Notes under the pieces: generated by a model | The model's input: only the letters and a program-made list of their open reading frames with translations | Told to the model about the DNA's origin: nothing | The model's database searches: none | Translations under genes and position numbers: made by a program | From: Dehalococcoidia bacterium | GTDB taxonomy: Bacteria; Chloroflexota; Dehalococcoidia; Lucifugimonadales; VXLM01 | Assembly (NCBI GenBank): GCA_009841605.1 | Contig: VXLM01000085.1 | Location: 1-64,000 of the forward strand | Length of the DNA stretch: 64,000 nucleotides | Reading direction: 5' to 3' | Part shown: positions 1-64,000 of the stretch, in pieces | Layout: the number at the start of each line of letters is the position of its first letter | How positions within the stretch are numbered: position 1 is the stretch's first letter

Positions 1-832
1 CCCTCTCCAACCCCGCATGAGCCTTGATAACCCCAATCTCCCCACCCGGAAAAGTCCCCCTAGCCAACCTCTCCACCGCCTCCACCCGCCGCGGATCGAT
101 CTCCAACGCCAGCAACCCTCCCGGCTTCACATACTCTCGCGCTCCAACGATCAGCCGCAGCAGCACATCCATCCCATCCGACCCGGCAACAAGGGCTACT
201 CTCGGCTCCCGCTGAACGTCCAGCGGCAGATCAACCGCCTCTTCTTCGCTCAGATAAGGCGGATTGGACACCACCACGTCCACAGGCCCGTCCAGCGCCT
301 CGAACAGGTCGCCATGCCGCAGGCGGACTCGTCCGTCCAGTCCGTGCCTCCGAACGTTCTCGCCCGCGACACACAACGCTCCTTCGCTCACGTCCGTCGC
401 GTACACCGTCGCGTTCGACATATGAGCGCCCAGCGCGACCGCAACACACCCGCTCCCGGTGCCGATATCCGCAATCGAAATCGCGTCCTCATCCCCTCCA
501 CGACTCCGCGCATACTCCAGCACCGCCTCGACGAGCAACTCCGTCTCCTGTCGCGGCACCAGCACGTCCGGCGTCACGACAAAATCGAGGCCGTAGAACT
601 CCCGATGCCCCGTGATGTAAGAGAGCGGCTCCCCCTCGATCCGCCTCTGAACCGAACGCTCGAACGCCTCTGCGTCCTCGTCGCTCAGTTCACGGTCAAG
701 GGAGGCGTGAAAAGTCGCCCGGTCGATACCAAGCGTGTTGCGGAGAAGCACCTGCGCTTCGATGTCCGCGTCGGGGATAGAGGCCCGTTCAAGCTGCCTA
801 CGGGAGCGCGCCCAGGCCTCCCGCAGCCTCAT
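1..832 (-). CDS. prmC: PrmC, release-factor glutamine N5-methyltransferase (3' end cut by window)
   Basis: PrmC methylates the glutamine of the GGQ motif in RF1 and RF2 in the cytoplasm, using S-adenosylmethionine. The frame is open from the ATG at 832 to base 1, giving 277 codons, about the full length of E. coli PrmC, so only the last residues and stop are missing. Visible motifs are the helical N-terminal domain (about 1-90), a PRQETE stretch near 93-98, the SAM-binding motif I ADIGTGSG at 121-128, and the glutamine-binding NPPY at 190-193. The ATG overlaps the prfA stop (ATGA), the usual prfA-prmC arrangement, so the enzyme is made together with its substrate. Identification is secure from motifs plus context. 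Confidence 0.93.
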   Translation of the reverse strand, partial: MRLREAWARSRRQLERASIPDADIEAQVLLRNTLGIDRATFHASLDRELSDEDAEAFERSVQRRIEGEPLSYITGHREFYGLDFVVTPDVLVPRQETELLVEAVLEYARSRGGDEDAISIADIGTGSGCVAVALGAHMSNATVYATDVSEGALCVAGENVRRHGLDGRVRLRHGDLFEALDGPVDVVVSNPPYLSEEEAVDLPLDVQREPRVALVAGSDGMDVLLRLIVGAREYVKPGGLLALEIDPRRVEAVERLARGTFPGGEIGVIKAHAGLER

Positions 833-1914
833 GCGCCGAATTCCTCCAGGTTCCGGGCCTGTTCGGCCTCCACCAGCCTGTGAAGGATGTCGTCGATCTC
901 CCCGTCCAGCACCGCTTCGAGATTGTGGCGCGTGTACCCGACCCGGTGGTCGGTGACGCGGTCCTGCGGGAAGTTGTACGTCCGCACACGGCCCGACCGG
1001 TCTCCCGTGCCGACCTGCGACCGCCGGTCCTGCGAAATCTCCGCCTGCTGCCGCTCCACCTCCTGCGCAAGCAGCCGCGAGCGGAGCACGGACAACGCCT
1101 TCTCCTTGTTCTTGAGCTGCGAACGCTCGTCCTGGCACTGCACCACCATGCCTGAGGGCTTGTGCGTAATGCGGATCGCCGTCGCGTTCTTCTGCACGCT
1201 CTGCCCGCCATGTCCCCCGGCCAGGAAGACATCAATATCGAGATCGTCCGGGTCGATCTGCACGTCGATCTCCTCCGCCTCGGGCAGCACTGCCACCGTC
1301 GCCGCCGACGTATGGATGCGCCCGCTCGACTCCGTCACCGGCACGCGCTGCACGCGGTGAGTGCCACTCTCGTGCTTGAGTTGACTGTACGCGCCGTCGC
1401 CGTCGATCTGGAATACTATCTCCCGGATGCTCCCAAGACCCGTCTCCGTGCTGCTGATGACCTCTACGCCCCAGCTATGCCGTTGCGCGTATCGCGTGTA
1501 CATCCTGTACATCTCCGCCGCGAAAAGGCCCGCCTCCTCGCCGCCCGTGCCCGCGCGCACCTCCACGATCACGCCCTTCTCGTCGTTCGGGTCCTTCGGG
1601 ATCAGCGCCACGCGAAGGTCGTGCTCGATCTCCCCCTGCCGGCCTTCGAGCTCCTCGATCTCTTCACGCGCAAGAGCGGCCATCTGCCGGTCGCTCTCCT
1701 CGCGAATCAGCGTCCTCGCATCCTCCAACTCGTCGATCGTCCCCCGGTACTCTCGGAACAGCGCCACGATATTTCTGAGCGAGCTGTGCTCCTTGATGAC
1801 CTCCTGGAGCCGCGAGTACTCCCCCGCGATCTCCGGGTCCGCCATCAACTGCTCCAGCTCCTCGGAGCGCTGCTCGACCGTAGCGAGCTTGTCCAGCACA
1901 ACCGTATCCAACAT
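829..1914 (-). CDS. prfA: Peptide chain release factor 1 (RF1)
   Basis: RF1 recognises UAA and UAG in the ribosomal A site and triggers peptide release. The 361-residue length matches the family. The codon-recognition tripeptide is PVT at 192-194, the RF1-type PxT rather than the RF2-type SPF, and the catalytic GGQ sits at 236-238 inside GGHGGQSVQKN. An N-terminal helical domain (about 1-100) rich in Glu and Arg precedes the core. It is the first gene of a two-gene unit with prmC, whose start codon overlaps this stop. The RF2 counterpart lies at 59128-60229. Confidence 0.97.
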   Translation of the reverse strand: MLDTVVLDKLATVEQRSEELEQLMADPEIAGEYSRLQEVIKEHSSLRNIVALFREYRGTIDELEDARTLIREESDRQMAALAREEIEELEGRQGEIEHDLRVALIPKDPNDEKGVIVEVRAGTGGEEAGLFAAEMYRMYTRYAQRHSWGVEVISSTETGLGSIREIVFQIDGDGAYSQLKHESGTHRVQRVPVTESSGRIHTSAATVAVLPEAEEIDVQIDPDDLDIDVFLAGGHGGQSVQKNATAIRITHKPSGMVVQCQDERSQLKNKEKALSVLRSRLLAQEVERQQAEISQDRRSQVGTGDRSGRVRTYNFPQDRVTDHRVGYTRHNLEAVLDGEIDDILHRLVEAEQARNLEEFGA

Positions 1915-2089
1915 CGAAAATCAGGTCCTCTCTACCGAAACTCCCTGCCCAAACATCCACCCATACAGCATAGCAAACCCCCAAGCCTCGTATCTCGGTA
2001 TACGTAACTCCTCCTTCTTTCTACCCGCTACTTTCTACTTTTCGGTCCGCCCTTTATCATATGCACACCCCACCAGGAGGTCTTTCCCC

Positions 2090-2467
2090 ATGACCCTTAC
2101 CACAGCCCGCATCCCCCAAGCCACCGCAGCCGATGTCGAGCTCGACGACTGGACACTCCCAGACGAGGCGATCGTCGATGGAAACCCCGTCGCCAAGGGC
2201 AAGCTCCTCTGGCAGTCCGACGACAAGCGTCTCGCCAACGGCGTATGGTCCTGCGAGCCCGGCTCATTCAACTGGGAATACACCTGGGACGAGACCATCT
2301 ACTTCATTGAGGGCGAGGCCGTCATTACCGACCAGGACGGCAACAGCGCAACCTACCGCGCCGGAGACCTCTTCTTCGTCCCCATCGGCACGATGACCCA
2401 CTGGAAAGTCATTGCCCCCGTTCTCAAGGTCTTCCACTTCCGCTCCGACGACCCGGTGATGATCTGA
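2090..2467 (+). CDS. Small single-domain cupin (Cupin_3-like)
   Basis: A 125-residue protein starting at the ATG 9 bp after a perfect AGGAGG (2075-2080). The frame stays open for several hundred bases upstream, but the ribosome site fixes this start. The sequence fits one cupin barrel: WEYTWDETIYFIEGEA at about 62-77, then GDLFFVPIGTMTHWKV at about 92-107, resembling the ureidoglycine aminohydrolase-like Cupin_3 group. Such domains bind a small acid or sugar, often through a metal, but the usual HxH of metal cupins is not evident. It is separated from prfA by 175 bp and divergent from it, so probably transcribed alone. The substrate cannot be inferred. Confidence 0.8.
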   Translation: MTLTTARIPQATAADVELDDWTLPDEAIVDGNPVAKGKLLWQSDDKRLANGVWSCEPGSFNWEYTWDETIYFIEGEAVITDQDGNSATYRAGDLFFVPIGTMTHWKVIAPVLKVFHFRSDDPVMI

Positions 2468-2543
2468 CCGGAACAGGCCGTCGTCCTCGTTGTCGGTGAA
2501 GTCATCATCCGGTGCCTAACACTGTCGACAAGACTAACCGTCC

Positions 2544-3116
2544 GTGCGAAAACCTGCGAAAAGAGATAGCAAATTGCGCTCCATATTAGCTTTGCCCATC
2601 GCGTTGCTCATCGTTGTAGCCGCCTGCGGTGGCAGTCCTGAAGCCGAGTCAACGCCAGCCCAAACTCCCATGCCAACTCCTGTACCGCCTACCCTCACAC
2701 CCGTGCTGCCCACGGCGACGCCCGCACCCCCAACTCCTACGCCCGAGGATATCGTTAGCGAAGTAATAAAAGGGTGGGCCGACGCCAACGCTGATGTGAT
2801 AGTCGCCCAGATCACGGAGCGGATCTCGCTCGAAGTGCCCTTGACGGGGCGGTTGGCGGACACCGTTCTCAGGACACAGGTCGAGGACAACCTCGCGTTG
2901 GTCTTCTCTGTGCCGCGCCGTATAGGTGAGGGACTATATCGGCTGACTGTCACGACGGAGACCGTTCTTGAATTCGACTTGCCCTTGATCGGGAAAAAGG
3001 CGTATATCGTGTCCCTGCCCTTCAACGTGGACATCGACGTTGAGTCCAGGACGGTTGAGGGTTGGGAGGCTGACGTTTCTTCTACAAAGGTGAAGGAGAC
3101 GGAGCCGTCCTCATGA
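2544..3116 (+). CDS. Predicted lipoprotein with Pro/Thr-rich linker
   Basis: A 190-residue protein beginning with GTG. A basic N-terminus and a hydrophobic stretch (about residues 13-27) end in a lipobox VVAAC, so it should be a lipoprotein anchored on the outer face of the membrane. A linker of about 35 residues made mostly of Pro, Thr and Ala follows, then a folded domain of about 125 residues beginning EDIVSEVIKGW and rich in charged residues and beta-strand patterns. I do not recognise the domain. Proline/threonine linkers like this are common in surface lipoproteins of Chloroflexota. No operon partner is visible. Confidence 0.65.
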   Translation: MRKPAKRDSKLRSILALPIALLIVVAACGGSPEAESTPAQTPMPTPVPPTLTPVLPTATPAPPTPTPEDIVSEVIKGWADANADVIVAQITERISLEVPLTGRLADTVLRTQVEDNLALVFSVPRRIGEGLYRLTVTTETVLEFDLPLIGKKAYIVSLPFNVDIDVESRTVEGWEADVSSTKVKETEPSS

Positions 3117-3177
3117 GAAAGCACGGCTCTTAGAACTGAACCCTGCTCCTGTGGAACGAAGGGGATGGCGACTCGTT

Positions 3178-3322
3178 CTACGCCGCCGTCCTGTCCTCGA
3201 TCACCAATGACCGTCCCACTGCTTGGAGCGCCTTCTCGACTTGGCTGATGTGGGAGCGATGGTTCGGATCGACGATCCGGCGCACGATGCTCTCGTAGAT
3301 GCCGAGCTTGGCGACGGGCGCG
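3178..3322 (-). pseudogene. Detached copy of the 3' end of hicB
   Basis: These 145 bases match 4218-4362, the 3' end of the intact hicB gene, at roughly 90 percent by eye and in the same orientation, including the stop codon. The encoded tail has the same signature (KLGIYES, then DPNHRSHISQ). No upstream hicB sequence precedes it: the similarity stops within a few bases of the brnA stop codon at 3326. It is therefore a truncated duplicate, and together with the intact copy it forms a direct repeat around brnTA. Confidence 0.85.
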
Positions 3323-3325
3323 TAA

Positions 3326-3754
3326 TCAGCCGCCCAGAACGGCTTTGCGGAGCGTGTTGTTGAGCCGCGTCTGCCATCCCTTGCCACCCTCGCGGAAGTG
3401 GGCCACTATGTCCGCGTCGAGCCGCACCGTAACCTTCTCCTTCGTCGGCGCCTTCTGCTTACCGCGCGTGCGGCGATATCGCTCCACGATGTGCGGCACT
3501 ACCTCGGTAGCGGGGCGTGCGCGGGCCCAGTCCTCGGCCGTCCATTCCGGGGCGTCCGGATCCCTGGCGATGCCGGCGTTGATGGCCGTTTCCTCACCGT
3601 ACATCGCCTCTATCTGGGCAAAGGTAAGCTCACTGGCTGCGAGCTCGTCAAATGTCAGCGTCCCCCCATGCTCTTTGGCTCCCCTCTCTGCCACAATCCT
3701 CGCGTACTCGGTAAACGGCAGCCGATCAAGATCGGTCTCGGTGTGACTGCTCAT
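3326..3754 (-). CDS. brnA: BrnA-type antitoxin
   Basis: BrnA antitoxins bind and neutralise the BrnT ribonuclease and repress their own operon. The 142-residue protein ends in a BrnA-like DNA-binding tail: KVTVRLDADIVAHFREGGKGW at about 107-127, followed by TRLNNTLRKAV. The N-terminal 80 residues are longer than in minimal BrnA proteins and contain an acidic stretch. The start at 3754 gives a 29-bp overlap with brnT, a normal arrangement in this family. The stop lies only a few bases from the truncated hicB copy, so this gene borders a recombination junction. Confidence 0.85.
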   Translation of the reverse strand: MSSHTETDLDRLPFTEYARIVAERGAKEHGGTLTFDELAASELTFAQIEAMYGEETAINAGIARDPDAPEWTAEDWARARPATEVVPHIVERYRRTRGKQKAPTKEKVTVRLDADIVAHFREGGKGWQTRLNNTLRKAVLGG

Positions 3755-4001
3755 ATCGCCTCCTGTCCCTTTGGTTGGCCTTGTACAGGCTGATGATTCG
3801 CCGCCCGCTGCCTCGGTCGGTATAGACGACATGGTGAAGGCGGTTGCCGATATATCCGATGGCGGCCCATCGAGCCTCACCTTGCCGATCGCTTGGCCTG
3901 ATTGCCGCTGTGTCCCATTGGAAGTCCACCATCGCCTCAAAGCTGACCCCGTGCTTCGCAATGTTAGTCTCGTTCTTCCCCTCGTCCCATTCATATTCCA
4001 T
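3726..4001 (-). CDS. brnT: BrnT-type toxin ribonuclease
   Basis: BrnT toxins are small RelE-like ribonucleases that stop translation when free of BrnA. The 91-residue protein has the family signature: an N-terminal E-W-D-E-x-K-N-E-x-N-I-x-K-H-G-V-S-F pattern (residues 3-20), and later the RIISLYKAN and R-R-Y-E segments near the C-terminus. No frameshift or stop interrupts it, unlike the neighbouring hicA. It is first in a two-gene unit with brnA, and a palindrome with promoter-like elements sits directly before its start codon. Confidence 0.88.
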   Translation of the reverse strand: MEYEWDEGKNETNIAKHGVSFEAMVDFQWDTAAIRPSDRQGEARWAAIGYIGNRLHHVVYTDRGSGRRIISLYKANQRDRRRYEQSHRDRS

Positions 4002-4004
4002 CAG

Positions 4005-4038
4005 TATATTGTACCGACAATGTATAAATGCCTGTCAA
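4005..4038 (-). promoter_or_regulatory. brnTA promoter and palindromic operator
   Basis: Read on the minus strand there is a TTGACA (4033-4038) and a TACAAT (4008-4013) 19 bp apart, just before the brnT ATG at 4001. A nearly perfect 22-bp palindrome, TATATTGT-ACCG-ACAATGTATA, covers 4005-4026 and overlaps the -10 element. This is where a BrnA autorepressor would be expected to bind. The distance from the -10 box to the ATG is so short that the transcript would be nearly leaderless. Confidence 0.55.
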
Positions 4039-4116
4039 GGAACTCTCACGCCTATGAGGATATACAAACTCCGTCGGCCTCCGCGCAACGCCCGTTGTCC
4101 TGGAGGAGAGACCACA

Positions 4117-4338
4117 GTGAGTGCCAAGAAGCTCATCGCCTGGGCCTTCATTGGCGTAGTGGTGACCTCGGTCGGCGCAGCCTTCGCGCCCGGTGTGAGA
4201 AGACCGAAAGTACGTGACTACGCCGCCGTCCTGTCCTCGATCACCAATGACCGTCCCACTGCTTGGAGCGCCTTTTCGATCTGGCTGATGTGGGAGCGGT
4301 GGTTCGGATCGACGATTCTGCGAACAGCGCTCTCGTAG
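4117..4338 (+). other. Possible small membrane peptide ORF, 3' part antisense to hicB
   Basis: A GTG at 4117 follows a strong GGAGGAGAG (4102-4110) and opens a 73-codon frame. The first 30 residues form a hydrophobic segment (IAWAFIGVVVTSVGAAFA), as expected of a single-span membrane peptide or signal sequence. From 4218 onward the frame is simply the antisense of the hicB 3' end, so this looks like the 5' stub of a gene truncated when the toxin-antitoxin patch was rearranged. It could also be chance. Confidence 0.25.
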
Positions 4339-4670
4339 ATGCCGAGCTTGGCGGCAAGAGCGACGTTGGTGATGTTCTGCTCGCGCATGGCAGTGTAAAG
4401 CGCAAGTTTCGCCGCGATGATCGGTGGCACGGCAATCAGCACCTGCCCATCCTCTAAAGGGCTGGGCTTGGGGATATCCTGCTTGGCTTTCACGTACATG
4501 CCCAAGGCCACGCCCAAGCCGTCCGCGGCCATCTCCTTTGCCTCTTGCCAAGAGTCTCCGCCCGTGATGGCCTCCGGCACGTCGGGGAAGGTCACGACGT
4601 AGGCTTCCCGGCCTGTGGCTTCTCGCTCTTCTTCGTCAGGGACGATATTGCAAGGGAAGGCGTATCTCAT
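4218..4670 (-). CDS. hicB: HicB-type antitoxin with C-terminal HTH
   Basis: HicB antitoxins bind the HicA ribonuclease through a partial RNase-H fold and repress the operon through a C-terminal DNA-binding domain. The 150-residue protein has the N-terminal fold with YVVTFPDVPEAITGGDSWQEA at about 24-44, then a linker and an HTH-like C-terminus (LAAKLGIYESAVRRIVDP, about 104-121). It is intact. hicA lies upstream with a 2-bp gap, the usual hicA-hicB order, but carries a frameshift. The last 145 bp are duplicated at 3178-3322. Confidence 0.88.
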   Translation of the reverse strand: MRYAFPCNIVPDEEEREATGREAYVVTFPDVPEAITGGDSWQEAKEMAADGLGVALGMYVKAKQDIPKPSPLEDGQVLIAVPPIIAAKLALYTAMREQNITNVALAAKLGIYESAVRRIVDPNHRSHISQIEKALQAVGRSLVIEDRTAA

Positions 4671-4672
4671 TG

Positions 4673-4880
4673 CTAGAACTCCATTGGATCGATTTCAAGC
4701 TGCTTCAGCATCGCCGATAGCAGACCCCGGCGTATCTCACCCTTCTTGACTATAGTCCTCACGTCCCCCGATTCGGACCTCACTGTGGCTGCCTTTGCCC
4801 TTGATGGGATCGAAGCTGAAGTCCACCTTGTTCCTGCGAGCATATCGCCGCGCGCGCTTCACGAACTCTCTCCCGTCCAT
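4673..4880 (-). pseudogene. hicA: HicA toxin, broken by a one-base insertion
   Basis: HicA is a small double-stranded-RNA-binding-fold mRNA interferase. The ATG at 4880 opens a HicA-like frame: an N-terminal helix, then GKGSHSEVRIGG with the catalytic histidine. The frame then reaches a stop soon after. If one base is removed near 4760, the sequence continues as RRTIVKKGEIRRGLL and ends LKQLEIDPMEF at the TAG 4673-4675, exactly the HicA consensus and normal length of 68 residues. The span is 208 bases, one more than a multiple of three. Either the toxin is inactivated or the assembly has an indel here. Confidence 0.85.
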
Positions 4881-5013
4881 GAGCCAATAATAGCACACTT
4901 TTGTGCGAATACTGGCGATACAATTAGATATCTCGATACCCCCACCTTGACTTGCCCTCCCCGCTATATGCCATACTCAATCCCAACACCCATCTAACCC
5001 CAGACCCACCATC

Positions 5014-5643
5014 ATGTCCCAACCTCAGTCCTCCAACCAGAGCTTCCTCGGAACCTGCATAGGCGTCGTCGTTGTTCCTCTCCCGACCATGCGGACCATC
5101 GTTCGCCGTCGACCCATCGGCTGGGCGCTCATCGTCATTATCGTAATAGCCATCGCACAGGGCATAACCGGCGCGGCATCGCTCGACCCGGCCGACTTCG
5201 ACAACGCCGAGTGGGTGCAGGGGCCCCTTCAGGGCTTCTCCATAGTCGGCGGCCCAGCCTTCGCTATAGCGGGCGTCGCCTTCTTTACCGCAATCTGCTG
5301 GATCATGAGTCGAATCCTCGGCGGACGAGGATCGTACGGAGGCCTCTTCGCTGGCTTCGGGTTCGCCTACCTGCCCGCCATGTTCACCGTTCCCGTCACC
5401 TTCATGGCCCTCCAGCTCGACTCCTTCGCCCAGGGCCTCTCCGGCCTTGTCGGCTTCGGCATTGCAGTCTGGACCATCGTCCTCTCCGTATTCGCCATTC
5501 GAGAGAACAACAACTTCTCTACCGGACGAGCAATCGCCGCCTTGTTCATTCCGCTCGTCGTCTTCTTCGTCCTGCTCCTTGCCCTGTTCGCCTTTGTGGT
5601 GATAATGATCCTGATCGCCTTGAACGACGGCTTCGCACCGTAG
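5014..5643 (+). CDS. YIP1-family integral membrane protein
   Basis: A 209-residue protein with about five hydrophobic segments, approximately at residues 35-52, 77-98, 112-132, 143-162 and 170-200. The start of the first segment, RRRPIGWALIVIIVIAIAQG, and the later GGRGSYGGLFAGFGFAYLPA loop fit the Yip1 domain, in which a motif between helices 2 and 3 precedes a small-residue-rich helix. Bacterial Yip1 proteins are of unknown role. A repeat-rich 283-bp spacer separates it from ftsY, so co-transcription is uncertain. Confidence 0.7.
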   Translation: MSQPQSSNQSFLGTCIGVVVVPLPTMRTIVRRRPIGWALIVIIVIAIAQGITGAASLDPADFDNAEWVQGPLQGFSIVGGPAFAIAGVAFFTAICWIMSRILGGRGSYGGLFAGFGFAYLPAMFTVPVTFMALQLDSFAQGLSGLVGFGIAVWTIVLSVFAIRENNNFSTGRAIAALFIPLVVFFVLLLALFAFVVIMILIALNDGFAP

Positions 5644-5729
5644 CCGTAACCCACCATATCTATCAAATGCACACATCCCAGATCCCTCACATTTGTCATT
5701 ACCCCGAAAATAGGCCTCGACTAACCCAT

Positions 5730-5755
5730 CGTAGGGGCAACCCTTGTGGTTGCCC
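5730..5755. repeat. CGTAGGGGC hairpin repeat, copy 1
   Basis: The sequence CGTAGGGGCAACC-CTTGT-GGTTGCCC forms an 8-bp perfect stem (GGGCAACC/GGTTGCCC) with a 5-base loop. Close relatives occur at 6862-6887 and, reversed, at 46352-46377. A second family with the same CGTAGGGGC start is at 21382-21410 and 44297-44323. Confidence 0.8.
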
Positions 5756-5854
5756 ATCCTCGGCGCAAACTCGATGCCGGGATTGGAGTGAGGGCACACA
5801 ACCCTTCTCTCTTCTCTCTACGTTCTCTGTGCTCTCTGCGGTGAATCCTCCTAC

Positions 5855-5917
5855 CCCCTCTCCCGTTTTGGGAGAGAGCCTGCCCCGTACTCGATACGGG
5901 GGCTGGGGTGAGGGTGA
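5855..5917. repeat. Composite CTCTCCC / GATACGGGG repeat, copy 1
   Basis: An inverted pair CTCTCCC-GTTTT-GGGAGAG is followed by CCCCGTA-CTCGA-TACGGGG and a GGCTGGGGTGAGGG tail, ending just before the ftsY start. The same modules appear reversed at 37793-37885 and in part at 42834-42858. Confidence 0.75.
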
Positions 5918-5926
5918 AAACCCCCC

Positions 5927-6856
5927 ATGCTGAATTTCCTCCGCCGTCGCGAGACCGACGCCGAGAACACCAGGCGCGCCACTGAAAAGACCCGCCGAGG
6001 CCTGCTCGGTCGCGTGGCATCCATCTTCCGCGACTCCGACCTTGACGAGGAAGCTTGGGAGGAGCTGGAGGAAGTCCTCATCACCGCCGACGTGGGCGTC
6101 GAGTCCACCATGGAGCTCGTCGACCGGCTCCGCGAGGAGCGTCCCGCCACTCCCGACGAGGCGCTCGACATCCTCAAGCGCGAGATGGTCGAGATGCTCA
6201 GCGTGGACGACACCGGCCACCCTCTCGACGTGGAGCAACGCCCCCTGGTACTCCTCGTCGTCGGCGTCAACGGCGTCGGCAAGACCACCGGCATCGCCAA
6301 GCTGACGAACCTCTACCTCCAGGACGGACAGCAAGTCCTCATCGGCGCTGCCGACACCTTCCGCGCGGGCGCCGCCGAGCAGCTCCGAACGTGGGGACGG
6401 CGGCTCGACGTGGACGTGATCTCACACCGCGAGGGAGCCGACCCCGGCGCCGTCGCATTCGACACCGTCTCCGCCGCCCTCAGCCGCAACGCCGATGTCG
6501 TCATCGTCGATACCGCCGGCCGCCTCCACACAAAGACCAACCTCATGGAGGAGCTCAAGAAGATCAGGCGCGTCGTGGCTCGTCACGTCCCCGAATCGAG
6601 CATCCGCGTCCTCCTCGCCCTCGACGCAGTCACCGGCCAGAACGGACTCCACCAAGCTCGCGCCTTCACCCAGGCCCTCGAGTGCCACGGCGTCATCCTC
6701 TCCAAGCTCGACGGCACCGCAAAGGGCGGCATCGTCCTCGCTATCACCAGGGAGCTGGGAATCCCCGTCCTCTACCTCGGCACCGGCGAGCAGCCCGACG
6801 ACATCGCCGCCTTCGACCCCCAACAGTTCGTCGACGCCCTCTTCGAGACGATCTAA
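5927..6856 (+). CDS. ftsY: Signal recognition particle receptor FtsY
   Basis: FtsY is the SRP receptor GTPase that docks ribosome-nascent chain complexes at the membrane. The 309-residue protein has the four-helix N domain (about 25-100) and the G domain with G1 GVNGVGKT (113-120), the AADTFRAGA stretch (141-149), G3 DTAGR (195-199), the SKLDGTAKGG G4/closing motif (259-268) and GTGEQPDDI (286-294). The acidic A domain of E. coli FtsY is absent, as in many bacteria with short FtsY. The start follows directly on a dispersed repeat. A hairpin repeat sits 6 bp after the stop. Confidence 0.96.
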   Translation: MLNFLRRRETDAENTRRATEKTRRGLLGRVASIFRDSDLDEEAWEELEEVLITADVGVESTMELVDRLREERPATPDEALDILKREMVEMLSVDDTGHPLDVEQRPLVLLVVGVNGVGKTTGIAKLTNLYLQDGQQVLIGAADTFRAGAAEQLRTWGRRLDVDVISHREGADPGAVAFDTVSAALSRNADVVIVDTAGRLHTKTNLMEELKKIRRVVARHVPESSIRVLLALDAVTGQNGLHQARAFTQALECHGVILSKLDGTAKGGIVLAITRELGIPVLYLGTGEQPDDIAAFDPQQFVDALFETI

Positions 6857-6861
6857 GCTCT

Positions 6862-6887
6862 CGTAGGGGCGACCCTTGTGGTCGCCC
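6862..6887. repeat. CGTAGGGGC hairpin repeat, copy 2 (after ftsY)
   Basis: CGTAGGGGCGACC-CTTGT-GGTCGCCC. Compared with copy 1, one stem base pair has changed from A-T to G-C on both sides, so the stem is kept. Its place 6 bp after the ftsY stop would allow it to act as a 3' end structure, although no T-run follows. Confidence 0.8.
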
Positions 6888-7035
6888 TCCCCCGATTTGC
6901 ACCCCTCGTCCCAACGTGATAATCTTCCACAAGAACACAAGTTCTTCACGCAACCCATGAAGACCACGCGAGTAACCATACCCATCACCCTAACGCTGCC
7001 CGAAGAGTCCGCCTCGGGCGTTCCCACGTGGGAAA

Positions 7036-7380
7036 TCATCCTGACGGATCCCGTTCCATCCGTAGCCCTGCTTGCAACCCTGCGAGAGTGGCTGCGCGCA
7101 GGGCGGGCGACGCCTGCCGGTAGTCGCGCACCAGCTCCACCTCGCTCATCTCCACCTCATCATCGATCCCCAAGAGCCAGTCGGACGAAACCTTGAACAG
7201 TCGCGCCAGCTTCCCCAGGTCCGTCGCGTCGATCTGCACCTCCGCCCGCTCCCAACGCGAGACCGCGTTCTTAGCCTTCCCGATTTCGACCTCGACCTCC
7301 TGCTGATTAAGCCCCGACACCTTCCTCGCCTCCCTGATCCGCCGCGCGATCTCCCTGCTTGCCTGTCGCTTCTTCGCCAT
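7036..7380 (-). CDS. XRE-family HTH transcriptional regulator
   Basis: A 114-residue DNA-binding protein. The Cro/C1-type HTH covers about residues 8-65: IREARKVSGLNQQEVEVEIG, then AVSRWERAE (recognition helix) and LGKLARLFKVSSDWLLG, which is the canonical XRE ending. The C-terminal 40 residues are helical and may dimerise. The ATG at 7380 is preceded by GGAGGAAG; an in-frame GTG at 7428 would add 16 residues but lies almost on the -10 element. Two small palindromes upstream suggest autoregulation. The gene diverges from the zinc-finger gene at 7506. Confidence 0.88.
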   Translation of the reverse strand: MAKKRQASREIARRIREARKVSGLNQQEVEVEIGKAKNAVSRWERAEVQIDATDLGKLARLFKVSSDWLLGIDDEVEMSEVELVRDYRQASPALRAATLAGLQAGLRMERDPSG

Positions 7381-7432
7381 ATCTTCCTCCGTCCCTTTGG
7401 AAACGCCGTGACCTACCTCGTATTCCACATAT

Positions 7433-7459
7433 ATGTATAGTACATAATACTGCTAGTAT
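7433..7459. promoter_or_regulatory. Paired operator palindromes between XRE regulator and 7506 gene
   Basis: Two perfect inverted repeats stand side by side: ATGTA-TAG-TACAT (7433-7445) and ATACT-GCT-AGTAT (7447-7459), centres 14 bp apart. On the minus strand a TTGAAT (7461-7466) and a TACTAT 18 bp later overlap them, giving a promoter for the XRE gene that its own product could cover. Confidence 0.55.
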
Positions 7460-7467
7460 CATTCAAG

Positions 7468-7496
7468 TTGATTACGGCTTGCTCATCTTGTACATT
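7468..7496 (+). promoter_or_regulatory. Promoter of the zinc-finger gene, apparently leaderless
   Basis: TTGATT (7468-7473), a 17-bp spacer and TACATT (7491-7496) make a good sigma70-type promoter. The downstream ATG at 7506 is only 10 nt after the -10 element, where transcription itself should start, and no ribosome-binding site precedes it. Confidence 0.55.
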
Positions 7497-7505
7497 AGTT
7501 CTATT

Positions 7506-7934
7506 ATGAATACAACAAAACCTCTTTACATGGTCTCGTCTGTAGCCCTGCAGGGGTGCCTGCGATGCGACGGGCCGCTCAATCTCTACGACCGGTTCCC
7601 ACGCTGCATCAATTGCGGATGGGAAGACTACCGCGAACCCGACTCCCAGCGAAACGCGGACCCCCTCGGTTCCTCACGCAACGCCGAGTCCTTCCCCGAC
7701 AGAGTGGCCTACCGTGGAGAAAGTCGTCGCTTCGCGTTCGCCGACCGCATCGAGGCCCGGATAGCCTCCACGTGGCGAGACACCACCCTTCTTTGCCCCT
7801 ACGACGGAGCCGTCATGCGTCACACGGGCCCTGCCGGAGCAAATACACCCACCGTCCACGCCTACACCTGCCGGGACAAAAAGCACCGCGTCCGCCTCTG
7901 GCGTCAGTCCGATGGCGACCTCGCCTGGCGCTGA
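7506..7934 (+). CDS. Small cysteine-pair (zinc-finger-like) protein of unknown function
   Basis: A 142-residue protein with CLRC (18-21) and CINC (34-37), spaced as in a zinc ribbon, followed by GWEDYREP. A second half has a lone CPYDG (97-101) and a TCRDKKHR (121-128), which could form another metal site. The middle is basic and Arg-rich. No enzyme motif is visible. The divergent XRE regulator and shared operator region suggest the two form a small regulated unit. The ATG at 7506 fits a leaderless promoter; an alternative ATG is nine codons later. Confidence 0.6.
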   Translation: MNTTKPLYMVSSVALQGCLRCDGPLNLYDRFPRCINCGWEDYREPDSQRNADPLGSSRNAESFPDRVAYRGESRRFAFADRIEARIASTWRDTTLLCPYDGAVMRHTGPAGANTPTVHAYTCRDKKHRVRLWRQSDGDLAWR

Positions 7935-8085
7935 TCAAAACATCCGGACTAGGAGAAAGAAATGCCAGGTAAAAAGAGACCCCTTGTCGGCCAAACAGCT
8001 TCAGAACCGCCCCATCTCGTGTCAGGTTAAGACTTTCACGAACACCGCAACCATTCCCCATTGACGAGAAAACAACACCGTCACT

Positions 8086-8260
8086 GTCATTCTGAGCGGA
8101 GCAGAGCGGAGTCGAAGAACCTAAAGTGGCTGTCACAATATAAAGCCAGCATTAGAGCGTCCTTACGTTGTTTCCACTCTAGGCCACGATATGGGCGCGG
8201 CACTGGCGGCCGGGTCCTGCAGTTACGGACTTTAGATTCCGCCCTGCGCTCGGAATGACA
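8086..8260. mobile_element. MITE-like element, copy A
   Basis: About 175 bp, bounded by inverted ends: TCATTCTGAGCGGAGC..., running to CTAAAG on the left, and CTTTAGATTCC...CGCTCGGAATGA on the right. The interior has no coding potential. A second copy with the same ends but a different interior is at 44127-44289. No transposase is present, so if mobile it would depend on one elsewhere. It occupies most of the 375-bp gap between the zinc-finger gene and the DUF4389 gene. Confidence 0.7.
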
Positions 8261-8309
8261 GAAAGGCGAGGGCCGGATCGTAGCTGGAAGTCCGTTTTGC
8301 CTACTCCTG

Positions 8310-8948
8310 TCAGTCCAGTCTGAACGGGGGATATCGGTCCGTGCTCAGTAGGAATGCATAGGCTGCGACCCTGTACCCCCACCGGGAGACTCCGACAACG
8401 AAGTCGAACATCCCCTTGGGATACCTTCCAAGTACCAGTATCGCCAGCCATGCGATGATCGTGATGATGAATGCGATCAGGCCAAGAATGATCAGGACGA
8501 TGTAGTGAGGGATTGCCAATAGCCACTTCACCAGGGGCAGGAACCTGTTCAGGTCCTTCTCAGCAGCAGGATATGGAATGTCGAGGTGGACCGACTGCTC
8601 CTCGTCCGTAGACGGATACTCGTCTCGCAGGAGGCCGAGGCATGCGCCCACCCTGGCGCTGAATCTCTGCAGTTCGAGGTTCCAGTCGAACCACCAACGA
8701 GGATACTTTCGTCTGAACAGGAGCATCAGAATCGTGGCGGACCACACAACGCCGCCAACGACTAAAGGAGAGGTGGCCTGATCGACTGTCAGGTTGCCGC
8801 TCGACGTATACCCGCTTACAAGAGCGACGACAATGAGTATCGGGATGGCGAGGATGATCCTGACAAGTGCCGTCAGCCTGTTTCGTGAACCTTCGGGATA
8901 GTCGACGTTGAATTGGACCGGGTACGCGTTGTCTTGATTGTTCTCCAT
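8310..8948 (-). CDS. DUF4389 membrane protein
   Basis: A 212-residue integral membrane protein. It starts with the domain's typical YPVQFNVDYPEGSRNRLTAL, has two hydrophobic segments at about 25-45 and 60-80, a tryptophan/tyrosine-rich RRKYPRWWFDW loop near 82-92, a repeat of the fold with a long hydrophobic segment (about 140-175), and LGRYPKGMFDF near 177-187. DUF4389 function is unknown. The ATG at 8948 follows GGAGGAG. The two-part LVR..L.IP pattern suggests an internal duplication of the domain. Confidence 0.85.
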   Translation of the reverse strand: MENNQDNAYPVQFNVDYPEGSRNRLTALVRIILAIPILIVVALVSGYTSSGNLTVDQATSPLVVGGVVWSATILMLLFRRKYPRWWFDWNLELQRFSARVGACLGLLRDEYPSTDEEQSVHLDIPYPAAEKDLNRFLPLVKWLLAIPHYIVLIILGLIAFIITIIAWLAILVLGRYPKGMFDFVVGVSRWGYRVAAYAFLLSTDRYPPFRLD

Positions 8949-9422
8949 CTCACTCCTCCAAGGTCTCATTGCGCCGGTCCGGGATAGCGACCCCAAGACT
9001 CCGGCTCATCGTTGTGCCGAAAATGGGCTTTTCTGTCGCACCAGGTTGATGGAAGCTACCCATGCGGCAGGATTCGTCCACGATCCCGCCACGCGGCGAG
9101 CGATTTTGGTCAAGCCCGGTTCCGGTTTTATCACGTCTGGTGCTGAAAAGCCACTTGGAGACGGCCGTTGCTTTGTAGCATCGATCCAGCAGCCGACGCG
9201 GGATCACAGCCCGGCGTCCAGTTGTGGCGGTGGCGGGCGATAAGAGCAGGGCGTGGACTGAATTGTACTGAACTGCGAATCTTGCTCGGCTCCACTAAGT
9301 TTATTTATTGGAGCTAGTGATATTGCATTCAGATCCTTTCTATTCCATTTAAATTTTCTAGGATACCATGCAGAATGCTCACAAGAACGACACACTAAAT
9401 AAACGTAATGTAGGCACTTTAG
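8949..9422. other. 474-bp gap, left border of the AT-richer island
   Basis: No convincing gene. The left half is GC-rich. From about 9240 the composition becomes clearly AT-richer and stays so through the next three genes. A 63-codon minus-strand frame (9204-9395), starting 28 bp after the methyltransferase stop, contains CxxC and WYPRKF and could be a remnant of a longer gene, but it lacks support. Confidence 0.5.
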
Positions 9423-11021
9423 CTAAGCCAGGAGGTCGGAGAGAGCAGCCGCTGGGACTTTCCCGAGTTCTTTAGGTTCTAGTTTGTGCAACCCACCGCC
9501 ATAGACCCTGCCCTTGCCTATCATCGCGTTCGGGCATATTTCTTGAAGGAACGCCCAGATTTGCCTCTTCAACTGAGGGGTTTCATTGAGTGCCTTAAGT
9601 ATAGACTCCCTCGGGTAAAGCATGAGGTATGAGTTCGGTGCTGTAGCTTGTGAATGATTTAAGATGAAACGGAAGGGCTGACCGTTCTTTTTGCCCCGTC
9701 CAATGTACGTACACAAAAACGGAGCTGCCGGGCGGCGCTCTTGCGAGTACCATGGTATGCGGTGTCGACACAAGTAGCCTTCAGATACGCCTTGTGCCTT
9801 GCCTTCTTCAAGGTAAGCTCCTAGTGCCGGACTCCACTCCTTGATCGTCGCTTCTGAAAGCTGAGAGTCAAGGAGGAACAGCCGCCGATTCAACAAAGGA
9901 TCGCCCTCTGTGTCTGTATGGACTTCGTCATTCACAATGTATCTCGGACTCGGAAGTATGGGGCGAAACGCCTCCAAAGGCAGTTCTCGTCTTTCGATCT
10001 CCTCAGCCGAAAGTATGAAGTATTTGTTGTTTCCAGTAGCCAACCCTCGCTGAATCCTAAAGTAATCTGACAGGACGGGCGAGTCCGGCTCATGGTGGCT
10101 CTCATTCATTGAATACTGAGTCCAGTCTAGGTTATCACGGAGAACGTCGTTCGGCACAATCCGATCCAGACTAGGCTCCTGTAGTGAACCGCCGAACGTC
10201 ATACGCACCGCGTGATTCAGGGGTGTTTTTCCCTTTCTGATCCAGACGACGGAAGAGGACACCAGGGCATCGCCAAATTGAACCTCTTTCGGATCAAATC
10301 GGTGCACATGCAACAATGTTACCTTATCAAGCAAATATCGCTTGACCGAGATCCCGTAGTTTACATCCATAAATTCGCTCGGTATTAGCCATGCAGCCAG
10401 ACCACCTTCTGCCATCCATGCGTGGCTTAGATTGAGGAAGTAACAGTACAGGCCGGCTAAACCGCTGACATCGGAGCCACTTACCTTCTTGGCCTTGAGT
10501 TTGAGACGTTGTTTCTCTGCTCTGACGATATGATGGTGTCGTACGTATGGCGGATTGCACACTAGTAGATTAAATTTTTCTGAGTCAGTTTTAGGAGGTA
10601 CAGCAAGAGTGAAATCTTCTAGGCGTGTTTCTAGAATCGTGTTACTCCATAATTTCGCCGCCGGTGTTCCATAATGAGGGTCGATCTCGTAACCAATAGC
10701 ACAAGCCAGACGATCGTCGGGAAACACCTGCAACAACGCCGAGTAGAACGCTCCAGTTCCAAAGGCTGGGTCGATAAACCGCACAGTGGTTGACTCAGGA
10801 ACGAGAACTCTTGCGTACTGGAGTATCTCGATGGCGAGTTTGGTAGGAGTTGCGAATTGGCCCATCCTGTTCCGTTCAAGTTGATCCTTAGCGGCGTCCA
10901 AATTGGCCTGAACTAGTAGCCGTCGACTCTCTAATGCGGTAACTGTGTTATTCACTGCCAGTTCATCACCCCGATGGCTTTTGGCTTGATGTTCCGTGCA
11001 ACTTACCAATTCCTTCGACAC
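9423..11021 (-). CDS. Adenine-N6 DNA methyltransferase (Eco57I-like, stand-alone)
   Basis: A 532-residue SAM-dependent DNA methyltransferase. A GQFATPTKLA motif X-like segment (54-63) precedes motif I DPAFGTG (84-90) and the catalytic motif IV NPPY (156-159), the order of gamma-type adenine methylases. The C-terminal 300 residues should recognise DNA. There is no N-terminal PD-(D/E)XK nuclease of the kind fused in type IIG enzymes, and no restriction gene follows. It is last in a three-gene operon, 35 bp after the DUF262 gene. Composition is AT-richer than the surroundings, suggesting transfer. It could protect self DNA, or be an active part of a defence system. Confidence 0.88.
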   Translation of the reverse strand: MSKELVSCTEHQAKSHRGDELAVNNTVTALESRRLLVQANLDAAKDQLERNRMGQFATPTKLAIEILQYARVLVPESTTVRFIDPAFGTGAFYSALLQVFPDDRLACAIGYEIDPHYGTPAAKLWSNTILETRLEDFTLAVPPKTDSEKFNLLVCNPPYVRHHHIVRAEKQRLKLKAKKVSGSDVSGLAGLYCYFLNLSHAWMAEGGLAAWLIPSEFMDVNYGISVKRYLLDKVTLLHVHRFDPKEVQFGDALVSSSVVWIRKGKTPLNHAVRMTFGGSLQEPSLDRIVPNDVLRDNLDWTQYSMNESHHEPDSPVLSDYFRIQRGLATGNNKYFILSAEEIERRELPLEAFRPILPSPRYIVNDEVHTDTEGDPLLNRRLFLLDSQLSEATIKEWSPALGAYLEEGKAQGVSEGYLCRHRIPWYSQERRPAAPFLCTYIGRGKKNGQPFRFILNHSQATAPNSYLMLYPRESILKALNETPQLKRQIWAFLQEICPNAMIGKGRVYGGGLHKLEPKELGKVPAAALSDLLA

Positions 11022-11056
11022 CAGCGGTCGTTGATCTTTCTAGCTGGTTTGAACCT

Positions 11057-12076
11057 CTAGTCAACCAACAACTTATAGAAGTGTTCATGTCTTGTTGTCC
11101 GTTCTCTTACGTGGCTAGTTGCCTTAGATAGTGCATCTCGCAAGCGGCTTAGTTCAACAGTGAGATCATCGGCACGGAGTGCACAATCTAGGGATGTCAT
11201 CCTCTTGGAGGTCGTCGAGAAATTGACTAACTTAGTTCTACCATAACCACCTGGTATGCCCCCAATGGTGTCTGCGCTGGCAACCATTAGACTGTAGAAC
11301 CACGCGAGATTACGAAATCGGGTACCTCGTATTGTCTCCCCCAAATCGTTGGCGAGGCGTTCAAAGGCCTCAGAGAACAAGTGTGTGGCTTGAGATTCCT
11401 TTGAGAACTTGAGGTCGTATTGTTCATATTTGTCATCCAATACTTGGATGTCGGAAATGCCATCGATAATTGCGACCAAAATGTCGGAGATCAACTCCGC
11501 TTCGCGCATCCGACTGTATTGCTTGCTTGATATTACCCTTAAATGCCTAAGAGCCTCGATGTGTTTTTCGGAAAGTGCATAGACAGCCTGTTTAAATAGG
11601 CCAGTAAAACGAGCGTGCCGCGTTTCTTGCCGATTAATCGGTACGGTGTAGCGATTCAAGCGAGCAAAGAGCTTCCACACATCCTCGTCTGTTGCCTCTT
11701 CTATCATTTCGACTGTAACACCGTACTCAAGGAATTGCCGTTGCGCGTTGAATGGTAAATCATCAAAGCACATCTCTCCATACTTTTCATGGTGTGGCGC
11801 GTGGATCGGGAAATCACCTGACACGAAACCCAAGATGGCCCCCAGTCGCTGTTGCCCATCGACTACTTCAAATGTTGTTTGTCCACCTTGTCGAAGTACT
11901 CGGACGTATATCTTGGGCATAGGAATGGCCCGGACGATGGTATCTACTAGAAAAGATTGGGCTTCGCGAGACCAGACTGCCCGGCGCTGAAATTTGGGCT
12001 GAATGATCAATCGTTCGCTTTGCTGTAGGCGCACGAGTTCGCTAATCATTTGGGATTCAGTGCGATAACGAGTCAT
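11057..12076 (-). CDS. DUF262 (ParB/Srx-like) protein without nuclease domain
   Basis: A 339-residue DUF262 protein. The hallmark VDGQQRL is at 72-78, preceded by IIQPKFQRRAVWS (24-36) and followed by FARLNRYTVPINRQETRHA, the typical second motif. DUF262 domains hydrolyse nucleotides and drive nucleases in GmrSD, SspE and BrxU defence proteins. Those usually carry a DUF1524 His-Me nuclease domain; here the C-terminus shows no such motif. The start ATG overlaps the stop of the upstream gene by 4 bp (ATGA), implying coupled translation. The partner nuclease, if any, is not obvious. Confidence 0.87.
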   Translation of the reverse strand: MTRYRTESQMISELVRLQQSERLIIQPKFQRRAVWSREAQSFLVDTIVRAIPMPKIYVRVLRQGGQTTFEVVDGQQRLGAILGFVSGDFPIHAPHHEKYGEMCFDDLPFNAQRQFLEYGVTVEMIEEATDEDVWKLFARLNRYTVPINRQETRHARFTGLFKQAVYALSEKHIEALRHLRVISSKQYSRMREAELISDILVAIIDGISDIQVLDDKYEQYDLKFSKESQATHLFSEAFERLANDLGETIRGTRFRNLAWFYSLMVASADTIGGIPGGYGRTKLVNFSTTSKRMTSLDCALRADDLTVELSRLRDALSKATSHVRERTTRHEHFYKLLVD

Positions 12077-12726
12077 GCGAAAACTCCCCACGTGTCCATG
12101 ACCCTACGATGACTCTCCATGACTATTACTCGATCGTCTGGTATATTGTCTGATCCAAACCTACGAATGATTTCTGAGGCGTCCTTATAAGAGTCGACTA
12201 AGATGAACTGGATGTCTTCAAATTCAAATTGAAGAGTTCGAGGCACACGCCACTCTCGTTCGTAGAGAAAATTGGACTCTTCGAGCCACTGTCCCAAGGG
12301 ATCGAATGGCTTAACAAAAGGCTCAAGTTGTGGCGGTATGGAAAGAGAAAGATCCTGTACGATATCTCCCCTGGTGTAGAGTACCGGTCCGCCTCCCCTG
12401 TCAAATATGACTTTCTTATTGAAGCCGATTCCGTATGAACTGAAGTTACCTGTTAGGGTCCTTATGGATCCCCAAACAGTTTCGGAGAAACAAGCAGCTT
12501 CCGGTTTATTCGGCAGATCCGGTTGAGGGGCCGCCTTAATCGATTTCGTTTCCAAGATCGCCTGAAGCTTGTCAAAGGCGGTGGATTCAGTAAACTGGAA
12601 CAAATCGTGGGACGGCCTGATTAGCGATTCACCAGTTATTTTCCCGTGTCCTTTACCGGTGTCACGAGTGAGGTGAATGAGAAAGGGAGAGTAATCGACC
12701 GATTTGTATTGGTCGAAGGAGTTCAT
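12073..12726 (-). CDS. AbiGi/DUF2971-like protein, first gene of defence-like operon
   Basis: A 217-residue protein. It begins near residue 13 with SPFLIHLTRDT, has FDKLQAILETKSIKA, then ACFSETVW at about 79-86, YGIGF near 98, a YEREWRVP segment near 158-165 and a final IQFILVD strand. This pattern (IHxT, CFSE, YEREWR) resembles abortive-infection AbiGi and DUF2971 proteins, whose biochemistry is unclear. The family call is by pattern only. The ATG at 12726 follows GGAAAGG; the frame stays open further upstream. It is translationally coupled to the DUF262 gene. Confidence 0.6.
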   Translation of the reverse strand: MNSFDQYKSVDYSPFLIHLTRDTGKGHGKITGESLIRPSHDLFQFTESTAFDKLQAILETKSIKAAPQPDLPNKPEAACFSETVWGSIRTLTGNFSSYGIGFNKKVIFDRGGGPVLYTRGDIVQDLSLSIPPQLEPFVKPFDPLGQWLEESNFLYEREWRVPRTLQFEFEDIQFILVDSYKDASEIIRRFGSDNIPDDRVIVMESHRRVMDTWGVFA

Positions 12727-12776
12727 TTGCCTTTCCAGCAAACAAGACCAGGGGGCAGTGGTCTGCGGCGAGGGAT

Positions 12777-12832
12777 GGTGTCCCTGACACCCCATTTTAG
12801 TTTCGAGGGTCGAGTATACCACAAGAGTATAC
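12777..12832 (-). promoter_or_regulatory. Candidate promoter/operator of the three-gene operon
   Basis: The upstream region contains a direct repeat GAGTATAC at 12812-12819 and 12825-12832 (13-bp period); each copy gives a TATACT -10-like box on the minus strand. Downstream of it is the hairpin GGTGTC-CCT-GACACC (12777-12791), within the predicted leader. The -35 matches are weak, so an activator or a repressor bound to the repeat is plausible. Confidence 0.35.
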
Positions 12833-12932
12833 ACTTGCTACTCGGCATACTGAGGGCCAACACAATCCAGATCGAAGACGTAACGAGCGTCGCCCCAATG
12901 CCCTTATCAAGGTATCAGAGGGCGGTGGTGCC

Positions 12933-13307
12933 TCAGGCCACGTAGGCGGGAACGCTCACCGGTCTGGCGATCCGGTTCACCGCGTCCGAGAATGTGCTCC
13001 ATTCGGCGAGCATGGCGTCGAGGCGGTCCATGCCACGGGCGCTGACGTGGTAATACCGGCGACTCTGGCCCGTTTCCGAAAGCTCCCAGTGGCCCTCGAT
13101 CAGGCCGTCGCGCTCCAGCCTGTGCAGGGCGGGATACAGCGTCCCCTCTTTCAAGTGAAAGTAGCCCCCGCTCCTGCGCTCCATCTCCTTCGCGAGCTGG
13201 TAGCCGTACATCTCCTGTTCCGCGAGGAGCGACAGGATAAGCGTTTCGGTGCTGCCCTTCAGCAGTTCGCGGCGGTATACGTCCAGTCCGTTTATGGCAG
13301 TCGTCAT
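12933..13307 (-). CDS. PadR-family transcriptional regulator
   Basis: A 124-residue winged-helix repressor. The PadR signature is clear: ILSLLAEQEMYGYQLAKEM (about 24-42), then GTLYPALHRLERDGLI (55-70) and GQSRRYYHVSARGMDRL (80-96). PadR proteins repress stress or efflux genes and are released by small ligands. The start ATG follows GGGAGGG. A TACAT-N9-ATGTA palindrome about 50 bp upstream fits autorepression. The next gene downstream is the AbiGi-like gene, 206 bp away, with its own promoter-like region. Confidence 0.92.
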   Translation of the reverse strand: MTTAINGLDVYRRELLKGSTETLILSLLAEQEMYGYQLAKEMERRSGGYFHLKEGTLYPALHRLERDGLIEGHWELSETGQSRRYYHVSARGMDRLDAMLAEWSTFSDAVNRIARPVSVPAYVA

Positions 13308-13354
13308 AGCGAGTCCCTCCCAAGAGCCGCGCCGCGAAAGAAGTAATAGGAAGC

Positions 13355-13373
13355 TACATGGCTCTACTATGTA
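13355..13373. promoter_or_regulatory. PadR-box-like palindrome
   Basis: TACAT at 13355-13359 and ATGTA at 13369-13373 form a perfect inverted repeat with a 9-bp spacer, matching the ATGT/ACAT half-site style of PadR operators. It lies about 50 bp before the padR start codon. Confidence 0.5.
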
Positions 13374-13489
13374 CTACGCACGAGGAGGGAGATTGGATTT
13401 CAGGAACCCAGACTGGAAGCCCCGCCAAAGAGGACTGATCCTCAACGACACGGTGGTGCGTCTTACCGGCGCCGCTTGAGAAGACCTCG

Positions 13490-14545
13490 CTACCAGTCCA
13501 CCCTCAACAGCGTCCACCTGATGCCAAAGTGACCGCCCTCCTGAGACCAGTGCGTCGCCAGATACGTGCCGTCGTGCAGCCTGATGGCCGTAGGAAAGCC
13601 AAACTGGAAGCCGGAGAAGGTCTCAACGCCCGACTCTACGTCCGGCCTCTCGGCGGACGTATTCGGGTCGTACATGATCCCTTCGTGGTGGACCGTCCAG
13701 GCGTCATCGGTGAACGTCACGAGGTTCATCACCACGCCCTGCTGTCCATATCGACGGTTGTAGAGCACGAGCAGCCGGTCGCCGCCCAGCGGGATGGGCG
13801 TCATGGTCTGCCCCATGGTGCCTGTCGGCTTCGGCCTGCTCCACGTCAGGCCGTCGTCGCGCGAGATCGTGAAGTGGTCGTCGATGTCCGTGACGCCGTC
13901 CATGACGATCGTCCAGCACGTAGAGATGAGCAAGCCCGGCTCGACCTCTGCCAGCTTCTGCTCGAAGTAGCCGTGGACGCCGTCGGGGTCTTCGAAGACC
14001 GTTGTGTGACGCGGCCACGTCTGCCCGCCGTCGTCCGACACCGCCGCGATTACGAGCCTTCCGAGCGAGTCCTGCGACTCCAGCGTAGCGCCCGGCGCGA
14101 GCAACCGCCCTGACTGAAGGGCCAACGCTCCGTGCGATATCTCCAGCGGCGAGAACCCCATCATCGGGACGACCTTCGGCTCGGACCATGTGCGCCCTCC
14201 GTCCGTCGACGTGCAGAATACCGGCTCGTTATGGCCCTCGCCGAACCGCCCACCCTCTTCGCGGTAGCTCCGAGAGCCGTATGCATAGACCGTCTTCCCG
14301 TCCGCCGAGATACTCAGCTTCAGGGCGTTTGTCGCGTTGCCCACTCGCGGGAGAATCGTGCCCTCGACGTTCCACGTCCTCCCACCGTCCGTCGAGCGAG
14401 CCCAGTCGGTGCCCCCGGTCACGTGCGCCCCGCCTCCCACGTTGAACGAGCACAGAATGTCGCCATTCGGAAGCTGCACAGCCTGTGGGAACGCCGACTC
14501 CCGCTCGTCGATTCTTCCGCTGTCCACTATTTCGATGCTCGGCAT
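13490..14545 (-). CDS. BNR/Asp-box repeat exo-sialidase-like beta-propeller
   Basis: A 351-residue protein with four Asp-box motifs: STDGGRTW twice (about 48-55 and 118-125), SDDGGQTW (about 170-177) and SRDDGLTW (about 228-235). This fits a six-bladed sialidase-type propeller. The N-terminus lacks a signal peptide, so it is probably cytoplasmic. True sialidases need an Arg triad that cannot be confirmed by eye, so the activity is open: hydrolase or lyase on a sugar acid is possible. The ATG at 14545 is chosen because homology-like sequence begins there; the open frame extends another 100 codons. Confidence 0.8.
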   Translation of the reverse strand: MPSIEIVDSGRIDERESAFPQAVQLPNGDILCSFNVGGGAHVTGGTDWARSTDGGRTWNVEGTILPRVGNATNALKLSISADGKTVYAYGSRSYREEGGRFGEGHNEPVFCTSTDGGRTWSEPKVVPMMGFSPLEISHGALALQSGRLLAPGATLESQDSLGRLVIAAVSDDGGQTWPRHTTVFEDPDGVHGYFEQKLAEVEPGLLISTCWTIVMDGVTDIDDHFTISRDDGLTWSRPKPTGTMGQTMTPIPLGGDRLLVLYNRRYGQQGVVMNLVTFTDDAWTVHHEGIMYDPNTSAERPDVESGVETFSGFQFGFPTAIRLHDGTYLATHWSQEGGHFGIRWTLLRVDW

Positions 14546-14798
14546 GGGTCTGCTCCGTTTTTGCTGTGCTACGGCACTTCGGCTGAGATGGTATTCAACC
14601 AGTCGGTGGGATTGCCGCAAGGATAATAGCAGAACTGGTCGTTTCTTTGACGCGTTACCCGGTGCGGTCAAGCCGCAAATTCGTGTCTGGTCTTCCAGGT
14701 TCCTGCTACCATCTTTAGACCAGACTATCGTTCGACGCACCCCAGAATTGGAGTACTTGCGTTGGCGGTTATGTTTCCCGGAAGAAAATACGCACTCG

Positions 14799-15599
14799 AT
14801 GACCATCCCAAAGCCCAAGCACCTCGGACCGGAATACGCCGACCAGTTCAACGACGAGAGCGTAGCAGGCGCCTACGTCAACTACCCTCCATACACTGCA
14901 GAAGTCTTCGAGGTTCTAGATAGCCTGATACAAGACGAACCGCGAATTGTGCTCGACATGGGCTGTGGGACCGGAGACGTGGCGCGGCCCCTAGCCTCCC
15001 TCGTAGATCACGTCGACGCCGTAGACCAATCGGCAGCCATGATCGAAATCGGCCGCTCTCGTGAAGGAGGCGACCGGGCGAACATCAGGTGGGTGTGCCA
15101 AAGCGCGGAGGACTTTACATACGACGCTCGCTACAGCCTCATCGTAGCTGGAGCAAGTCTTCACTGGATGGACTGGTATGAGGTGCTGCCTCGGATGGCC
15201 GGAGCACTGTCAGACCATGGCTACCTGGCAATCGTTGGCGGTCGTGGGATGGACACCACACCTTGGAACAACGAGCTAAGCAAGATCATCCCCACATACT
15301 CGACGAACAAGGACTACGAGTCCTTCGACCTATTGGACGAGCTTGAACGCCGACGGCTCTTTTCGGTCGTCGGTCGAAAGCGTACTGCACCTCGAAAATT
15401 CTCCATGAGTGTCGACCGGTACGTTGAGATGTTCCACGCGCGCAACGGCTTTTCGAGACAGCGCATGGACGCGCAGTCCGCCGCTGAGTTCGATGCCGCC
15501 GTCCGTGAGCTGGTGGCTCCCTATGCGGTCGATCACGTCCTCACCTTCAACGTGACAACCGGCATCACCTGGGGACATCCGTGGCCCAATGTGGCCTAA
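14799..15599 (+). CDS. SAM-dependent methyltransferase (class I)
   Basis: A 266-residue cytoplasmic methyltransferase. Motif I is VLDMGCGTGDVARPL (about 51-65), motif II VDAVDQSAAMIE (74-85), and the post-I region contains VCQSAEDF and VAGASLHWMDWYEVLPRM. It fits the Methyltransf_11/25 group, small-molecule O- or C-methylases. The start at 14799 has only a weak GGAAGA upstream. It diverges from the BNR gene and is followed 11 bp later by a histidine phosphatase gene, so the two are probably co-transcribed. The substrate is unknown. Confidence 0.85.
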   Translation: MTIPKPKHLGPEYADQFNDESVAGAYVNYPPYTAEVFEVLDSLIQDEPRIVLDMGCGTGDVARPLASLVDHVDAVDQSAAMIEIGRSREGGDRANIRWVCQSAEDFTYDARYSLIVAGASLHWMDWYEVLPRMAGALSDHGYLAIVGGRGMDTTPWNNELSKIIPTYSTNKDYESFDLLDELERRRLFSVVGRKRTAPRKFSMSVDRYVEMFHARNGFSRQRMDAQSAAEFDAAVRELVAPYAVDHVLTFNVTTGITWGHPWPNVA

Positions 15600-15610
15600 C
15601 GGAGATCCCA

Positions 15611-16195
15611 ATGCGTAGACTCGTGCTCGTGAAACACTCGATGCCCGAGATAGACCCCGACAAACCGGCATCCGCTTGGAAACTCGGCGAAGTCGGTCGC
15701 GGACGTGCTGAGTCGCTGGCGGGTAGGCTCAGGGAGTTCAGCCCTTCCGTGATTTGGTCCAGCAAAGAGTCGAAGGCAATCGAAACCGCGGAGACCGTCG
15801 CCCGTGAGCTCGGCGTACAGGTCGAGATCGCAGACGGGTTGGAGGAGCACCACCGGGAAAACGTCCCCTTCATGTCGTCAAAGGACGAGTTCGAGGAAGC
15901 AGTCGAGCGGTTCTTCCTACATCCCGACGAGCTTGTGCTGGGAACAGAAACGGCCAACCAGGCCCGCGACAGGTTCGCCGCCGCCATTGATAAGGTAATC
16001 GGCGCAGGACAGACGGATAGCATAGTCGTGACTCACGGAACAGTCATCACGCTCTATGTGGCAAGCGTCGCCGGTGTCCAGAGGATGGGTTTCTGGCGTC
16101 GGTTGGGACTGCCGTCGTATGTCGTTCTGACGTTGCCTGATATGAGCATAAGGTCCATTGTCGACGATGTCACCCTGCAGGGAGCCCAACTCTGA
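15611..16195 (+). CDS. Histidine phosphatase superfamily protein (KHS variant)
   Basis: A 194-residue phosphoglycerate-mutase-fold protein. The catalytic motif near the N-terminus is LVKHSMPEI (6-14): the phospho-accepting histidine is kept but the usual RHG is KHS. The second histidine lies in VVTHGTVI (about 139-146), and SSKESKAIETAE (49-60) matches the S-x-x-x-R-A-x-x-T-A motif with K in place of R. Two basic phosphate contacts are thus Lys instead of Arg. The start at 15611 follows GGAG. It sits 11 bp behind a methyltransferase gene. Confidence 0.82.
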   Translation: MRRLVLVKHSMPEIDPDKPASAWKLGEVGRGRAESLAGRLREFSPSVIWSSKESKAIETAETVARELGVQVEIADGLEEHHRENVPFMSSKDEFEEAVERFFLHPDELVLGTETANQARDRFAAAIDKVIGAGQTDSIVVTHGTVITLYVASVAGVQRMGFWRRLGLPSYVVLTLPDMSIRSIVDDVTLQGAQL

Positions 16196-17068
16196 AACCG
16201 TAACCAGTGCGGCACAATTGCAGGCCCTATCTTCTACGCCTATAGTCACGACTCTACCGTGAGCCCTTTCAGGGCAACCGCATTTTGACTTTAGGCTGCC
16301 CTATCAATTGTCACTTCCTGTAGGCTGAACTCCAGACAGGGGGGAGCCCTCCCCGTGCAGGCTTTCAACAAAATACGATCGCCCGGCTTTCTCCTCCGAC
16401 CACATCTTGACATCCAAGAACGTAAGTTCTATCATTGCTCTATGCTTACAGTTCATTCCGTCAGGCATCCCCTCCGCGTGATTGCCGAGGATGTTCGGAT
16501 GTGTCAGCGTATTTCTGGGGATCCCGGATGCTGTGCCGAGTCCTGGGACTCTGCGTCCTCCGTATCGCGACTGGCCGATAGAGCGCCATTCCGACAATTC
16601 GACGGAACCGAGAAGAGTGGCACAGAATGGCACATCTACAGCAAAGGCTTTTAGGAGCGCCGCCCGATAATGCTGTTGTGCCCTCTCCCAAATTAGAGGA
16701 AACCATACCTGCACAGGGGTCTGCCATACGCTTGGCGCAGTGACAAAACGGTGACAATCGAGTTGCCACGTGTGCCACTCTTGAGCCCAATCCCACGAAA
16801 CGACGAAGCGCCCCCATCAAAGGGACGCTACCCACCCAACCGCGTCGTCCGAACAGGGCGAATTTTGACGTTAGGCCGTCGTCACTCCGTCGTTGGCCGG
16901 AGTCCGGACAGGGAGTTGGAAGGCTCTCTCAAGGCAGGCTCTTAGCAAAACGCGATTGTTCTGTGCGCCCGCTCGCACACCATTGACAGCGAGGAGTGAA
17001 TATGCTTCCATGCTAACGCAATTACACCACGCCATATTGCATCTCCACGACAGAGGGGAAGGACGCAG
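16196..17068. repeat. 873-bp non-coding stretch holding two diverged direct repeats
   Basis: I see no intact gene here. Two related segments occur, about 16280-16460 and 16858-17036, in the same orientation and about 575 bp apart. Both contain an ATTTTGAC-TTAGG start, a GACAGGG block, CAGGCT followed by CAAAA and CGAT, and a conserved TGACA...ATGCT end. In the minus direction each is the tail of an open frame ending shortly after that block, so they may be decayed 3' ends of a duplicated gene. The regions between are GC-moderate and featureless. Confidence 0.45.
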
Positions 17069-17476
17069 ATGCGACAGCAAGAAACGTCGGTAGATGTCGA
17101 GGAAGAGCTGAGAGTCGCCGTAAAGGCCCGGCAGGAACTGGGCATCGACCACGAAGACGAGGTTATCGAGTCGTTCCTTGCCCGCGTGCAGGGCACTATC
17201 GACGCCCGCGTGGAGGCGAGGGTGGACGAGGAACTGCGGAGCCTCCCCACACGGCCCCGCTTCGCCAGCCCGTCCAATGGGCGCATCAAAGTTGTCATCG
17301 GCTATACGGCTGCCAGCCTCGCACTGTCGATTCCGATAGCCGCCGTATTGGGAGAAATCGCCGTGGTTGTAATTGTCGGCAGCCTCGCGTTGGGGGGCTT
17401 TATGCTCTTGCTCCCGGAAGGTAAGACGCGTGCTGAGCTTGGTCTTGGCAAGCGTGAACGGGACAAGAACAAATAG
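17069..17476 (+). CDS. Small membrane protein with N-terminal helical domain
   Basis: A 135-residue protein. Residues 9-55 form an acidic helical region (AVKARQELGIDHEDEVIESFL), a pattern widespread in uncharacterised Actinobacteria and Chloroflexota membrane proteins. Two hydrophobic helices follow at about 74-95 and 97-115, then a charged tail ending GKRERDKNK. No enzymatic motif is visible. A GGAAGG lies 6-7 bp before the start. It is a stand-alone gene between two non-coding stretches. Confidence 0.65.
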   Translation: MRQQETSVDVEEELRVAVKARQELGIDHEDEVIESFLARVQGTIDARVEARVDEELRSLPTRPRFASPSNGRIKVVIGYTAASLALSIPIAAVLGEIAVVVIVGSLALGGFMLLLPEGKTRAELGLGKRERDKNK

Positions 17477-17589
17477 CGGTGAAGAAGGCTCGCAATCTCG
17501 TGCGGGGCGAAGGGAATTGAGGGCTTTGAGCCACTGGTCTTTTGTCAACATTGCTGTCCAGTTGACCCATTTTGGAGTTGGGTGGTAGC

Positions 17590-17694
17590 ATGGCCGAAAC
17601 GGTGGACGACGAAGAGGACAGACGCAAGACCATATCCGCGCAGAGCGCCCGGCGCAATGTTTTGATTGCGCGTCGGGCGTTTGTGGTTTCTTAG
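17590..17694 (+). other. Possible 34-codon leader ORF with hairpin upstream of glmU
   Basis: An ATG at 17590 follows a GGAG- and GGTGG-rich stretch and opens a 34-codon frame that ends 4 bp before the glmU start. The peptide is acidic then Arg-rich. Its 3' half contains a hairpin, GCCCG..CGCAA and TTGCG..CGGGC (about 17646-17679), followed by a T-rich run. It could be a leader peptide, an attenuator-like hairpin, or chance. Confidence 0.3.
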
Positions 17695-17698
17695 GGCG

Positions 17699-19072
17699 AT
17701 GTCAACGAAGGCCGCAGTCATTCTCGCCGCCGGCAAGGGCGTCCGTATGAGGTCCTCACTCTCCAAGGTCCTTCACAAGGTCTGCGGGAAGGAGTTGGCG
17801 CGGCATGTCGTGGACGCCGCAAAAGGGGCGGGATACGACCGAGTCGTGGTCATCGTCTCTCCCTCCAACGAGAGTCCCGTTCGCGACCTTCTCGGCGACA
17901 CGGTCGAGTACGCTGTTCAAGCCGACATGCTCGGGACGGGACACGCGGTGTTGCAGGCCAAAGACCTCCTCGGCGAGGTCGCGACGGTGGCGGTATTGAA
18001 CGGCGATGTCCCTCTTATCCACCCGGAGACGCTCCAGAGCTTACTTGAGCGTCACGATTCGCAGAGGGCCTTTGCCACGCTGCTTACGGCCCACTGCGAC
18101 GTACCCGGTCTCGGCAGGGTGGTTCGCAACTCCGATGGCGCGATCACCGAAATCGTCGAGGAGCGCGACGCGGACGAGGCGACTAAAGCAATCGGCGAGG
18201 TCAACGTTGGTTCCTACTGCTTCAAGGGGCCGTGGCTTTGGGACGCGCTGGAGAGGGTTGAGCCTTCGGATGGAGGCGAATACTATCTCCCCGCCGTCGT
18301 CGCCATGGCCGTGAAGCAGGGAAGCCATCCGGAGTCCGTCGAGGTTTCCGACCCCTCTGAGGCCCTCGGCATCAACGACCGAGTCCAGCTCTCCGAGGCC
18401 GAGACGATCCTGCGAGAAAGGATCCGACTCCGTTGGATGAAGAGCGGCGTGTCCATGCCGGACCCCTCGTCGGTCTACATCGACGCCGACGTATCGCTCG
18501 GACAGGACACGACCGTGCTGCCGAATACCCACATATCCGGTGCGTCCACCGTTGCTGACGGGTGTGTGATCGGGCCGAACACCATCATCGACAACGCCCG
18601 AATCGGCAGCGAATGCTTCGTCCGGTCGTCCGTCGTCGAGGGCTCGGAGCTTGAGGCTCGTGTGACCATCGGGCCGTTCGCCCACGTACGACCGGGCTCG
18701 CGCCTGGCCGAGGGTGTCGTTCTGGGCAACTTCGCCGAGGTGAACCGAAGCACTGTGGGGCGTAACTCGAAGGCAGCCCACTTCAGCTACCTTGGTGACG
18801 CCCAGGTGGGTGAAGACGTTAACATTGGCGCGGGGACCGTAACGGTCAACTACGACGGTGAGAGCAAGCTGCCTACACGCATCGGCGACGGCGCCTTCAT
18901 CGGATGCGATACCATGTTAGTAGCCCCGGTAGAGATCGGGGCGGGTGCCCGGACAGGCGCGGGAGCCGTCGTGACGAAGGACGTGCCGCCTGATGAGCTG
19001 GCCGTCGGCGTACCTGCCAGAGTGAAACCGAAGAACAAACGCAAGAGCGACGGAGGAGAAGACTCTTCATAG
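17699..19072 (+). CDS. glmU: GlmU, bifunctional GlcN-1-P acetyltransferase / GlcNAc-1-P uridylyltransferase
   Basis: GlmU makes UDP-GlcNAc, the precursor of peptidoglycan and other surface sugars. The 457-residue length equals the E. coli enzyme. The N-terminal uridylyltransferase domain has the nucleotide-binding LAAGKGVRM (9-17) and later NGDVPL; the C-terminal left-handed beta-helix acetyltransferase domain shows hexapeptide repeats from about residue 250, with GPFAHVRPGS, NFAEVNRS, SYLGDAQVGEDVNIGAGT and the GAGAVVTKDVP cap. The start ATG at 17699 is assigned from the first conserved residues. The CBS-domain gene follows 18 bp later. Confidence 0.96.
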   Translation: MSTKAAVILAAGKGVRMRSSLSKVLHKVCGKELARHVVDAAKGAGYDRVVVIVSPSNESPVRDLLGDTVEYAVQADMLGTGHAVLQAKDLLGEVATVAVLNGDVPLIHPETLQSLLERHDSQRAFATLLTAHCDVPGLGRVVRNSDGAITEIVEERDADEATKAIGEVNVGSYCFKGPWLWDALERVEPSDGGEYYLPAVVAMAVKQGSHPESVEVSDPSEALGINDRVQLSEAETILRERIRLRWMKSGVSMPDPSSVYIDADVSLGQDTTVLPNTHISGASTVADGCVIGPNTIIDNARIGSECFVRSSVVEGSELEARVTIGPFAHVRPGSRLAEGVVLGNFAEVNRSTVGRNSKAAHFSYLGDAQVGEDVNIGAGTVTVNYDGESKLPTRIGDGAFIGCDTMLVAPVEIGAGARTGAGAVVTKDVPPDELAVGVPARVKPKNKRKSDGGEDSS

Positions 19073-19090
19073 GGCGAGGAGTCGAGAACC

Positions 19091-20281
19091 TTGGACCCTG
19101 ACAGTAGCAGCTTAATACCGCTCGTCTTCGTGGCGATCTCCCTGGTCGCTTACGCTCTCGCAGTGCGCGCCGAGATCGGCCTCGCGGAGGCGGAGCGCAT
19201 CGAACGACTCCAGCAGGCCGTCGCCCCTCGCTCACCCCGCTCCCCGATGCTCCGGATGCTCGACCGGCTTCCCATGGAGGCCGCGCTCGTTCTCTCCGTC
19301 ATCAAGTACGTCGCCGTATCTGCTGCCGTCGTGTCGAGCGCGTCGTTCGCCATCCTCCTCTGGAACGGCAACTGGTTCGCGGTCACGGTTGTGGCCCTCG
19401 TCGGCATCGCGCTCGTTGGCATCTTGAATCTTGCCCTCAACCGCATGGGGGCGGACACTAACGGCAACGGAGGAACCGGGGCGGCTTCACAAGCGGACGC
19501 GCTGGCCTCCGACCTCAACTTGACGGTCGACAACGAGGGCGAGCCTCTTGAAGAGTTCGAGGTGCGCATGATTCGCGGCGTCGTGGAGTTGGACACGACC
19601 ATCGCCCGCGAGATCATGGTGCCCCGAGTCGACGTGGAGGCCGTCGAGATAGGCACGCCAATTTCGGATGTCGTCGACCGCATGATTGAGTCGGGACACA
19701 GCCGCCTCCCCGTCTATCGCGAAAGCCTCGACAACATCGAAGGGCTGGTTTACGCGCGAGATCTCCTCAAGATTCTCAATGACCCGTCCGATGACTCCAC
19801 CATGCTGACGAAGGAGATGCTGCGGGAGCCTCTCTTCATCCCTGAGACGAAGACCCTTGAAGAGCTGCTTACCGAGTTCCAGCAGACGCGAGTCCACATC
19901 GCCATCGTCATCGACGAATACGGCGGGGCAGAGGGCATTGTCACTATCGAGGACCTCCTCGAGGAGATCGTCGGCGAGATTCAGGACGAGTTCGACTACG
20001 GCGAGCCGGAGATCGAGCGAGTCGCGGACAACGAGTACATCATGGATGCCCGCGCGAGTCTGGACGACCTTCGCGACCGCCTCGACGTGTTCGTAGAGGC
20101 CGACGGCTTCGATACGGTCGGAGGGCTGGTCTACCAGCGGCTCGGCAAGATACCCACCATCGGCGAGAAGGTGACCCACGACGGCCTGACCATCGAGGTC
20201 GTATCAACCGTGGGACGCCGACTGAAGATGCTGAAGGTTACGGCTGTGAGGGACTCCTCCGAGACGGCGGAACAAGGGTAA
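19091..20281 (+). CDS. CBS-domain membrane protein of the HlyC/CorC family
   Basis: A 396-residue protein starting with TTG at 19091. The N-terminal part has a hydrophobic helix (5-22) and two more (about 65-110), a reduced CNNM/DUF21-like membrane region. Then come two CBS domains, signalled by EIMVPRVDVEAVEIGTPI with GHSRLPVYRES, and by IVIDEYGGAEGIVTIEDLLEE. The C-terminal CorC_HlyC transporter-associated domain (about 315-385) has DARASLDDL and FDTVGGLVYQRLGKIPTIGE. This family is tied to magnesium and cobalt efflux. It follows glmU closely and ends convergently with the Ldh2 gene. Confidence 0.88.
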   Translation: MDPDSSSLIPLVFVAISLVAYALAVRAEIGLAEAERIERLQQAVAPRSPRSPMLRMLDRLPMEAALVLSVIKYVAVSAAVVSSASFAILLWNGNWFAVTVVALVGIALVGILNLALNRMGADTNGNGGTGAASQADALASDLNLTVDNEGEPLEEFEVRMIRGVVELDTTIAREIMVPRVDVEAVEIGTPISDVVDRMIESGHSRLPVYRESLDNIEGLVYARDLLKILNDPSDDSTMLTKEMLREPLFIPETKTLEELLTEFQQTRVHIAIVIDEYGGAEGIVTIEDLLEEIVGEIQDEFDYGEPEIERVADNEYIMDARASLDDLRDRLDVFVEADGFDTVGGLVYQRLGKIPTIGEKVTHDGLTIEVVSTVGRRLKMLKVTAVRDSSETAEQG

Positions 20282-20296
20282 GGTTCCGACTTTCCT

Positions 20297-21343
20297 TTAG
20301 ACCACCACCCCCACCGACTCGCCCGCCTCGACGATCATCTGCCACACCTTATCGGGGACCGGTATGCCTTCCGCGGAGCGCTGTGCTTGGGCCTTTGATT
20401 CAGGGTCGCCTGGCGCCATGACTTGTTCGAACCCAGGCGCGGGCGGAATGCCTCTTACCTCGCGGACAATCTCGTCGGCGCGCCGCTTGAAGTCGGCCTC
20501 CGGGCGGAAGACATCGGCGCGAATGGCGATGATCGAGACGCCCTGGCGTATCATCGCGGGCGTGCCCATGCCCTCGTCCTCCACGGCGTCCGAGCCGACC
20601 AGCACCTGTCCGAGGAACTCGACCGCCATCATCAGCGCGAATCCCTTGTGCCCTCCGAACGGGAGGAGGTAGCCGCCCTCCTGCACGGCAGTGGGGTTGG
20701 TGGTAGGGTAGCCGTCCTTGTCGATCACGGTGCCAGGGGGCAGTTCCTCATTCCGCATCTTGTAGAGGTTCATCTTGGAGTTCGCCATCGCCGTGGTGGC
20801 GTAGTCGAAGACCATCCCTGGCTCATCGCCGCCGGGAAATCCTATCGCTATTGGGTTCGAGCTGAGCAGCCCCTTGCTCCCGCCGTAGGGCGCAGCCACC
20901 TTGCTCCCAAGGAGAGAGTATCCCGCGCCACAGACGATAGCTACCACACCCTCGGCAGCAGCTATCTCCGCATACTCGCCGAGTCGCCCGATGTGCTCCG
21001 AGCGGACCAGCCCGACGACGGCAACGTCATTCTCCTTGGCCTTCCGCACGGCGACATCGGTGGCGAACTTCGCGGCGACATGGCCGAAGGTGCGGTTGCC
21101 GTCCACGAGGGCGGTGTTCGGCGTCTCTCGTACGATGGACGGACTGGCGGTGGCGTCGAGCTTGCCGTCCTGGACGGCCTTGACGTAGCCCGCGAGGTGG
21201 AACACGCCGTGCGTGTCCACGCCGCGTAGGTTGGACTTCACCAGCGCGTCGGCCATCCTCGTGGCGTTCTCCGCGCTCGCCCCGGCCGCATCGAGGACTC
21301 GCCTGACCACGTCGTGAAGATCGCGTTCGGATATCGTTGGCAT
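20297..21343 (-). CDS. Malate/L-lactate dehydrogenase family (Ldh2) oxidoreductase
   Basis: A 348-residue NAD(P)-dependent dehydrogenase of the Ldh2 fold, which oxidises 2-hydroxyacids such as L-malate, L-sulfolactate or ureidoglycolate. Family features are RGVDTHGVFHLAGYV (40-54, with the catalytic His), VGLVRSEHIGRLGEY (110-124), SSNPIAIGFPGG (161-172), and LLPFGGHKGFALMMAVE (226-242). The start at 21343 follows AGGAGG. It lies downstream of hppA by 89 bp with a hairpin repeat between. The substrate cannot be told from sequence. Confidence 0.9.
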   Translation of the reverse strand: MPTISERDLHDVVRRVLDAAGASAENATRMADALVKSNLRGVDTHGVFHLAGYVKAVQDGKLDATASPSIVRETPNTALVDGNRTFGHVAAKFATDVAVRKAKENDVAVVGLVRSEHIGRLGEYAEIAAAEGVVAIVCGAGYSLLGSKVAAPYGGSKGLLSSNPIAIGFPGGDEPGMVFDYATTAMANSKMNLYKMRNEELPPGTVIDKDGYPTTNPTAVQEGGYLLPFGGHKGFALMMAVEFLGQVLVGSDAVEDEGMGTPAMIRQGVSIIAIRADVFRPEADFKRRADEIVREVRGIPPAPGFEQVMAPGDPESKAQAQRSAEGIPVPDKVWQMIVEAGESVGVVV

Positions 21344-21381
21344 ATCAACCTCCTGGGGTGTTACATTCCACCCGCATACAG

Positions 21382-21410
21382 GTAGGGGCAGGTTTGAAAC
21401 CTGCCCCCAC
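21382..21410. repeat. CGTAGGGGC-family hairpin, second type, copy 1
   Basis: GTAGGGGCAGGTTT-GA-AACCTGCCCC forms a long perfect hairpin in the hppA-Ldh2 gap. A reversed variant with one stem change is at 44297-44323. Confidence 0.75.
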
Positions 21411-21432
21411 GAATGTGAACCATCAAGTCCAG

Positions 21433-23520
21433 CTACAAGAACAACGGCGCGAAGACGAGGGCGACGATGGACATGAGCTTGATGAGGATGTTGAGGGCAG
21501 GGCCGGACGTGTCCTTGAAGGGGTCGCCGACGGTGTCGCCGACGACTACTGCCTCGTGCTGTTTGGTGCCCTTGCCGCCGTGTGCGCCCGCCTCGACGTA
21601 CTTCTTGGCGTTGTCCCACGCGCCGCCCGCGTTGGCCATCATGATGGCGAGCAGGAAGCCGGTGGCAATCGCACCGATCAGGAGTCCGCCAAGCGCCTCC
21701 GCGCCGAGAATGGCGCCGACGGCGACGGGTGCGATGATGGCGATCAGTCCGGGCAGGACCATCTCACGCATAGCGCCTCGCGTGCTGATGTCGACGGCGC
21801 GCGCGTAGTCGGCCTCGGCCTCGCCCTCCATGAGACCGGCGATCTCACGGAACTGACGGCGCACCTCCTGCACCATTGCGCCAGCGGCGCGTCCAACCGC
21901 CTGCATCGTCAGAGCGGCGAAGAGGAAGGGCATGAGGCTACCGAGCAGGACGCCCATGAGCACCTTCACGTCCGTGAGGTTGAATACGCTCACGTCGGTA
22001 ACTTCCGAGTAGGCTGCCATGAGCGCGAGAGCGGTCAGCACCGCCGAACCGATGGCGAAGCCCTTGCCTGTGGCGGCAGTCGTGTTTCCGAGCGAGTCGA
22101 GGGCGTCCGTGCGCTCCCGTACCTCGGGGTCTAGGCCCGCCTGCTCAGCTATTCCGCCCGCGTTGTCGGCCACGGGGCCGTAGGCGTCGGTTGCGAGGGT
22201 AATACCGAGCGTGGAGAGCATCCCCACAGCGGCCAGAGCAACGCCGTAGGTTCCGGCGAGGTCGTTCGTCAGCCACATGGCGATGACCACCACGATGCCC
22301 GGAACGAGCGTGCTGAGCATCCCCAAGCCGAGTCCGCCGATGATGACCGTCGCCGGGCCGGTCTCCGACTGCGCGGCAAGGTCCTTCGTGAACCGGTACT
22401 CGTAGGAGGTCGCGATCTCCGAAGCCGTCCCGATGACCTGCCCGGCTACGAGGCCGATGAGTATCACCCAAAACAGCTGGAAGGGTAGGTCCATTAGGGG
22501 GATCAGTATTCCGGCCGCGATGAGCACCAGCACGCCGGACGAGAATATGCCTGTTCGAAGCGACCAGAGGAGGCGGCCCATGTGAGCGCCCTCCGGCGCA
22601 CGTACGAGGAACGTTCCGATGATTGACGCGATGATACCCACGGACGCCACGAGAATCGGGAGCATGAACAGCTCGTGATCGAAGTTGTTTGCGGTGTCAG
22701 CCAAGTCCGCGTTCAGGGTAATCAGGCCCTTTTCGGCGAGCAACGCCCCGCCCGTTGCCGCCAGCGCGAGGGTAGCGATGATCGAGCCGACGTACGACTC
22801 GAACAGGTCCGCGCCCATGCCCGCGACGTCGCCCACGTTGTCGCCCACGTTGTCGGCGATAGTTGCGGGGTTGCGGGGATCGTCCTCCGGGATGCCCGCC
22901 TCGACCTTGCCGACGAGGTCGGCGCCAACGTCCGCCGCCTTGGTGTAGATGCCGCCGCCCACCCTGGCAAAGAGCGCAATCGACGATGCGCCCATGCCGA
23001 ATCCGGCGACGATCTGGATGTCCTTGAATATCCAGTACAGGATTGCCACGCCGAGCAGTCCGATGCCGACTACCGTCAGCCCCATGACCGCGCCGCTGTT
23101 GAAGGCCAGCCGAAGGGCGGGATTGAGACCGGTCTGGGCCTTGACCGTCGTGCGCGTGTTGGCGCGGACGGCTATGCTCATGCCGATGTACCCTGCCAGC
23201 GCGGAGCCGACGGCCCCGATAAGGTAGGCGATGGCAGTCGATGGGACGCCGTCCGAGCTTTCACCGACCTTGCCGAGTATGTCGTAGTCGATGAACAGAG
23301 CAAGAATGACGACGACCACGATCACGAAGACGGCCAGAACGCCGTATTCGCGCTTGAGGAAGGCGGCGGCGCCCTGCCGAATGGCGTTGCCGATGAAGCG
23401 CACCCGCTCGTTGCCCTCGTCCTGCCGCAGGATGCTTGCGGTCAGGTACACGGCGAACAGCAGCCCGATGACAGCCGCGCCGATTGCTACGAAGATGATT
23501 TCCTGCATCATGTCCCCCAT
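21433..23520 (-). CDS. hppA: Membrane-bound ion-translocating pyrophosphatase
   Basis: HppA couples hydrolysis of pyrophosphate to H+ or Na+ transport across the membrane, saving energy. The 695 residues contain about 16 helices. The pyrophosphate site motif [18 protein letters not shown] is at 188-205 and [21 protein letters not shown] at 223-243. The NTTAATGKG segment (479-487) has Ala and Gly where potassium-independent enzymes have Lys and Thr, so this one should be potassium-dependent; such enzymes include Na+ pumps as well as H+ pumps. It lies 111 bp behind the glycosyltransferase gene. Confidence 0.95.
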
Positions 23521-23631
23521 GAAAAAGCCTCCCCTGCGACGGGAAGACTTCGCGTACTTTGCCTACGTTTGGAAGCGCCGTAAAAGTACCATAGGCGTGA
23601 ACGGCATTCAAGGTATGTGTGCCAGTGCGGC

Positions 23632-24357
23632 CTATCGCACCGCGCGCGAGTACCACCCGCTCCAAAACGCCTTTCGACGGCGGAACAGAGCGATGAAGAG
23701 GGGGTTTGTCCAAAGCAGAATCTTCCAGAGCGGCCACTTGTCGAAGCGGCGCGAAGAGGCCTGTACTCGTGGCTCCTCGATGAAGCGGGCCATACGTCCC
23801 GTTCTCCTTGCCAGCTTCTTGAGTGCCCAGAAGAAGTCCGCGTCCTCTCCGATCCACGTCCTTTCGTCGTAGCCCCCGATCTCGTCGAAGACGGTCTTGC
23901 GGCAGAACTGGGTCGCGCCCTGGGCCATACCCGTGAGACGTGCGAGGAGCCGCCATGCGCGCAGGTAGAATCTGATGAATCGGCGTTTCGGACGGTACTC
24001 GACATCCACCGCGCCACCCACGCAAGCCGGGTCGCTCATGGCCGTGTGAATCTCCGCGAGGAGCGTGGGTGGCAAGATAACGTCCGCGTCGACGAAGACG
24101 AGCACGTCGCCCTCGGCATGGCGCGCCCCGGCGTTTCGAGCGCGGGCTATGTCCTGCACCGGCTCGTGGACTACCGTTGTGCCCTTGCTTTGGGCGACGG
24201 CGGCTGTGCCATCCTCGCTGTTGTTGTCGACGACAATTGTGCCGACCTCTGCGTCTGAGCTATCACACAGTTGGGCTGCGGCGGTTTGGATGGAGTCCAG
24301 TGTCGAGGGGAGGTAGGCCTCTTCGTTGAAGGCGGGGATGATGATAGTGAGCTTCAA
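23632..24357 (-). CDS. Family 2 glycosyltransferase
   Basis: A 241-residue inverting glycosyltransferase of the GT-A fold. It begins KLTIIIPAFNEEAYL (2-16), has the nucleotide-binding VVDNNSEDGT (41-50), ARNAGARHAEGDVLVFVDADV (73-93) containing the metal-binding DAD, and ends with GGYDERTWIGEDADFFW (about 161-177), holding the catalytic-base ED. There is one weakly hydrophobic C-terminal stretch. It probably transfers sugar to a lipid or polysaccharide at the membrane. It follows the translin-like gene by 20 bp in the same direction. Confidence 0.88.
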   Translation of the reverse strand: MKLTIIIPAFNEEAYLPSTLDSIQTAAAQLCDSSDAEVGTIVVDNNSEDGTAAVAQSKGTTVVHEPVQDIARARNAGARHAEGDVLVFVDADVILPPTLLAEIHTAMSDPACVGGAVDVEYRPKRRFIRFYLRAWRLLARLTGMAQGATQFCRKTVFDEIGGYDERTWIGEDADFFWALKKLARRTGRMARFIEEPRVQASSRRFDKWPLWKILLWTNPLFIALFRRRKAFWSGWYSRAVR

Positions 24358-24377
24358 GGGAGCGAGAATTCCGGATA

Positions 24378-25028
24378 CTAGTCGAACCGGTCCCGCGCCT
24401 CGGCGAGGCGCTGTTCCAGCCGCCGCTGACGGAGGGCGACGGTGAGGTCGCCGCGGGTGCGTTCGAGGATGCCGCGCACCATGTCGGTGCTCCGTCGGAG
24501 GCCCCGCGTCACCGCGTCGGGGTAGTCCATGGTGACGAGGACGGTGTATATCTCATCCATGACGTCGAGCAGCTCCTCGCAGCGCGAGAAGTCGTCAGTT
24601 CGGAGGGCGTCCAGAATGAAGCGGCGCAGTTCGCCGACGGTATCTGCGAGACCCCCAAGGTACGGCGCGGCCCCAATGCCAAGCTCGTCGGCGGTGGGCA
24701 TGGGACGGCTCTCGATGAGGGCGAGTGTGACGGCGGCCTCCGTGTACTCCTTCAGGGCGTCCTCGATGTAGCCGCCGTAGTACACGCGGGGCTGCTGATC
24801 GCGGAGTGCGATGGCCTGGCCCGAAAGATCCGCCACCGTGTTGAGGAGTTCCTTTGCCTGTTCGTACTCACCCCGGTGGGTGGCGCGGATCGAGTTGGCC
24901 GAGTTGCGGACGATCTCCCGCGAGAGGCGCAGTCCTTGCTCGCGGTCGGCGTGGGTGGTCGCGAACTCCTGCGAGGCGGAGTCCGCTATTGCGTGAAGCT
25001 CGTTCTTTCGGTCAGGTGTCGTACTCAG
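24378..25028 (-). CDS. Translin-like protein, apparent CTG start
   Basis: The frame from 25028 to 24378 encodes 216 residues with a translin/TRAX-like helical pattern: SREIVRNSANSIRATHRGEYEQAKELL near 36-62 (the conserved R, S, IR and HRGE), GGYIEDALKEYTEAAVTLAL near 84-103, and EELLDVMDEIYTVL near 153-166. Translin proteins are octameric nucleic-acid-binding RNases. No ATG, GTG or TTG precedes the conserved start: the first in-frame GTG (24836) would delete 64 conserved residues. A CTG at 25026-25028 lies 6 bp after AAGGAG, and so is the likely start. It begins just behind the thiE stop, as part of an operon. Confidence 0.72.
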   Translation of the reverse strand: MSTTPDRKNELHAIADSASQEFATTHADREQGLRLSREIVRNSANSIRATHRGEYEQAKELLNTVADLSGQAIALRDQQPRVYYGGYIEDALKEYTEAAVTLALIESRPMPTADELGIGAAPYLGGLADTVGELRRFILDALRTDDFSRCEELLDVMDEIYTVLVTMDYPDAVTRGLRRSTDMVRGILERTRGDLTVALRQRRLEQRLAEARDRFD

Positions 25029-25030
25029 GG

Positions 25031-25684
25031 TCAGCTCCTTGCGGTTTCGATTGCGTCGACCAAGCGACGTGCGGCGGCTTCCGGGTCGTCTGCCATTGTA
25101 ACCGCACTAATGACGGCCACGCAGTCGGCTCCGGCCTTCATGACGCTCGCGACGTTGGTCTCGTTGATTCCTCCGATGGCGACGAGCGACAGATCCGTGA
25201 GGTCGCGAGCGCGCCTGATGCCGTCGAGTCCGATGGCCTGGCGCGCGCCCTTGCCGACGGTGGTGGTCGGGAACACCGCGCCCACCGCGACATAGTCCAC
25301 GCCCATCGACTCCGACTCCACGACCTCCGCGTCCGAGTTGTTGGAGCGGCCAATCAGCTTGTCTGGAGTCAGGATGCGGCGCGCAACGTCCACGGGGAGG
25401 TCCGACTGCCCGAGGTGAACACCGTCGGCGTCACACGCGAAGCCAAGCGCGATGTCGTCGTTCACGAAGAACAGTGCGCCGTAGTCGTGGCATAGCTCTC
25501 GCAGCCTTACGGCGCCTGGAAGCACGTCGCCTCGGTCTCCGGTCTTGTCGCGGAGTTGGAGGACGGACGCTCCGCCTCGCAGGGCCGCCTCGGCGACTTC
25601 CACGACGGGACGTTCTCTCGTGGCGTCCGGGCCCACGATGACGTAGAGGCCGGATATGTTGGGTGCGTCTTTGGTTGTTTCCAA
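25031..25684 (-). CDS. thiE: Thiamine-phosphate synthase
   Basis: ThiE joins HMP-pyrophosphate and thiazole phosphate to thiamine phosphate. The 217-residue TIM-barrel protein has ALRGGASVLQLRDKTGD (29-45), FFVNDDIALGFACDADGVHLGQSDLP (66-91), IGRSNNSDAE (the loop that usually reads IG-S-H), DYVAVGAVFPTTTVG, and VAIGGINETNVASVMKAGADCVAVISAV near the C-terminus. No other thiamine genes are nearby and no TPP riboswitch is visible upstream. It is followed 2 bp later by the translin-like gene. Confidence 0.94.
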   Translation of the reverse strand: METTKDAPNISGLYVIVGPDATRERPVVEVAEAALRGGASVLQLRDKTGDRGDVLPGAVRLRELCHDYGALFFVNDDIALGFACDADGVHLGQSDLPVDVARRILTPDKLIGRSNNSDAEVVESESMGVDYVAVGAVFPTTTVGKGARQAIGLDGIRRARDLTDLSLVAIGGINETNVASVMKAGADCVAVISAVTMADDPEAAARRLVDAIETARS

Positions 25685-25695
25685 CTGAGGAACCC

Positions 25696-26466
25696 TCAGA
25701 TCATCGCCGCGTAAAAGGTGTTTTGGATGGGCACCCGGCGGATGTCGGAGTAGTCGATGTAGGTGCCCGTCTCGCGGCCACCGCTGGTCACGGGAGTCGG
25801 GCGGCGCAGGACGAACTCGGCCACGTCGTCGGTGTTGTAGCAGACATACGCGAAATGGAGCTTACGTATTTCGGACTCCTCGTCGCCCTGGAAATCGGGG
25901 TAGATGAGGGGGCCGGTGTCGACCTGCATCCTGCCGCGTTCGATCTGGACGTTCATTGTCTTGACCGGGTACTCGACGGTGGCGCGTGTTTTGCCGTCGT
26001 CGCTCCATACGTCCGTGCGGGCTATGATCGGCAGGTAGTCTTGTGTGGCCTCCACGACCTGCCGGTCGTTCTCCAGCTTTTGGACCTTCGGGTAGTGCCG
26101 GACGACGGTCTTCAACTCCTTGAACCGGCCCTCGATGGGTTGGGCTACGCGCCAGTCTCCGCCGAACTCGTTGACGTCGCCGGCCCTGATGTGTCCCGCC
26201 ATCCACTCGGTATCGGAGTAGATGCCTGCGAACTCGTAGTTGGGCTCCTGCCAGAGCACGTCCGAACGGTACATCCACTCGGTGCGGCAGGGCGAGAGCA
26301 TGTTGTACTCGCGCACGTCGCCCGACTCGTCGCTGATCCAGCACCGCGAGTCGAGGAGGATGCGGACGGTGTTCGCCCACGGCATGTGGCCCGGCACGCG
26401 GGTGTCGTCCTTGACGACGTTGCCCGTCCAGGTGACGTAGGAGTTTCCATAGTCGGTGATCTTCAT
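25696..26466 (-). CDS. Conserved-looking protein of unknown function, 256 residues
   Basis: The ATG at 26466 opens a soluble protein rich in Trp, Tyr and Asp, with no signal peptide or membrane helix. Notable stretches are DYGNSYVTWTGNVVKDD (4-20), WANTVRILLDSRCWISDESGD (about 30-50) and YIDYSDIRRVPIQNTFYAAM near the C-terminus. I do not recognise a family. The base composition and codon use match the neighbours. It lies 11 bp before thiE and 31 bp after the DUF2461 gene, all in one direction, suggesting an operon, but nothing links it to thiamine. Confidence 0.6.
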   Translation of the reverse strand: MKITDYGNSYVTWTGNVVKDDTRVPGHMPWANTVRILLDSRCWISDESGDVREYNMLSPCRTEWMYRSDVLWQEPNYEFAGIYSDTEWMAGHIRAGDVNEFGGDWRVAQPIEGRFKELKTVVRHYPKVQKLENDRQVVEATQDYLPIIARTDVWSDDGKTRATVEYPVKTMNVQIERGRMQVDTGPLIYPDFQGDEESEIRKLHFAYVCYNTDDVAEFVLRRPTPVTSGGRETGTYIDYSDIRRVPIQNTFYAAMI

Positions 26467-26497
26467 GTAAGCGTACCTCTGGGGTTTGATTTCGATG

Positions 26498-27184
26498 TTA
26501 GTACGGCAGGCCGAGCGAGGTCGTGAGGAACTCCATGTAGGGCGAGGCCTGGCGGCACACGTCAGCGAAGTCGTCGAGGAATCCCGGCGAGACGGCATCG
26601 CCCTCGTCGAACTCGACGGAAGCGATATGGTCCTTGCGCTTGAGGTCTTCGATGTATTCGTGGTCCGGGTCGAAGCCCTTGGGTGGGCGCTTGAGCGACT
26701 CGCCACCGATGGAGAATTCGCTCAGGAAGTCGGGGGCCTTCGCGGCGCGCTCCCACTTGCCGGGGTTGGAAGCAATGGCGTTTCGTATCTTGGTGAGAGA
26801 CGGGGAGTCGGGGTGCCAGATGCCGACGCCTGCGAAGACCTCGCCGGGGGCGAGGTGCAGGTAGAATCCGGGCGCGTGGGCCGACTTGCCGGCCTCGTGG
26901 CGGAAGTGCGCCGCCGCCTGCGTCTTGTAGGGACTCTTGTCCTTCGAGAAGCGCACGTCCCGATAGATGCGGAACATGGAGCCGCCATTGGCCCGCGCGT
27001 CCGCGACGAAGCTTGTGCTGACGGAGTGCAGACTCGGCTCGAAGTCCTGGATGAACTGCAGGATCGGCTCCTTGACGTGCCGGTCGTATCGGCCCTTGTT
27101 GGCCTGGAACCACTCACGGTTGTTGTTCGTCCGCAGTTCCAGCAGGAACTGGAAGATCTCAGGAGTGAAGTGCGCCTGTGTCAA
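26498..27184 (-). CDS. DUF2461 (TIGR02453) family protein
   Basis: A 228-residue protein. Family features are NNREWFQANKGRYD (20-33), SMFRIYRDVRFSKDKSPYKT (68-87) with the conserved R-D-x-R-F-S-x-D-K-x-P-Y-K-T box, GFYLHLAPGEVFAGVGIWHPDS (105-126), and PKGFDPDHEYIEDLKRKDHI near 166-185. The function of this widespread family is unknown. Length is normal. It is the first gene of a minus-strand run leading to thiE and the translin-like gene. Confidence 0.92.
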   Translation of the reverse strand: MTQAHFTPEIFQFLLELRTNNNREWFQANKGRYDRHVKEPILQFIQDFEPSLHSVSTSFVADARANGGSMFRIYRDVRFSKDKSPYKTQAAAHFRHEAGKSAHAPGFYLHLAPGEVFAGVGIWHPDSPSLTKIRNAIASNPGKWERAAKAPDFLSEFSIGGESLKRPPKGFDPDHEYIEDLKRKDHIASVEFDEGDAVSPGFLDDFADVCRQASPYMEFLTTSLGLPY

Positions 27185-27387
27185 TGCTTGCCTCGGTGTC
27201 CACGAGATGGTGTGACGTAGTTCTATCAGGTTGGGCAGTGCGCTTCAACGGGTGGGGCTAGCGCAGACCGTCCCTCTAAACACCTCCCTCCACAGTTGAT
27301 CGCAATGCAAATGAGCGCCACGCTCCTTGACTGAACGTGGCCGCGCACATACACTCTTTGCAGAATTCGACGGGAGACAGGGCATTC

Positions 27388-28377
27388 ATGCTACTAACCG
27401 AGACGCGGGCGGCTGAGCAGCTTCGAGAGGAGGGGTACACCGTCCTTCGGGGCGTGCTTGATGTGGAGCAGGACATTGAGCCGCTCACCGAGGAGTACGG
27501 CGTGGTGCTCGACGGTCTGATCGAGAAGCTGTACGCCGAGGGGAAGCTGCGGCACAAGTACCCGGCGGAGAACACGCTCGACCGGCTGTCGGCGTTCGTG
27601 GCGGACACGGGCGACGAGTTCTTCGACCATCTGAGCATCTACGTTTCCCACTCCTATGATTCTGCCGACCGTCCCATGTACCTGCACCCGCAGATGTTCA
27701 ACCTGCTGCGGAGTCCGCGCCTGCTGGACGCCATCGAGCAGTTCATCGGGGACGAGATAGCGGTAAGCCCGCTTCACATCACGCGCATCAAGCCGCCGGA
27801 GCACAGCCTGTCCGAGGCCGTCCAGAGCTCTCCGAACGGCATGATCTCGAAGACGCTGTGGCACCAGGACCTGTGGGCGTTCCAGACCGATGCTGACGAG
27901 ACGGACGCGCTCACGGTGTGGGTGCCTATGGTCCCCGTAGACGAAGAAACCGGCTGTCTGCTCGTAGTTCCCGGCAGCCACCGTTCGGGCGAGCTATCCG
28001 TTCACTGCAAGCCGACCGAGAATCGCCCGCACTTCAAGGGCATCCCCGACGAGATCATCCCCGAGGAGCAAGTGACCCTGCCCTCCGACCCCGGCGACCT
28101 CGTGATCCTGAACAAGCTGACACAGCACAGTTCCCTCGTGAACGTGAGCGACCGCGTCCGGTGGAGCTATGACCTCCGCTACCAGCCGATAGGACAGCCC
28201 GTCGGGCAGGGTGGCCGTCCGGCATGGATCGCACGCAGCCGCAAGCACCCCGAACGCGAGATGACCGAGTTCGAGGAGTGGCGCACGATGTGGCGCGACA
28301 TCATTGTCCGCGAGTCCAGTCAAGGCGGCATCGAGGACCACACGCGGTACTCCCTGACCAGCCCGCTCTGCTTCTAG
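27388..28377 (+). CDS. Phytanoyl-CoA dioxygenase (PhyH)-like Fe(II)/2-oxoglutarate oxygenase
   Basis: A 329-residue double-stranded beta-helix oxygenase. The iron ligands are visible: H159 and D161 in TLWHQDLWAF, and H247 in LTQHSSLVNVS, with R256 or R258 to bind 2-oxoglutarate. CLLVVPGSHRSG (190-201) is the family's typical turn. Such enzymes hydroxylate lipids or small metabolites, and are abundant in SAR202-type Chloroflexota. The ATG at 27388 follows GGGAGACAGGG; the frame extends 17 codons upstream. It stands alone. Confidence 0.88.
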   Translation: MLLTETRAAEQLREEGYTVLRGVLDVEQDIEPLTEEYGVVLDGLIEKLYAEGKLRHKYPAENTLDRLSAFVADTGDEFFDHLSIYVSHSYDSADRPMYLHPQMFNLLRSPRLLDAIEQFIGDEIAVSPLHITRIKPPEHSLSEAVQSSPNGMISKTLWHQDLWAFQTDADETDALTVWVPMVPVDEETGCLLVVPGSHRSGELSVHCKPTENRPHFKGIPDEIIPEEQVTLPSDPGDLVILNKLTQHSSLVNVSDRVRWSYDLRYQPIGQPVGQGGRPAWIARSRKHPEREMTEFEEWRTMWRDIIVRESSQGGIEDHTRYSLTSPLCF

Positions 28378-28467
28378 GGTTCCACAGACCGCGTCTCGAA
28401 CGGCTTCGCCGTGGGGTTCGAGGTGCGCGATGCTATAATGGTCTAACCACCCTTGGGGAGCGAAGCC

Positions 28468-28758
28468 ATGATGAGGCGCGCCCACATACGATTGGACGAG
28501 GCGACGTACGCCCTTGCAAGGCAGAGGGCATCAGCCGAAGGTATTTCCTTCGCGGCTTTCGTTCGTAGGGCGGTTGAGCAGCAACTCGCGCCTGAAGACC
28601 GAACGCGGTCCAACCAACGGCAACTTGCATCTCAAAATAAGACGCTTCCGCGTGTTGGGGACTACACCTTCATCGGTTCTGGGCGGTCGAAGCCCAGCGA
28701 CCCACGCCCCTTGTCTGAGCGTCACGACGAAGCTCTTGCCGAAGATTTCCTGTCTTGA
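28468..28758 (+). CDS. vapB: Ribbon-helix-helix antitoxin (VapB-like)
   Basis: A 96-residue DNA-binding antitoxin. The ribbon-helix-helix is in the first 45 residues: RRAHIRLDEATYALARQRASAEGISFAAFVRRAVE pattern with the strand RAHIRLD, helix and turn. The C-terminal half is a disordered, charged tail that should wrap the toxin. GGGGAGC precedes the start. Its stop overlaps the TTG start of the PIN-domain toxin gene by 4 bp. It is intact although the toxin is frameshifted. Confidence 0.82.
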   Translation: MMRRAHIRLDEATYALARQRASAEGISFAAFVRRAVEQQLAPEDRTRSNQRQLASQNKTLPRVGDYTFIGSGRSKPSDPRPLSERHDEALAEDFLS

Positions 28759-29178
28759 TCTTCTTCGACACGTCCGCGGCGGTCGCCCTTGCCGATGTAG
28801 AAGACATACACCATGCTCGCGCCATTCGCGCAATGGAAGAAATAGCGAGCGGTGACCTGACTCTACTTACCCACAACTATGTCCTCGTGGAATCCGCAGC
28901 GGTTCTACAGAGAAGGCTAGGGCTGACGAGCGCTCTTTCCTTATCTTGACGAATCCAAGACGTTCCGCGTCCACTGGATCACGCCGGAAGACCACGCCGA
29001 GGCGGTTGAACTCTTGGAACGGCGTGGCAAGCGAAACCTCAGCCTCGTCGACTGCATGAGTTTCGTCGTCATGAAGCACTACGATATCACGACGGCGCTG
29101 GCGTATGACTCCGACTTTCAGGCGGAAGGCTTCGACGGCCTTGGCGTGATGGCGAGCGCTATCCCTCCGCGATGGTGA
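28755..29178 (+). pseudogene. vapC: VapC PIN-domain toxin, broken by a one-base frameshift
   Basis: VapC toxins are PIN-fold ribonucleases. The TTG at 28755 opens MIFFDTSAAVALADVED with the first catalytic Asp, then NYVLVESAAVLQRRLGL with the acidic helix, before a stop at 28947-28949. In the next frame the domain continues: ALFPYLDES, HWITPEDHAEAVELL, RNLSLVDCMSFVVM (catalytic Asp) and ALAYDSDFQAEGF, ending at the TGA 29176-29178. The total span is one base over a multiple of three, so one extra base near 28926-28946 explains it. Otherwise normal at 140 residues. The 3' end overlaps the convergent dehydrogenase gene. Confidence 0.85.
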
Positions 29179-30055
29179 TCCCCGCCATGTCCTCGATGAA
29201 GTTGGCGATGGCGGCGTGGTCGTGGTCGCCCTTGCCGTCGTTCATGAGGGAGCCGAGCATCTGCTGCACGAGGGCCGTCACCGGAAGCGGCACGCCGAGC
29301 TCCTTGCCCGTGATGAGCGCGTTGTTGAGGTCCTTCTGGTGGAGCTTGACGCGGAACCCGGGGTTGAAGTCCCCGGCGATCATCATGGTGCCCTTGGCGT
29401 CGAGCACCGTGCTGCCCGCGAGTCCGCCCTTGATTGCCTCATAGACGACGCTCGGATCCAGGCCGGCCTTTCTCGCAAGAACGAGGCCCTCGCTGACGGC
29501 CTCGACATTGATTGCGACGATGATTTGGTTCACCAGCTTGGTCGTGTTGCCCGCGCCGTAACCTCCGCAGAGGACAATGCTGCCGCCCAACACATCCAGC
29601 AGGCCGGTGTACGTGTCAAACGCCTCTTGGTTCCCGCCCACCATGATCGCTAGCGTGCCGTCGATGGCCTTCGGCTCGCCGCCGCTCACCGGCGCGTCGA
29701 GAAAGGCGACTCCGGCAGCGTCGCAGGCCGCGCCGATCTTCTGAGATGTTCCCGGCGCGATGGAGCTCATGTCGATGATTCCGTTGCCCTTGGGTGTCCC
29801 TTCGAGGACGCCGTCCGGGCCGAGAATGGCCGCCTCGGACTGCGGAGAGTCCGGGACCATCGTGATCGTGACCGACGATGCCTCCGCGGCCTCGCGCGCG
29901 GACGCCGCTCCCGCCGCTCCCTCAGTCACCAACTCCTCCATAGCGCTCCCCACCACGTCGTAGACGGTCAGCGAGTACCCCGCGGCCATGAGGTTCCTTG
30001 CCATCGGCTTGCCCATGATCCCCAGGCCGACGAATCCTACGCTCTTGTCACCCAT
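29159..30055 (-). CDS. 3-hydroxyisobutyrate / tartronate-semialdehyde reductase-type dehydrogenase
   Basis: A 298-residue beta-hydroxyacid dehydrogenase. The Rossmann motif VGFVGLGIMGKPMARNLM is at 6-23, the substrate-binding DAPVSGGEPKAIDGTL at about 120-135, and the catalytic lysine in GAGNTTKLVNQIIV (about 166-179). Closest in pattern to GarR, 2-hydroxy-3-oxopropionate reductase, though 3-hydroxyisobutyrate dehydrogenase is equally possible. A GAAAGGAGC lies before the start. It stands alone, convergent with the vapBC pair. Confidence 0.9.
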   Translation of the reverse strand: MGDKSVGFVGLGIMGKPMARNLMAAGYSLTVYDVVGSAMEELVTEGAAGAASAREAAEASSVTITMVPDSPQSEAAILGPDGVLEGTPKGNGIIDMSSIAPGTSQKIGAACDAAGVAFLDAPVSGGEPKAIDGTLAIMVGGNQEAFDTYTGLLDVLGGSIVLCGGYGAGNTTKLVNQIIVAINVEAVSEGLVLARKAGLDPSVVYEAIKGGLAGSTVLDAKGTMMIAGDFNPGFRVKLHQKDLNNALITGKELGVPLPVTALVQQMLGSLMNDGKGDHDHAAIANFIEDMAGITIAEG

Positions 30056-30145
30056 TGCTGAAAGCTCCTTTCGATGTCGCGTACGTTGCGCGAGGCGGCG
30101 CAGGTATGAAAGACTGAACTAAACTGACGAGCCGCTTCGCAGACT

Positions 30146-30931
30146 ATGTTGCATTATAGAGAACCGAGCAAGAGCGTCAAGCGCGTGGTGGCAGGACTGG
30201 CCGTATTCATCATGGCCCTGCTCGCGCTCGCCGCATGTTCTTCGGAGGGCGGAGACGACGAGGTCGACCGTCGCTTGGCCGAGAGCTTCCTGCGCAACAG
30301 TCCGACCTTCCGGTTCGACGGACTGCCCGACACAATAAGACTGCGAGATCGTGCAGCAGGGGACTGCGAGACGTGCGCCGTGTACACGTTCGGCTTTGAT
30401 AGTTCGCATCCGGGTTACGGCGACAGGACCGACCTCCCCCTCGCCTCCGTGGTCACGGCCCATGAGGCGGTCATCTCCATAGAGAACGGCCTCGTTAACG
30501 ACGCGCTAATTGACGGCCTTTGGGACGTGATAACGCAGAGCCCGATCGCCCGGACAGTCACGGCAGAAGAAGGGACGAGCACCCCGGTAACCGCACTCCT
30601 CGACTCCCCGTTCGAGCTGCACATCGGTCAGGAAGCCGTATTCGGGGACGAGGGCCTTAAGATCACGTTTGTCGACGTATCCGAGGACTCGCGGTGTCCA
30701 GCAGCCACGAACTGCGTCGTCTCCGGCCTTGCGAAGATCCGCGTCGACGTGGTGGCCGGAGAACGTCCCCTTGGCATGCACGAGTTCGTCCTCGATCAGC
30801 GCACGGTCGGAGGCTCGGCGAGGGGCATCGGGCAGTACGTATTCTCCATGCGGGAGTTGAACCCCTACCCCGGCACCGCTACAGCCCCGTACGCAGCCAT
30901 CTTCGTGGTGAGCAAGGTCTTCGCGGTGTAG
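30146..30931 (+). CDS. Predicted lipoprotein, 261 residues
   Basis: An N-terminal signal (about 10-30) ends in the lipobox LAAC, giving a surface lipoprotein. The middle (residues 35-140) is unrecognised and has an odd CETC pair. The C-terminal third carries a DSRCPAATNCVVSGLAKIRVDV stretch near 178-199, a cysteine-containing beta motif seen in many bacterial lipoproteins of unknown role, usually with a disulfide between the two cysteines. No neighbours share its direction. Confidence 0.7.
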   Translation: MLHYREPSKSVKRVVAGLAVFIMALLALAACSSEGGDDEVDRRLAESFLRNSPTFRFDGLPDTIRLRDRAAGDCETCAVYTFGFDSSHPGYGDRTDLPLASVVTAHEAVISIENGLVNDALIDGLWDVITQSPIARTVTAEEGTSTPVTALLDSPFELHIGQEAVFGDEGLKITFVDVSEDSRCPAATNCVVSGLAKIRVDVVAGERPLGMHEFVLDQRTVGGSARGIGQYVFSMRELNPYPGTATAPYAAIFVVSKVFAV

Positions 30932-30966
30932 GGCCTTGCGAGTCGGGCGGAGGCGCTCGTCCCACT

Positions 30967-31863
30967 TTACGGCTTCAGCCGGTAGGCCTCCGGGGGAGTT
31001 GCCGAGGGTATGTCGCGGGCGGTGCCGCGGGCCCGGTGGAGGACGGTGGGCCTGAACTTCTTGCCCATGACTCTGGGCGGGATGGGCAGACTGTCGTAGG
31101 TGATCGCCGCCGGTCTGAGGAAAGGCTCGGCGTAGGCGCAGCCGGCGATCATTCCCCAGCGTCCGTCGCGGGCCTCGACTATCCAGCGCGCCGTTTCCCC
31201 GTGGTAGCCCTGGCTGACCAGCTGGTCGATAGCCGCGAGCTTCTTATGTATTACCGGGGTTGTGTCGACCCACACGTCGGGGACAAGTCCTCGCCCCAGT
31301 TGGTCGTTCGAGTTGAGTTCCTTTCCGGCTGAGACGGTAAAGAAGACCTGCTTGACGCCGTGATAGGCGTCCACCCCATCGAACTCGCGCACACGGTTGC
31401 TCACCACCTCCAGAGCCTTCATTGCGATGCGTCCTGTTAACGGATGGTCGTTGAACGTTGCCCCTTCGTCTTTGGGATACCGAACTATGATGATGTCCGG
31501 CTCGACTCTCCGAATAATATCGGCCAGCTCGTGCACCTTGTCGAGGTCAAAGTATATCTCGTGGTCGGTCCAGCCAAGCTGGATCAACTCGTCCACGCCG
31601 ACCGCCTCCGCTATCCGCTCCGTTTCCCGTGCTTTGAACTGCCTGTAGTCATCGAGGGTCATCGTGGCGAGGTCGGGGTCGCGCTCGCTCTCGGGCTTCG
31701 CTCTCTCGTCGGCCAGCCACTGCATATGGTGTCGCTCCCCGTAGGTAACGACCACGCTGGTGACCTTGTCCCCTCGCTCCGCGTGCAGCGCCAGGGTGCC
31801 TGAAGCGTCGGTCGCGCTGTCGGCAGGGTGGGCATAGAAGGCGAGAATCTTGAACTTGTCCAT
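30967..31863 (-). CDS. PIG-L/LmbE-type deacetylase-like protein with AHPAD motif
   Basis: A 298-residue protein of the LmbE fold, whose members are zinc-dependent N-acetylglucosaminyl deacetylases. The diagnostic AHPDD box is here AHPAD (11-15): the first His and the last Asp, which bind zinc, are kept, but the catalytic general-base Asp is Ala. The rest fits: GDKVTSVVVTYGERHH (32-47), ARETERIAEAVGVDELIQLGWTDHE (about 78-102), and IIVRYPKDEGATFNDHPLTGR (125-145) with the third zinc His. The start at 31863 follows AGGAGG. Either it is inactive, uses another base, or does another job. Confidence 0.82.
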   Translation of the reverse strand: MDKFKILAFYAHPADSATDASGTLALHAERGDKVTSVVVTYGERHHMQWLADERAKPESERDPDLATMTLDDYRQFKARETERIAEAVGVDELIQLGWTDHEIYFDLDKVHELADIIRRVEPDIIIVRYPKDEGATFNDHPLTGRIAMKALEVVSNRVREFDGVDAYHGVKQVFFTVSAGKELNSNDQLGRGLVPDVWVDTTPVIHKKLAAIDQLVSQGYHGETARWIVEARDGRWGMIAGCAYAEPFLRPAAITYDSLPIPPRVMGKKFRPTVLHRARGTARDIPSATPPEAYRLKP

Positions 31864-31962
31864 TCGTGGCCTCCTGTCTGAAAGTGGCCCCATTCTATAG
31901 GGACTCAAGGGGGCTTCATAGAGGCCGCAACCGCAGCAAAGACGTCGATGTCAGCCGTGGAA

Positions 31963-32775
31963 TCAGCCGATGAGCCGGTCGGAGGCGGCGAAGTAGAGAT
32001 CAATGATCTCCGTCCCGGCAAGGAGAGCAAAGATACCCCCCGCGGACAGGAAGGGGCCGAAGGGCATGGCGTCTTTGCGGTTTCGACCTCCCAGCGCGAG
32101 GAGGGCGACTGCCACTACCCCCCCGACAACAACGGCAGTCCAGAGAGCCACCGCGATGCCGGGGTAGCCCACGAGCAGGCCCAACATACCGGCCATCTTA
32201 ACGTCGCCCGCTCCCATGCCCGCCGGATAGACTGCTTTTACCGCTAGGAACACCAGCAACGCCCCTCCACCTGCGGCCACTGAGTTCGTGAGCGAAGAAA
32301 GGTGGGCTTGCTCGAAGACGAGTGCGCGCTCAATTCCCAACTCCGGCCAGAGGGGGGCGAGGACCGCCAAGACAGCCACAGCGGGAATGACGAGGCGGTT
32401 CGGGATGAGTCGGTGTTCCAGGTCGATGACCGCGATGGCCATCAGCAACGCGACTCCTGCCCACGCGGCGATGAGCGGCGCTCCCCAACCGAATTTTATA
32501 TAGGCTGCAGCGAAGAGGGCCCCTGTGAAAACCTCGACTGAGAAAACCCTCGCAGGAATCTTCTCGGGGCAGTACCGGCACCTGCCTCTGAGTTGCAGGT
32601 AACTCAGAATGGGTACCAAGTCGCGGGCGGGGATGGGGCGGTCACATCTCTGGCAGTGCGAGCGAGGCGTGACGACCGATTTTCCCGGAGGAAGCCGGTC
32701 GGCCACGACGTTCAGGAAGCTGCCGACCGAAGCCCCCATGCTGAATGCAAATAGGGCGAAAATCGTCTCTATCAC
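31963..32775 (-). CDS. pilD: Type IV prepilin peptidase / methylase (A24)
   Basis: PilD cleaves and N-methylates prepilins at the membrane. The 270-residue protein has about eight helices. The N-terminal methylase half has MGASVGSFLNVVADRLPPG (13-31) and two CxxC pairs, HCQRCDR and CRYCPEK. The peptidase aspartates are in AVIDLEHRLIPN (about 114-125) and in AGMGAGDVKMAG (about 186-197, GxGD type). It is last in a run of five pilus genes, 92 bp after the pilO-like gene. No pilin gene is in the window. Confidence 0.93.
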   Translation of the reverse strand: MIETIFALFAFSMGASVGSFLNVVADRLPPGKSVVTPRSHCQRCDRPIPARDLVPILSYLQLRGRCRYCPEKIPARVFSVEVFTGALFAAAYIKFGWGAPLIAAWAGVALLMAIAVIDLEHRLIPNRLVIPAVAVLAVLAPLWPELGIERALVFEQAHLSSLTNSVAAGGGALLVFLAVKAVYPAGMGAGDVKMAGMLGLLVGYPGIAVALWTAVVVGGVVAVALLALGGRNRKDAMPFGPFLSAGGIFALLAGTEIIDLYFAASDRLIG

Positions 32776-32867
32776 GGGAATATACCGTGCGTGGCGTGGG
32801 GATAGCTTGTTGTCAGCGTGTGGTGCGCGCCGAATTACGCACCCTGGGCAATCTCGTCATCACAATC

Positions 32868-33542
32868 CTACCCGTAGGGCACGTGCATGCAGACCCTCAT
32901 CGTCCACACGTCGGAGAACTCTTCCTCACGGACTATCTCCAGTGCCTCGATGAAGGTCGTGCCCGTGTCGCCACCCAAGCCGATGAGTCCGAACTGGGCC
33001 TCTCTATCACCCAGTGTCTTGAACGCGTAGGTGACCGTGGGAATCTGCAATTCGCCGGAGGGCTCGTCACTCTCCAATCGCTCGCAAGTTTCGGAGATGC
33101 GCCGGATATTGGAGGCATCCTCGTCAATGTAGGTGAGGGTCTCTTCCTCAGTTATCACCGTCACCGTGTCGGCAATCTGAGAATCGACAATTACGAGACC
33201 TTTGAGCACGGCGTAGTTGATGACTCGATTGCCAAGACCCTTGGCATCCCGGGATGTCGTAAGGGCGGCGATTGACGCGATCTGCCGGTCGGCGCCAAGC
33301 TGTGCGTTCCTCTCGTCCAACTCCTGTCGCTTCTGGGTAAGCTTGCGCGTTTCATCGGCGGTGCGAGACTTCTGTGTCTCCAGCTCGGCCAGCGCAGCCA
33401 CGCGTTGCGTCTCAAGCTCGGCCGCCTCGTCATGCGAGCCCGACGCGGACACGTAGAGGTATGCTATGCCAACCAGCCCCGCTATGGCGATTACAGTGAG
33501 GGTGATCCCTCGTTGGAGGTATGACTTTATTTGGTAGAACAT
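32868..33542 (-). CDS. PilO-like pilus assembly inner-membrane protein
   Basis: A 224-residue bitopic membrane protein. A short cytoplasmic N-terminus is followed by one membrane helix (about 13-31), a coiled coil (about 38-85, rich in Glu, Arg and Gln), and a globular periplasmic-type C-terminal domain. This is the layout of PilO, which forms a heterodimer with PilN. Sequence similarity is too weak to call by eye, so the name rests on position after the PilN-like gene and on layout. Spacing to the previous gene is 29 bp. Confidence 0.7.
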   Translation of the reverse strand: MFYQIKSYLQRGITLTVIAIAGLVGIAYLYVSASGSHDEAAELETQRVAALAELETQKSRTADETRKLTQKRQELDERNAQLGADRQIASIAALTTSRDAKGLGNRVINYAVLKGLVIVDSQIADTVTVITEEETLTYIDEDASNIRRISETCERLESDEPSGELQIPTVTYAFKTLGDREAQFGLIGLGGDTGTTFIEALEIVREEEFSDVWTMRVCMHVPYG

Positions 33543-33571
33543 TTCGTGCGAGATCTATTGCGTGGTGAGTT

Positions 33572-34216
33572 TCACTTGAGGTTCACTACCGCCTCTAACA
33601 GGGTCCTGTTATCCGAAGTTTGTGACGTATTCCAACTGGCAAGTTCGAGAAAGTCCTGCAGTTCCTCCATGTAGTCGAGGAAGATACTGACGGTGTGGGC
33701 CCCGGAGGCAGTTGCGGTCAGTTTGATCTGGGCGGACGAACCGACCTTGGCGGGCGGGCTCGCCGCGAGGCTGAATATCCGAAAGTCCCGGCTGTTGGCT
33801 CGAAGCAGCGCCTGGAGAGCGGCCGCCCACTCCGGACGCCTCTGAGTGAGCCGATTGTAGACTTCGAAGGCGCCGGCGCTCTGTTGCTCGATCCGAGCGA
33901 TTTCCTCGCTAATGTCTTCGATCTTGTCGGTAACATCATCCGTCGCCGCGCGCTCCTGCCGCAGCGCGCGCTGCACGGACTCAAGCGTGTCGTTGGCCGA
34001 TAGCGCCTCGGCCCGCGCGTCTTGAAGCTGACCAAAGAAGGTCAGCGCGACCAGAACCTCGATGATCAGGACTGCCACGAGAAGCGCGATTACGGGAGAG
34101 AAAGGGAATATCCGTCGTTCCGGGGCAAAATTGATTTTTGGCGTGTTCCGCCAGCCCAATTCCTGCACGACGGCGTCGCCGGAGGTCCGCATGTTCGCCT
34201 GCGAGTCGTCTTTCAT
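33572..34216 (-). CDS. PilN-like pilus assembly protein
   Basis: A 214-residue protein with a basic N-terminal cytoplasmic segment containing TPKINFAPERR (25-35), the region by which PilN binds PilM. One membrane helix spans about 39-60, followed by a coiled coil (about 66-118) and a C-terminal ferredoxin-like domain (about 120-205). The start overlaps the pilC stop by 4 bp, implying coupling. No pilM gene appears in this cluster. It is probably part of the alignment subcomplex with the next gene. Confidence 0.75.
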   Translation of the reverse strand: MKDDSQANMRTSGDAVVQELGWRNTPKINFAPERRIFPFSPVIALLVAVLIIEVLVALTFFGQLQDARAEALSANDTLESVQRALRQERAATDDVTDKIEDISEEIARIEQQSAGAFEVYNRLTQRRPEWAAALQALLRANSRDFRIFSLAASPPAKVGSSAQIKLTATASGAHTVSIFLDYMEELQDFLELASWNTSQTSDNRTLLEAVVNLK

Positions 34217-35421
34217 CGGACGGCCCCCAGTGCCGAGTAGATACCGGAGATGATGGCGACAGCCACGAAGCCTACCATCCCGGCCACGAACAGAATGATC
34301 GCCGGCTGGATCAACTCGGTTATTCCCCCGGCGGCCCGCTTGGTCACGTCTTCATAGTATTCCGAGAGCCCGAACATGGTGTCGTCCAGACGGCCACGTG
34401 TCTCTCCGGTAACGATGGCCTGTGAGACGATGGCCGGAAATCCTCGCTCTTCCTCGAAGGCCTCGCCGAGCTTAGTCCCTTCCGTGGCGCGGTCTATGAC
34501 TCTGCCCAACCTCCTGCGGTAGTAGGCGTTCGCCATTCCCCGCTGCGTAAGCTTGAGCCCCTCGACCGGGGACATCCCCGACTTCAGCAGTGTTGAGAGT
34601 ATAGACGTAAGTGAAAACATATTGTTGGCTACGATTACTCTGCCGATGACCGGAACGCGAAGCAGCACGGTATCGGTCGCCGCCCGGCCAATTTCCGTTC
34701 GCAATGCCACAAAGATCAGCACGGCGAGGACGGCCAGGCCGATCAAGATCGCGGCACCGTATTCGCCAAAGAAGCCCGACACGCTGATGAGAATGCGTGT
34801 CGAGGTCGGCTGGTCACTGCCCACCTCGGAAAGGAGACTGGAAAGCGAGGGAAGCGAGTACGTCACGAGCACGATCGCGGCCACGACCGCCACCAGCAAG
34901 GTGAAGGCGGGGTACACGGCTGCGTCACGCACGCGGTCGGTGACGACCTTTCGGCGCTGGAGAGTATCAGCCACTTGGTTGAGTACGTAGGGAAGCCCGC
35001 CGGTAGCCTCGCCGACCCTGAGCATGCGCACGTAGAAGTCGGGAAATATGTGCGATTGTTCGGCCAGGGCGTCCGACAACTTGTTACCCGCCTCGACGGA
35101 GACGACGATCTCTCCCAAGGCGTACTTGAGCCCCTTGTTGGAGACCTGACCCCGCTGCGCCGTGAGACAGCGCACCAAGGGGATTCCGGAACTCAGAAGC
35201 GCCGCGAGCTGTCGGGTGAAGTCGATAATGTCCTGCGCCGAAGGGTTGAAGACCGTCGGGAACATGCGCACCAGGCTGAAACCGCTCTGCGCAGGTCGGA
35301 TGCGGTACGGAATGAGGTCTTCCTGATCAAGAATGTCGTAGACGGCTTCCTCGTCGTCGGTGTGGAGGACGCCGACGACCTTCTCTCCCAGCCTGGTGTA
35401 TGCCTCATACTTAATCGCCAT
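34213..35421 (-). CDS. pilC: PilC / GspF inner-membrane platform protein
   Basis: PilC is the membrane platform rotated by the assembly ATPase. The 402-residue protein has the N-terminal cytoplasmic domain, two T2SSF domains (about 70-195 and 270-395) with motifs such as FTRQLAALLSSGIPLVRCL (68-86), FPDFYVRMLRVGEATGGLPYVL (about 126-147), and GIPVLLR-like and MLSPVEGLKL-like second-domain equivalents, and three membrane helices near 170, 215 and 375. It begins 53 bp after pilB and overlaps the PilN-like gene. Confidence 0.92.
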   Translation of the reverse strand: MAIKYEAYTRLGEKVVGVLHTDDEEAVYDILDQEDLIPYRIRPAQSGFSLVRMFPTVFNPSAQDIIDFTRQLAALLSSGIPLVRCLTAQRGQVSNKGLKYALGEIVVSVEAGNKLSDALAEQSHIFPDFYVRMLRVGEATGGLPYVLNQVADTLQRRKVVTDRVRDAAVYPAFTLLVAVVAAIVLVTYSLPSLSSLLSEVGSDQPTSTRILISVSGFFGEYGAAILIGLAVLAVLIFVALRTEIGRAATDTVLLRVPVIGRVIVANNMFSLTSILSTLLKSGMSPVEGLKLTQRGMANAYYRRRLGRVIDRATEGTKLGEAFEEERGFPAIVSQAIVTGETRGRLDDTMFGLSEYYEDVTKRAAGGITELIQPAIILFVAGMVGFVAVAIISGIYSALGAVR

Positions 35422-35474
35422 ATGGATTGCGTTAGGTGATGCGAATTGAGTGTTTGACGCGCCGCAAAGAGGGT

Positions 35475-37202
35475 CTATTCAAAGAAGAACACCCGGCTGA
35501 GCACCTCGTTGACGGTTGTGACCCCGGCCTTGACCTTCGTCATTCCTGTGCGGCGGAGAGGCGAGACGCCCTCGGACATCGCTTGCTGGCGAATTTCATG
35601 CCCGCTGGCCCCGGAAGCGACGAACTTTCTCGTGGCCTCGCTTACCGGCAGGATTTCGAATACCCCGGTCCTTCCGAGGAATCCTGTGAACCCACAGAAG
35701 TTGCATCCCTTCCCGCTGACGAAGGTCGTCAGGTCCTCACCCGTCTCGCTCAAGTACGCCTGCCGCTCGGTGGGGTCGATCTCCTTGTCGAACTTGCAGT
35801 GCGTACATATCTTTCGCACGAGGCGCTGCGCGGCGACGCCCACCACGGCCGTTGCCGCCAAGTATGGCTCGATGCCGATATCGATCAGGCGAACGAATGC
35901 CGAAGCCGCGTCATTGCTGTGGATCGACGCCAGCACCAGTTGGCCGGTAAGGGCGGCGTCTACCGCAGTCTTCGCGGTCTCAACGTCCCGTATCTCTCCG
36001 ACGAGGATGACGTCGGGGTCGAGCCGCATGATCGCCTTGAGCCCGGTAGGGAAGTCGATTCCCGCTTGCCGGTTGACCTCGATCTGGTGCAGGGCCTCGA
36101 CGCGATATTCGATTGGGTCTTCGATAGTGAGGATATTCCCCCGGTTGTGGATCAGTTCTGTGACCGAGGAGTACAGAGTGGTTGTCTTGCCGGAGCCGGT
36201 CGGCCCGGATACCAAGAGCATCCCGAATGGAAGGCCGAGGAGCTGTCTCCACGTAGCCATCGTATCGGGCTCGAGGCCCAACTGCTCCATCTTGAGGATG
36301 CCCTCGGAGCGGTCGAGGATCCGGACGACCATCATCTCGCCCCACGTAATGCCGATGGAAGAGACCCGGAAGTCGACCGTCTTCTCGTTGAACCGAAGAT
36401 TGAAGCTGCCGTCCTGGGGGCGACGAGTCTCTGTGATGTCCATATCGGCGAGGACCTTGATCCGCGCCAGCATCGAATCGTGCAGGCCTATGGGTATCTC
36501 AGCCACTTCCTGCAGAACGCCGTCGAGCCGGAACAGTATCTTGCTTGAGTCGGACGTGGCGACGAAGTGAACGTCCGAGGCCCCTCGCTTGATGGCCTGC
36601 AACGTGACCATCTCGACGGCCTGGATGGCCGGAAGCTGGGAGACGTCCTGGCCGAGAATCCCTCTCGCGTCGGGGCGTAAGGAAACAGCGCCGACACCGT
36701 CTTCGCCTTCCAAATCCAGCGTTGACGGCGCTTCCGCTCTTATCGCGGGAAGGGTGGCGTATGTCCGCGCTATAAGCTCGTCGAGTCCTCCGCCCAGCGC
36801 GAGTACGAACTTGGCCTGCCTGCCCGTCAGCGTGGCGATCTGCGACGCAAGCTGAAAATCGTTCGGCGTGGTCGTTGCAGTACGAAGGGAGCCGTCCGGC
36901 TCGAATCCGATGGGGAGGACGCTCTGGGAACGCGCGAACTCTTCGGGGACCACTGCCACCGCGTCCGGGTCGACGTGCACGGTCTTGAGGTCGACGACGG
37001 GAATCTTGAGCTGGAAGCTCAGCATCGTGACGAGCGTGTCACGGGAGACGAGGCCGTCCAGCACGAGCGTCTCGATCAGGCCGACGCCGGTCTGCTCTCC
37101 GGTATCTTGGGCAGTCTCCAACTGATCGGGAGTGATGAATCCCGCTTCGACAAGATTCCGACCTATGCGATCATCGAATGATGACGTGGTCTTTGAAGTC
37201 AT
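35475..37202 (-). CDS. pilB: PilB / GspE type IV pilus assembly ATPase
   Basis: PilB is the hexameric ATPase that powers pilus extension. The 575-residue protein has an N-terminal T2SSE_N domain, then the ATPase core with Walker A SGPTGSGKTTTLY (about 335-347), the Asp box, Walker B (DPDVILVGEIRD) and His box (GQLVLASIHSNDAAS). A zinc-binding pair CTHC and CNFC lies in the C-terminal part. The ATG at 37202 is chosen from GGGGAGC just before it; the open frame runs 18 codons further. First gene of the operon pilB-pilC-pilN-pilO-pilD. Confidence 0.95.
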   Translation of the reverse strand: MTSKTTSSFDDRIGRNLVEAGFITPDQLETAQDTGEQTGVGLIETLVLDGLVSRDTLVTMLSFQLKIPVVDLKTVHVDPDAVAVVPEEFARSQSVLPIGFEPDGSLRTATTTPNDFQLASQIATLTGRQAKFVLALGGGLDELIARTYATLPAIRAEAPSTLDLEGEDGVGAVSLRPDARGILGQDVSQLPAIQAVEMVTLQAIKRGASDVHFVATSDSSKILFRLDGVLQEVAEIPIGLHDSMLARIKVLADMDITETRRPQDGSFNLRFNEKTVDFRVSSIGITWGEMMVVRILDRSEGILKMEQLGLEPDTMATWRQLLGLPFGMLLVSGPTGSGKTTTLYSSVTELIHNRGNILTIEDPIEYRVEALHQIEVNRQAGIDFPTGLKAIMRLDPDVILVGEIRDVETAKTAVDAALTGQLVLASIHSNDAASAFVRLIDIGIEPYLAATAVVGVAAQRLVRKICTHCKFDKEIDPTERQAYLSETGEDLTTFVSGKGCNFCGFTGFLGRTGVFEILPVSEATRKFVASGASGHEIRQQAMSEGVSPLRRTGMTKVKAGVTTVNEVLSRVFFFE

Positions 37203-37941
37203 GAGCTCCCCGGCGCGGCTCCGCGGCTGACGGTGAATCACCGCGCGCGCCATCATCTAATGTAGCACAGCGAACCTACATTAAGGAACGCAAGCTGTAA
37301 CTGTTCAGAGTTGATGAGAGGAACTTAGAAGCCCCAGCGACAGGCGGTTCGGCGGGCTTCTACGATTTGAGGTCATATTCCCCGTCAATCTCCGCGAAAT
37401 GCCTATGCACACCTTGCCGCGCCTGAGAGCTGGGGGGACACGCCAACTGATTTGGAGGAGATCAGATGCAACATTGTGGGCAACATTCGTAGGTGAGAAC
37501 ATCAAGAAATGTTGCATGGTGTTGCATTTTTCCTCGTTATAGTACCGTTGCCCGGGAGCTAAGAGAACTCGTTTGCTGATCCAGAGGAATGCAGATGTCA
37601 CACGATGAGCAAGGTCCGTAGGAGAAACTTCGTAAAAAGCGTTGATTTTGTGGCATGGTGTGGCATTTTGTGACATTTCCCTCGATATAGTACGTTGCGT
37701 GGTCCATGACCGCACATACCTATTGTGGTACATGAGTTCTTGTCCGTCAAATCGGAGTGCGGTGGTGAATTGCGAAGACCCCCTCTCTGTGTCTCTCCCC
37801 CGGCGGGGGAGAGATTTTTTCACCCTCACCCCAGCCCCCGTATCGGTGTACGGGGCAGGCTCTCTCCCACGACGGGAGAGGGTGTCCTACTCATCAACTC
37901 TGAATGTACTGCGTCACGACCGTTGGGCAACCGGTCTCGGC
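37203..37941. repeat. 739-bp intergenic region with a diverged tandem repeat
   Basis: Between pilB and pyrE no gene is convincing. Two diverged tandem copies of about 130 bp occupy roughly 37424-37548 and 37556-37695. Both contain GAGCT, CTGATTTGGAGGAGATCAGATG-like text (CTGATCCAGAGGAATGCAGATG in copy 2), a CGTAGG box, and finish with GGCATGGTGTGGCATTTT-like text followed by CCTCG-TATAGTA. Both copies end in a TATAGTA -10-like element, so this may be a duplicated promoter. From 37793 a composite dispersed repeat follows. Confidence 0.55.
37793..37885. repeat. Composite CTCTCCC / TACGGGG repeat, copy 2 (reversed)
   Basis: CTCTCCCCC-GG-CGGGGGAGAG forms an almost perfect hairpin, followed by a T-run, CACCCTCACCCCAGCCCCCGTATC, TACGGGGCAGGC and CTCTCCC-ACGAC-GGGAGAG. 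These are the modules of 5855-5917 in reverse order. The first hairpin plus six T (TTTTTT at about 37815-37820) could terminate transcription. Confidence 0.7.
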
Positions 37942-38508
37942 CTAGCTGAGCGCGACCCGTATACGTCCGCCGTCGTCGACCTCAAAGAGAGAGACGAAAT
38001 CGTAGCCCCGCTCACGGATGGCCCGACTCCCGCCCTCGTTTCGGTCGAGGATGCACATGACCTTGACTACGCGGCATCCCGCCTCTTCAACGGCGTCGAC
38101 CGCGTGCAGGAGGCTACCGCCCTGGTTGCACGTGTCGTCTACCACGGCAACTGACATTCCCTCCCGCACCGACCCCTCGATGAGCTTGCCCGTGCCGTAC
38201 GCCTTCCGTTCGCTACGGACGATGAGCCCGGGAACGGGCGCGCCTTGGATATGGCTGGCCACGGAGATTGCCGCCAGCATCGGAACCGCCGCGACCGCCG
38301 GTCCCGCAATGGCCTCGGCACCGCTCGCTCGCACTATCGGCTCAAACGCGCGGCCCACAAGGTACGCCCCCTCCGCATCCAGGGTCACCAGTCGCCCATC
38401 GAAATAGTAGTGGCTCCTGTCACCAGACGATAGCGTGAACTCGCCGTACTGCAGCGCTCCCAGTCTCTCCGAAAGCTCCAACAGCCGTTGTGCGTCAGAC
38501 ACACTCAT
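37942..38508 (-). CDS. pyrE: Orotate phosphoribosyltransferase
   Basis: PyrE makes orotidine 5'-phosphate from orotate and PRPP. The 188-residue protein has GEFTLSSGDRSHYYFDGR (about 20-37, in the orotate site), AGPAVAAVPM (67-76), the RSERKAYGTGKLIEG loop, and the PRPP-binding SVAVVDDTCNQGGSLL (about 116-131). The usual VDDVxTxG is VDDTCNQGG. The ATG at 38508 follows AAGGAG, which is the end of nadD; an overlapping GTG at 38514 is an alternative. Last of three co-directional genes, obgE-nadD-pyrE. Confidence 0.9.
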   Translation of the reverse strand: MSVSDAQRLLELSERLGALQYGEFTLSSGDRSHYYFDGRLVTLDAEGAYLVGRAFEPIVRASGAEAIAGPAVAAVPMLAAISVASHIQGAPVPGLIVRSERKAYGTGKLIEGSVREGMSVAVVDDTCNQGGSLLHAVDAVEEAGCRVVKVMCILDRNEGGSRAIRERGYDFVSLFEVDDGGRIRVALS

Positions 38509-38510
38509 AC

Positions 38511-39119
38511 TCACTCCTTTGGCCCATATAGTACGTGACGCCTCGCGTAGTCCTCCACAGCCTGCGGAATTATACCCTGCACTGACAACCCCTCCGACAT
38601 ACGCCGCCGGATGTCCGCGGCGCTGATGTCGATGAGCGGACCGTCAACGATCACCACCTCGCCGGACGCGCCTTCTCGAATTGAGTCCAACGCCGCCCGG
38701 TCGACCGTCTCGGCTCCCGGCCTCGTGACGCCCACCACAGCTGCCAAGTCGAGCACGTCGCAAGGCCTGCGCCAGCGGTGAAGCTCGTTCAGTGCGTCAA
38801 TACCCAGAATGAGGTAGAACTCGGCTCGCTCGCCCATGTCTCCGCGCAACTCCGTCAGCGTGTCAGAGGTGTACGTCGGGCCGTCGCGGCGAACCTCCAT
38901 GTCGGAGACCGCAAAGTGCAGGTTGTCCGCGACGGCGAGCCGCGTCATTTCGAGCCGGCGCCTGGCATTCGTCACGGTTTGACCTTCCTTGAACCACGGC
39001 CGCCCCGCCGGGATGAAGAGCACCTGGTCAAGAGCCATCTCCGTACGCACGTACTCGGCCACAGTCAAATGCCCGTTGTGGATAGGATCGAAGGTGCCGC
39101 CGAAGATGCCGATCCTCAC
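38511..39119 (-). CDS. nadD: Nicotinate-nucleotide adenylyltransferase
   Basis: NadD makes deamido-NAD from nicotinate mononucleotide and ATP. The 202-residue Rossmann-like enzyme has GIFGGTFDPIHNGHL (4-18) with the nucleotidyltransferase HxGH, PAGRPWFKEG (37-46), and the ISAADIRRRMSEG motif (about 167-179), equivalent to the ISST-x-x-R box, with Ala in place of Ser-Thr. Length is normal. Its ATG begins immediately after the obgE stop, so the two are translationally coupled. Confidence 0.94.
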   Translation of the reverse strand: MRIGIFGGTFDPIHNGHLTVAEYVRTEMALDQVLFIPAGRPWFKEGQTVTNARRRLEMTRLAVADNLHFAVSDMEVRRDGPTYTSDTLTELRGDMGERAEFYLILGIDALNELHRWRRPCDVLDLAAVVGVTRPGAETVDRAALDSIREGASGEVVIVDGPLIDISAADIRRRMSEGLSVQGIIPQAVEDYARRHVLYGPKE

Positions 39120-40421
39120 CTATTCCCACTCCAACTCGTGCTTGCCGACGACGTAGGTGTCACCCGGCGTGATACCGGCACGTTCGAGCGCGGCGATCAC
39201 TCCCTGCCGCCGCAGTTGGTCGTAGAACTGGACTCGCGCGCCCCAGTTGTTCAGATCGACCATTCCCGCGAACCGCGTGGCGGCCCGATGTATCACCTCA
39301 TACCTGTCCGGGGCCGTTTGACGAACCTTGGGGCGCCGGTCCGTCGGAGCGGGTCGAAGGACCGGCACCTCACCCACGGTTGCCTCCTGTGTCACTGCGG
39401 CCTGTCCGACTTCGCCTTCCTCAGCCTGTGCTTCCTCGCGAGCGGTACTGAGAGCCTCAGCGACGTCATAGAGCAACTCATCAAGCCCGATTCTCCCTGC
39501 GGCGGAGATACTCCGCACGGAAGCGGCGGTGCCAGCCAACTCGTCCCTGCACAGCTCGAACGCGTCATCCACGCCGGGGATGTCGAGCTTGTTGAACGCA
39601 ATGATCTCCGGCTTTGCTGTGAGGCTTTCGTCGAAAAGACGCAACTCGTCGCGGATGCGGAAGTAGTCCTCAACAGGGTCGGGACCGTTGCCGTCGATAA
39701 CGTGAACCAAGATACGGGTGCGCTCGATGTGCCGCAGAAACTCGTCGCCCAGCCCCGCTCCGGCGTGGGCGCCCTCTATCAGCCCAGGGATATCCACCAT
39801 TACGAAGCCATCGTTCTCGTACTCGATGACTCCCAGCACGGGTTCCAGCGTGGTGAATGGGTAGTCAGCCACTTTAGGCCTCGCCGCGCTCACAGCTGTG
39901 AGCAGGCTCGATTTCCCCGCGTTCGGCGCGCCAATTATTCCCACGTCCGCGAGCAGCTTCAGTTCGAGCCGGAGGCGAAGCTCACGGCCCGGATCACCCT
40001 CCTCCGCCAGCAAGGGAAACTGGTTCGTCGAGGACGCGAATCGTGAGTTGCCTCTTCCACCTCGACCCCCTTGAACAATGAGAACCCGCTCACCGTGCGC
40101 CGTCAGGTCGGCGATGCGGCTGCCTGCTCCGTCATCCCAGACCTCGGTTCCGGGCGGAATAACGAACTCGACGTCACCGCCTCTTCTACCATGCTTCTTT
40201 CTCCCGGAACCACCACTGCCGTTACCCGCCTTATAGATACGTTTGTATCTGAAACTTAGCAGAGTGTTGACATTCCGGTCGCACCGGGCATAGATGTCAC
40301 CTCCGTCACCACCATCGCCACCATCGGGACCGCCGTGAGGCACGAACTTCTCCCGACGACCGCTAACGGCCCCATTTCCCCCACGTCCACTACTGACTCT
40401 TATTTGAACTTGATCAATCAT
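39120..40421 (-). CDS. obgE: Obg GTPase (ribosome assembly)
   Basis: Obg is a GTPase needed for 50S subunit maturation and stress control. The 433-residue protein has the glycine-rich Obg fold (1-158) with VSSGRGGNGAVSGRREKF and GGPDGGDGGDGGD, the G domain with GAPNAGKSSLL (about 167-177), TTLEPVLG, DIPGLIEGAH and NKLDIPG, and a C-terminal OCT domain (about 350-433) starting near YEVIHRAATRFAG. An unusual acidic/alanine-rich linker between G and OCT domains (about 315-340) is longer than in minimal forms. First gene of the obgE-nadD-pyrE unit. Confidence 0.95.
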   Translation of the reverse strand: MIDQVQIRVSSGRGGNGAVSGRREKFVPHGGPDGGDGGDGGDIYARCDRNVNTLLSFRYKRIYKAGNGSGGSGRKKHGRRGGDVEFVIPPGTEVWDDGAGSRIADLTAHGERVLIVQGGRGGRGNSRFASSTNQFPLLAEEGDPGRELRLRLELKLLADVGIIGAPNAGKSSLLTAVSAARPKVADYPFTTLEPVLGVIEYENDGFVMVDIPGLIEGAHAGAGLGDEFLRHIERTRILVHVIDGNGPDPVEDYFRIRDELRLFDESLTAKPEIIAFNKLDIPGVDDAFELCRDELAGTAASVRSISAAGRIGLDELLYDVAEALSTAREEAQAEEGEVGQAAVTQEATVGEVPVLRPAPTDRRPKVRQTAPDRYEVIHRAATRFAGMVDLNNWGARVQFYDQLRRQGVIAALERAGITPGDTYVVGKHELEWE

Positions 40422-40433
40422 AGGTACTTAAAG

Positions 40434-40439
40434 AGTATA
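40434..40439 (-). promoter_or_regulatory. Possible -10 element of obgE
   Basis: Read on the minus strand, TATACT lies 13-18 bp before the obgE ATG at 40421. No good -35 hexamer is present at the usual distance, so the call is weak. Confidence 0.3.
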
Positions 40440-40610
40440 GCAACAGGAGTTAGTAACGCTGTTGATAGTCTGGACGCACGGCCGGGAGAGACGAGAATAT
40501 GCGCTTGCTCGGTTTCTTAACTGTGTTGAATTCCTGTCGGGGACTACGGCACTATGCGTGGGGTTAGTGTGCAGAAGGTTATTGATCGACAGCCAGCCCC
40601 AATCGCCTGC

Positions 40611-40616
40611 TATACT
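40611..40616 (+). promoter_or_regulatory. Possible -10 element of lysA
   Basis: TATACT, 69 bp before the lysA TTG start. A TCGACA 19 bp upstream is the best -35 candidate and is poor. The remaining obgE-lysA gap (40422-40684) shows nothing else. Confidence 0.3.
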
Positions 40617-40684
40617 TTCCACACAAGTTCAAGGAAGAACTCACAAAGAACCGGTAGGCAGTTCACGGTAGCACGGAGAGAGAA

Positions 40685-41998
40685 TTGGTTTTTGACAACA
40701 GTGCCGTCTTCCCGACTACGGCAAGCACAAACGACGGGATGGATCTCACACTTGGTGGAATCGTTGTGCGTGACCTCCTGACAGAGTACGGGTCACCTCT
40801 CTACGTATTCGATGAGGTGACGCTTCGGACGATGTGCCGTCAGTTCGTCGGCGAGTTCGCATCGCTGTATCCCAAGAGCAAGGTGCTGTACGCCTCCAAG
40901 GCCTTCGTAAACTCCGCGATAGTAGAACTCGTGGCCGAGGAAGGCTTGGGGATGGACGTGGTCTCGGCGGGCGAAGTCGCCATCGCCAAGGCCGGGGGAG
41001 CCGACCCCGCCAATCTCTACTTTCACGGCAACAATAAGACGCCCGAGGAGTTGGACTATTCTCTTGATGAAGGTGTCGGTCGCTTCGTAATTGACAGTTT
41101 CCACGAGCTAGACCTCCTGAACGAAAAGGCCCGCGCCCGTGGAATGAACCAGGACGTGCTCCTACGGCTGTCGCCGAGCGTCGATCCGCACACGCACGTA
41201 ATGACCACGACCGGCATCCTGGACAGCAAGTTCGGGTTCTCCATAGAGACGGGGGACGCGGCGACGGCGATCCGACAAGCTCTCGCGGCGTCCAACCTCA
41301 ACCTGATCGGCATCCACTTCCACCTTGGGTCGCCGATCTTCGAGCTGGAGCCGTACTCCATCGCGGTGGACGCGATCCTGACCTACCTCGCGCCGTTCAA
41401 GGACGAGGGGCTGGTCCTTGAGGAGTTCAGCCCCGGCGGCGGATTCGCCATCGGATATCTTCGGGACAGGCTCCCGCCATCGGTGGGCGCGTATGCTGAG
41501 GCCATAACCACTGCGATGAAGGCCCGTTGCGCCGATCTTGGATTCGGCGAGCCGACGCTGGTCATCGAGCCGGGCCGCTCCATCGTCGGACGCGCCGGGG
41601 TGGCGCTCTATACCGTAGGGGCGATAAAGGACATCCCCACAGTGCGGAAGTACGTGTCCCTCGACGGCGGAATGGGCGACAACATTCGGCCCGCCCTCTA
41701 CGACGCGGCCTACGAGGCCGTCGTGGCCAACCGCATGGATGAGGCCCCCGCCGAGGTCGTCACCCTCGCCGGCAAGTACTGCGAGTCGGGCGACGTGCTC
41801 GTCAAGGACGTGAAGCTCCCTCACATTGAGTCGGGCGACATCATCGCCATTCCGGCGTCCGGCGCGTACGCTCCCTCGATGGCGAGCGTCTACAACTTGA
41901 ATCCCCGACCGGCAATGGTGATGGTCAACGACGGCGAGGCGAGGCTCATCAGGCGCCGCGAGACGTTCGCGGACATGATGCTGCAGGACGTGGTGTAG
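40685..41998 (+). CDS. lysA: Diaminopimelate decarboxylase
   Basis: LysA decarboxylates meso-diaminopimelate to lysine with pyridoxal phosphate. The 437-residue fold-type III enzyme has VLYASKAF (PLP lysine, about 67-74), FHGNNKTPEEL (116-126), HFHLGSPIFELE (about 216-227), EEFSPGGGFAIGY (PLP phosphate loop), VIEPGRSIVG, and the C-terminal KYCESGDVL (catalytic Cys) and GAYAPSMAS. The TTG at 40685 follows GGAGAGAG; an ATG 18 codons later is an alternative without a ribosome site. It stands divergent from obgE. Confidence 0.93.
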   Translation: MVFDNSAVFPTTASTNDGMDLTLGGIVVRDLLTEYGSPLYVFDEVTLRTMCRQFVGEFASLYPKSKVLYASKAFVNSAIVELVAEEGLGMDVVSAGEVAIAKAGGADPANLYFHGNNKTPEELDYSLDEGVGRFVIDSFHELDLLNEKARARGMNQDVLLRLSPSVDPHTHVMTTTGILDSKFGFSIETGDAATAIRQALAASNLNLIGIHFHLGSPIFELEPYSIAVDAILTYLAPFKDEGLVLEEFSPGGGFAIGYLRDRLPPSVGAYAEAITTAMKARCADLGFGEPTLVIEPGRSIVGRAGVALYTVGAIKDIPTVRKYVSLDGGMGDNIRPALYDAAYEAVVANRMDEAPAEVVTLAGKYCESGDVLVKDVKLPHIESGDIIAIPASGAYAPSMASVYNLNPRPAMVMVNDGEARLIRRRETFADMMLQDVV

Positions 41999-42010
41999 CG
42001 TTCGCTGCGC

Positions 42011-42772
42011 TTAGTCCTTTGTCGCGATGACGACCATCCGGGGCGTGTTGATGGCGTATGGAGCGCCGTCGTAGTCGCCGTATCTGCCTGACAGTCGTAA
42101 CCCGGCGGCGTCCAACAGGCGGACCAGCTCCGTCAGGGTGTAGAGCCGGACGTCGTGGCCTGGAGACTCGCGGCGAGCCCCGTCCGCGGTGACGATGCTG
42201 AACGTGACGCGGTTCCGTCCGGTGACCAGGTCGAACTCCCGGTGTTCAAGGAACGTGTTGCCGTCGTCGTCCGTATGCCAGTCATTCTGAACGTAGTTCG
42301 CAAGCACCCACTCTCGATTGAGCGTATCCAGGAGGAGCTTCCCGCCGCTCCTGAGGGCGTTGGAGATGGCCTGCAGCACCCGCAAGTCCTCGTCCTCCGA
42401 ATCGAAGTAGCCGAAGGCTGTGAACATGTTGATAACCGCGTCGAACTCGTCGGTGAACGGTATGTCGCGCATGTCGCTGTGGACGGTCTCAACCTCGACA
42501 CCCGCCTGGGCCGCGCCATCTCGTGCCAATTGCAGGTAGTCCTCGTTCAGGTCCTGGCCCGTGACGACCATCCCGCGACGGGCCAGCGCGACGGCATGAC
42601 GCCCGTGCCCGCACGCGAGATCGAGGACGCGGTCGCCTTCCTGCAGTCCGAGAGCCTGCACGGCGAACGCAGATTCACGTTCCGTCGCGTCCTGCGACAG
42701 CCGTTCGCTGTAGATCTTCGGGTAGTCCTCGTTGAAGAACTCGGTGTACCAGTTGGAAGGGATTGCCGGCAT
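42011..42772 (-). CDS. SAM-dependent methyltransferase (class I)
   Basis: A 253-residue methyltransferase. Motif I is VLDLACGHGRHAVALARRG (about 50-68); then GQDLNEDYLQLA, VHSDMRDIPFTDEFDAVINMFTAFGYF (about 99-125), and LLLDTLNRE. The N-terminal WYTEFFNEDYPKIYSERL resembles the bacterial family of Methyltransf_25 proteins of unknown substrate. It is convergent with lysA, 12 bp away, and preceded by a repeat-rich gap. Confidence 0.87.
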   Translation of the reverse strand: MPAIPSNWYTEFFNEDYPKIYSERLSQDATERESAFAVQALGLQEGDRVLDLACGHGRHAVALARRGMVVTGQDLNEDYLQLARDGAAQAGVEVETVHSDMRDIPFTDEFDAVINMFTAFGYFDSEDEDLRVLQAISNALRSGGKLLLDTLNREWVLANYVQNDWHTDDDGNTFLEHREFDLVTGRNRVTFSIVTADGARRESPGHDVRLYTLTELVRLLDAAGLRLSGRYGDYDGAPYAINTPRMVVIATKD

Positions 42773-42833
42773 GGGGGAACCCTATAGGTATCGGGGCCTT
42801 TCCTTAGTGTTGCAGTGGCCGTCTATCCCGTTC

Positions 42834-42910
42834 GGCCCCGTATCCAGTACGGGGCAGGCACTGAGCTTGTCGAAGGCCATCTTCGTGGTTCGACAGGCTC
42901 ACCACGAACG
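42834..42910. repeat. Dispersed-repeat mosaic upstream of the CaCA exchanger gene
   Basis: The segment CCCCGTA-TCCAG-TACGGGGCAGGC (42836-42859) is a partial copy of the composite repeat at 5855 and 37793. It is followed by CTGAGCTTGTCGAAGG and GGTTCGACAGGCTCACCACGAAC, which form an inverted pair GAGCTTGTCGAA / TTCGACAGGCTC around CCATCTTC. Confidence 0.65.
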
Positions 42911-43018
42911 GACATTGGAAGGGCCATGCCCCGAAATTGTAGCAGACCATCCCTCGTCGGAAGATGGTGTATCATTCCACGACGGCGACGGCGTATCAGT
43001 TCGTTGGAGGAGTCCGTT

Positions 43019-44041
43019 ATGACGATAGCGATACTCTGGATACAGCTTGGCGTTGCGGCGGCTGTGATACTGGGCGCGTCCCTGTTTCTGGCGAAGTCGG
43101 CGGACGTTATCGCCATCAAGACGGGGCTTGGCCGTTCCTTCGTCGGCGTCGTGCTCTTGGCGACCGCCACGTCGCTACCGGAGCTGGGCACTGGGATCAG
43201 CGCGGTTACCGTAGTCGGCCAGCCCGACCTCGCTGTCGGCGGGGCCTTCGGCAGCAACCTGTTCAACCTCCTCATAATCGGCCTGATGGACATCTTCTGG
43301 TGGAGACGCTTCCTCCTGAACCACGTCGGCATGTCGTCGGTCGTGATCGGGACGCTGGGCATCATCGTCATCTCGCTCGGCGGCGCCGCGGTGCTGCTGC
43401 ACGACATGTCCTCAACGTTCGGAGGGTGGCCCATCAGTCCGATTTCGATCGTGCTCGTCGTCGGGTTCGCCATCGCTATGTACTTCATCTACCTGTTCGA
43501 GCAGAGTGAGGGCGCAACTGACAAAAAGACCGAGACCGACGACTCCAAGCAATACGGGTCGGAGCGGCTTCCCCGACACCTCGTGATATACGTGGTCTCG
43601 GCGCTGGTCGTCGTCGGCTCCGCCGTCTGGCTGTCGTTCGTGAGCGACGATCTCGCGGTCGAGATGGGCTGGGATGCCAGCTTCATGGGTACGCAGTTCC
43701 TGGCCGCCGCGACGTCCCTGCCGGAGCTTGCCACCTCCTTTGCCGCTCTGCGCATCGGAGCTCCTGAGCTTGCCATCACCAACCTGCTCGGCAGCAACCT
43801 CTTCAACATGGGGTTCGTCCTCTTCCTCGACGACGTTGCCTACACCGGAGCCCCCATCTGGACGGCGGTCTCGCCCGTCCACGCCCTCACCGGCGCCATA
43901 GCCGTCGTGATGACCGCGGTCATCGTCTTGGCGGTGGTCACGAGGCCGCGACAGGACAGGCCGGGCGTCGTCACCATTGAGGCGGGTGTGCTGATCGGGG
44001 TGTACGCCATCGCGAGTTTCCTCGTCTTCACGCTGGGCTAA
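43019..44041 (+). CDS. Ca2+/cation antiporter (CaCA) family exchanger
   Basis: A 341-residue membrane protein with about ten helices in two inverted halves. The alpha-repeats that form the ion site are VLLATATSLPELGTGISAV with GGAFGSNLFNLLI (about 43-86) and FLAAATSLPELATSFAALR with ITNLLGSNLFNMG (about 223-265). A charged cytoplasmic loop (about 165-190) joins the halves. It exchanges Ca2+ or other cations for Na+ or H+. The ATG follows GGAGGAG. It stands alone between two repeat-rich gaps. Confidence 0.9.
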   Translation: MTIAILWIQLGVAAAVILGASLFLAKSADVIAIKTGLGRSFVGVVLLATATSLPELGTGISAVTVVGQPDLAVGGAFGSNLFNLLIIGLMDIFWWRRFLLNHVGMSSVVIGTLGIIVISLGGAAVLLHDMSSTFGGWPISPISIVLVVGFAIAMYFIYLFEQSEGATDKKTETDDSKQYGSERLPRHLVIYVVSALVVVGSAVWLSFVSDDLAVEMGWDASFMGTQFLAAATSLPELATSFAALRIGAPELAITNLLGSNLFNMGFVLFLDDVAYTGAPIWTAVSPVHALTGAIAVVMTAVIVLAVVTRPRQDRPGVVTIEAGVLIGVYAIASFLVFTLG

Positions 44042-44126
44042 ATGCGTGTGCAAAATCCCTCCCCCGGCGGGCTGACAGGGGTAGGCATTCGATTATTGGC
44101 CTACTTTGAGAGCAACCCCGCCACTT

Positions 44127-44289
44127 TCATTCTGAACGTAGCGAAGCGGAGAGAAGAATCTAAAGTGGCCGTTCCAAGGTAGCGCCGACGTGGAGAATCC
44201 CTATTCCGTCGGCGAGGATGCGGATGGCGCGCCGACTAACCCGTCTTGCAGTCATGGACTTTAGATTCCTCGCTACGCTCGGAATGACA
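44127..44289. mobile_element. MITE-like element, copy B
   Basis: About 163 bp with inverted ends TTCATTCTGAACGTAGCG...AATCTAAAG on the left and CTTTAGATTCCTCGCTACGCTCGGAATGAC on the right, matching the ends of copy A at 8086-8260; the interiors differ. It takes up about half of the 322-bp gap before queC, and abuts another hairpin repeat. Confidence 0.7.
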
Positions 44290-44296
44290 GGGAGAC

Positions 44297-44323
44297 GGGG
44301 CCGGTTTCAGACCTGCCCCTACG
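44297..44323. repeat. CGTAGGGGC-family hairpin, second type, copy 2 (reversed)
   Basis: GGGGCCGGTTTCAGACCTGCCCCTACG, the reverse orientation of the copy at 21382-21410 with two changes that leave most of the stem paired. It lies 40 bp before queC. Confidence 0.7.
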
Positions 44324-44363
44324 TCAGCATAAGGATGGATGTGAACCGAAGAGAAGGATACGG

Positions 44364-45020
44364 ATGAACACGGTCGCCGTCCTCACGAGCGGCGGACTTG
44401 ATAGCTGCGTCCTCCTTGCCGACATGGCTCGAAACGCCGAGGTCTGGCCGATATATGTGCGTGCTGGACTGGTATGGGAGGACGAGGAGCGGCGGGCCAT
44501 CGACCGGTTCATCGCCGCGCTCGACAGTCCGAACGTGCGGCCCCTCGTTGAGCTTTCCGCGCCAATGCGTCCAATCTACGGCGACCACTGGTCCACGACG
44601 GGCGTCGACGTGCCCAAGCCCGGCGACGCGGACGACGCCGTGTTCATGCCCGGGCGGAACATCGTCCTGATCGGACTCGCTGCCGTATGGTGCAGCACGC
44701 GCGGAGTGAACGCGGTAGCCATCGGGTCGCTGGGCGGCAACCCCTTCCCCGACGCCACACCGGAATTCTTCGATGCCTACGGAGCCGCCCTCAGTCGTGG
44801 CCTTGGTCACAAGATTGAGGTCCTCGCGCCCTATCGCGGCCGTACGAAGATTGATCTCATCCGCGAGAACAATCATCTGCCTCTCGAACTGTCGTTGACA
44901 TGCATGACTCCCGTAGACAGTCTCCACTGCGGACAGTGCCAGAAGTGCGAGGAACGCATCGACGCCTTCACCGCCGCCGGTGTCGAGGATAGGACGGAGT
45001 ACGCGGCGCTTCTCACGTAG
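44364..45020 (+). CDS. queC: QueC-like 7-cyano-7-deazaguanine synthase
   Basis: QueC uses ATP to convert 7-carboxy-7-deazaguanine to preQ0, a precursor of queuosine in tRNA and of some DNA modifications. The 218-residue PP-loop protein has VLTSGGLDSCVLLADM (6-21), the VFMPGRNIVLIGLAAVW segment (about 93-109), and a zinc site with four cysteines near the C-terminus (C in LTCMTP, then HCGQCQKC). No queD, queE or queF is nearby. ExsB-family paralogues with other roles cannot be excluded, so the exact name has moderate certainty. Confidence 0.8.
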   Translation: MNTVAVLTSGGLDSCVLLADMARNAEVWPIYVRAGLVWEDEERRAIDRFIAALDSPNVRPLVELSAPMRPIYGDHWSTTGVDVPKPGDADDAVFMPGRNIVLIGLAAVWCSTRGVNAVAIGSLGGNPFPDATPEFFDAYGAALSRGLGHKIEVLAPYRGRTKIDLIRENNHLPLELSLTCMTPVDSLHCGQCQKCEERIDAFTAAGVEDRTEYAALLT

Positions 45021-45095
45021 GCGACATAACCCCTCCTCGAACGTCTGGTACAATCCCCCACACTTTCTACGCAATACATTCCTCCCGGAGTTCCC

Positions 45096-46256
45096 ATGAA
45101 AGTCACCAAGATCACCCCCATGCCCATCAACGCCGGCCCCTTCGGCGCGTTCTTCGTCCGAGTGGATACGGACGCGGGCATCTACGGTCTCGGCGAGTCC
45201 GGGATGACGCGCACAGGTCAAGCGGTTGGCAAGGCGGTCGAGCACCTGGCTGAGCTTGTCATTGGCGAGGACCCGCTCAGCACGGAACGATTGTGGCAGC
45301 ACATGTTCCGCCGCAACTTCTTCCCCGCGCAGGGCGTCTACTCCTGCGCCATCAGCGCCATCGACATCGCTCTGTGGGACATCAAGGGGAAGGCTCTCGG
45401 CGTGCCGGTGTACAAACTTCTCGGCGGCCCGGTGCGAGATAAGGTCGTCTGCTATCCGCACTGCCAGGGCAACTCGACCGACGTGCTGATCGAGAACTGC
45501 GTCGAACACGTCGAGCGGGGCTGGAAGTTCGTCCGCTGGGGGCAGCCGGAGACGGGTGGGACGCTTGAGGTGCGGGAGACCGGTATCCTCGACCCCATGA
45601 AGTCGATCGAGGTGGGCGAGGAGCAGATGGCGCGGGTGCGCGAGGCCGTCGGCCCGGACATCCAGATCGCCTTCGACGTGCACACCCGGCTCGACACACA
45701 CCATGTGGTGAACTTCTGCAGGCGCGTCGAGAAGTACAACCCCTTCTTCATCGAGGACCCGCTCCGCGCCGAGAACCCGGGCAGCTACCGGACGCTTGCG
45801 CGACACGTAAGCGTGCCCATAGCAGCAGGCGAGCAGTGGTCGAACAAGTGGCAGTTCCGCGAGGTGATCGAGGAGGAGCTCATCAGCTACGCCCGCATCG
45901 ACCTGTGCAACGTCGGCGGCCTCACGGAGGCGCTCAAGATCACCCACTGGGCGGAGACACACTACATCGACATCGCTCCTCACAATCCCCTCGGCCCGGT
46001 GAGCGCCGCGGCGTGCGTGGCCCTGTGCATGGCCTCTACGAACGTCGGCGTCCAGGAGATGCCGAAGGCCCCCGGCACGTACGAGGCCGACCTGTTCCCC
46101 GTTCAGATCGGCTTCGAGGACGGCTACGCATTCTCCACCGACCGGCCCGGCCTCGGCGTCGATATCGACATGGACGTCGCGGAGGCGAAGGCGTGGACTC
46201 CGAGCGGCTTCGTGCCCTACCTCACCCGCAGCGACGGGGGCATCACCAACTGGTAG
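45096..46256 (+). CDS. Enolase-superfamily acid-sugar dehydratase (mandelate racemase fold)
   Basis: A 386-residue member of the mandelate racemase/muconate lactonising group. The three metal ligands are visible: D194 in FDVHTR, E220 in IEDPLR and E246 in AAGEQW. A histidine two residues after the first ligand (H196) and H296 in HNPLGP match the catalytic pair of galactonate/mannonate dehydratases. The N-terminal capping domain spans 1-125. It probably dehydrates a sugar acid. Such paralogues are numerous in SAR202-type Chloroflexota. No sugar transporter or kinase adjoins it. Confidence 0.9.
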   Translation: MKVTKITPMPINAGPFGAFFVRVDTDAGIYGLGESGMTRTGQAVGKAVEHLAELVIGEDPLSTERLWQHMFRRNFFPAQGVYSCAISAIDIALWDIKGKALGVPVYKLLGGPVRDKVVCYPHCQGNSTDVLIENCVEHVERGWKFVRWGQPETGGTLEVRETGILDPMKSIEVGEEQMARVREAVGPDIQIAFDVHTRLDTHHVVNFCRRVEKYNPFFIEDPLRAENPGSYRTLARHVSVPIAAGEQWSNKWQFREVIEEELISYARIDLCNVGGLTEALKITHWAETHYIDIAPHNPLGPVSAAACVALCMASTNVGVQEMPKAPGTYEADLFPVQIGFEDGYAFSTDRPGLGVDIDMDVAEAKAWTPSGFVPYLTRSDGGITNW

Positions 46257-46264
46257 CCATCGTC

Positions 46265-46284
46265 ATTCCGGCGACGGCCGGAAT
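46265..46284. repeat. ATTCC-type palindromic repeat, copy 1
   Basis: ATTCCGG-CGACGG-CCGGAAT, preceded by CGTC and followed by CCAG, lying 8 bp after the dehydratase stop. A related 20-bp palindrome in the same CGTC...CCAG context is at 55275-55294. Confidence 0.65.
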
Positions 46285-46351
46285 CCAGAGGATTCACTCA
46301 TGCAGGCCGAGCCTACACACCGAGGGATGAAAATTGGCCTGAACCGAGGAC

Positions 46352-46377
46352 GGGCAACCACAAGGGTTGCCCCTACG
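46352..46377. repeat. CGTAGGGGC hairpin repeat, copy 3 (reversed)
   Basis: GGGCAACC-ACAAG-GGTTGCCCCTACG is the reverse complement of the copy at 5730-5755, without a mismatch over the 26 bases. Confidence 0.8.
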
Positions 46378-46546
46378 ACAGGCTTGCCATGGCCTATTTT
46401 CGTATCAATGAGAGGGGCGTTTGGACGCCGCCGAGTTCCATCACCATCCGTGCGTTCTCCGCGTCCTCGGCGGTGAGTCCTCACACGGCCCCCTCTTGCG
46501 CGTGATGGTAGAATACCGCCATCGCGCGAACGGGTGAACTGCAACT

Positions 46547-48007
46547 ATGGACTTCGACAACTACGATCTCGATCCGGCCATCTACGACGAGATGTTCCTG
46601 CAGGACGGCACGCCCCGGGAGCATTGTGAGCAGCTCTACGAGACCCTGACGGAGTTCTCCGCCGAGGAGCTTGCCAACATCCAGGAGCGGGTCGCTCGCT
46701 CGTTCTCGAACGAGGGCATCACCTTCACGGTCTACGGGGACGACGAGGCCGACGAGCGGATCATCCCCGTGGACAGCATTCCGCGCGTGATGTCGGCCCC
46801 CGACTGGCGCGAGATCGAAACGGGACTGACCCAGCGCCTCAAGGCCCTCAACCTGTTCCTGGAGGACGTGTACGGCCCTTCACGGAGCAATGACCGCTTC
46901 GGCGTGCCCCGCATCGTCGACGACGGAGTCATCCCGGTAGACGTGGTGCGCGGCTGTCCGCAGTACCGCATCGAGATGCGCGGCTTCTCCGCCCCCTACG
47001 GCACGTGGGTCGCCATCTGCGGCACCGACTTGGTGAGGACGAACGACGGCTTCAAGGTGCTCGAAGACAATCTGCGCGTGCCCTCCGGCGTGTCCTACAT
47101 GCTCGCGAACCGCAAGACGGCCAAAGCGAGCTTGCGCCGCCTGTACCGGGCAGTCCGCGTGCAGGAGATCGAGCACTACGGGCAGGTGCTGCTCAAGACG
47201 CTGCAGGAGCTGGCCCCGGTCGGGCGCACCGACCCGACTATCGCGCTGCTGACACCGGGCGTGTACAACTCCGCATTCTATGAGCACGTCTTCCTGGCCC
47301 AGCAGATCGGAGCCGAGCTCGTCGAGGGCCGCGACCTGCTGGTCAACGACGGCTACGTCTACATGCGGACCACGGAAGGTCTGCGCCGCGTGGACGTGAT
47401 CTACCGTCGCGTGGACGATGACTTCGTCGACCCGCTGGTCTTCCGTCCCGACTCGCTGCTCGGCGTGCCGGGGCTGATACACGCCTATAAGCTCGGCAAC
47501 GTGTCCCTCGTCAACGCGCCGGGAACGGGAGTGGCCGACGACAAGAGCGTCTACGCCTACGTGCCGGACATGATCCGCTACTATCTTTCCGAGGAGCCGA
47601 TTCTCGCCAACGTCGACACCCGCCTCTGCCGCCGTCCCGAGGACCTCGAATACACGCTGGACAACCTGCAGGACCTCGTGGTCAAGCGCGTGGGCGAGTC
47701 GGGAGGATACGGGATGCTGATAGGCCCCCACTCGACCGCCGAAGAGCGAGACGAGTACGCCAAGCAGGTGCGCGCCAACCCGCCCGACTTCATATCGCAA
47801 CCCGTGCTCGACCTGTCGCGCGCGCCCTGCATGATCGACGGCCAGTTCGAGCCGCGTCACGTTGATCTTCGCCCCTTCGTCCTGCACGGACGTGAGACCC
47901 GCATCGTCCCCGGCGCCTTCTGCCGCGTCGCCCTGCGTCGGGGCAGCCTCGTGGTGAACTCCAGCCAGGGCGGCGGCGGCAAGGACTTCTGGGTACTGGA
48001 GGAGTAA
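46547..48007 (+). CDS. Circularly permuted ATP-grasp type 2 protein (DUF404/DUF407)
   Basis: A 486-residue circularly permuted ATP-grasp ligase-like enzyme. Features include the N-terminal DEMFLQDGTPREHCEQLYETL (14-34), FNFQ-like FTVYGDDEADERIIPVDSIPRV, RALNLFLEDVYG-like QRLKALNLFLEDVYG, FKVLEDNLRVPSGVSYMLANR (about 168-188) and VVKRVGESGGYGMLIGP (about 382-398) in the nucleotide loop. Family members are inferred to join amino acids or peptides; none is well defined. It is the first of three genes, followed 5 bp later by the alpha-E gene. Confidence 0.92.
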   Translation: MDFDNYDLDPAIYDEMFLQDGTPREHCEQLYETLTEFSAEELANIQERVARSFSNEGITFTVYGDDEADERIIPVDSIPRVMSAPDWREIETGLTQRLKALNLFLEDVYGPSRSNDRFGVPRIVDDGVIPVDVVRGCPQYRIEMRGFSAPYGTWVAICGTDLVRTNDGFKVLEDNLRVPSGVSYMLANRKTAKASLRRLYRAVRVQEIEHYGQVLLKTLQELAPVGRTDPTIALLTPGVYNSAFYEHVFLAQQIGAELVEGRDLLVNDGYVYMRTTEGLRRVDVIYRRVDDDFVDPLVFRPDSLLGVPGLIHAYKLGNVSLVNAPGTGVADDKSVYAYVPDMIRYYLSEEPILANVDTRLCRRPEDLEYTLDNLQDLVVKRVGESGGYGMLIGPHSTAEERDEYAKQVRANPPDFISQPVLDLSRAPCMIDGQFEPRHVDLRPFVLHGRETRIVPGAFCRVALRRGSLVVNSSQGGGGKDFWVLEE

Positions 48008-48012
48008 GCAGA

Positions 48013-48978
48013 ATGCTATCTCGTAGCGCGCAGGGACTCTACTGGATGGGCCGCTATCTTGAGCGGGCGGAGCACCTGTGTCGCCTGCTGCGACTGCAGA
48101 CGGAAGCCTTGGTCGACCGGCCGGTCGAGGAGATCTACTTCGGGTGGAAGCGCATATACGGCAGCATGAGGCGGCAGCCGCCCCTGGGCGTGATCGAGCT
48201 CGACAGCGACGAGTACACCCTGGCCGACTCCTACACCCTCGCGGACGACCTCACGTTCGAGCGAGCGAACCCCGATTCGGTATGGAGCTGCTTCGCTTTG
48301 GGCAGGGAGAACGCCCGGCAGATGCGCAACTGCATCAGTGCCGAGATGTGGACTCACCTCAATCTAGCATACCTGCGGATACAGCAGCTCGACATCCAGA
48401 AGATCTGGCGCGTCTCTCCAGAGAACTTCTACTCCGAGACTGCTGCGGAGATCGACACCTTCGCTGGCGTGGCCGAGGCGACCATGTACCGCGACGAGGG
48501 TTGGGAATTTCTGCAGCTTGGGCGGGTCATCGAGCGCTCCCAACTCTTGATCGCGCTACTGCTCTTCCAACTCGATGTCGAGGATGAAGTCGAGGAAGAT
48601 TCCGATCCCGACTGGACGACCCTGCTGCGCGCCTACCACGCTTTCGAAGCATACAACCGGAAATACAGCGTCGAAGTCCAGGCCGGACAGGTGCTCAACC
48701 TGCTCGTCACCGACCCTCTCATACCCCGTTCTCTCTCCCGGACGCTCGACATGATGGCGGCGAACCTTGCCTCCCTCGGCGACGGTTCGGACGAACGCTC
48801 CGGCGGTGAGGCCCAGAGACTTGGTGGCCGCCTGGGGGCCCTGGTCCACTACGACTGGCCTGACGCCGAGGACCATCGAGGCCTGTTGAAGCGTGTCCGT
48901 GAGCACTGCCGCGACCTGCACGGTCTCATAAACTCAGCCTACTTCGAATACGCGATCGAAGACTTCCCCGTGCGCTGA
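48013..48978 (+). CDS. Alpha-E domain protein (DUF403)
   Basis: A 321-residue almost all-helical protein. It starts with the family's MLSRSAQGLYWMGRYLERAEHLCRLLR pattern, and has WxxFxRENARQMR-like SCFALGRENARQMRNCIS (about 96-113) and FLQLGRVIERSQLLIALL (about 165-182). Function unknown, but the domain almost always accompanies the ATP-grasp and transglutaminase genes, as here. It lies 5 bp after the ATP-grasp gene and 4 bp before the transglutaminase gene. Confidence 0.93.
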   Translation: MLSRSAQGLYWMGRYLERAEHLCRLLRLQTEALVDRPVEEIYFGWKRIYGSMRRQPPLGVIELDSDEYTLADSYTLADDLTFERANPDSVWSCFALGRENARQMRNCISAEMWTHLNLAYLRIQQLDIQKIWRVSPENFYSETAAEIDTFAGVAEATMYRDEGWEFLQLGRVIERSQLLIALLLFQLDVEDEVEEDSDPDWTTLLRAYHAFEAYNRKYSVEVQAGQVLNLLVTDPLIPRSLSRTLDMMAANLASLGDGSDERSGGEAQRLGGRLGALVHYDWPDAEDHRGLLKRVREHCRDLHGLINSAYFEYAIEDFPVR

Positions 48979-48982
48979 CACG

Positions 48983-49858
48983 ATGCCTGACGCGGTCCGC
49001 TACGACATCGAGCACGTCTCTCACTACGTCTACTCCCCGCCTGTCCGGCACAGCGTCATGTCTCTCTGCATGAGGCCCCGCGACGACTCCGGTCAGCGGC
49101 TGCTGAGCTTCGATGTCCGAACGCGCCCCTCGTCCTCCCTGAACGCCGAGACGGACGGCTTCGGCAACACGAAACACGTCCTCAACATCCATCGCGAGCA
49201 CACAACACTGGAGATCATCGCCCACTCCACGGTTGAAACGACTCATGCCGCCCCCCTGCCGGACGCACTTGGCACCAGCGCATGGGACGAGGTCCGCTCG
49301 TGGACGGAAGCCTTTACGCACTGGGAGTTCACTCGCCCCAGCGTCTTCGCCCAGCCCACTCCTGCCCTAGCCGCCTTCGTAGACCGGCATGGCGTGGCGC
49401 CGAGCGATGACCCGTTGCAGTCGCTGGTTGGCCTTCGCGACACCATCCATCAGAGCTTCGAATACGTGCCGGGGAGCACTACCGCAGTCTCCCCAATCGA
49501 CCACATTCTGGAGACCGGCGAGGGCGTCTGCCAGGACTACGCCCACGTCATGATCGCCATCGCCCGCTCATGGGGCATCCCGACCCGGTACGTCTCGGGC
49601 TACGTGTCCTCCAGGAAGGCGGGCATGGGCGCGCCGCAGTCGGCAACCCATGCCTGGGCGGAGTGCTTCCTCCCTGGGTTAGGGTGGACGGAGTTCGACC
49701 CCACGAACCCGAAACTCCCCAACGAGCGCAGGGTGCGCGTGGCAGTGGGCCGCGACTACGACGACGTGTCCCCCACTCGCGGCGTCTTCGTGGGCAACAG
49801 CGACAGCGTGCTCGAGGTCAGTGTACGGATGCGCCCGGTGGAACCGGCGTTATCCTGA
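48983..49858 (+). CDS. Transglutaminase-like cysteine protease with bacterial N-terminal domain
   Basis: A 291-residue protein with the bacterial transglutaminase N-terminal beta domain (about 5-90) and a transglutaminase core. The triad is clear: C183 in GEGVCQDYAHVM, H223 in ATHAWAECFLPGLGW, D239 in TEFDPTN. There is no signal peptide, so it should act in the cytoplasm as a peptidase or peptide ligase. It completes the ATP-grasp / alpha-E / transglutaminase trio, one transcription unit, which has been proposed to make and process a small peptide modification. Confidence 0.93.
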   Translation: MPDAVRYDIEHVSHYVYSPPVRHSVMSLCMRPRDDSGQRLLSFDVRTRPSSSLNAETDGFGNTKHVLNIHREHTTLEIIAHSTVETTHAAPLPDALGTSAWDEVRSWTEAFTHWEFTRPSVFAQPTPALAAFVDRHGVAPSDDPLQSLVGLRDTIHQSFEYVPGSTTAVSPIDHILETGEGVCQDYAHVMIAIARSWGIPTRYVSGYVSSRKAGMGAPQSATHAWAECFLPGLGWTEFDPTNPKLPNERRVRVAVGRDYDDVSPTRGVFVGNSDSVLEVSVRMRPVEPALS

Positions 49859-49864
49859 CGCCGA

Positions 49865-50239
49865 TCAGCCCTCCGTCTTCTCCCAGGCGGGGTCGATAGA
49901 CTGCGCGATGCGCTCCTTGTAGTCCTCGCGGGGCGGGGAGAAGATGTCGAGCACGAGGCCCTTGCCCGGTCCCCCGTACAGGGCATGCGGCACGCCGCCG
50001 GGGATGACGTAGGACATGCCACGCTTCATCGTCTGTCGCTCTCCCCCGATGGTCATTTCGAACTCGCCTTCCAGCACCATGCCCGCCTGTTCGTGGGGGT
50101 GAGTGTGCTCGGGCACGTCCGTGTGAGGGTCGGTCTCGATCAGGCTCATCATCACCTTGTCGCCCCATAGCGTGCGGATACGCACTCCGGGTACGATCTC
50201 GACCGGATTGACCTTGAGAATGTCAGTGAAGTAGGGCAT
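49865..50239 (-). CDS. Small metal-type cupin
   Basis: A 124-residue single-domain cupin. The metal motifs are present: PEHTHPHEQAGMVLEGEFE (43-61) has the HxHxxxxxxE pattern and YVIPGGVPHALYG (76-88) gives the last His. Such proteins act as isomerases, dioxygenases or ligand sensors. The start ATG at 50239 follows AGGAG; the frame is open far upstream. It is convergent with the transglutaminase gene and 56 bp downstream of the LLM oxidoreductase gene. Confidence 0.85.
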   Translation of the reverse strand: MPYFTDILKVNPVEIVPGVRIRTLWGDKVMMSLIETDPHTDVPEHTHPHEQAGMVLEGEFEMTIGGERQTMKRGMSYVIPGGVPHALYGGPGKGLVLDIFSPPREDYKERIAQSIDPAWEKTEG

Positions 50240-50295
50240 GGGTCTCCTCTTGTGGTATGAGTGTACTCGCCAAGAAGTAGGCAGGTTTGGACGTG

Positions 50296-51483
50296 CTACG
50301 AGCCGGTCGATCCCGTCCGGCGGGCCTCGTAGTCGGTGCCGGCCTTCTTGAGGGCATTTGTGCGCAGGTCTTTCAGGTGGTCTCGCTTCTCGATGGACCA
50401 CTTCTCCGACGCGGTCAGGTTGTGCAGGGAGTTCTGGAACTGCGGTGCGACATAGCGGGCGATAAGCTCGTAGCTCCTTCTCACCTGCTCGCGGTTGCCC
50501 CACTCTGTAGCAACGAACAGCACTCCGCCGAACCCGCCGCTTTCCTCGTCCAGCCGGTGGATTGCCGCGATCAGGTCGTCCGGCGTGCCGACCACCCATC
50601 TCCCCGACTCGGTCGCCGCGTCGATGGTCTCCTCACCCGGCCCGTCGTGGAGGGGTTCGTGGCCCATCACCGTCTCGAAGTAGTGCCTTTGGAAGCTGGT
50701 GGACCCGGCGCGCGCCGCCTCCACGGCCTCCTTCTTCGAGTCGGCAAGGAATGCGTGAATAACCAGCCTCCACTCGCTGCGGTCCATCTGCTTGCCGTGA
50801 CGTTCCGCAGTCTCCTCGGCGATGGACCAGAAGTCGTTGAGGCTCCGCGCGTCGTGTCGCTTCATGACCGTGGGATCGGCGATGGAGAGCACCCACGCGC
50901 CGTGCCGTCCGGCAAGCTCCATGCCCGACGGCGACATCGCCGCGGCGACCGCGACCGGGAAGTGCGGCTTCGTGTATGGCTGGAGGTGCAGACGCGCCTC
51001 GTTGAGCGTGAACCAGTCCGACTCGTACGTGATCGGCTCCGTCTCCGTCAGCAGCCGCATGATGATGTCGAACGACTCGCCCATCCGGTTGCGCTGCGTG
51101 AGCGGGTCGATGCCGAGCATGTAGGCGTCCGTCGTCAGAGCGCCCGGCCCCACGCCGAGCATGGCGCGCCCTCTCGTCAGGTGATCGAGCAGGACCATCC
51201 GGTTCGCCACCATAAGCGGGTGGTGGTACGGCAGGCTGATGACCCCGGTGCCGAGCTTGATGTGCTTCGTCCGCTCCGCCGCGACGCCCATGAACACCTC
51301 CGGCGAGGCGATGGTCTCCCATCCGGCAGTGTGGTGCTCACCGATCCACGCCTCGTCGAAATCCAGGTAGTCGAGCCACTGGAGCAGCTCAAGATCGCGC
51401 TCCAACCCCAGCGTGGGATTCTCCCCCAGCACGTGGAACGGCGCCAGGAAGATACCGAACTTCATACGTTCTGGAAGGGTCAT
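50296..51483 (-). CDS. LLM-class flavin-dependent oxidoreductase (luciferase-like)
   Basis: A 395-residue TIM-barrel monooxygenase of the bacterial luciferase family. It begins KFGIFLAPFH, then FDEAWIGEHHTAGWETIASPEVFMGVAAERTKHIKLGTGVISLPYHHPL (about 42-90) has the family's EHH and T-x-x-I-x-L-G-T-G-V motif, and RGRAMLGVGPGAL near 104-116. It needs FMNH2 or F420 from a partner reductase. Families of such paralogues are typical of SAR202 Chloroflexota and are thought to break down recalcitrant organic matter. The ATG follows AGGAGAC. Confidence 0.9.
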   Translation of the reverse strand: MTLPERMKFGIFLAPFHVLGENPTLGLERDLELLQWLDYLDFDEAWIGEHHTAGWETIASPEVFMGVAAERTKHIKLGTGVISLPYHHPLMVANRMVLLDHLTRGRAMLGVGPGALTTDAYMLGIDPLTQRNRMGESFDIIMRLLTETEPITYESDWFTLNEARLHLQPYTKPHFPVAVAAAMSPSGMELAGRHGAWVLSIADPTVMKRHDARSLNDFWSIAEETAERHGKQMDRSEWRLVIHAFLADSKKEAVEAARAGSTSFQRHYFETVMGHEPLHDGPGEETIDAATESGRWVVGTPDDLIAAIHRLDEESGGFGGVLFVATEWGNREQVRRSYELIARYVAPQFQNSLHNLTASEKWSIEKRDHLKDLRTNALKKAGTDYEARRTGSTGS

Positions 51484-51511
51484 GTCGTCTCCTGTCTACG
51501 CAATTTCGCCC

Positions 51512-52291
51512 CTATCCTACCACTCGCTTGGCCTCGACCCATAGCGCCTCCTTCTCATCGAAGGATAAGTCGGACACCGACTGGCCGCGCTCGCGGGCAA
51601 GGCTCTCCATGTGCTCGAAGCGGGCACGGAACTTGTGCCCCGTCATGCGAAGCGAGTCCTCGGCGTCCAGCTTGAGCCAGCGGGCTACGTTGACCAGCGT
51701 GAAGAGCACGTCGCCATACTCGGCCTCACGCTCCTGCGGAGTCTCCGCGCGCTGCAACTCGTCGAGCTCCTCGCGGACCTTGTCGAGCACCCCGCCGAAG
51801 TCGTCCCACTCGAATCCAACCTTCGACGCGCGGTTGCCGAGCGCCTGCGCGTACGCCAGAGACGGCATCGCGCGAGGTATGCCGTCGAGGGTGCCCTTGT
51901 CCTTGTTGGACGGCTCGGCGCGCTTGATATCGTCCCAGCGGGCCACGACCTCTCCCGAGTCCGAGACCGTAGCGTCGCCGAAGACGTGAGGGTGCCTCCG
52001 CATCAGCTTGTCGCGCACGCCGCCCACCACGTCCTCAGCGTCGAACTGGCCAGCCTCGTCAGCTATCTGGATCTGGTAGACGAGGTGGTACAGGACATCG
52101 CCAAGCTCTTCCGCAATCTCCTCGGACTTCCCTCCGTCGATGGCGTCGAGAAGCTCGTAGACTTCCTCCAGCAGCATCGGCTTGAGCGACTCGTGCGACT
52201 GCTCCCCGTCCCACGGACACCCGTCTGGCCCACGGAGATGGGCGCACAGTGCCAGCAAACCATCGAACGTGGGAGGGAATTCCTGCGGCAT
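51512..52291 (-). CDS. mazG: MazG nucleoside triphosphate pyrophosphohydrolase
   Basis: MazG cleans non-canonical or surplus NTPs to NMPs. The 259-residue protein has two MazG domains. The first has the metal site: GCPWDGEQSHESL (24-36), EEVYELLDAI (42-51) and EELGDVLYHL (61-70). The second has REELDELQRA and AEYGDVLFTLVNVARWL near 175-210, and the EMLK-like end is DEKEALWVEAKR. Length is close to the E. coli protein (263). It is co-directional with the LLM gene 28 bp away. Confidence 0.95.
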   Translation of the reverse strand: MPQEFPPTFDGLLALCAHLRGPDGCPWDGEQSHESLKPMLLEEVYELLDAIDGGKSEEIAEELGDVLYHLVYQIQIADEAGQFDAEDVVGGVRDKLMRRHPHVFGDATVSDSGEVVARWDDIKRAEPSNKDKGTLDGIPRAMPSLAYAQALGNRASKVGFEWDDFGGVLDKVREELDELQRAETPQEREAEYGDVLFTLVNVARWLKLDAEDSLRMTGHKFRARFEHMESLARERGQSVSDLSFDEKEALWVEAKRVVG

Positions 52292-52492
52292 GGAGGTAGA
52301 TTATCACCCGTCCGACAGACTGTACACTAAAGCTGGAAAGGAGAAGGTATTGCGTAGAGCGGGGAATCGGTCGTGATGCTTCGCGCCACTACTTTCTACG
52401 CGCTACTTTCCACTTTCTTCCCTCCCGTTTGACGCTCCCCTAGCCTATTGATACACTCGCTCAGATTCCAATCACACCCTGCGGAGGATGCA

Positions 52493-53515
52493 ATGACCCA
52501 GGTTTCGGGGCGGGCGCTGCGGCTGTACCACGAGGCCGTCGTAATCGACGGGCTGAACGTGAGCAACTGGGACAGCGACGAGGTATACGTCAGTCTCAAT
52601 GACGGAGGCGTGTCGGCGATAAACGCGACGATCGCCACGTGGGAGAACTACAGGGAGACCCTCGACCATATATCGAGGTGGCTTGCCCGGTTCCGCGAGC
52701 GCTCCACCCGCATCCTGCAGGTCGAGACCGTTGAGGACATCCACCGCGCCAAGCGCCAAGGGAAGACAGGCATCATCCTCGGATGGCAGAACACGTCGCC
52801 CATTGAGAACCGTCTCGACCGCCTCGAACTCTTCCACCGTCTCGGCGTTCGCATCGCCCAGGTCACGTACCACGAGCGCAACCTGCTGGGGGACGGCTGC
52901 ATGGAGCGGCAGGACGGCGGCCTCACCAACTTCGGCGTCGACGCGGTCAAGGAGATGAACCGGGTCGGAATCCTCATAGACCTCTCGCACGTCGGTGTCG
53001 CCACCACGATGGACTCCATCGAGGTCTCCGACAAGCCCGTCGCCATCACCCACGCCAACGCCAAGTCGCATTACGACCACCGCCGCAACAAGACCGATGA
53101 GGCGATCAAGCTCATGGCCGAGAAGGGCGGCGTCATCGGCGCGACGTGCATCCGAACGTTCCTGAAGCACTCATTCGAATCGAACCTCGCCGACTACCTC
53201 GACGCAATCGACCACCTCGTCGACATGGTGGGAATCGACCACGTCGCCATAGGCACCGACCATACCCAGGACCAGCCGGAGGAGTTCTGGCGCTACATCG
53301 GCTCGCAGCAGGGTACCAAGTTCCCGTCCACATTCACCCAGGTGGACGAAAAGCCCAAGCCGTGGCGGGACCTCTACCCCGACGAGCTGGAGACCCCCGA
53401 TCACCTTCCCTTCATGTCAGAGGCACTCCTCATACGCGGCTACTCCGACGAGGACATCCGCAAGATCCTCGGCGGCAACTGGCTCCGCCTGTTCGAAGAG
53501 GTGTGGGTGGAGTAG
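52493..53515 (+). CDS. M19 (renal dipeptidase)-like protein lacking part of the metal site
   Basis: A 340-residue TIM-barrel protein of the membrane dipeptidase family. The fold's later motifs are present: LGVRIAQVTYHERNLLGDGC, GILIDLSHVGV with the zinc His, AITHANAKSHYDHRRNKTDE with the next His, and DHVAIGTDH. But the N-terminal HxD pair (normally in DGHND) is DGLNV at 19-23, and the bridging Glu position reads GWQN (about 97-100). The first metal site is therefore missing. No signal peptide. The ATG at 52493 follows GGAGG. It may be a diverged hydrolase or a non-catalytic relative. Confidence 0.83.
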   Translation: MTQVSGRALRLYHEAVVIDGLNVSNWDSDEVYVSLNDGGVSAINATIATWENYRETLDHISRWLARFRERSTRILQVETVEDIHRAKRQGKTGIILGWQNTSPIENRLDRLELFHRLGVRIAQVTYHERNLLGDGCMERQDGGLTNFGVDAVKEMNRVGILIDLSHVGVATTMDSIEVSDKPVAITHANAKSHYDHRRNKTDEAIKLMAEKGGVIGATCIRTFLKHSFESNLADYLDAIDHLVDMVGIDHVAIGTDHTQDQPEEFWRYIGSQQGTKFPSTFTQVDEKPKPWRDLYPDELETPDHLPFMSEALLIRGYSDEDIRKILGGNWLRLFEEVWVE

Positions 53516-53585
53516 GTGAGTTTCTCCCCTTAGACAGGTTTAGGCTGAACGGAATTCTCTCTGATCTCTCGTCCTGTTACCTTGT

Positions 53586-54563
53586 ATGGCTATACGAGAA
53601 GAAATAGTCACCTTCGGTAGTCAAGGAGCGGAACTCTCGGGAACGCTCTTGTTGCCGACGGGAGGTGGCCAATGCCCCGCAGTGGTATCACTTCATGGGT
53701 CTGGACGAGAAGATCGCACGTACAATCTGAGTCTCGGTCATTACTTTGCGGAGGCGGGAATAGCTTGGCTCGCCTACGACAAACGGGGGGTCGGAGAATC
53801 CACAGGAGATTGGCTTCACCTTGCTGACCGCCCTCGGTCATTTCATACTCTCGCAGAGGATGCTCTGGCAGGGCTGCGGGTTCTTTCGGAATGGAATGAG
53901 ATAGATGAGGAGCAGGTGGGGATCTGGGGGGCTAGCCAGGGCGGGTATGTAGGAGTGCTTGCGACTGCCCAGTGCGACAACGTCGCCTTTCTGATTTGCG
54001 TCTCGACTCCTGGGATCGACACAGATCGACAAATGGCTTATGCGATTTCTCGTGCTCTTGAAGCCAGAGGCTTCGGGCCGCTCGAAATCGAAGACGTGCT
54101 ACGACGACGGGAGAGATGTCTAGAATTACTAACTTCTGTGGCACTCAATCAAGTAGGCGTTGATGAACTCCAGGAGTTTGTGCAAAACGCAATGGAAAGC
54201 GATCATCACGAGTTTGTGGTGCCGAGAGGTTGGATTGATAAGAGTGACATTGGCACTAGCCTCGGCAAGATAGTCGAAGCTGAGAGATCCAGACCTGGCT
54301 ACGTTTATGATCCGAAGCCTTATCTAGAGCGGGTCGGTGTGCCTTTACTAGCTGTATTCGGTGAGAATGATGACCTCGTACCTGTAGAGGAGAGTAAAGC
54401 CGCTATCCGCCAAGCTCTCGTGAAGGCAGGGAACGAAAGGTTTGAAATGAAGACGTTTTCTGGTGCCGACCATAACTTGAGGTTGCCGTCAGGACGCGAG
54501 GTCTTGGGCTACGTTGACCTTATGGTCGAGTGGTTAAGCAATGACTATAGGATCAACCCCTAG
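53586..54563 (+). CDS. Alpha/beta hydrolase (dienelactone hydrolase / peptidase-like)
   Basis: A 325-residue serine hydrolase. The oxyanion region is VVSLHGSGREDRTYN (33-47), the nucleophile lies in GIWGASQGGYVG (about 112-123; Ser in GASQG), the acid in VFGENDDLVPVEES (about 259-272) and the His in SGADHNLRLPSG (about 294-305). YDKRGVGESTGDW is the typical second strand loop. No signal peptide, so it is a cytoplasmic esterase or peptidase of unknown substrate. Codon use is more relaxed and AT-richer than in the neighbours, suggesting recent acquisition. Confidence 0.88.
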   Translation: MAIREEIVTFGSQGAELSGTLLLPTGGGQCPAVVSLHGSGREDRTYNLSLGHYFAEAGIAWLAYDKRGVGESTGDWLHLADRPRSFHTLAEDALAGLRVLSEWNEIDEEQVGIWGASQGGYVGVLATAQCDNVAFLICVSTPGIDTDRQMAYAISRALEARGFGPLEIEDVLRRRERCLELLTSVALNQVGVDELQEFVQNAMESDHHEFVVPRGWIDKSDIGTSLGKIVEAERSRPGYVYDPKPYLERVGVPLLAVFGENDDLVPVEESKAAIRQALVKAGNERFEMKTFSGADHNLRLPSGREVLGYVDLMVEWLSNDYRINP

Positions 54564-54704
54564 GCAGGCAATGACGGCAGTCCAATAGAGTTGGGCTCTG
54601 AGGAAGTCTTGAACATAGGGACAACCTCCGCGAACTCTGCGGTGAATACATAGAGTCCCGTCCCCAGCAGGGCAGAGATTCAGAGAGTGGGGTAGATCTA
54701 CCCC

Positions 54705-55079
54705 CTACGACCGGATCTTCCTGAACGAGTTCTTGACCCTGATCTTGTCGCCGTCGAAGTGGAACAGGTCACAGCCGTTGACCTCCACCTGGGCACCGTC
54801 GGCCCCGGTTGCGCGGAACGTCCACTGCGTCACGCCCCGGTCGCCCGCGATGAAGTGGCTCGGCTCGGCCCACTGCCCGTCGGGGAACATGTCTAGCACG
54901 CGCTTGTAGCCCTCGCGAACGTTGTCATAGCCTTCGAATCGCGCACCCCAGGCCTCAGGCCCGGCAGAGAGCTCGAACACGCAGTCCTGCGTCATGAACG
55001 ACATCAGCTTGTCGAGGTCGTGCTCGTTCCACCCGTTCGCGAAATCGTCCAGTATCTCAATCGTCATCTCTCCGGCCAT
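54705..55079 (-). CDS. SnoaL-like / nuclear transport factor 2-fold protein
   Basis: A 124-residue protein starting at the ATG after GGAGGGG. The NTF2-like fold pattern is FANGWNEHDLDKLMSFMTQDCVFE (13-36), then GYDNVREGYKRVLDMFPDGQW (50-70), then TQWTFRATGADGAQVEVNGCDLFHFDGDKIRVKNSF to the end. Family members are isomerases, hydrolases or ligand-binding proteins; this one has no sure active site. It stands alone. Confidence 0.85.
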   Translation of the reverse strand: MAGEMTIEILDDFANGWNEHDLDKLMSFMTQDCVFELSAGPEAWGARFEGYDNVREGYKRVLDMFPDGQWAEPSHFIAGDRGVTQWTFRATGADGAQVEVNGCDLFHFDGDKIRVKNSFRKIRS

Positions 55080-55274
55080 CGTCGCCCCTCCGGTCTGCTT
55101 GATCAGAATGTGCTTGGGGGATTCTACCATAGGGCGCGAGATTCAGAGCGATGAAGCGTAAACATGCCGAACAATTGTCCCAAATTCCTTACTCAAACGG
55201 TTCCGAAAGCCCTCTACTGATGCTAGAATTGGTTATCGCCTAGTCCCGTGCGCAACGACGCAAGAGCCTCCGTC

Positions 55275-55294
55275 ATTCCCGCGTACGCGGGAAT
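55275..55294. repeat. ATTCC-type palindromic repeat, copy 2
   Basis: ATTCCCGCGT-ACGCGGGAAT is a perfect 20-bp palindrome in the context CGTC...CCAG, just before the GNAT gene. It belongs to the same widespread type as 46265-46284. Confidence 0.7.
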
Positions 55295-55318
55295 CCAGTG
55301 AGTCCGGCTAGCCACAAA

Positions 55319-55846
55319 ATGGCAGTATTACAACAACTCTGCACCACAATCCGCGATGAGCACCAAAGCGACGTTCTCGCCATCCATAATGTCCACGAGA
55401 GGGCCTTCGGCGGAGACTACGAGCCGAGGCTCGTCCAAATGCTCCGCAATGCGGGACATGTGACCTCTTCCCTGGTGGCGATTGTCGAAGATCAGGTCGT
55501 AGGGCACGTCCTCTTCTCCCCCGTGACGTTCGATCCGCCGTTGGCAACGCAAAGGTGGGTAGCGTTGGGTCCCATCGGTGTCCTGCCGGAGTACCAAGGT
55601 CGCGGCATTGGGTCGCGCTTAGTACGGTGGGGCCTAGACCAATGTCGGTCTGCAGGTTGGGACGGTGTCGTGTTGCTGGGCTCGCCGGGGTACTACTCGC
55701 GGTTCGGGTTCGTTCAGGCGAGTAATCACGGCCTGTCGAGCGAGTTTGGCGACGGCGCCGCGTTCCAGGCGGCCGAACTTCGGGGTGGTGCGTTGGAGGA
55801 AATCGAAGGCAAGGTGCTCTATTCTCCCGAGTTTAGGCAGACATGA
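55319..55846 (+). CDS. GNAT-family N-acetyltransferase
   Basis: A 175-residue acetyltransferase. Motif A is WVALGPIGVLPEYQGRGIGSRLVRWGLDQC (about 80-109), with the CoA-binding Q-G-R-G-I-G at 93-98; motif B gives VVLLGSPGYYSRFGF (about 118-132), the pattern of YhbS-type small-molecule acetyltransferases. The substrate is unknown. The start is uncertain: an ATG at 55319 or a GTG seven codons earlier inside the repeat; neither has a clear ribosome site. Confidence 0.85.
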   Translation: MAVLQQLCTTIRDEHQSDVLAIHNVHERAFGGDYEPRLVQMLRNAGHVTSSLVAIVEDQVVGHVLFSPVTFDPPLATQRWVALGPIGVLPEYQGRGIGSRLVRWGLDQCRSAGWDGVVLLGSPGYYSRFGFVQASNHGLSSEFGDGAAFQAAELRGGALEEIEGKVLYSPEFRQT

Positions 55847-55963
55847 ACATCCCGCACCCGGATACTCTCGCCCGACGCCTCCAAAGAGGTGGCGTATAAT
55901 GCAAAAAGACTATGAAATCGTCGGAAGTAACGCCTCAGCTACCCCGGAGCTAAGCGTCAGAGA

Positions 55964-58900
55964 ATGCCCCTAGAAAACATCGTCGTTCGCGGCGCTCGCG
56001 AGCACAACCTCAAGGACATCGACGTCACCATCCCGCGCGACAAGCTCGTGGTGATAACGGGCGTGTCCGGTTCCGGCAAGAGCTCCCTCGCCTTCGACAC
56101 GATCTACGCCGAGGGCCAGCGCCGCTACGTTGAGTCGCTGTCCGCCTACGCGCGGCAGTTCCTGGGACGCATGGACAAGCCGGAGGTCGACTACATCGAG
56201 GGCCTCTCGCCCGCCATCTCCATCGACCAGAAGGGAGTCTCCCGCAACCCGCGCTCCACTGTCGGCACGGTCACGGAGGTCTACGACTACCTGCGTCTGC
56301 TCTTCGCCCGCGTCGGCCACCCGCACTGCTACTCCTGCGGCCGACCCGTCGAGAGCCAGACCGTCCAGCAGATGGTCGATGCCATCATCGACCTGCCCGA
56401 CCGCACGCGAATCCAGATTCTTGCTCCGATGGTCCGGCGTCGCAAGGGTGAGCACAAGGAGGTCTTCGAGGACGCCCGGCGAGCGGGGTTCGTCCGCGTC
56501 CGCGTCAACGGCGAGACCCGCGACCTCTCCGAGAACATCGCGCTCCAAAAGACCAAGTGGCACGACATCGAGGTCATCGTCGACCGCCTAGTCATTGACG
56601 AGGGACTCGAACAGAGCCGCGTGGCCGACTCCGTCGAGTCCGCGCTCAAGCTTGCCGGCGGGACGGTGCTCGTGAACGTCGTCGATGGCGACGACCTGCT
56701 CTTCTCTGAGGAGTTCGCCTGCGTCCACTGCAACATCAGCCTCGGCGAGATGGAGCCCCGCACCTTCAGCTTCAACAACCCGCACGGCGCGTGCCAGCGA
56801 TGCTCCGGGCTGGGCTACAAGCTGGAAGTCGATCCCGATCTCGTCATGCCCAACAAGGACCTCAGCCTCGTGGAGGGCGCCATCCAGCCGTGGATGCGCT
56901 CCGGCACCGCCGATACCTGGATGATGAGCCTTCTTACCGCCGTAGCCGACGAGTACGGCTTCTCGACGCGAGAGCCGCTCAATCGGTTTACCGAAGAGCA
57001 GATTGACGTCCTCCTGCACGGCACCGGGAAGAGTCGCGTTCGTGTCCAGCACAGGACCAAGCGCGGACGCATGCACCGGTGGGACACTGCATTCGAGGGC
57101 GTGGTCAACAACCTCGAACGCCGCTACCGGCAGACCGAGTCCGATATGATTCGCGCCGAGATCGAGCGGTATATGTCCCAGCGTGAATGCCAGAACTGCC
57201 AGGGGCAGCGTCTCAAGCCCGAGGCGCGCGCCGTAACCATCGGCGGCTGCAACATCATCGACGTTACGAGCCGCTCCATCGAGCACGCTCTCGACTGGAT
57301 CAGCTCTATTAGAGGCGACGGCGACTGGCGGTCGAACGGCGCCACGCCAATTACCGTCCCACGGAGGGACAACGGCTCCGGGGGCAATGGGGCGTCGAAG
57401 ACCCCGGTCGACATCGTTGAAATGTCCGTGCGGTATCGCAACAACCACGTTCCACCCAAGAGCCACGACGGCAAGCCCATCGGCAGCGGCGACCCGCGAG
57501 TCCTCTCAGAGCGCGAAATGACCATCGCCTCTCAAGCCCTCAAGGAGATCGAGGCGCGGCTTCGCTTCCTCTACGACATCGGCCTCGACTACCTCACCCT
57601 TGAGCGAACCGCCTCGACCCTCAGCGGTGGGGAGGCCCAGCGCATCCGGCTTGCCACGCAGATAGGATCGGGCCTGATCGGAGTCCTCTACGTATGTGAC
57701 GAGCCGTCCATCGGCCTGCATCCGGCGGACGACTACCGCCTCATCCAGACCCTGCTCCGACTCCGCGACCTCGGCAACACCGTCCTCATCGTCGAACACG
57801 ACGAGGCGATCATGCGCGCGGCAGACCATATCATCGACATGGGACCCGGCGCAGGCGAGCATGGAGGCCACGTCGTCGCCACAGGGCCGATCGACAAGAT
57901 CATCGACACGCCGGAGTCGCTCACAGGACAGTACCTTGGCCACCGCAAGAGCATCCCTCTGCCGGAGATCATGAGGGAAGGCAACGGCAAGTCCCTGGTG
58001 GTGCGGGCCGCGCGCGAAAACAACCTAAAGAGCGTCGATGTCGCTATACCCCTCGGCAAGCTCGTGTGCATTACCGGCGTGTCCGGCTCCGGCAAGAGCA
58101 CCCTCGTCAACGAGATTCTCTACAAGAAGCTGGCCCAGGAGTTCTACAAGTCACGGGAGCGCCCCGGACTCTTCGACGCCATCGAGGGCATCGCCAACAT
58201 CGACAAGGTCGTCAACATCGACCAGTCACCCATCGGACGGACGCCCCGCAGCAACCCGGCCACCTACACCGGCACCTTCACTCCCATGCGCGAGCTTTTC
58301 GCCACGGCCCCTGAGGCCCGTATCCGCGGCTACAAGCCGGGCCGGTTCTCCTTCAACGTCAAGGGCGGTCGGTGCGAGGCCTGCAGCGGCGACGGCTACA
58401 ACCAGATCGAGATGCAGTTCCTTCCCGACGTGACCGTGCCCTGCGAGGTGTGCAACGGTGCTCGCTACAACCGCGAGGCCCTCGAAATCAGGTGGAAGGG
58501 CAAAAACATCGCCGAGGTGCTCAGCATGACGGTCACCGAGGCGCTGGAACACTTCTCAAACATCCCGCGCATCCGCAACAAGCTTCAGACCATGTACGAC
58601 GTGGGACTCGGCTACATCAGGCTCGGACAGCCCGCCACGACCCTCAGCGGCGGCGAGGCCCAGCGCGTCAAGCTCGCCACCGAGCTCTCAAAGCGGGCGA
58701 CAGGGCAGACGCTCTACATCCTCGACGAGCCGACGACCGGCCTGTCCTTCGAGGACTGCGCCTACCTGCTCCGCGTCCTCCACCGCCTCGTCGACGCCGG
58801 CAACACCGTCGTCCTCATTGAGCACCACCTCGATCTCATCAAGAGCGCCGACTGGCTCATCGACCTCGGCCCCGGCGCGGGCGACCGAGGCGGAGAGGTT

Positions 58901-59017
58901 ATCGCCGTCGGCACCCCCCGCGACCTCGCCGACATGGATCATTCTGAGACTGGCCGCTACCTCAAGCGCGTCTTCGCAGGCGTAACGCAGGCCGAGCAGG
59001 TCGAAGTGGCGGGGTAG
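55964..59017 (+). CDS. uvrA: Excinuclease ABC subunit A, with an extra insertion
   Basis: UvrA recognises bulky DNA lesions and loads UvrB in nucleotide excision repair. The 1017 residues contain two ABC ATPase modules: Walker [14 protein letters not shown] (33-45) and [13 protein letters not shown] (about 705-717), and signature motifs [13 protein letters not shown] and [13 protein letters not shown]. Zinc sites are CVHC...CQRC and CEAC...CEVC. Compared with a usual 940-960 residues there is an extra segment of about 65 residues (about 448-515), rich in Gly, Asn and Pro, between the first ABC insertion and the [16 protein letters not shown] helix. No other repair gene adjoins it. Confidence 0.96.
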
Positions 59018-59127
59018 CGTCGCTCAAAGCTGTGGTTTAGGGAGAAACAACGCCTCGAATCCTTACGCGCTCGTCTGCCACAGAGTATCATTGGATACGG
59101 TAATCGGCGAGGGAGGCAAACCGGCCC

Positions 59128-60229
59128 ATGCAGGAAATCAGAGGAGCGCTGTCCGCACTTCGGGAAAAAATATCCCAGATAATGGTGCGTCTTTGACCTT
59201 GCAGACAAGGAAAAGCGCATCGACGCTCTGGAGCGCGAGTCGGTAGCCGAGTCGTTCTGGCAGGACTCCCAGCGGGCCCAGGACAAGATGAAAGAGCTTG
59301 CCGCCCTCAGGAGCGAAGTCGATCGGTGGAGCACGCTCGAAAGCCGGGCGGAGGCCGCCGAAGACCTCGCCGAGATGGCAATCGAAGAGGGTGACGCATC
59401 ACTCCTCGACACCCTCACCGAGGAGCTTGTCGAGCTAACCCAGAGCGTGGCCGAACTGGAGTTCACGCTGGCCCTCTCCGGCCCGCACGACCGTCGGAAC
59501 GCTATCCTCGCCATCCACGCGGGCGCGGGCGGCGTCGACTCTCAGGACTGGGCACAGATGCTGATGCGCATGTACCTCCGCTGGTCGGAGTTGAAAGGCT
59601 ACCGCTCCGACGTCGTCGAGCTTTCTCCCGGCGATACTGCCGGCATCAAGAGCGCGATGATCCGCATGGAGGGTGACTACGCCTACGGCTACCTCAAGGC
59701 CGAGAAGGGAGTCCATCGCCTCGTGCGACTGTCTCCCTTCGATTCTGACCACGCCCGCCACACGTCGTTCGCCCTTGCCGAGGTGTTGCCGCAGGTCGAG
59801 GAGGGCGTCGACATCGAGATCGACCCCGCCGACCTGAAGATCGAGACCTTCAAAGCCGGTGGCGCGGGCGGGCAGAGTGTGCAGAAGAACTCGACTGCCG
59901 TTAGAATCACCCACGTCCCGACCGGCATAAAGGCGAGCTGCCAGAACGAGCGCTCGCTCTACCAAAACCGCAACATCGCCATGAACATCCTCGCCGCCAG
60001 GCTCATGGAGAGGGAGATGGAGGAACGGGCCAGGGAAATGGCAAAGATCAGGGGCGAGCACGTATCCGCGGAGTGGGGCAACCAGATAAGGAGCTATGTG
60101 CTGCATCCCTATAAGATGGTCAAAGACCACCGGACGAGCTACGAAACCTCCGACACCGACGGAGTCCTCGACGGCGAAATCGGTGGGTTTATAGACGCCT
60201 ATCTGGCGACCACGCTCGGAGGAAAGTAG
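59128..60229 (+). CDS. prfB: Peptide chain release factor 2 with programmed +1 frameshift
   Basis: RF2 recognises UAA and UGA. An ATG at 59128 opens 22 codons ending in CTT TGA C (59191-59197); slipping one base at the CTT continues as LDLADKEKRID and runs to 60229, giving 366 residues, the E. coli length. The +1 site at CUU UGA C is the classic autoregulatory frameshift, and a weak Shine-Dalgarno-like GGTG sits 3 bases before the CTT. In the second frame the SPF-type tripeptide is in LVRLSPFDSDHARHTS and GGAGGQSVQKN carries GGQ. Do not call this a pseudogene. Confidence 0.96.
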
Positions 60230-60403
60230 AAAGCGTTGCGTATTCCATATTTGGAACCGAACTTTGAGCCACTTCCCTCCGGCCTACTCAACTGTCTCAA
60301 CGCAATACGAAATACTTTCTCCAAAAATGAAATCCCAACCGTTTTCCATCTGCTTGCGTTATAAAGTTTGTCCCGACACAAAAACACCAACGAGGTGCGT
60401 TCG

Positions 60404-62143
60404 ATGAAGAAACTACTTCCCCTTCTCTTCCTCCTGATTGCGACCGTTGCTCTGGTCGCGTGCGGGGGAGATTCCGAAGACGAACCTGATACGGCGGGTC
60501 AGGCTCAGTCCACAACCGAGAGTGAGGCCGCTCCCGAAACAACCGCCAAGACCACTGACGCCGAAGCCTCCACCGAGAGCCCCGGAGAAGATGACACGGC
60601 CAAGGTAGTGATCGAGACGGAGGAGCAGACTCCTCCCGGGGGCGGTGTATTTCGCAGGCTCTGGGCCGACCCGCCCACTCTCGACCCTCACCTGACTGGC
60701 GACACCACCTCCGCGGGCATCGTGGTCGAGATATTCAGCGGTCTCGTGACCATCAATACGGACCTCGCGCTCGTGCCCGACATCGCGCAGGAGTGGCAGG
60801 TCGACGATACCGGCACCGTCTACACGTTCACGCTCCGCGACAACGCGACCTTCCACAACGGCGAGAAGGTGACCGCCCACGACTTCAAATGGTCGATAGA
60901 GCGGGCCGCCTCGCCGGAACTCGCCTCGCACCTCGCTGATACGTATCTCAACGACATCATCGGCGCGGAGGACTATATCGAGGGCAACGCCGAGTCGATT
61001 GAGGGTGTGCAGGTCATCGACGAGCGCACGCTCCAGGTCACCATCGACGCGCCCAAGGCCTACTTCCTCGCCAAGCTTAGCTATCCGACCGCGTTCGTCC
61101 TGCACCAGGAGACCGTCGAGAGCGGCGGGCGGAACTGGTGGGTCGACAACGCCGTAGGCACGGGGCCTTTCAAGCTCGATGAGTACAGGATCGGCGAACG
61201 GATCGTCCTCAAGCGGTTCGACGACTACTATCGAGAGCCGCGCCCGGACGTGGACGCTATCAACATGAACCTCGCCGGCGGCCAGGCCATGGCCATGTAC
61301 GAGAACGACGAGATCGACGTTACCGGCGTCGGCCTCTTCGACCTCGAGCGCGTCCTCAATCCCGAAGAGCCCCTGAATGCGGAGCTCGTCGTGGCCCCGC
61401 CGGGCTTCTCGGTCTCTTACATCGGCATGAACGCCTCGCAGCCGCCCTTCGACGACGCCAACTTCCGCAAGGCGCTCAACCACGCCATCGACAAGGAGCT
61501 GATCGCCGATGAGGTGCTGGCTGAGCTGGTGAAGCCCGCCTACTCCATCCTGCCGCCCGGATTCCCCGGCTACACGACCGACATCAAGGGCCTGCATTTC
61601 GACCCCGACCTCGCGAGGGAGTATCTCGCGCAGTCGGAGTACGCCGACGCTGACACCCGACCCCGCATCGTCGTAACGGTGCCCGGCACTGGCGGCACCA
61701 TCGGGCTCGACCTTGAGGTCATCATCGAGATGTGGAAGCAGGAGCTAGGCGTGGAGGTCGAGATCCAGCAGGTTGAGTGGGCGACCTACCTCGAGGACCT
61801 CGACGACAAGAAGTTCCAGGCCTATGCCGGACTCGGCTGGTCCGCCGACTATCCCGACCCGCAGGACTTCCTCGACATCCTCTTCCATACCGAGAGCGGG
61901 ATGAACCACGGCAGCTACTCCAACCCGGAGGTTGACAAAATACTCGAAAAGGCCCGCACCATCCAGGACGTGAGCGAGAGGGTCTCCCTCTACAACCAGG
62001 CCGAGCAGATGATCGTCGACGACGCGGCATGGGTGCCCACGTGGTTCACGGGCGAGCAGTACGCCCTCGTCAAGCCGTACCTGAAGGGCTACCGCCTGAC
62101 CCCCATGGTCGTTCCGAAGCTCCAGGAAATCCGAATCGAGTGA
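60404..62143 (+). CDS. ABC transporter solute-binding lipoprotein (family 5, oligopeptide type)
   Basis: A 579-residue extracytoplasmic binding protein. The N-terminal signal (4-18) ends in lipobox LVAC (about 17-20), followed by an acidic, Thr/Glu-rich linker (22-80). The SBP_bac_5 core begins near GGGVFRRLWADPPTLDPHL and includes DIAQEWQVDDTGTVYTFTLRDNATFHNGEKVTAHDFKWSIERA, the family signature region. Peptides, nickel or plant opines are possible ligands. No permease or ATPase gene follows; a strong terminator ends the transcript 45-80 bp after the stop, so it is monocistronic. The ATG follows GAGGTG. Confidence 0.92.
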   Translation: MKKLLPLLFLLIATVALVACGGDSEDEPDTAGQAQSTTESEAAPETTAKTTDAEASTESPGEDDTAKVVIETEEQTPPGGGVFRRLWADPPTLDPHLTGDTTSAGIVVEIFSGLVTINTDLALVPDIAQEWQVDDTGTVYTFTLRDNATFHNGEKVTAHDFKWSIERAASPELASHLADTYLNDIIGAEDYIEGNAESIEGVQVIDERTLQVTIDAPKAYFLAKLSYPTAFVLHQETVESGGRNWWVDNAVGTGPFKLDEYRIGERIVLKRFDDYYREPRPDVDAINMNLAGGQAMAMYENDEIDVTGVGLFDLERVLNPEEPLNAELVVAPPGFSVSYIGMNASQPPFDDANFRKALNHAIDKELIADEVLAELVKPAYSILPPGFPGYTTDIKGLHFDPDLAREYLAQSEYADADTRPRIVVTVPGTGGTIGLDLEVIIEMWKQELGVEVEIQQVEWATYLEDLDDKKFQAYAGLGWSADYPDPQDFLDILFHTESGMNHGSYSNPEVDKILEKARTIQDVSERVSLYNQAEQMIVDDAAWVPTWFTGEQYALVKPYLKGYRLTPMVVPKLQEIRIE

Positions 62144-62185
62144 CCGACTGCATAGGCTCCCCTAAGGAGCGCGACTGAAACCCAA

Positions 62186-62224
62186 GGTGCGATGGTCCCC
62201 CGGGCCATCGCACCTTTCGTTTCC
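62186..62224 (+). terminator. Rho-independent terminator after the solute-binding gene
   Basis: GGTGCGATGG-TCCCCCGGG-CCATCGCACC forms a perfect 10-bp stem with a 9-base loop, followed by a T-rich TTTCGTTT. It lies about 45 bp behind the stop. Confidence 0.85.
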
Positions 62225-62762
62225 CCAAGGTTATCGCCTCTCTCCGAAGCTTGTCACTTCAACCACAGCGGACAGGAGTCAGGAAGCCAATTATTGTGCA
62301 TCGCATAACTTTACAAAAACAAGGAAAATGTCACAGATCGATACAGAGTGGCGCTAAGTGTAGAAACTCAAGTTGCTCTATTAACGACCGGAGTTCATAC
62401 TCACGGTTGCCGATTAGGTCTGATGGCATAGTTACGCTGGGTTCTAGCCCCAAAGACTGGTTCACTTTTTCAGCTTGACACCTCCCCTATTATCCAGCCA
62501 TGATATTGAGTCTCACGTCGAAATAATGCGGAATTGACAATGGCAGGAAGTATCATTCCTAGGTCTGCAGTCATCTACTAATTGTCTTTTAACCTTGCCG
62601 AACTCACAGGGAGATTGGCCGGAAGCTGTAGCGCCTGGAAGTGAACGCCGCACATTGCTCATCAGTGGCAAGTAGTAAGCGAATTTCGATGGCGACTTTA
62701 GGGTGACGGGCTTGGGGCAGGGAAGACGCAGGATGGGACCGCCGCTAACCGGTTTGAGCTAA
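62225..62762. other. 538-bp gap without a recognised gene
   Basis: Between the terminator and the kinase gene the sequence is AT-richer than average, with many short plus and minus frames but no ribosome site with convincing protein behind it. No hairpin repeat was seen. It presumably contains the promoter of the sensor gene, but no clear -35/-10 pair stands out. Confidence 0.5.
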
Positions 62763-64000
62763 ATGGGTGTTGAATTGCCGGAAGCCGGGAAGACCGAACA
62801 CGAGAAGGACGAGTTGCGAGACCGCCTCTCTAAGCTGAGTGACGCCAGTCTTCGCATCACCGCCAGCCTGGATTTAGACACTACTCTGCAGGCGGTAATT
62901 GATGGCGCATGCTCGTTGACCGACGCACGATACGGCGCGCTTCTGGTTTTCAATGACGACGAAAGTGTGGGAAGATTCCTTGCTTTCGGCATTGGTTATG
63001 AAGAGCAACAGTTGATTGGGAGTTGGCCCAATGCTGTCGGGCTCCTCGGGCATCTGCGGGATGTCCAAAAGCCGGTAAGACTTCGGGACTTGGCAAGTCA
63101 TCCTGCGTCGACGGGTTTCCCGGAGAATCACCCTGAGATGAAGACCTTTCTCGGAATGCCTATTCGTCATCAAGATGAGCTTTTCGGGTGTATTTATCTC
63201 ACGGAAAAAGAGGGTGGCCAGGAATTCACACTCGAAGACGAAGATGCCATCGTTATGTTCGCCTCTCAGGCGGCGATGGCCATCTCCAACGCCCTCAAGT
63301 ATAGAGCCGAGCAACGTGCCAAGTCCGATCTCCAGGCCCTGCTCGATTCCTCCCCCATTGGTGTTTTCGTACTGGACGCCAAGACCGGTGAAGTCTTGTC
63401 GATCAACGAGGAGACGAGACGAATGATCTGCAGCGTAAATGTGCAGAGCGCCTCTCCCGATCACCTCCTTAAGGTGATGACCTGCCGACGTGCGGATGGA
63501 CGCGAAGTTTGCCTTGCCGAGTCGACACTCGACCGGGTATTGAGAAGCGGCGAAACGGTGCGTGCAGAGGAAGTGGTCATCTCCCTGCCCGACGGCCCAT
63601 CGGTAACCGCTCTCGTAAATGCCAGACCGATCTACTCGGACGAGAGAGAGATCGTCTCCGTTGTCGTGACTATGCAAGATCTAACGCCCCTGCAGGAACT
63701 CGAACGGCTGCGAACCGAAGTCCTCGGAGCCGTGAGCCAGGAACTGCGGACGCCGCTGACCACAATCAAGGGTTCGACGGCCACCGTCCTTGGATCACCT
63801 TCTACGCTCGACCCCGCCGAGACTCACCAGTTCTTCCGAATTATTGATGAGCAGACGGATCATATCCGAGACCTTATGAATAACCTTCGAGACGTGACGC
63901 AGATCGAGGCCGGGACGTTCTCGATCGATTCCAGACCTACGATCATGGCGGATATGGCCGTCGAGGCGAGAAATACCTTCCTGAGCGGCGAAGCCAAGAA
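62763..64000 (+). CDS. GAF/PAS sensor histidine kinase, H-box His replaced by Gln (3' end cut by window)
   Basis: The frame is open from the ATG at 62763 to the window end (412 codons seen). A short helix (12-35), a GAF domain (about 36-190, with FLGMPIRHQDELFGCIYLTEK), a PAS domain (about 195-310, with LLDSSPIGVFVLDAKTGEV) and a HisKA-type dimerisation helix follow. The H-box reads VLGAVSQELRTPLTTIKG (321-338): where kinases have His, the codon CAG at 63738-63740 encodes Gln326. The remaining E-L-R-T-P-L is intact. The ATPase domain lies beyond the window. Without His it could not autophosphorylate at this site. No ribosome site precedes the ATG. Confidence 0.87.
   Translation, partial: MGVELPEAGKTEHEKDELRDRLSKLSDASLRITASLDLDTTLQAVIDGACSLTDARYGALLVFNDDESVGRFLAFGIGYEEQQLIGSWPNAVGLLGHLRDVQKPVRLRDLASHPASTGFPENHPEMKTFLGMPIRHQDELFGCIYLTEKEGGQEFTLEDEDAIVMFASQAAMAISNALKYRAEQRAKSDLQALLDSSPIGVFVLDAKTGEVLSINEETRRMICSVNVQSASPDHLLKVMTCRRADGREVCLAESTLDRVLRSGETVRAEEVVISLPDGPSVTALVNARPIYSDEREIVSVVVTMQDLTPLQELERLRTEVLGAVSQELRTPLTTIKGSTATVLGSPSTLDPAETHQFFRIIDEQTDHIRDLMNNLRDVTQIEAGTFSIDSRPTIMADMAVEARNTFLSGEAK

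Follow-up and report, generated by a model that had tools for sequence, protein, structure and literature searches.

An inserted islet combining an AbiGi-family protein with a predicted ADP-ribosyltransferase fold, a DUF262 protein and a lone DNA methyltransferase

The DUF262 domain has been assigned as a ParB/Srx-like NTPase and, according to the same review, the effector attached to the DUF262 domain of SspE is switched on by DUF262 NTPase activity (PMC10952713). In Dazbog, the DUF262 protein probably senses methylated DNA, while Menshen consists of a DUF262 protein and an OLD-type nuclease, and PD-T4-2 of a DUF262 protein and a HEPN protein (PMC10952713). An operon of RiboL-PSP-HEPN with ParB has also been reported (PMC3710099). 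A different line of work concerns the lactococcal AbiG system, in which neither AbiGi nor AbiGii is toxic alone in E. coli; many AbiG annotations are, according to these authors, actually AbiE (Dy et al. 2014, PMC3985639).

The locus of interest lies on the minus strand, between positions 12726 and 9423, of a 64,000-nt window (the whole stretch of DNA that was analysed). It consists of three intact, co-directional open reading frames encoding (i) an AbiGi-family protein of 217 aa (12073–12726), (ii) a DUF262 protein of 339 aa (11057–12076), and (iii) a predicted N6-adenine DNA methyltransferase of 532 aa (9423–11021). The AbiGi-like gene begins with an ATG at 12726 and ends at 12073, where its last bases form a 4 bp overlap (ATGA) with the start of the DUF262 gene, an ATG at 12076. 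The methyltransferase gene runs from a GTG at 11021 to 9423, and the 35 bp gap in the preliminary description is correct for this start. Alignments with homologues begin near residue 23–31, so the true start may be the GTG at 10955; the gap would then become ~100 bp. The close packing of the three genes is otherwise as described, with all of their motifs intact. The GC content of the island is 49.0%, versus 61.5% elsewhere in the window, and only 0.17% of same-size windows are equally low. Third-position GC is 0.49–0.52 in all three genes, versus 0.70 and 0.83 in the flanking DUF4389 and PadR genes, respectively. Promoter-like sites at the locus are no commoner than in shuffled sequences.

The source assembly is fragmented (3.2 Mb in 143 contigs; completeness 95, contamination 6), and the history of the locus can be read from a same-genus genome, G003. 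Here, the PadR gene (99% identical) and the DUF4389 gene (96% identical) lie on a single contig, C198, which BLASTN aligns to the window up to breakpoints at 12930 and 9207; where the window has 3,722 bp between these, G003 has 163 bp. Since so little separates the G003 flanks, the trio is a ~3.72 kb insertion (9208–12929), and G003 carries the empty site of a single insertion that brought these three genes only, without a recombinase. The edges of the AT-richer island are therefore real, and the three defence-type genes sit together in one horizontally acquired islet. In a second same-genus genome, G001, similarity also ends directly after PadR, indicating that the insertion site is variable.

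The DUF262 protein belongs to the family by its match to PF03235 (GmrSD_N; 2.6e-19, 70.6 bits against a cut-off of 33.2). Its VDGQQRL box is intact (VDGQQR being residues 72–77), and the DGQQR nucleotide-pocket motif (11846–11860, minus strand) is invariant in all aligned relatives. The best PADLOC matches are NsnA (1.5e-38), which we take to be the DUF262 protein of Menshen, and PD-T4-2_A (9.7e-20). No DUF1524 domain was found by Pfam in this protein or in the two other island proteins, and in an AlphaFold model (pLDDT 94) the C-terminal half is all helical; the preliminary reading of a DUF262 protein with the VDGQQRL box but no DUF1524 thus stands. The model matches BrxU first and ParB/Noc CTPases next, consistent with the assignment of DUF262 as a ParB/Srx-like NTPase (PMC10952713).

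The protein shares with GmrSD, BrxU, SspE and DndI the DUF262 domain with DGQQR and the ParB/Srx-like fold, of which BrxU is the best match, but it lacks their DUF1524/HNH nuclease domain and its C-terminal half is unlike theirs, so the locus is not a Type IV system of the GmrSD/BrxU/SspE kind. With Menshen and PD-T4-2 the locus has in common a DUF262 protein without DUF1524, a match to the respective profile, and an adjoining small effector-like gene. However, no OLD-type nuclease is found among the three island genes, which separates the locus from Menshen. PD-T4-2 differs in its HEPN gene, absent here, and in gene order, the AbiGi gene with its predicted ADP-ribosyltransferase fold lying upstream of DUF262 rather than the partner lying downstream.

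The AbiGi-like protein scores just below the Pfam gathering cut-off for PF10899 (E=5e-4, 20.5 bits against 22.4). PF10899 is matched by every one of the 20 aligned family members (best 2e-40), and PADLOC also assigns it to AbiGi; it is thus an AbiGi-family protein. The alternative label of the preliminary description, DUF2971, found no match in the window protein itself; one relative matches DUF2971, weakly. Profile searches therefore recovered the expected AbiGi, DUF262 and Eco57I families but not DUF2971. No paper was found that mentions DUF262 together with DUF2971, or DUF2971 together with ADP-ribosyltransferase.

Several observations point to an ADP-ribosyltransferase fold for this protein. 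A profile of 20 AbiGi proteins, searched against the PDB, has a sole match, DarT1 of E. coli C7 (8baq, E=0.0012), in the H-F-T region. With an AlphaFold model (pTM 0.75), Foldseek places Thermus DarT first among PDB structures (four entries; best E 0.03, probability 0.82), followed by Arr, DarTG, TreX, cholera toxin and KptA; ADP-ribosyltransferase-fold proteins make up all ten of the best matches, with every E-value above 0.01. Residues H18, Y117, E156, E158, W159 and R160 are invariant across both AbiGi alignments (A3 and A7). His18 (codon 12673–12675, minus strand) lies in an H-L-T motif equivalent to the H-F/I-T motif of DarT, and the HMMER alignment to DarT1 spans it. Glu158 (codon 12253–12255, minus strand), in YEREWRV, putatively corresponds to the catalytic Glu of DarT (QAEFLV): QAE(F/V)LV stands just before the last strand in DarT proteins, EREWR occupies the same place in AbiGi, and the order of H and E is the same. 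Profile–profile comparison of AbiGi with DarT (HHalign) gives a weak result of two short collinear pieces, which we do not count as proof. With moderate confidence, we take it that the AbiGi-like protein probably has this fold; it may also be catalytic.

The preliminary suggestion that the AbiGi-like protein could itself be the missing effector is accordingly strengthened by its profile, fold and motif-order resemblance to DarT-type enzymes, although these are predictions. The likeness to DarT comprises the predicted fold, H-F/L-T at the first strand and a Glu motif before the last strand–helix; the differences are that AbiGi falls below Pfam DarT detection and has EREWR instead of QAE(F/V)LV. 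Nor is the locus a DarTG system, its AbiGi gene being flanked by DUF262 and PadR and not by a macrodomain DarG antitoxin. Membership of PF10899 is what the protein and its relatives share with lactococcal AbiG, but there is no AbiGii gene here, and the second place is held by DUF262. A nuclease role for AbiGi was considered and rejected, as no search returned a nuclease match.

The methyltransferase (METHYLTRANSFERASE) matches Pfam Eco57I (PF07669, 1e-11) and PADLOC MTase_II (5.9e-128), and its NPPY catalytic motif (10545–10556, minus strand) is intact. The closest homologues, 61–63% identical, come from three genomes of the same order. In all three, the gene immediately upstream, which overlaps or abuts that of the methyltransferase, encodes a ~320-aa endonuclease, RE_XamI (PF09572, E 2e-110). 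Plasmid homologues show the same pairing. In total, XamI lies upstream in 10 of 12 close homologue loci; of the others, Geoalkalibacter has an ATP-binding protein instead, and in one the gene is at the start of its record and cannot be judged. By its similarity to XamI-linked methyltransferases (39–63% identity over nearly full length), the enzyme is assigned to the XamI restriction family. Its usual endonuclease is missing: the window holds no gene or remnant, and the enzyme is absent from the assembled genome in a search that was positive for three control genomes (E<1e-144). The genome-wide negative rests on this search, not on a Pfam search run without a positive control. The locus therefore differs from a XamI Type II restriction–modification system, and the methylase is indeed, as first described, an Eco57I-like N6A enzyme without a restriction partner. 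G003 retains a complete XamI restriction–modification pair elsewhere, on contig C570. The target of XamI, and probably of the island methyltransferase, is presumably GTCGAC, which shows weak avoidance in the window (49 sites against 68 expected).

Recurrence of the trio was assessed by running family profiles over fetched loci, several with short flanks. Neither DUF262 nor this methyltransferase was found near any of 35 distinct AbiGi loci, neither DUF262 nor AbiGi near any of 21 distinct methyltransferase loci, and AbiGi near none of 85 DUF262 loci; a distant Eco57I-type methyltransferase lies nearby in three of the 85. Among the loci that could be searched, the trio is thus a singleton. The preliminary description had proposed to look for the trio in other genomes and to count it as a refutation if the genes never co-occurred there; in these limited samples they do not co-occur, and by this standard a conserved trio is not supported. 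The description missed that the DUF262 protein is close to NsnA and PD-T4-2_A, that HEPN-like partners are usual in its family, and that the methyltransferase is of the XamI family. What we have is a real, inserted and unusual combination of known defence parts.

Partners of related DUF262 genes were collected by a scan of genome contigs (the best-scoring 80 relatives among the matches listed), and clustered over 90 distinct related loci, excluding the window. A HEPN-like gene (~205 aa) lies directly downstream of DUF262 in 54 loci, with two more similar cases; 18 loci have a Ser/Thr kinase gene downstream, with dnd-type genes alongside in several; and a nucleotidyltransferase-like gene is upstream in six. 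An adjacent small effector-like gene is thus present in 80 of the 90 loci, and none of the three partner types in ten. In the HEPN-like family, the R and H of an RNxxxH motif never vary and an E is nearly invariant, while its Pfam and PDB profile matches are weak (PF18735, E 0.09). We accept it as HEPN on the strength of the E...RNxxxH motif and the reported RiboL-PSP-HEPN/ParB operon (PMC3710099). Given that operon and PD-T4-2 (PMC10952713), the DUF262–HEPN pair is already known; the new feature here is AbiGi occupying the partner place. The HEPN partner is absent from the source genome in a search with profile A8, which found it in controls G111 and G112 and missed it in G058. In a DUF262 tree, the window protein forms a long, unresolved branch among the partner groups, so its own partner history cannot be read from the tree.

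Tentatively, we favour the reading that a DUF262 sensor and an ADP-ribosyltransferase-type abortive effector are accompanied by a re-used XamI methyltransferase. The overlapping AbiGi–DUF262 pair would be the core of an acquired defence module. The DUF262 protein, as a ParB/Srx-type NTPase and candidate NTP-dependent sensor or switch, would bind NTP and DNA and scan for foreign or modified DNA by means of an NTP-dependent conformational change. Once triggered, it would license the AbiGi-like, DarT-type ADP-ribosyltransferase, which, drawing on NAD+, would modify a nucleic acid or a protein and thereby halt either the replication of the phage or the infected cell. The arrangement would be a PD-T4-2/Menshen-like DUF262 module with an ADP-ribosyltransferase-fold effector in place of the usual HEPN. 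The methyltransferase, its endonuclease lost, may mark host DNA as self for the sensor, the least certain part of the proposal, or may be a XamI-system leftover. AbiGi and DUF262 are the more secure pair, and the methyltransferase is the weaker link. As the pair has been seen once only, the case for its joint function comes from the layout. Counting against this reading, AbiGi genes are usually found singly, on phages and plasmids, and the methyltransferase may be a bystander.

There is a rival account, in which a stand-alone AbiGi, a DUF262 gene minus its HEPN partner and an orphan XamI-family methyltransferase gathered in a variable site and do not cooperate. We hold this to be possible, if somewhat doubtful. 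No two of the three recur together in the loci surveyed (save for three DUF262 loci that have other, distant methyltransferases), most AbiGi genes are solitary, the methyltransferase family normally goes with XamI, and G001 likewise loses similarity at the PadR edge; however, chance does not readily give co-directional packing, a 4 bp overlap and an islet without other genes, nor such like third-position GC with all motifs intact. At the other extreme, the methyltransferase might mark host GTCGAC-type sites, the DUF262 protein detect unmarked DNA, and the ADP-ribosyltransferase replace the endonuclease. The methyltransferase's intact motifs despite the absent endonuclease, the shared islet and orientation, the modification genes beside the DUF262–HEPN modules of three or more relatives (L071, L080 and L082) and the link of Dazbog DUF262 to methylation sensing (PMC10952713) speak for such gating, but with no second example, a methyltransferase set off by 35–100 bp and no strong avoidance of GTCGAC in the window, we consider it unlikely. 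Unlikely, too, is a system in which self marks come from a restriction-type adenine methyltransferase and are read by a DUF262 NTPase, the effector being no nuclease but a DarT-like ADP-ribosyltransferase of the AbiGi family; if true, it would be a new defence architecture, a "restriction-modification" with ADP-ribosylation replacing cutting.

The Pfam title of PF10899, "antitoxin", which rests on the AbiG system, suggests yet another division of roles, with AbiGi as antitoxin or regulator and the DUF262 protein as the toxic part. The harmlessness of lactococcal AbiGi alone would suit a non-toxic role, but also an enzyme that needs a trigger to become active. Against such a division, AbiGii was likewise not toxic and many AbiG annotations are AbiE (Dy et al., PMC3985639). 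The islet has no AbiGii partner, the fold and motif evidence favours an enzyme, and an antitoxin would leave the conserved H and E unexplained; we judge this role very improbable. Returning to the favoured reading, the strongest general point of the analysis is the suggestion that AbiGi, a widespread family currently titled antitoxin, consists of DarT-like ADP-ribosyltransferases, here paired with a DUF262 sensor. If true, this would assign a biochemical activity to a long-known abortive-infection family that still lacks an established mechanism. The partner patterns also suggest a general sensor role for DUF262 proteins, with interchangeable effectors: HEPN, kinase, nucleotidyltransferase and, here, ADP-ribosyltransferase.

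The relatives of these genes yielded further observations. The AbiGi genes recovered occur mostly singly, on plasmids, prophages and viral contigs, and some have other defence genes next to them; none was found in phage records at E 1e-5, while IMG/VR contigs contain them, and within the phylum the family is rare (2 of 251 genomes). The single AbiGi-family, ADP-ribosyltransferase-like genes on prophage and viral contigs (L148–L179) are possibly phage-borne anti-competitor genes. On a Rhizobium plasmid (L023:5929–7861), an AbiGi-family gene immediately precedes that of a Shedu immune nuclease. The 54 modules of DUF262 (~350 aa) followed by the HEPN-like gene, within L068–L140 (e.g., L076:6001–7746), span many phyla and include an archaeon (L098); the HEPN-like partner goes almost unmatched in Pfam and PADLOC, yet the two-gene module is clearly recurrent. 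Upstream of one such module (L071) is directly another kind of methyltransferase. In two phyla (L080:3594–5249 and L082:2004–4400), a ~245-aa protein without a family match, possibly a Type II endonuclease, lies between a distant Eco57I-type methyltransferase and a DUF262–HEPN pair. The nucleotidyltransferase-like gene (GSxxxG...SDID) precedes DUF262 in L123, L129, L132, L141, L142 and L143, and two members scanned had no Pfam match. Lastly, DUF262–kinase pairs adjoin dnd-type phosphorothioation or FtsK-like genes in L065, L066, L099, L101, L116 and L117, and are likely a phosphorothioation-linked defence variant.
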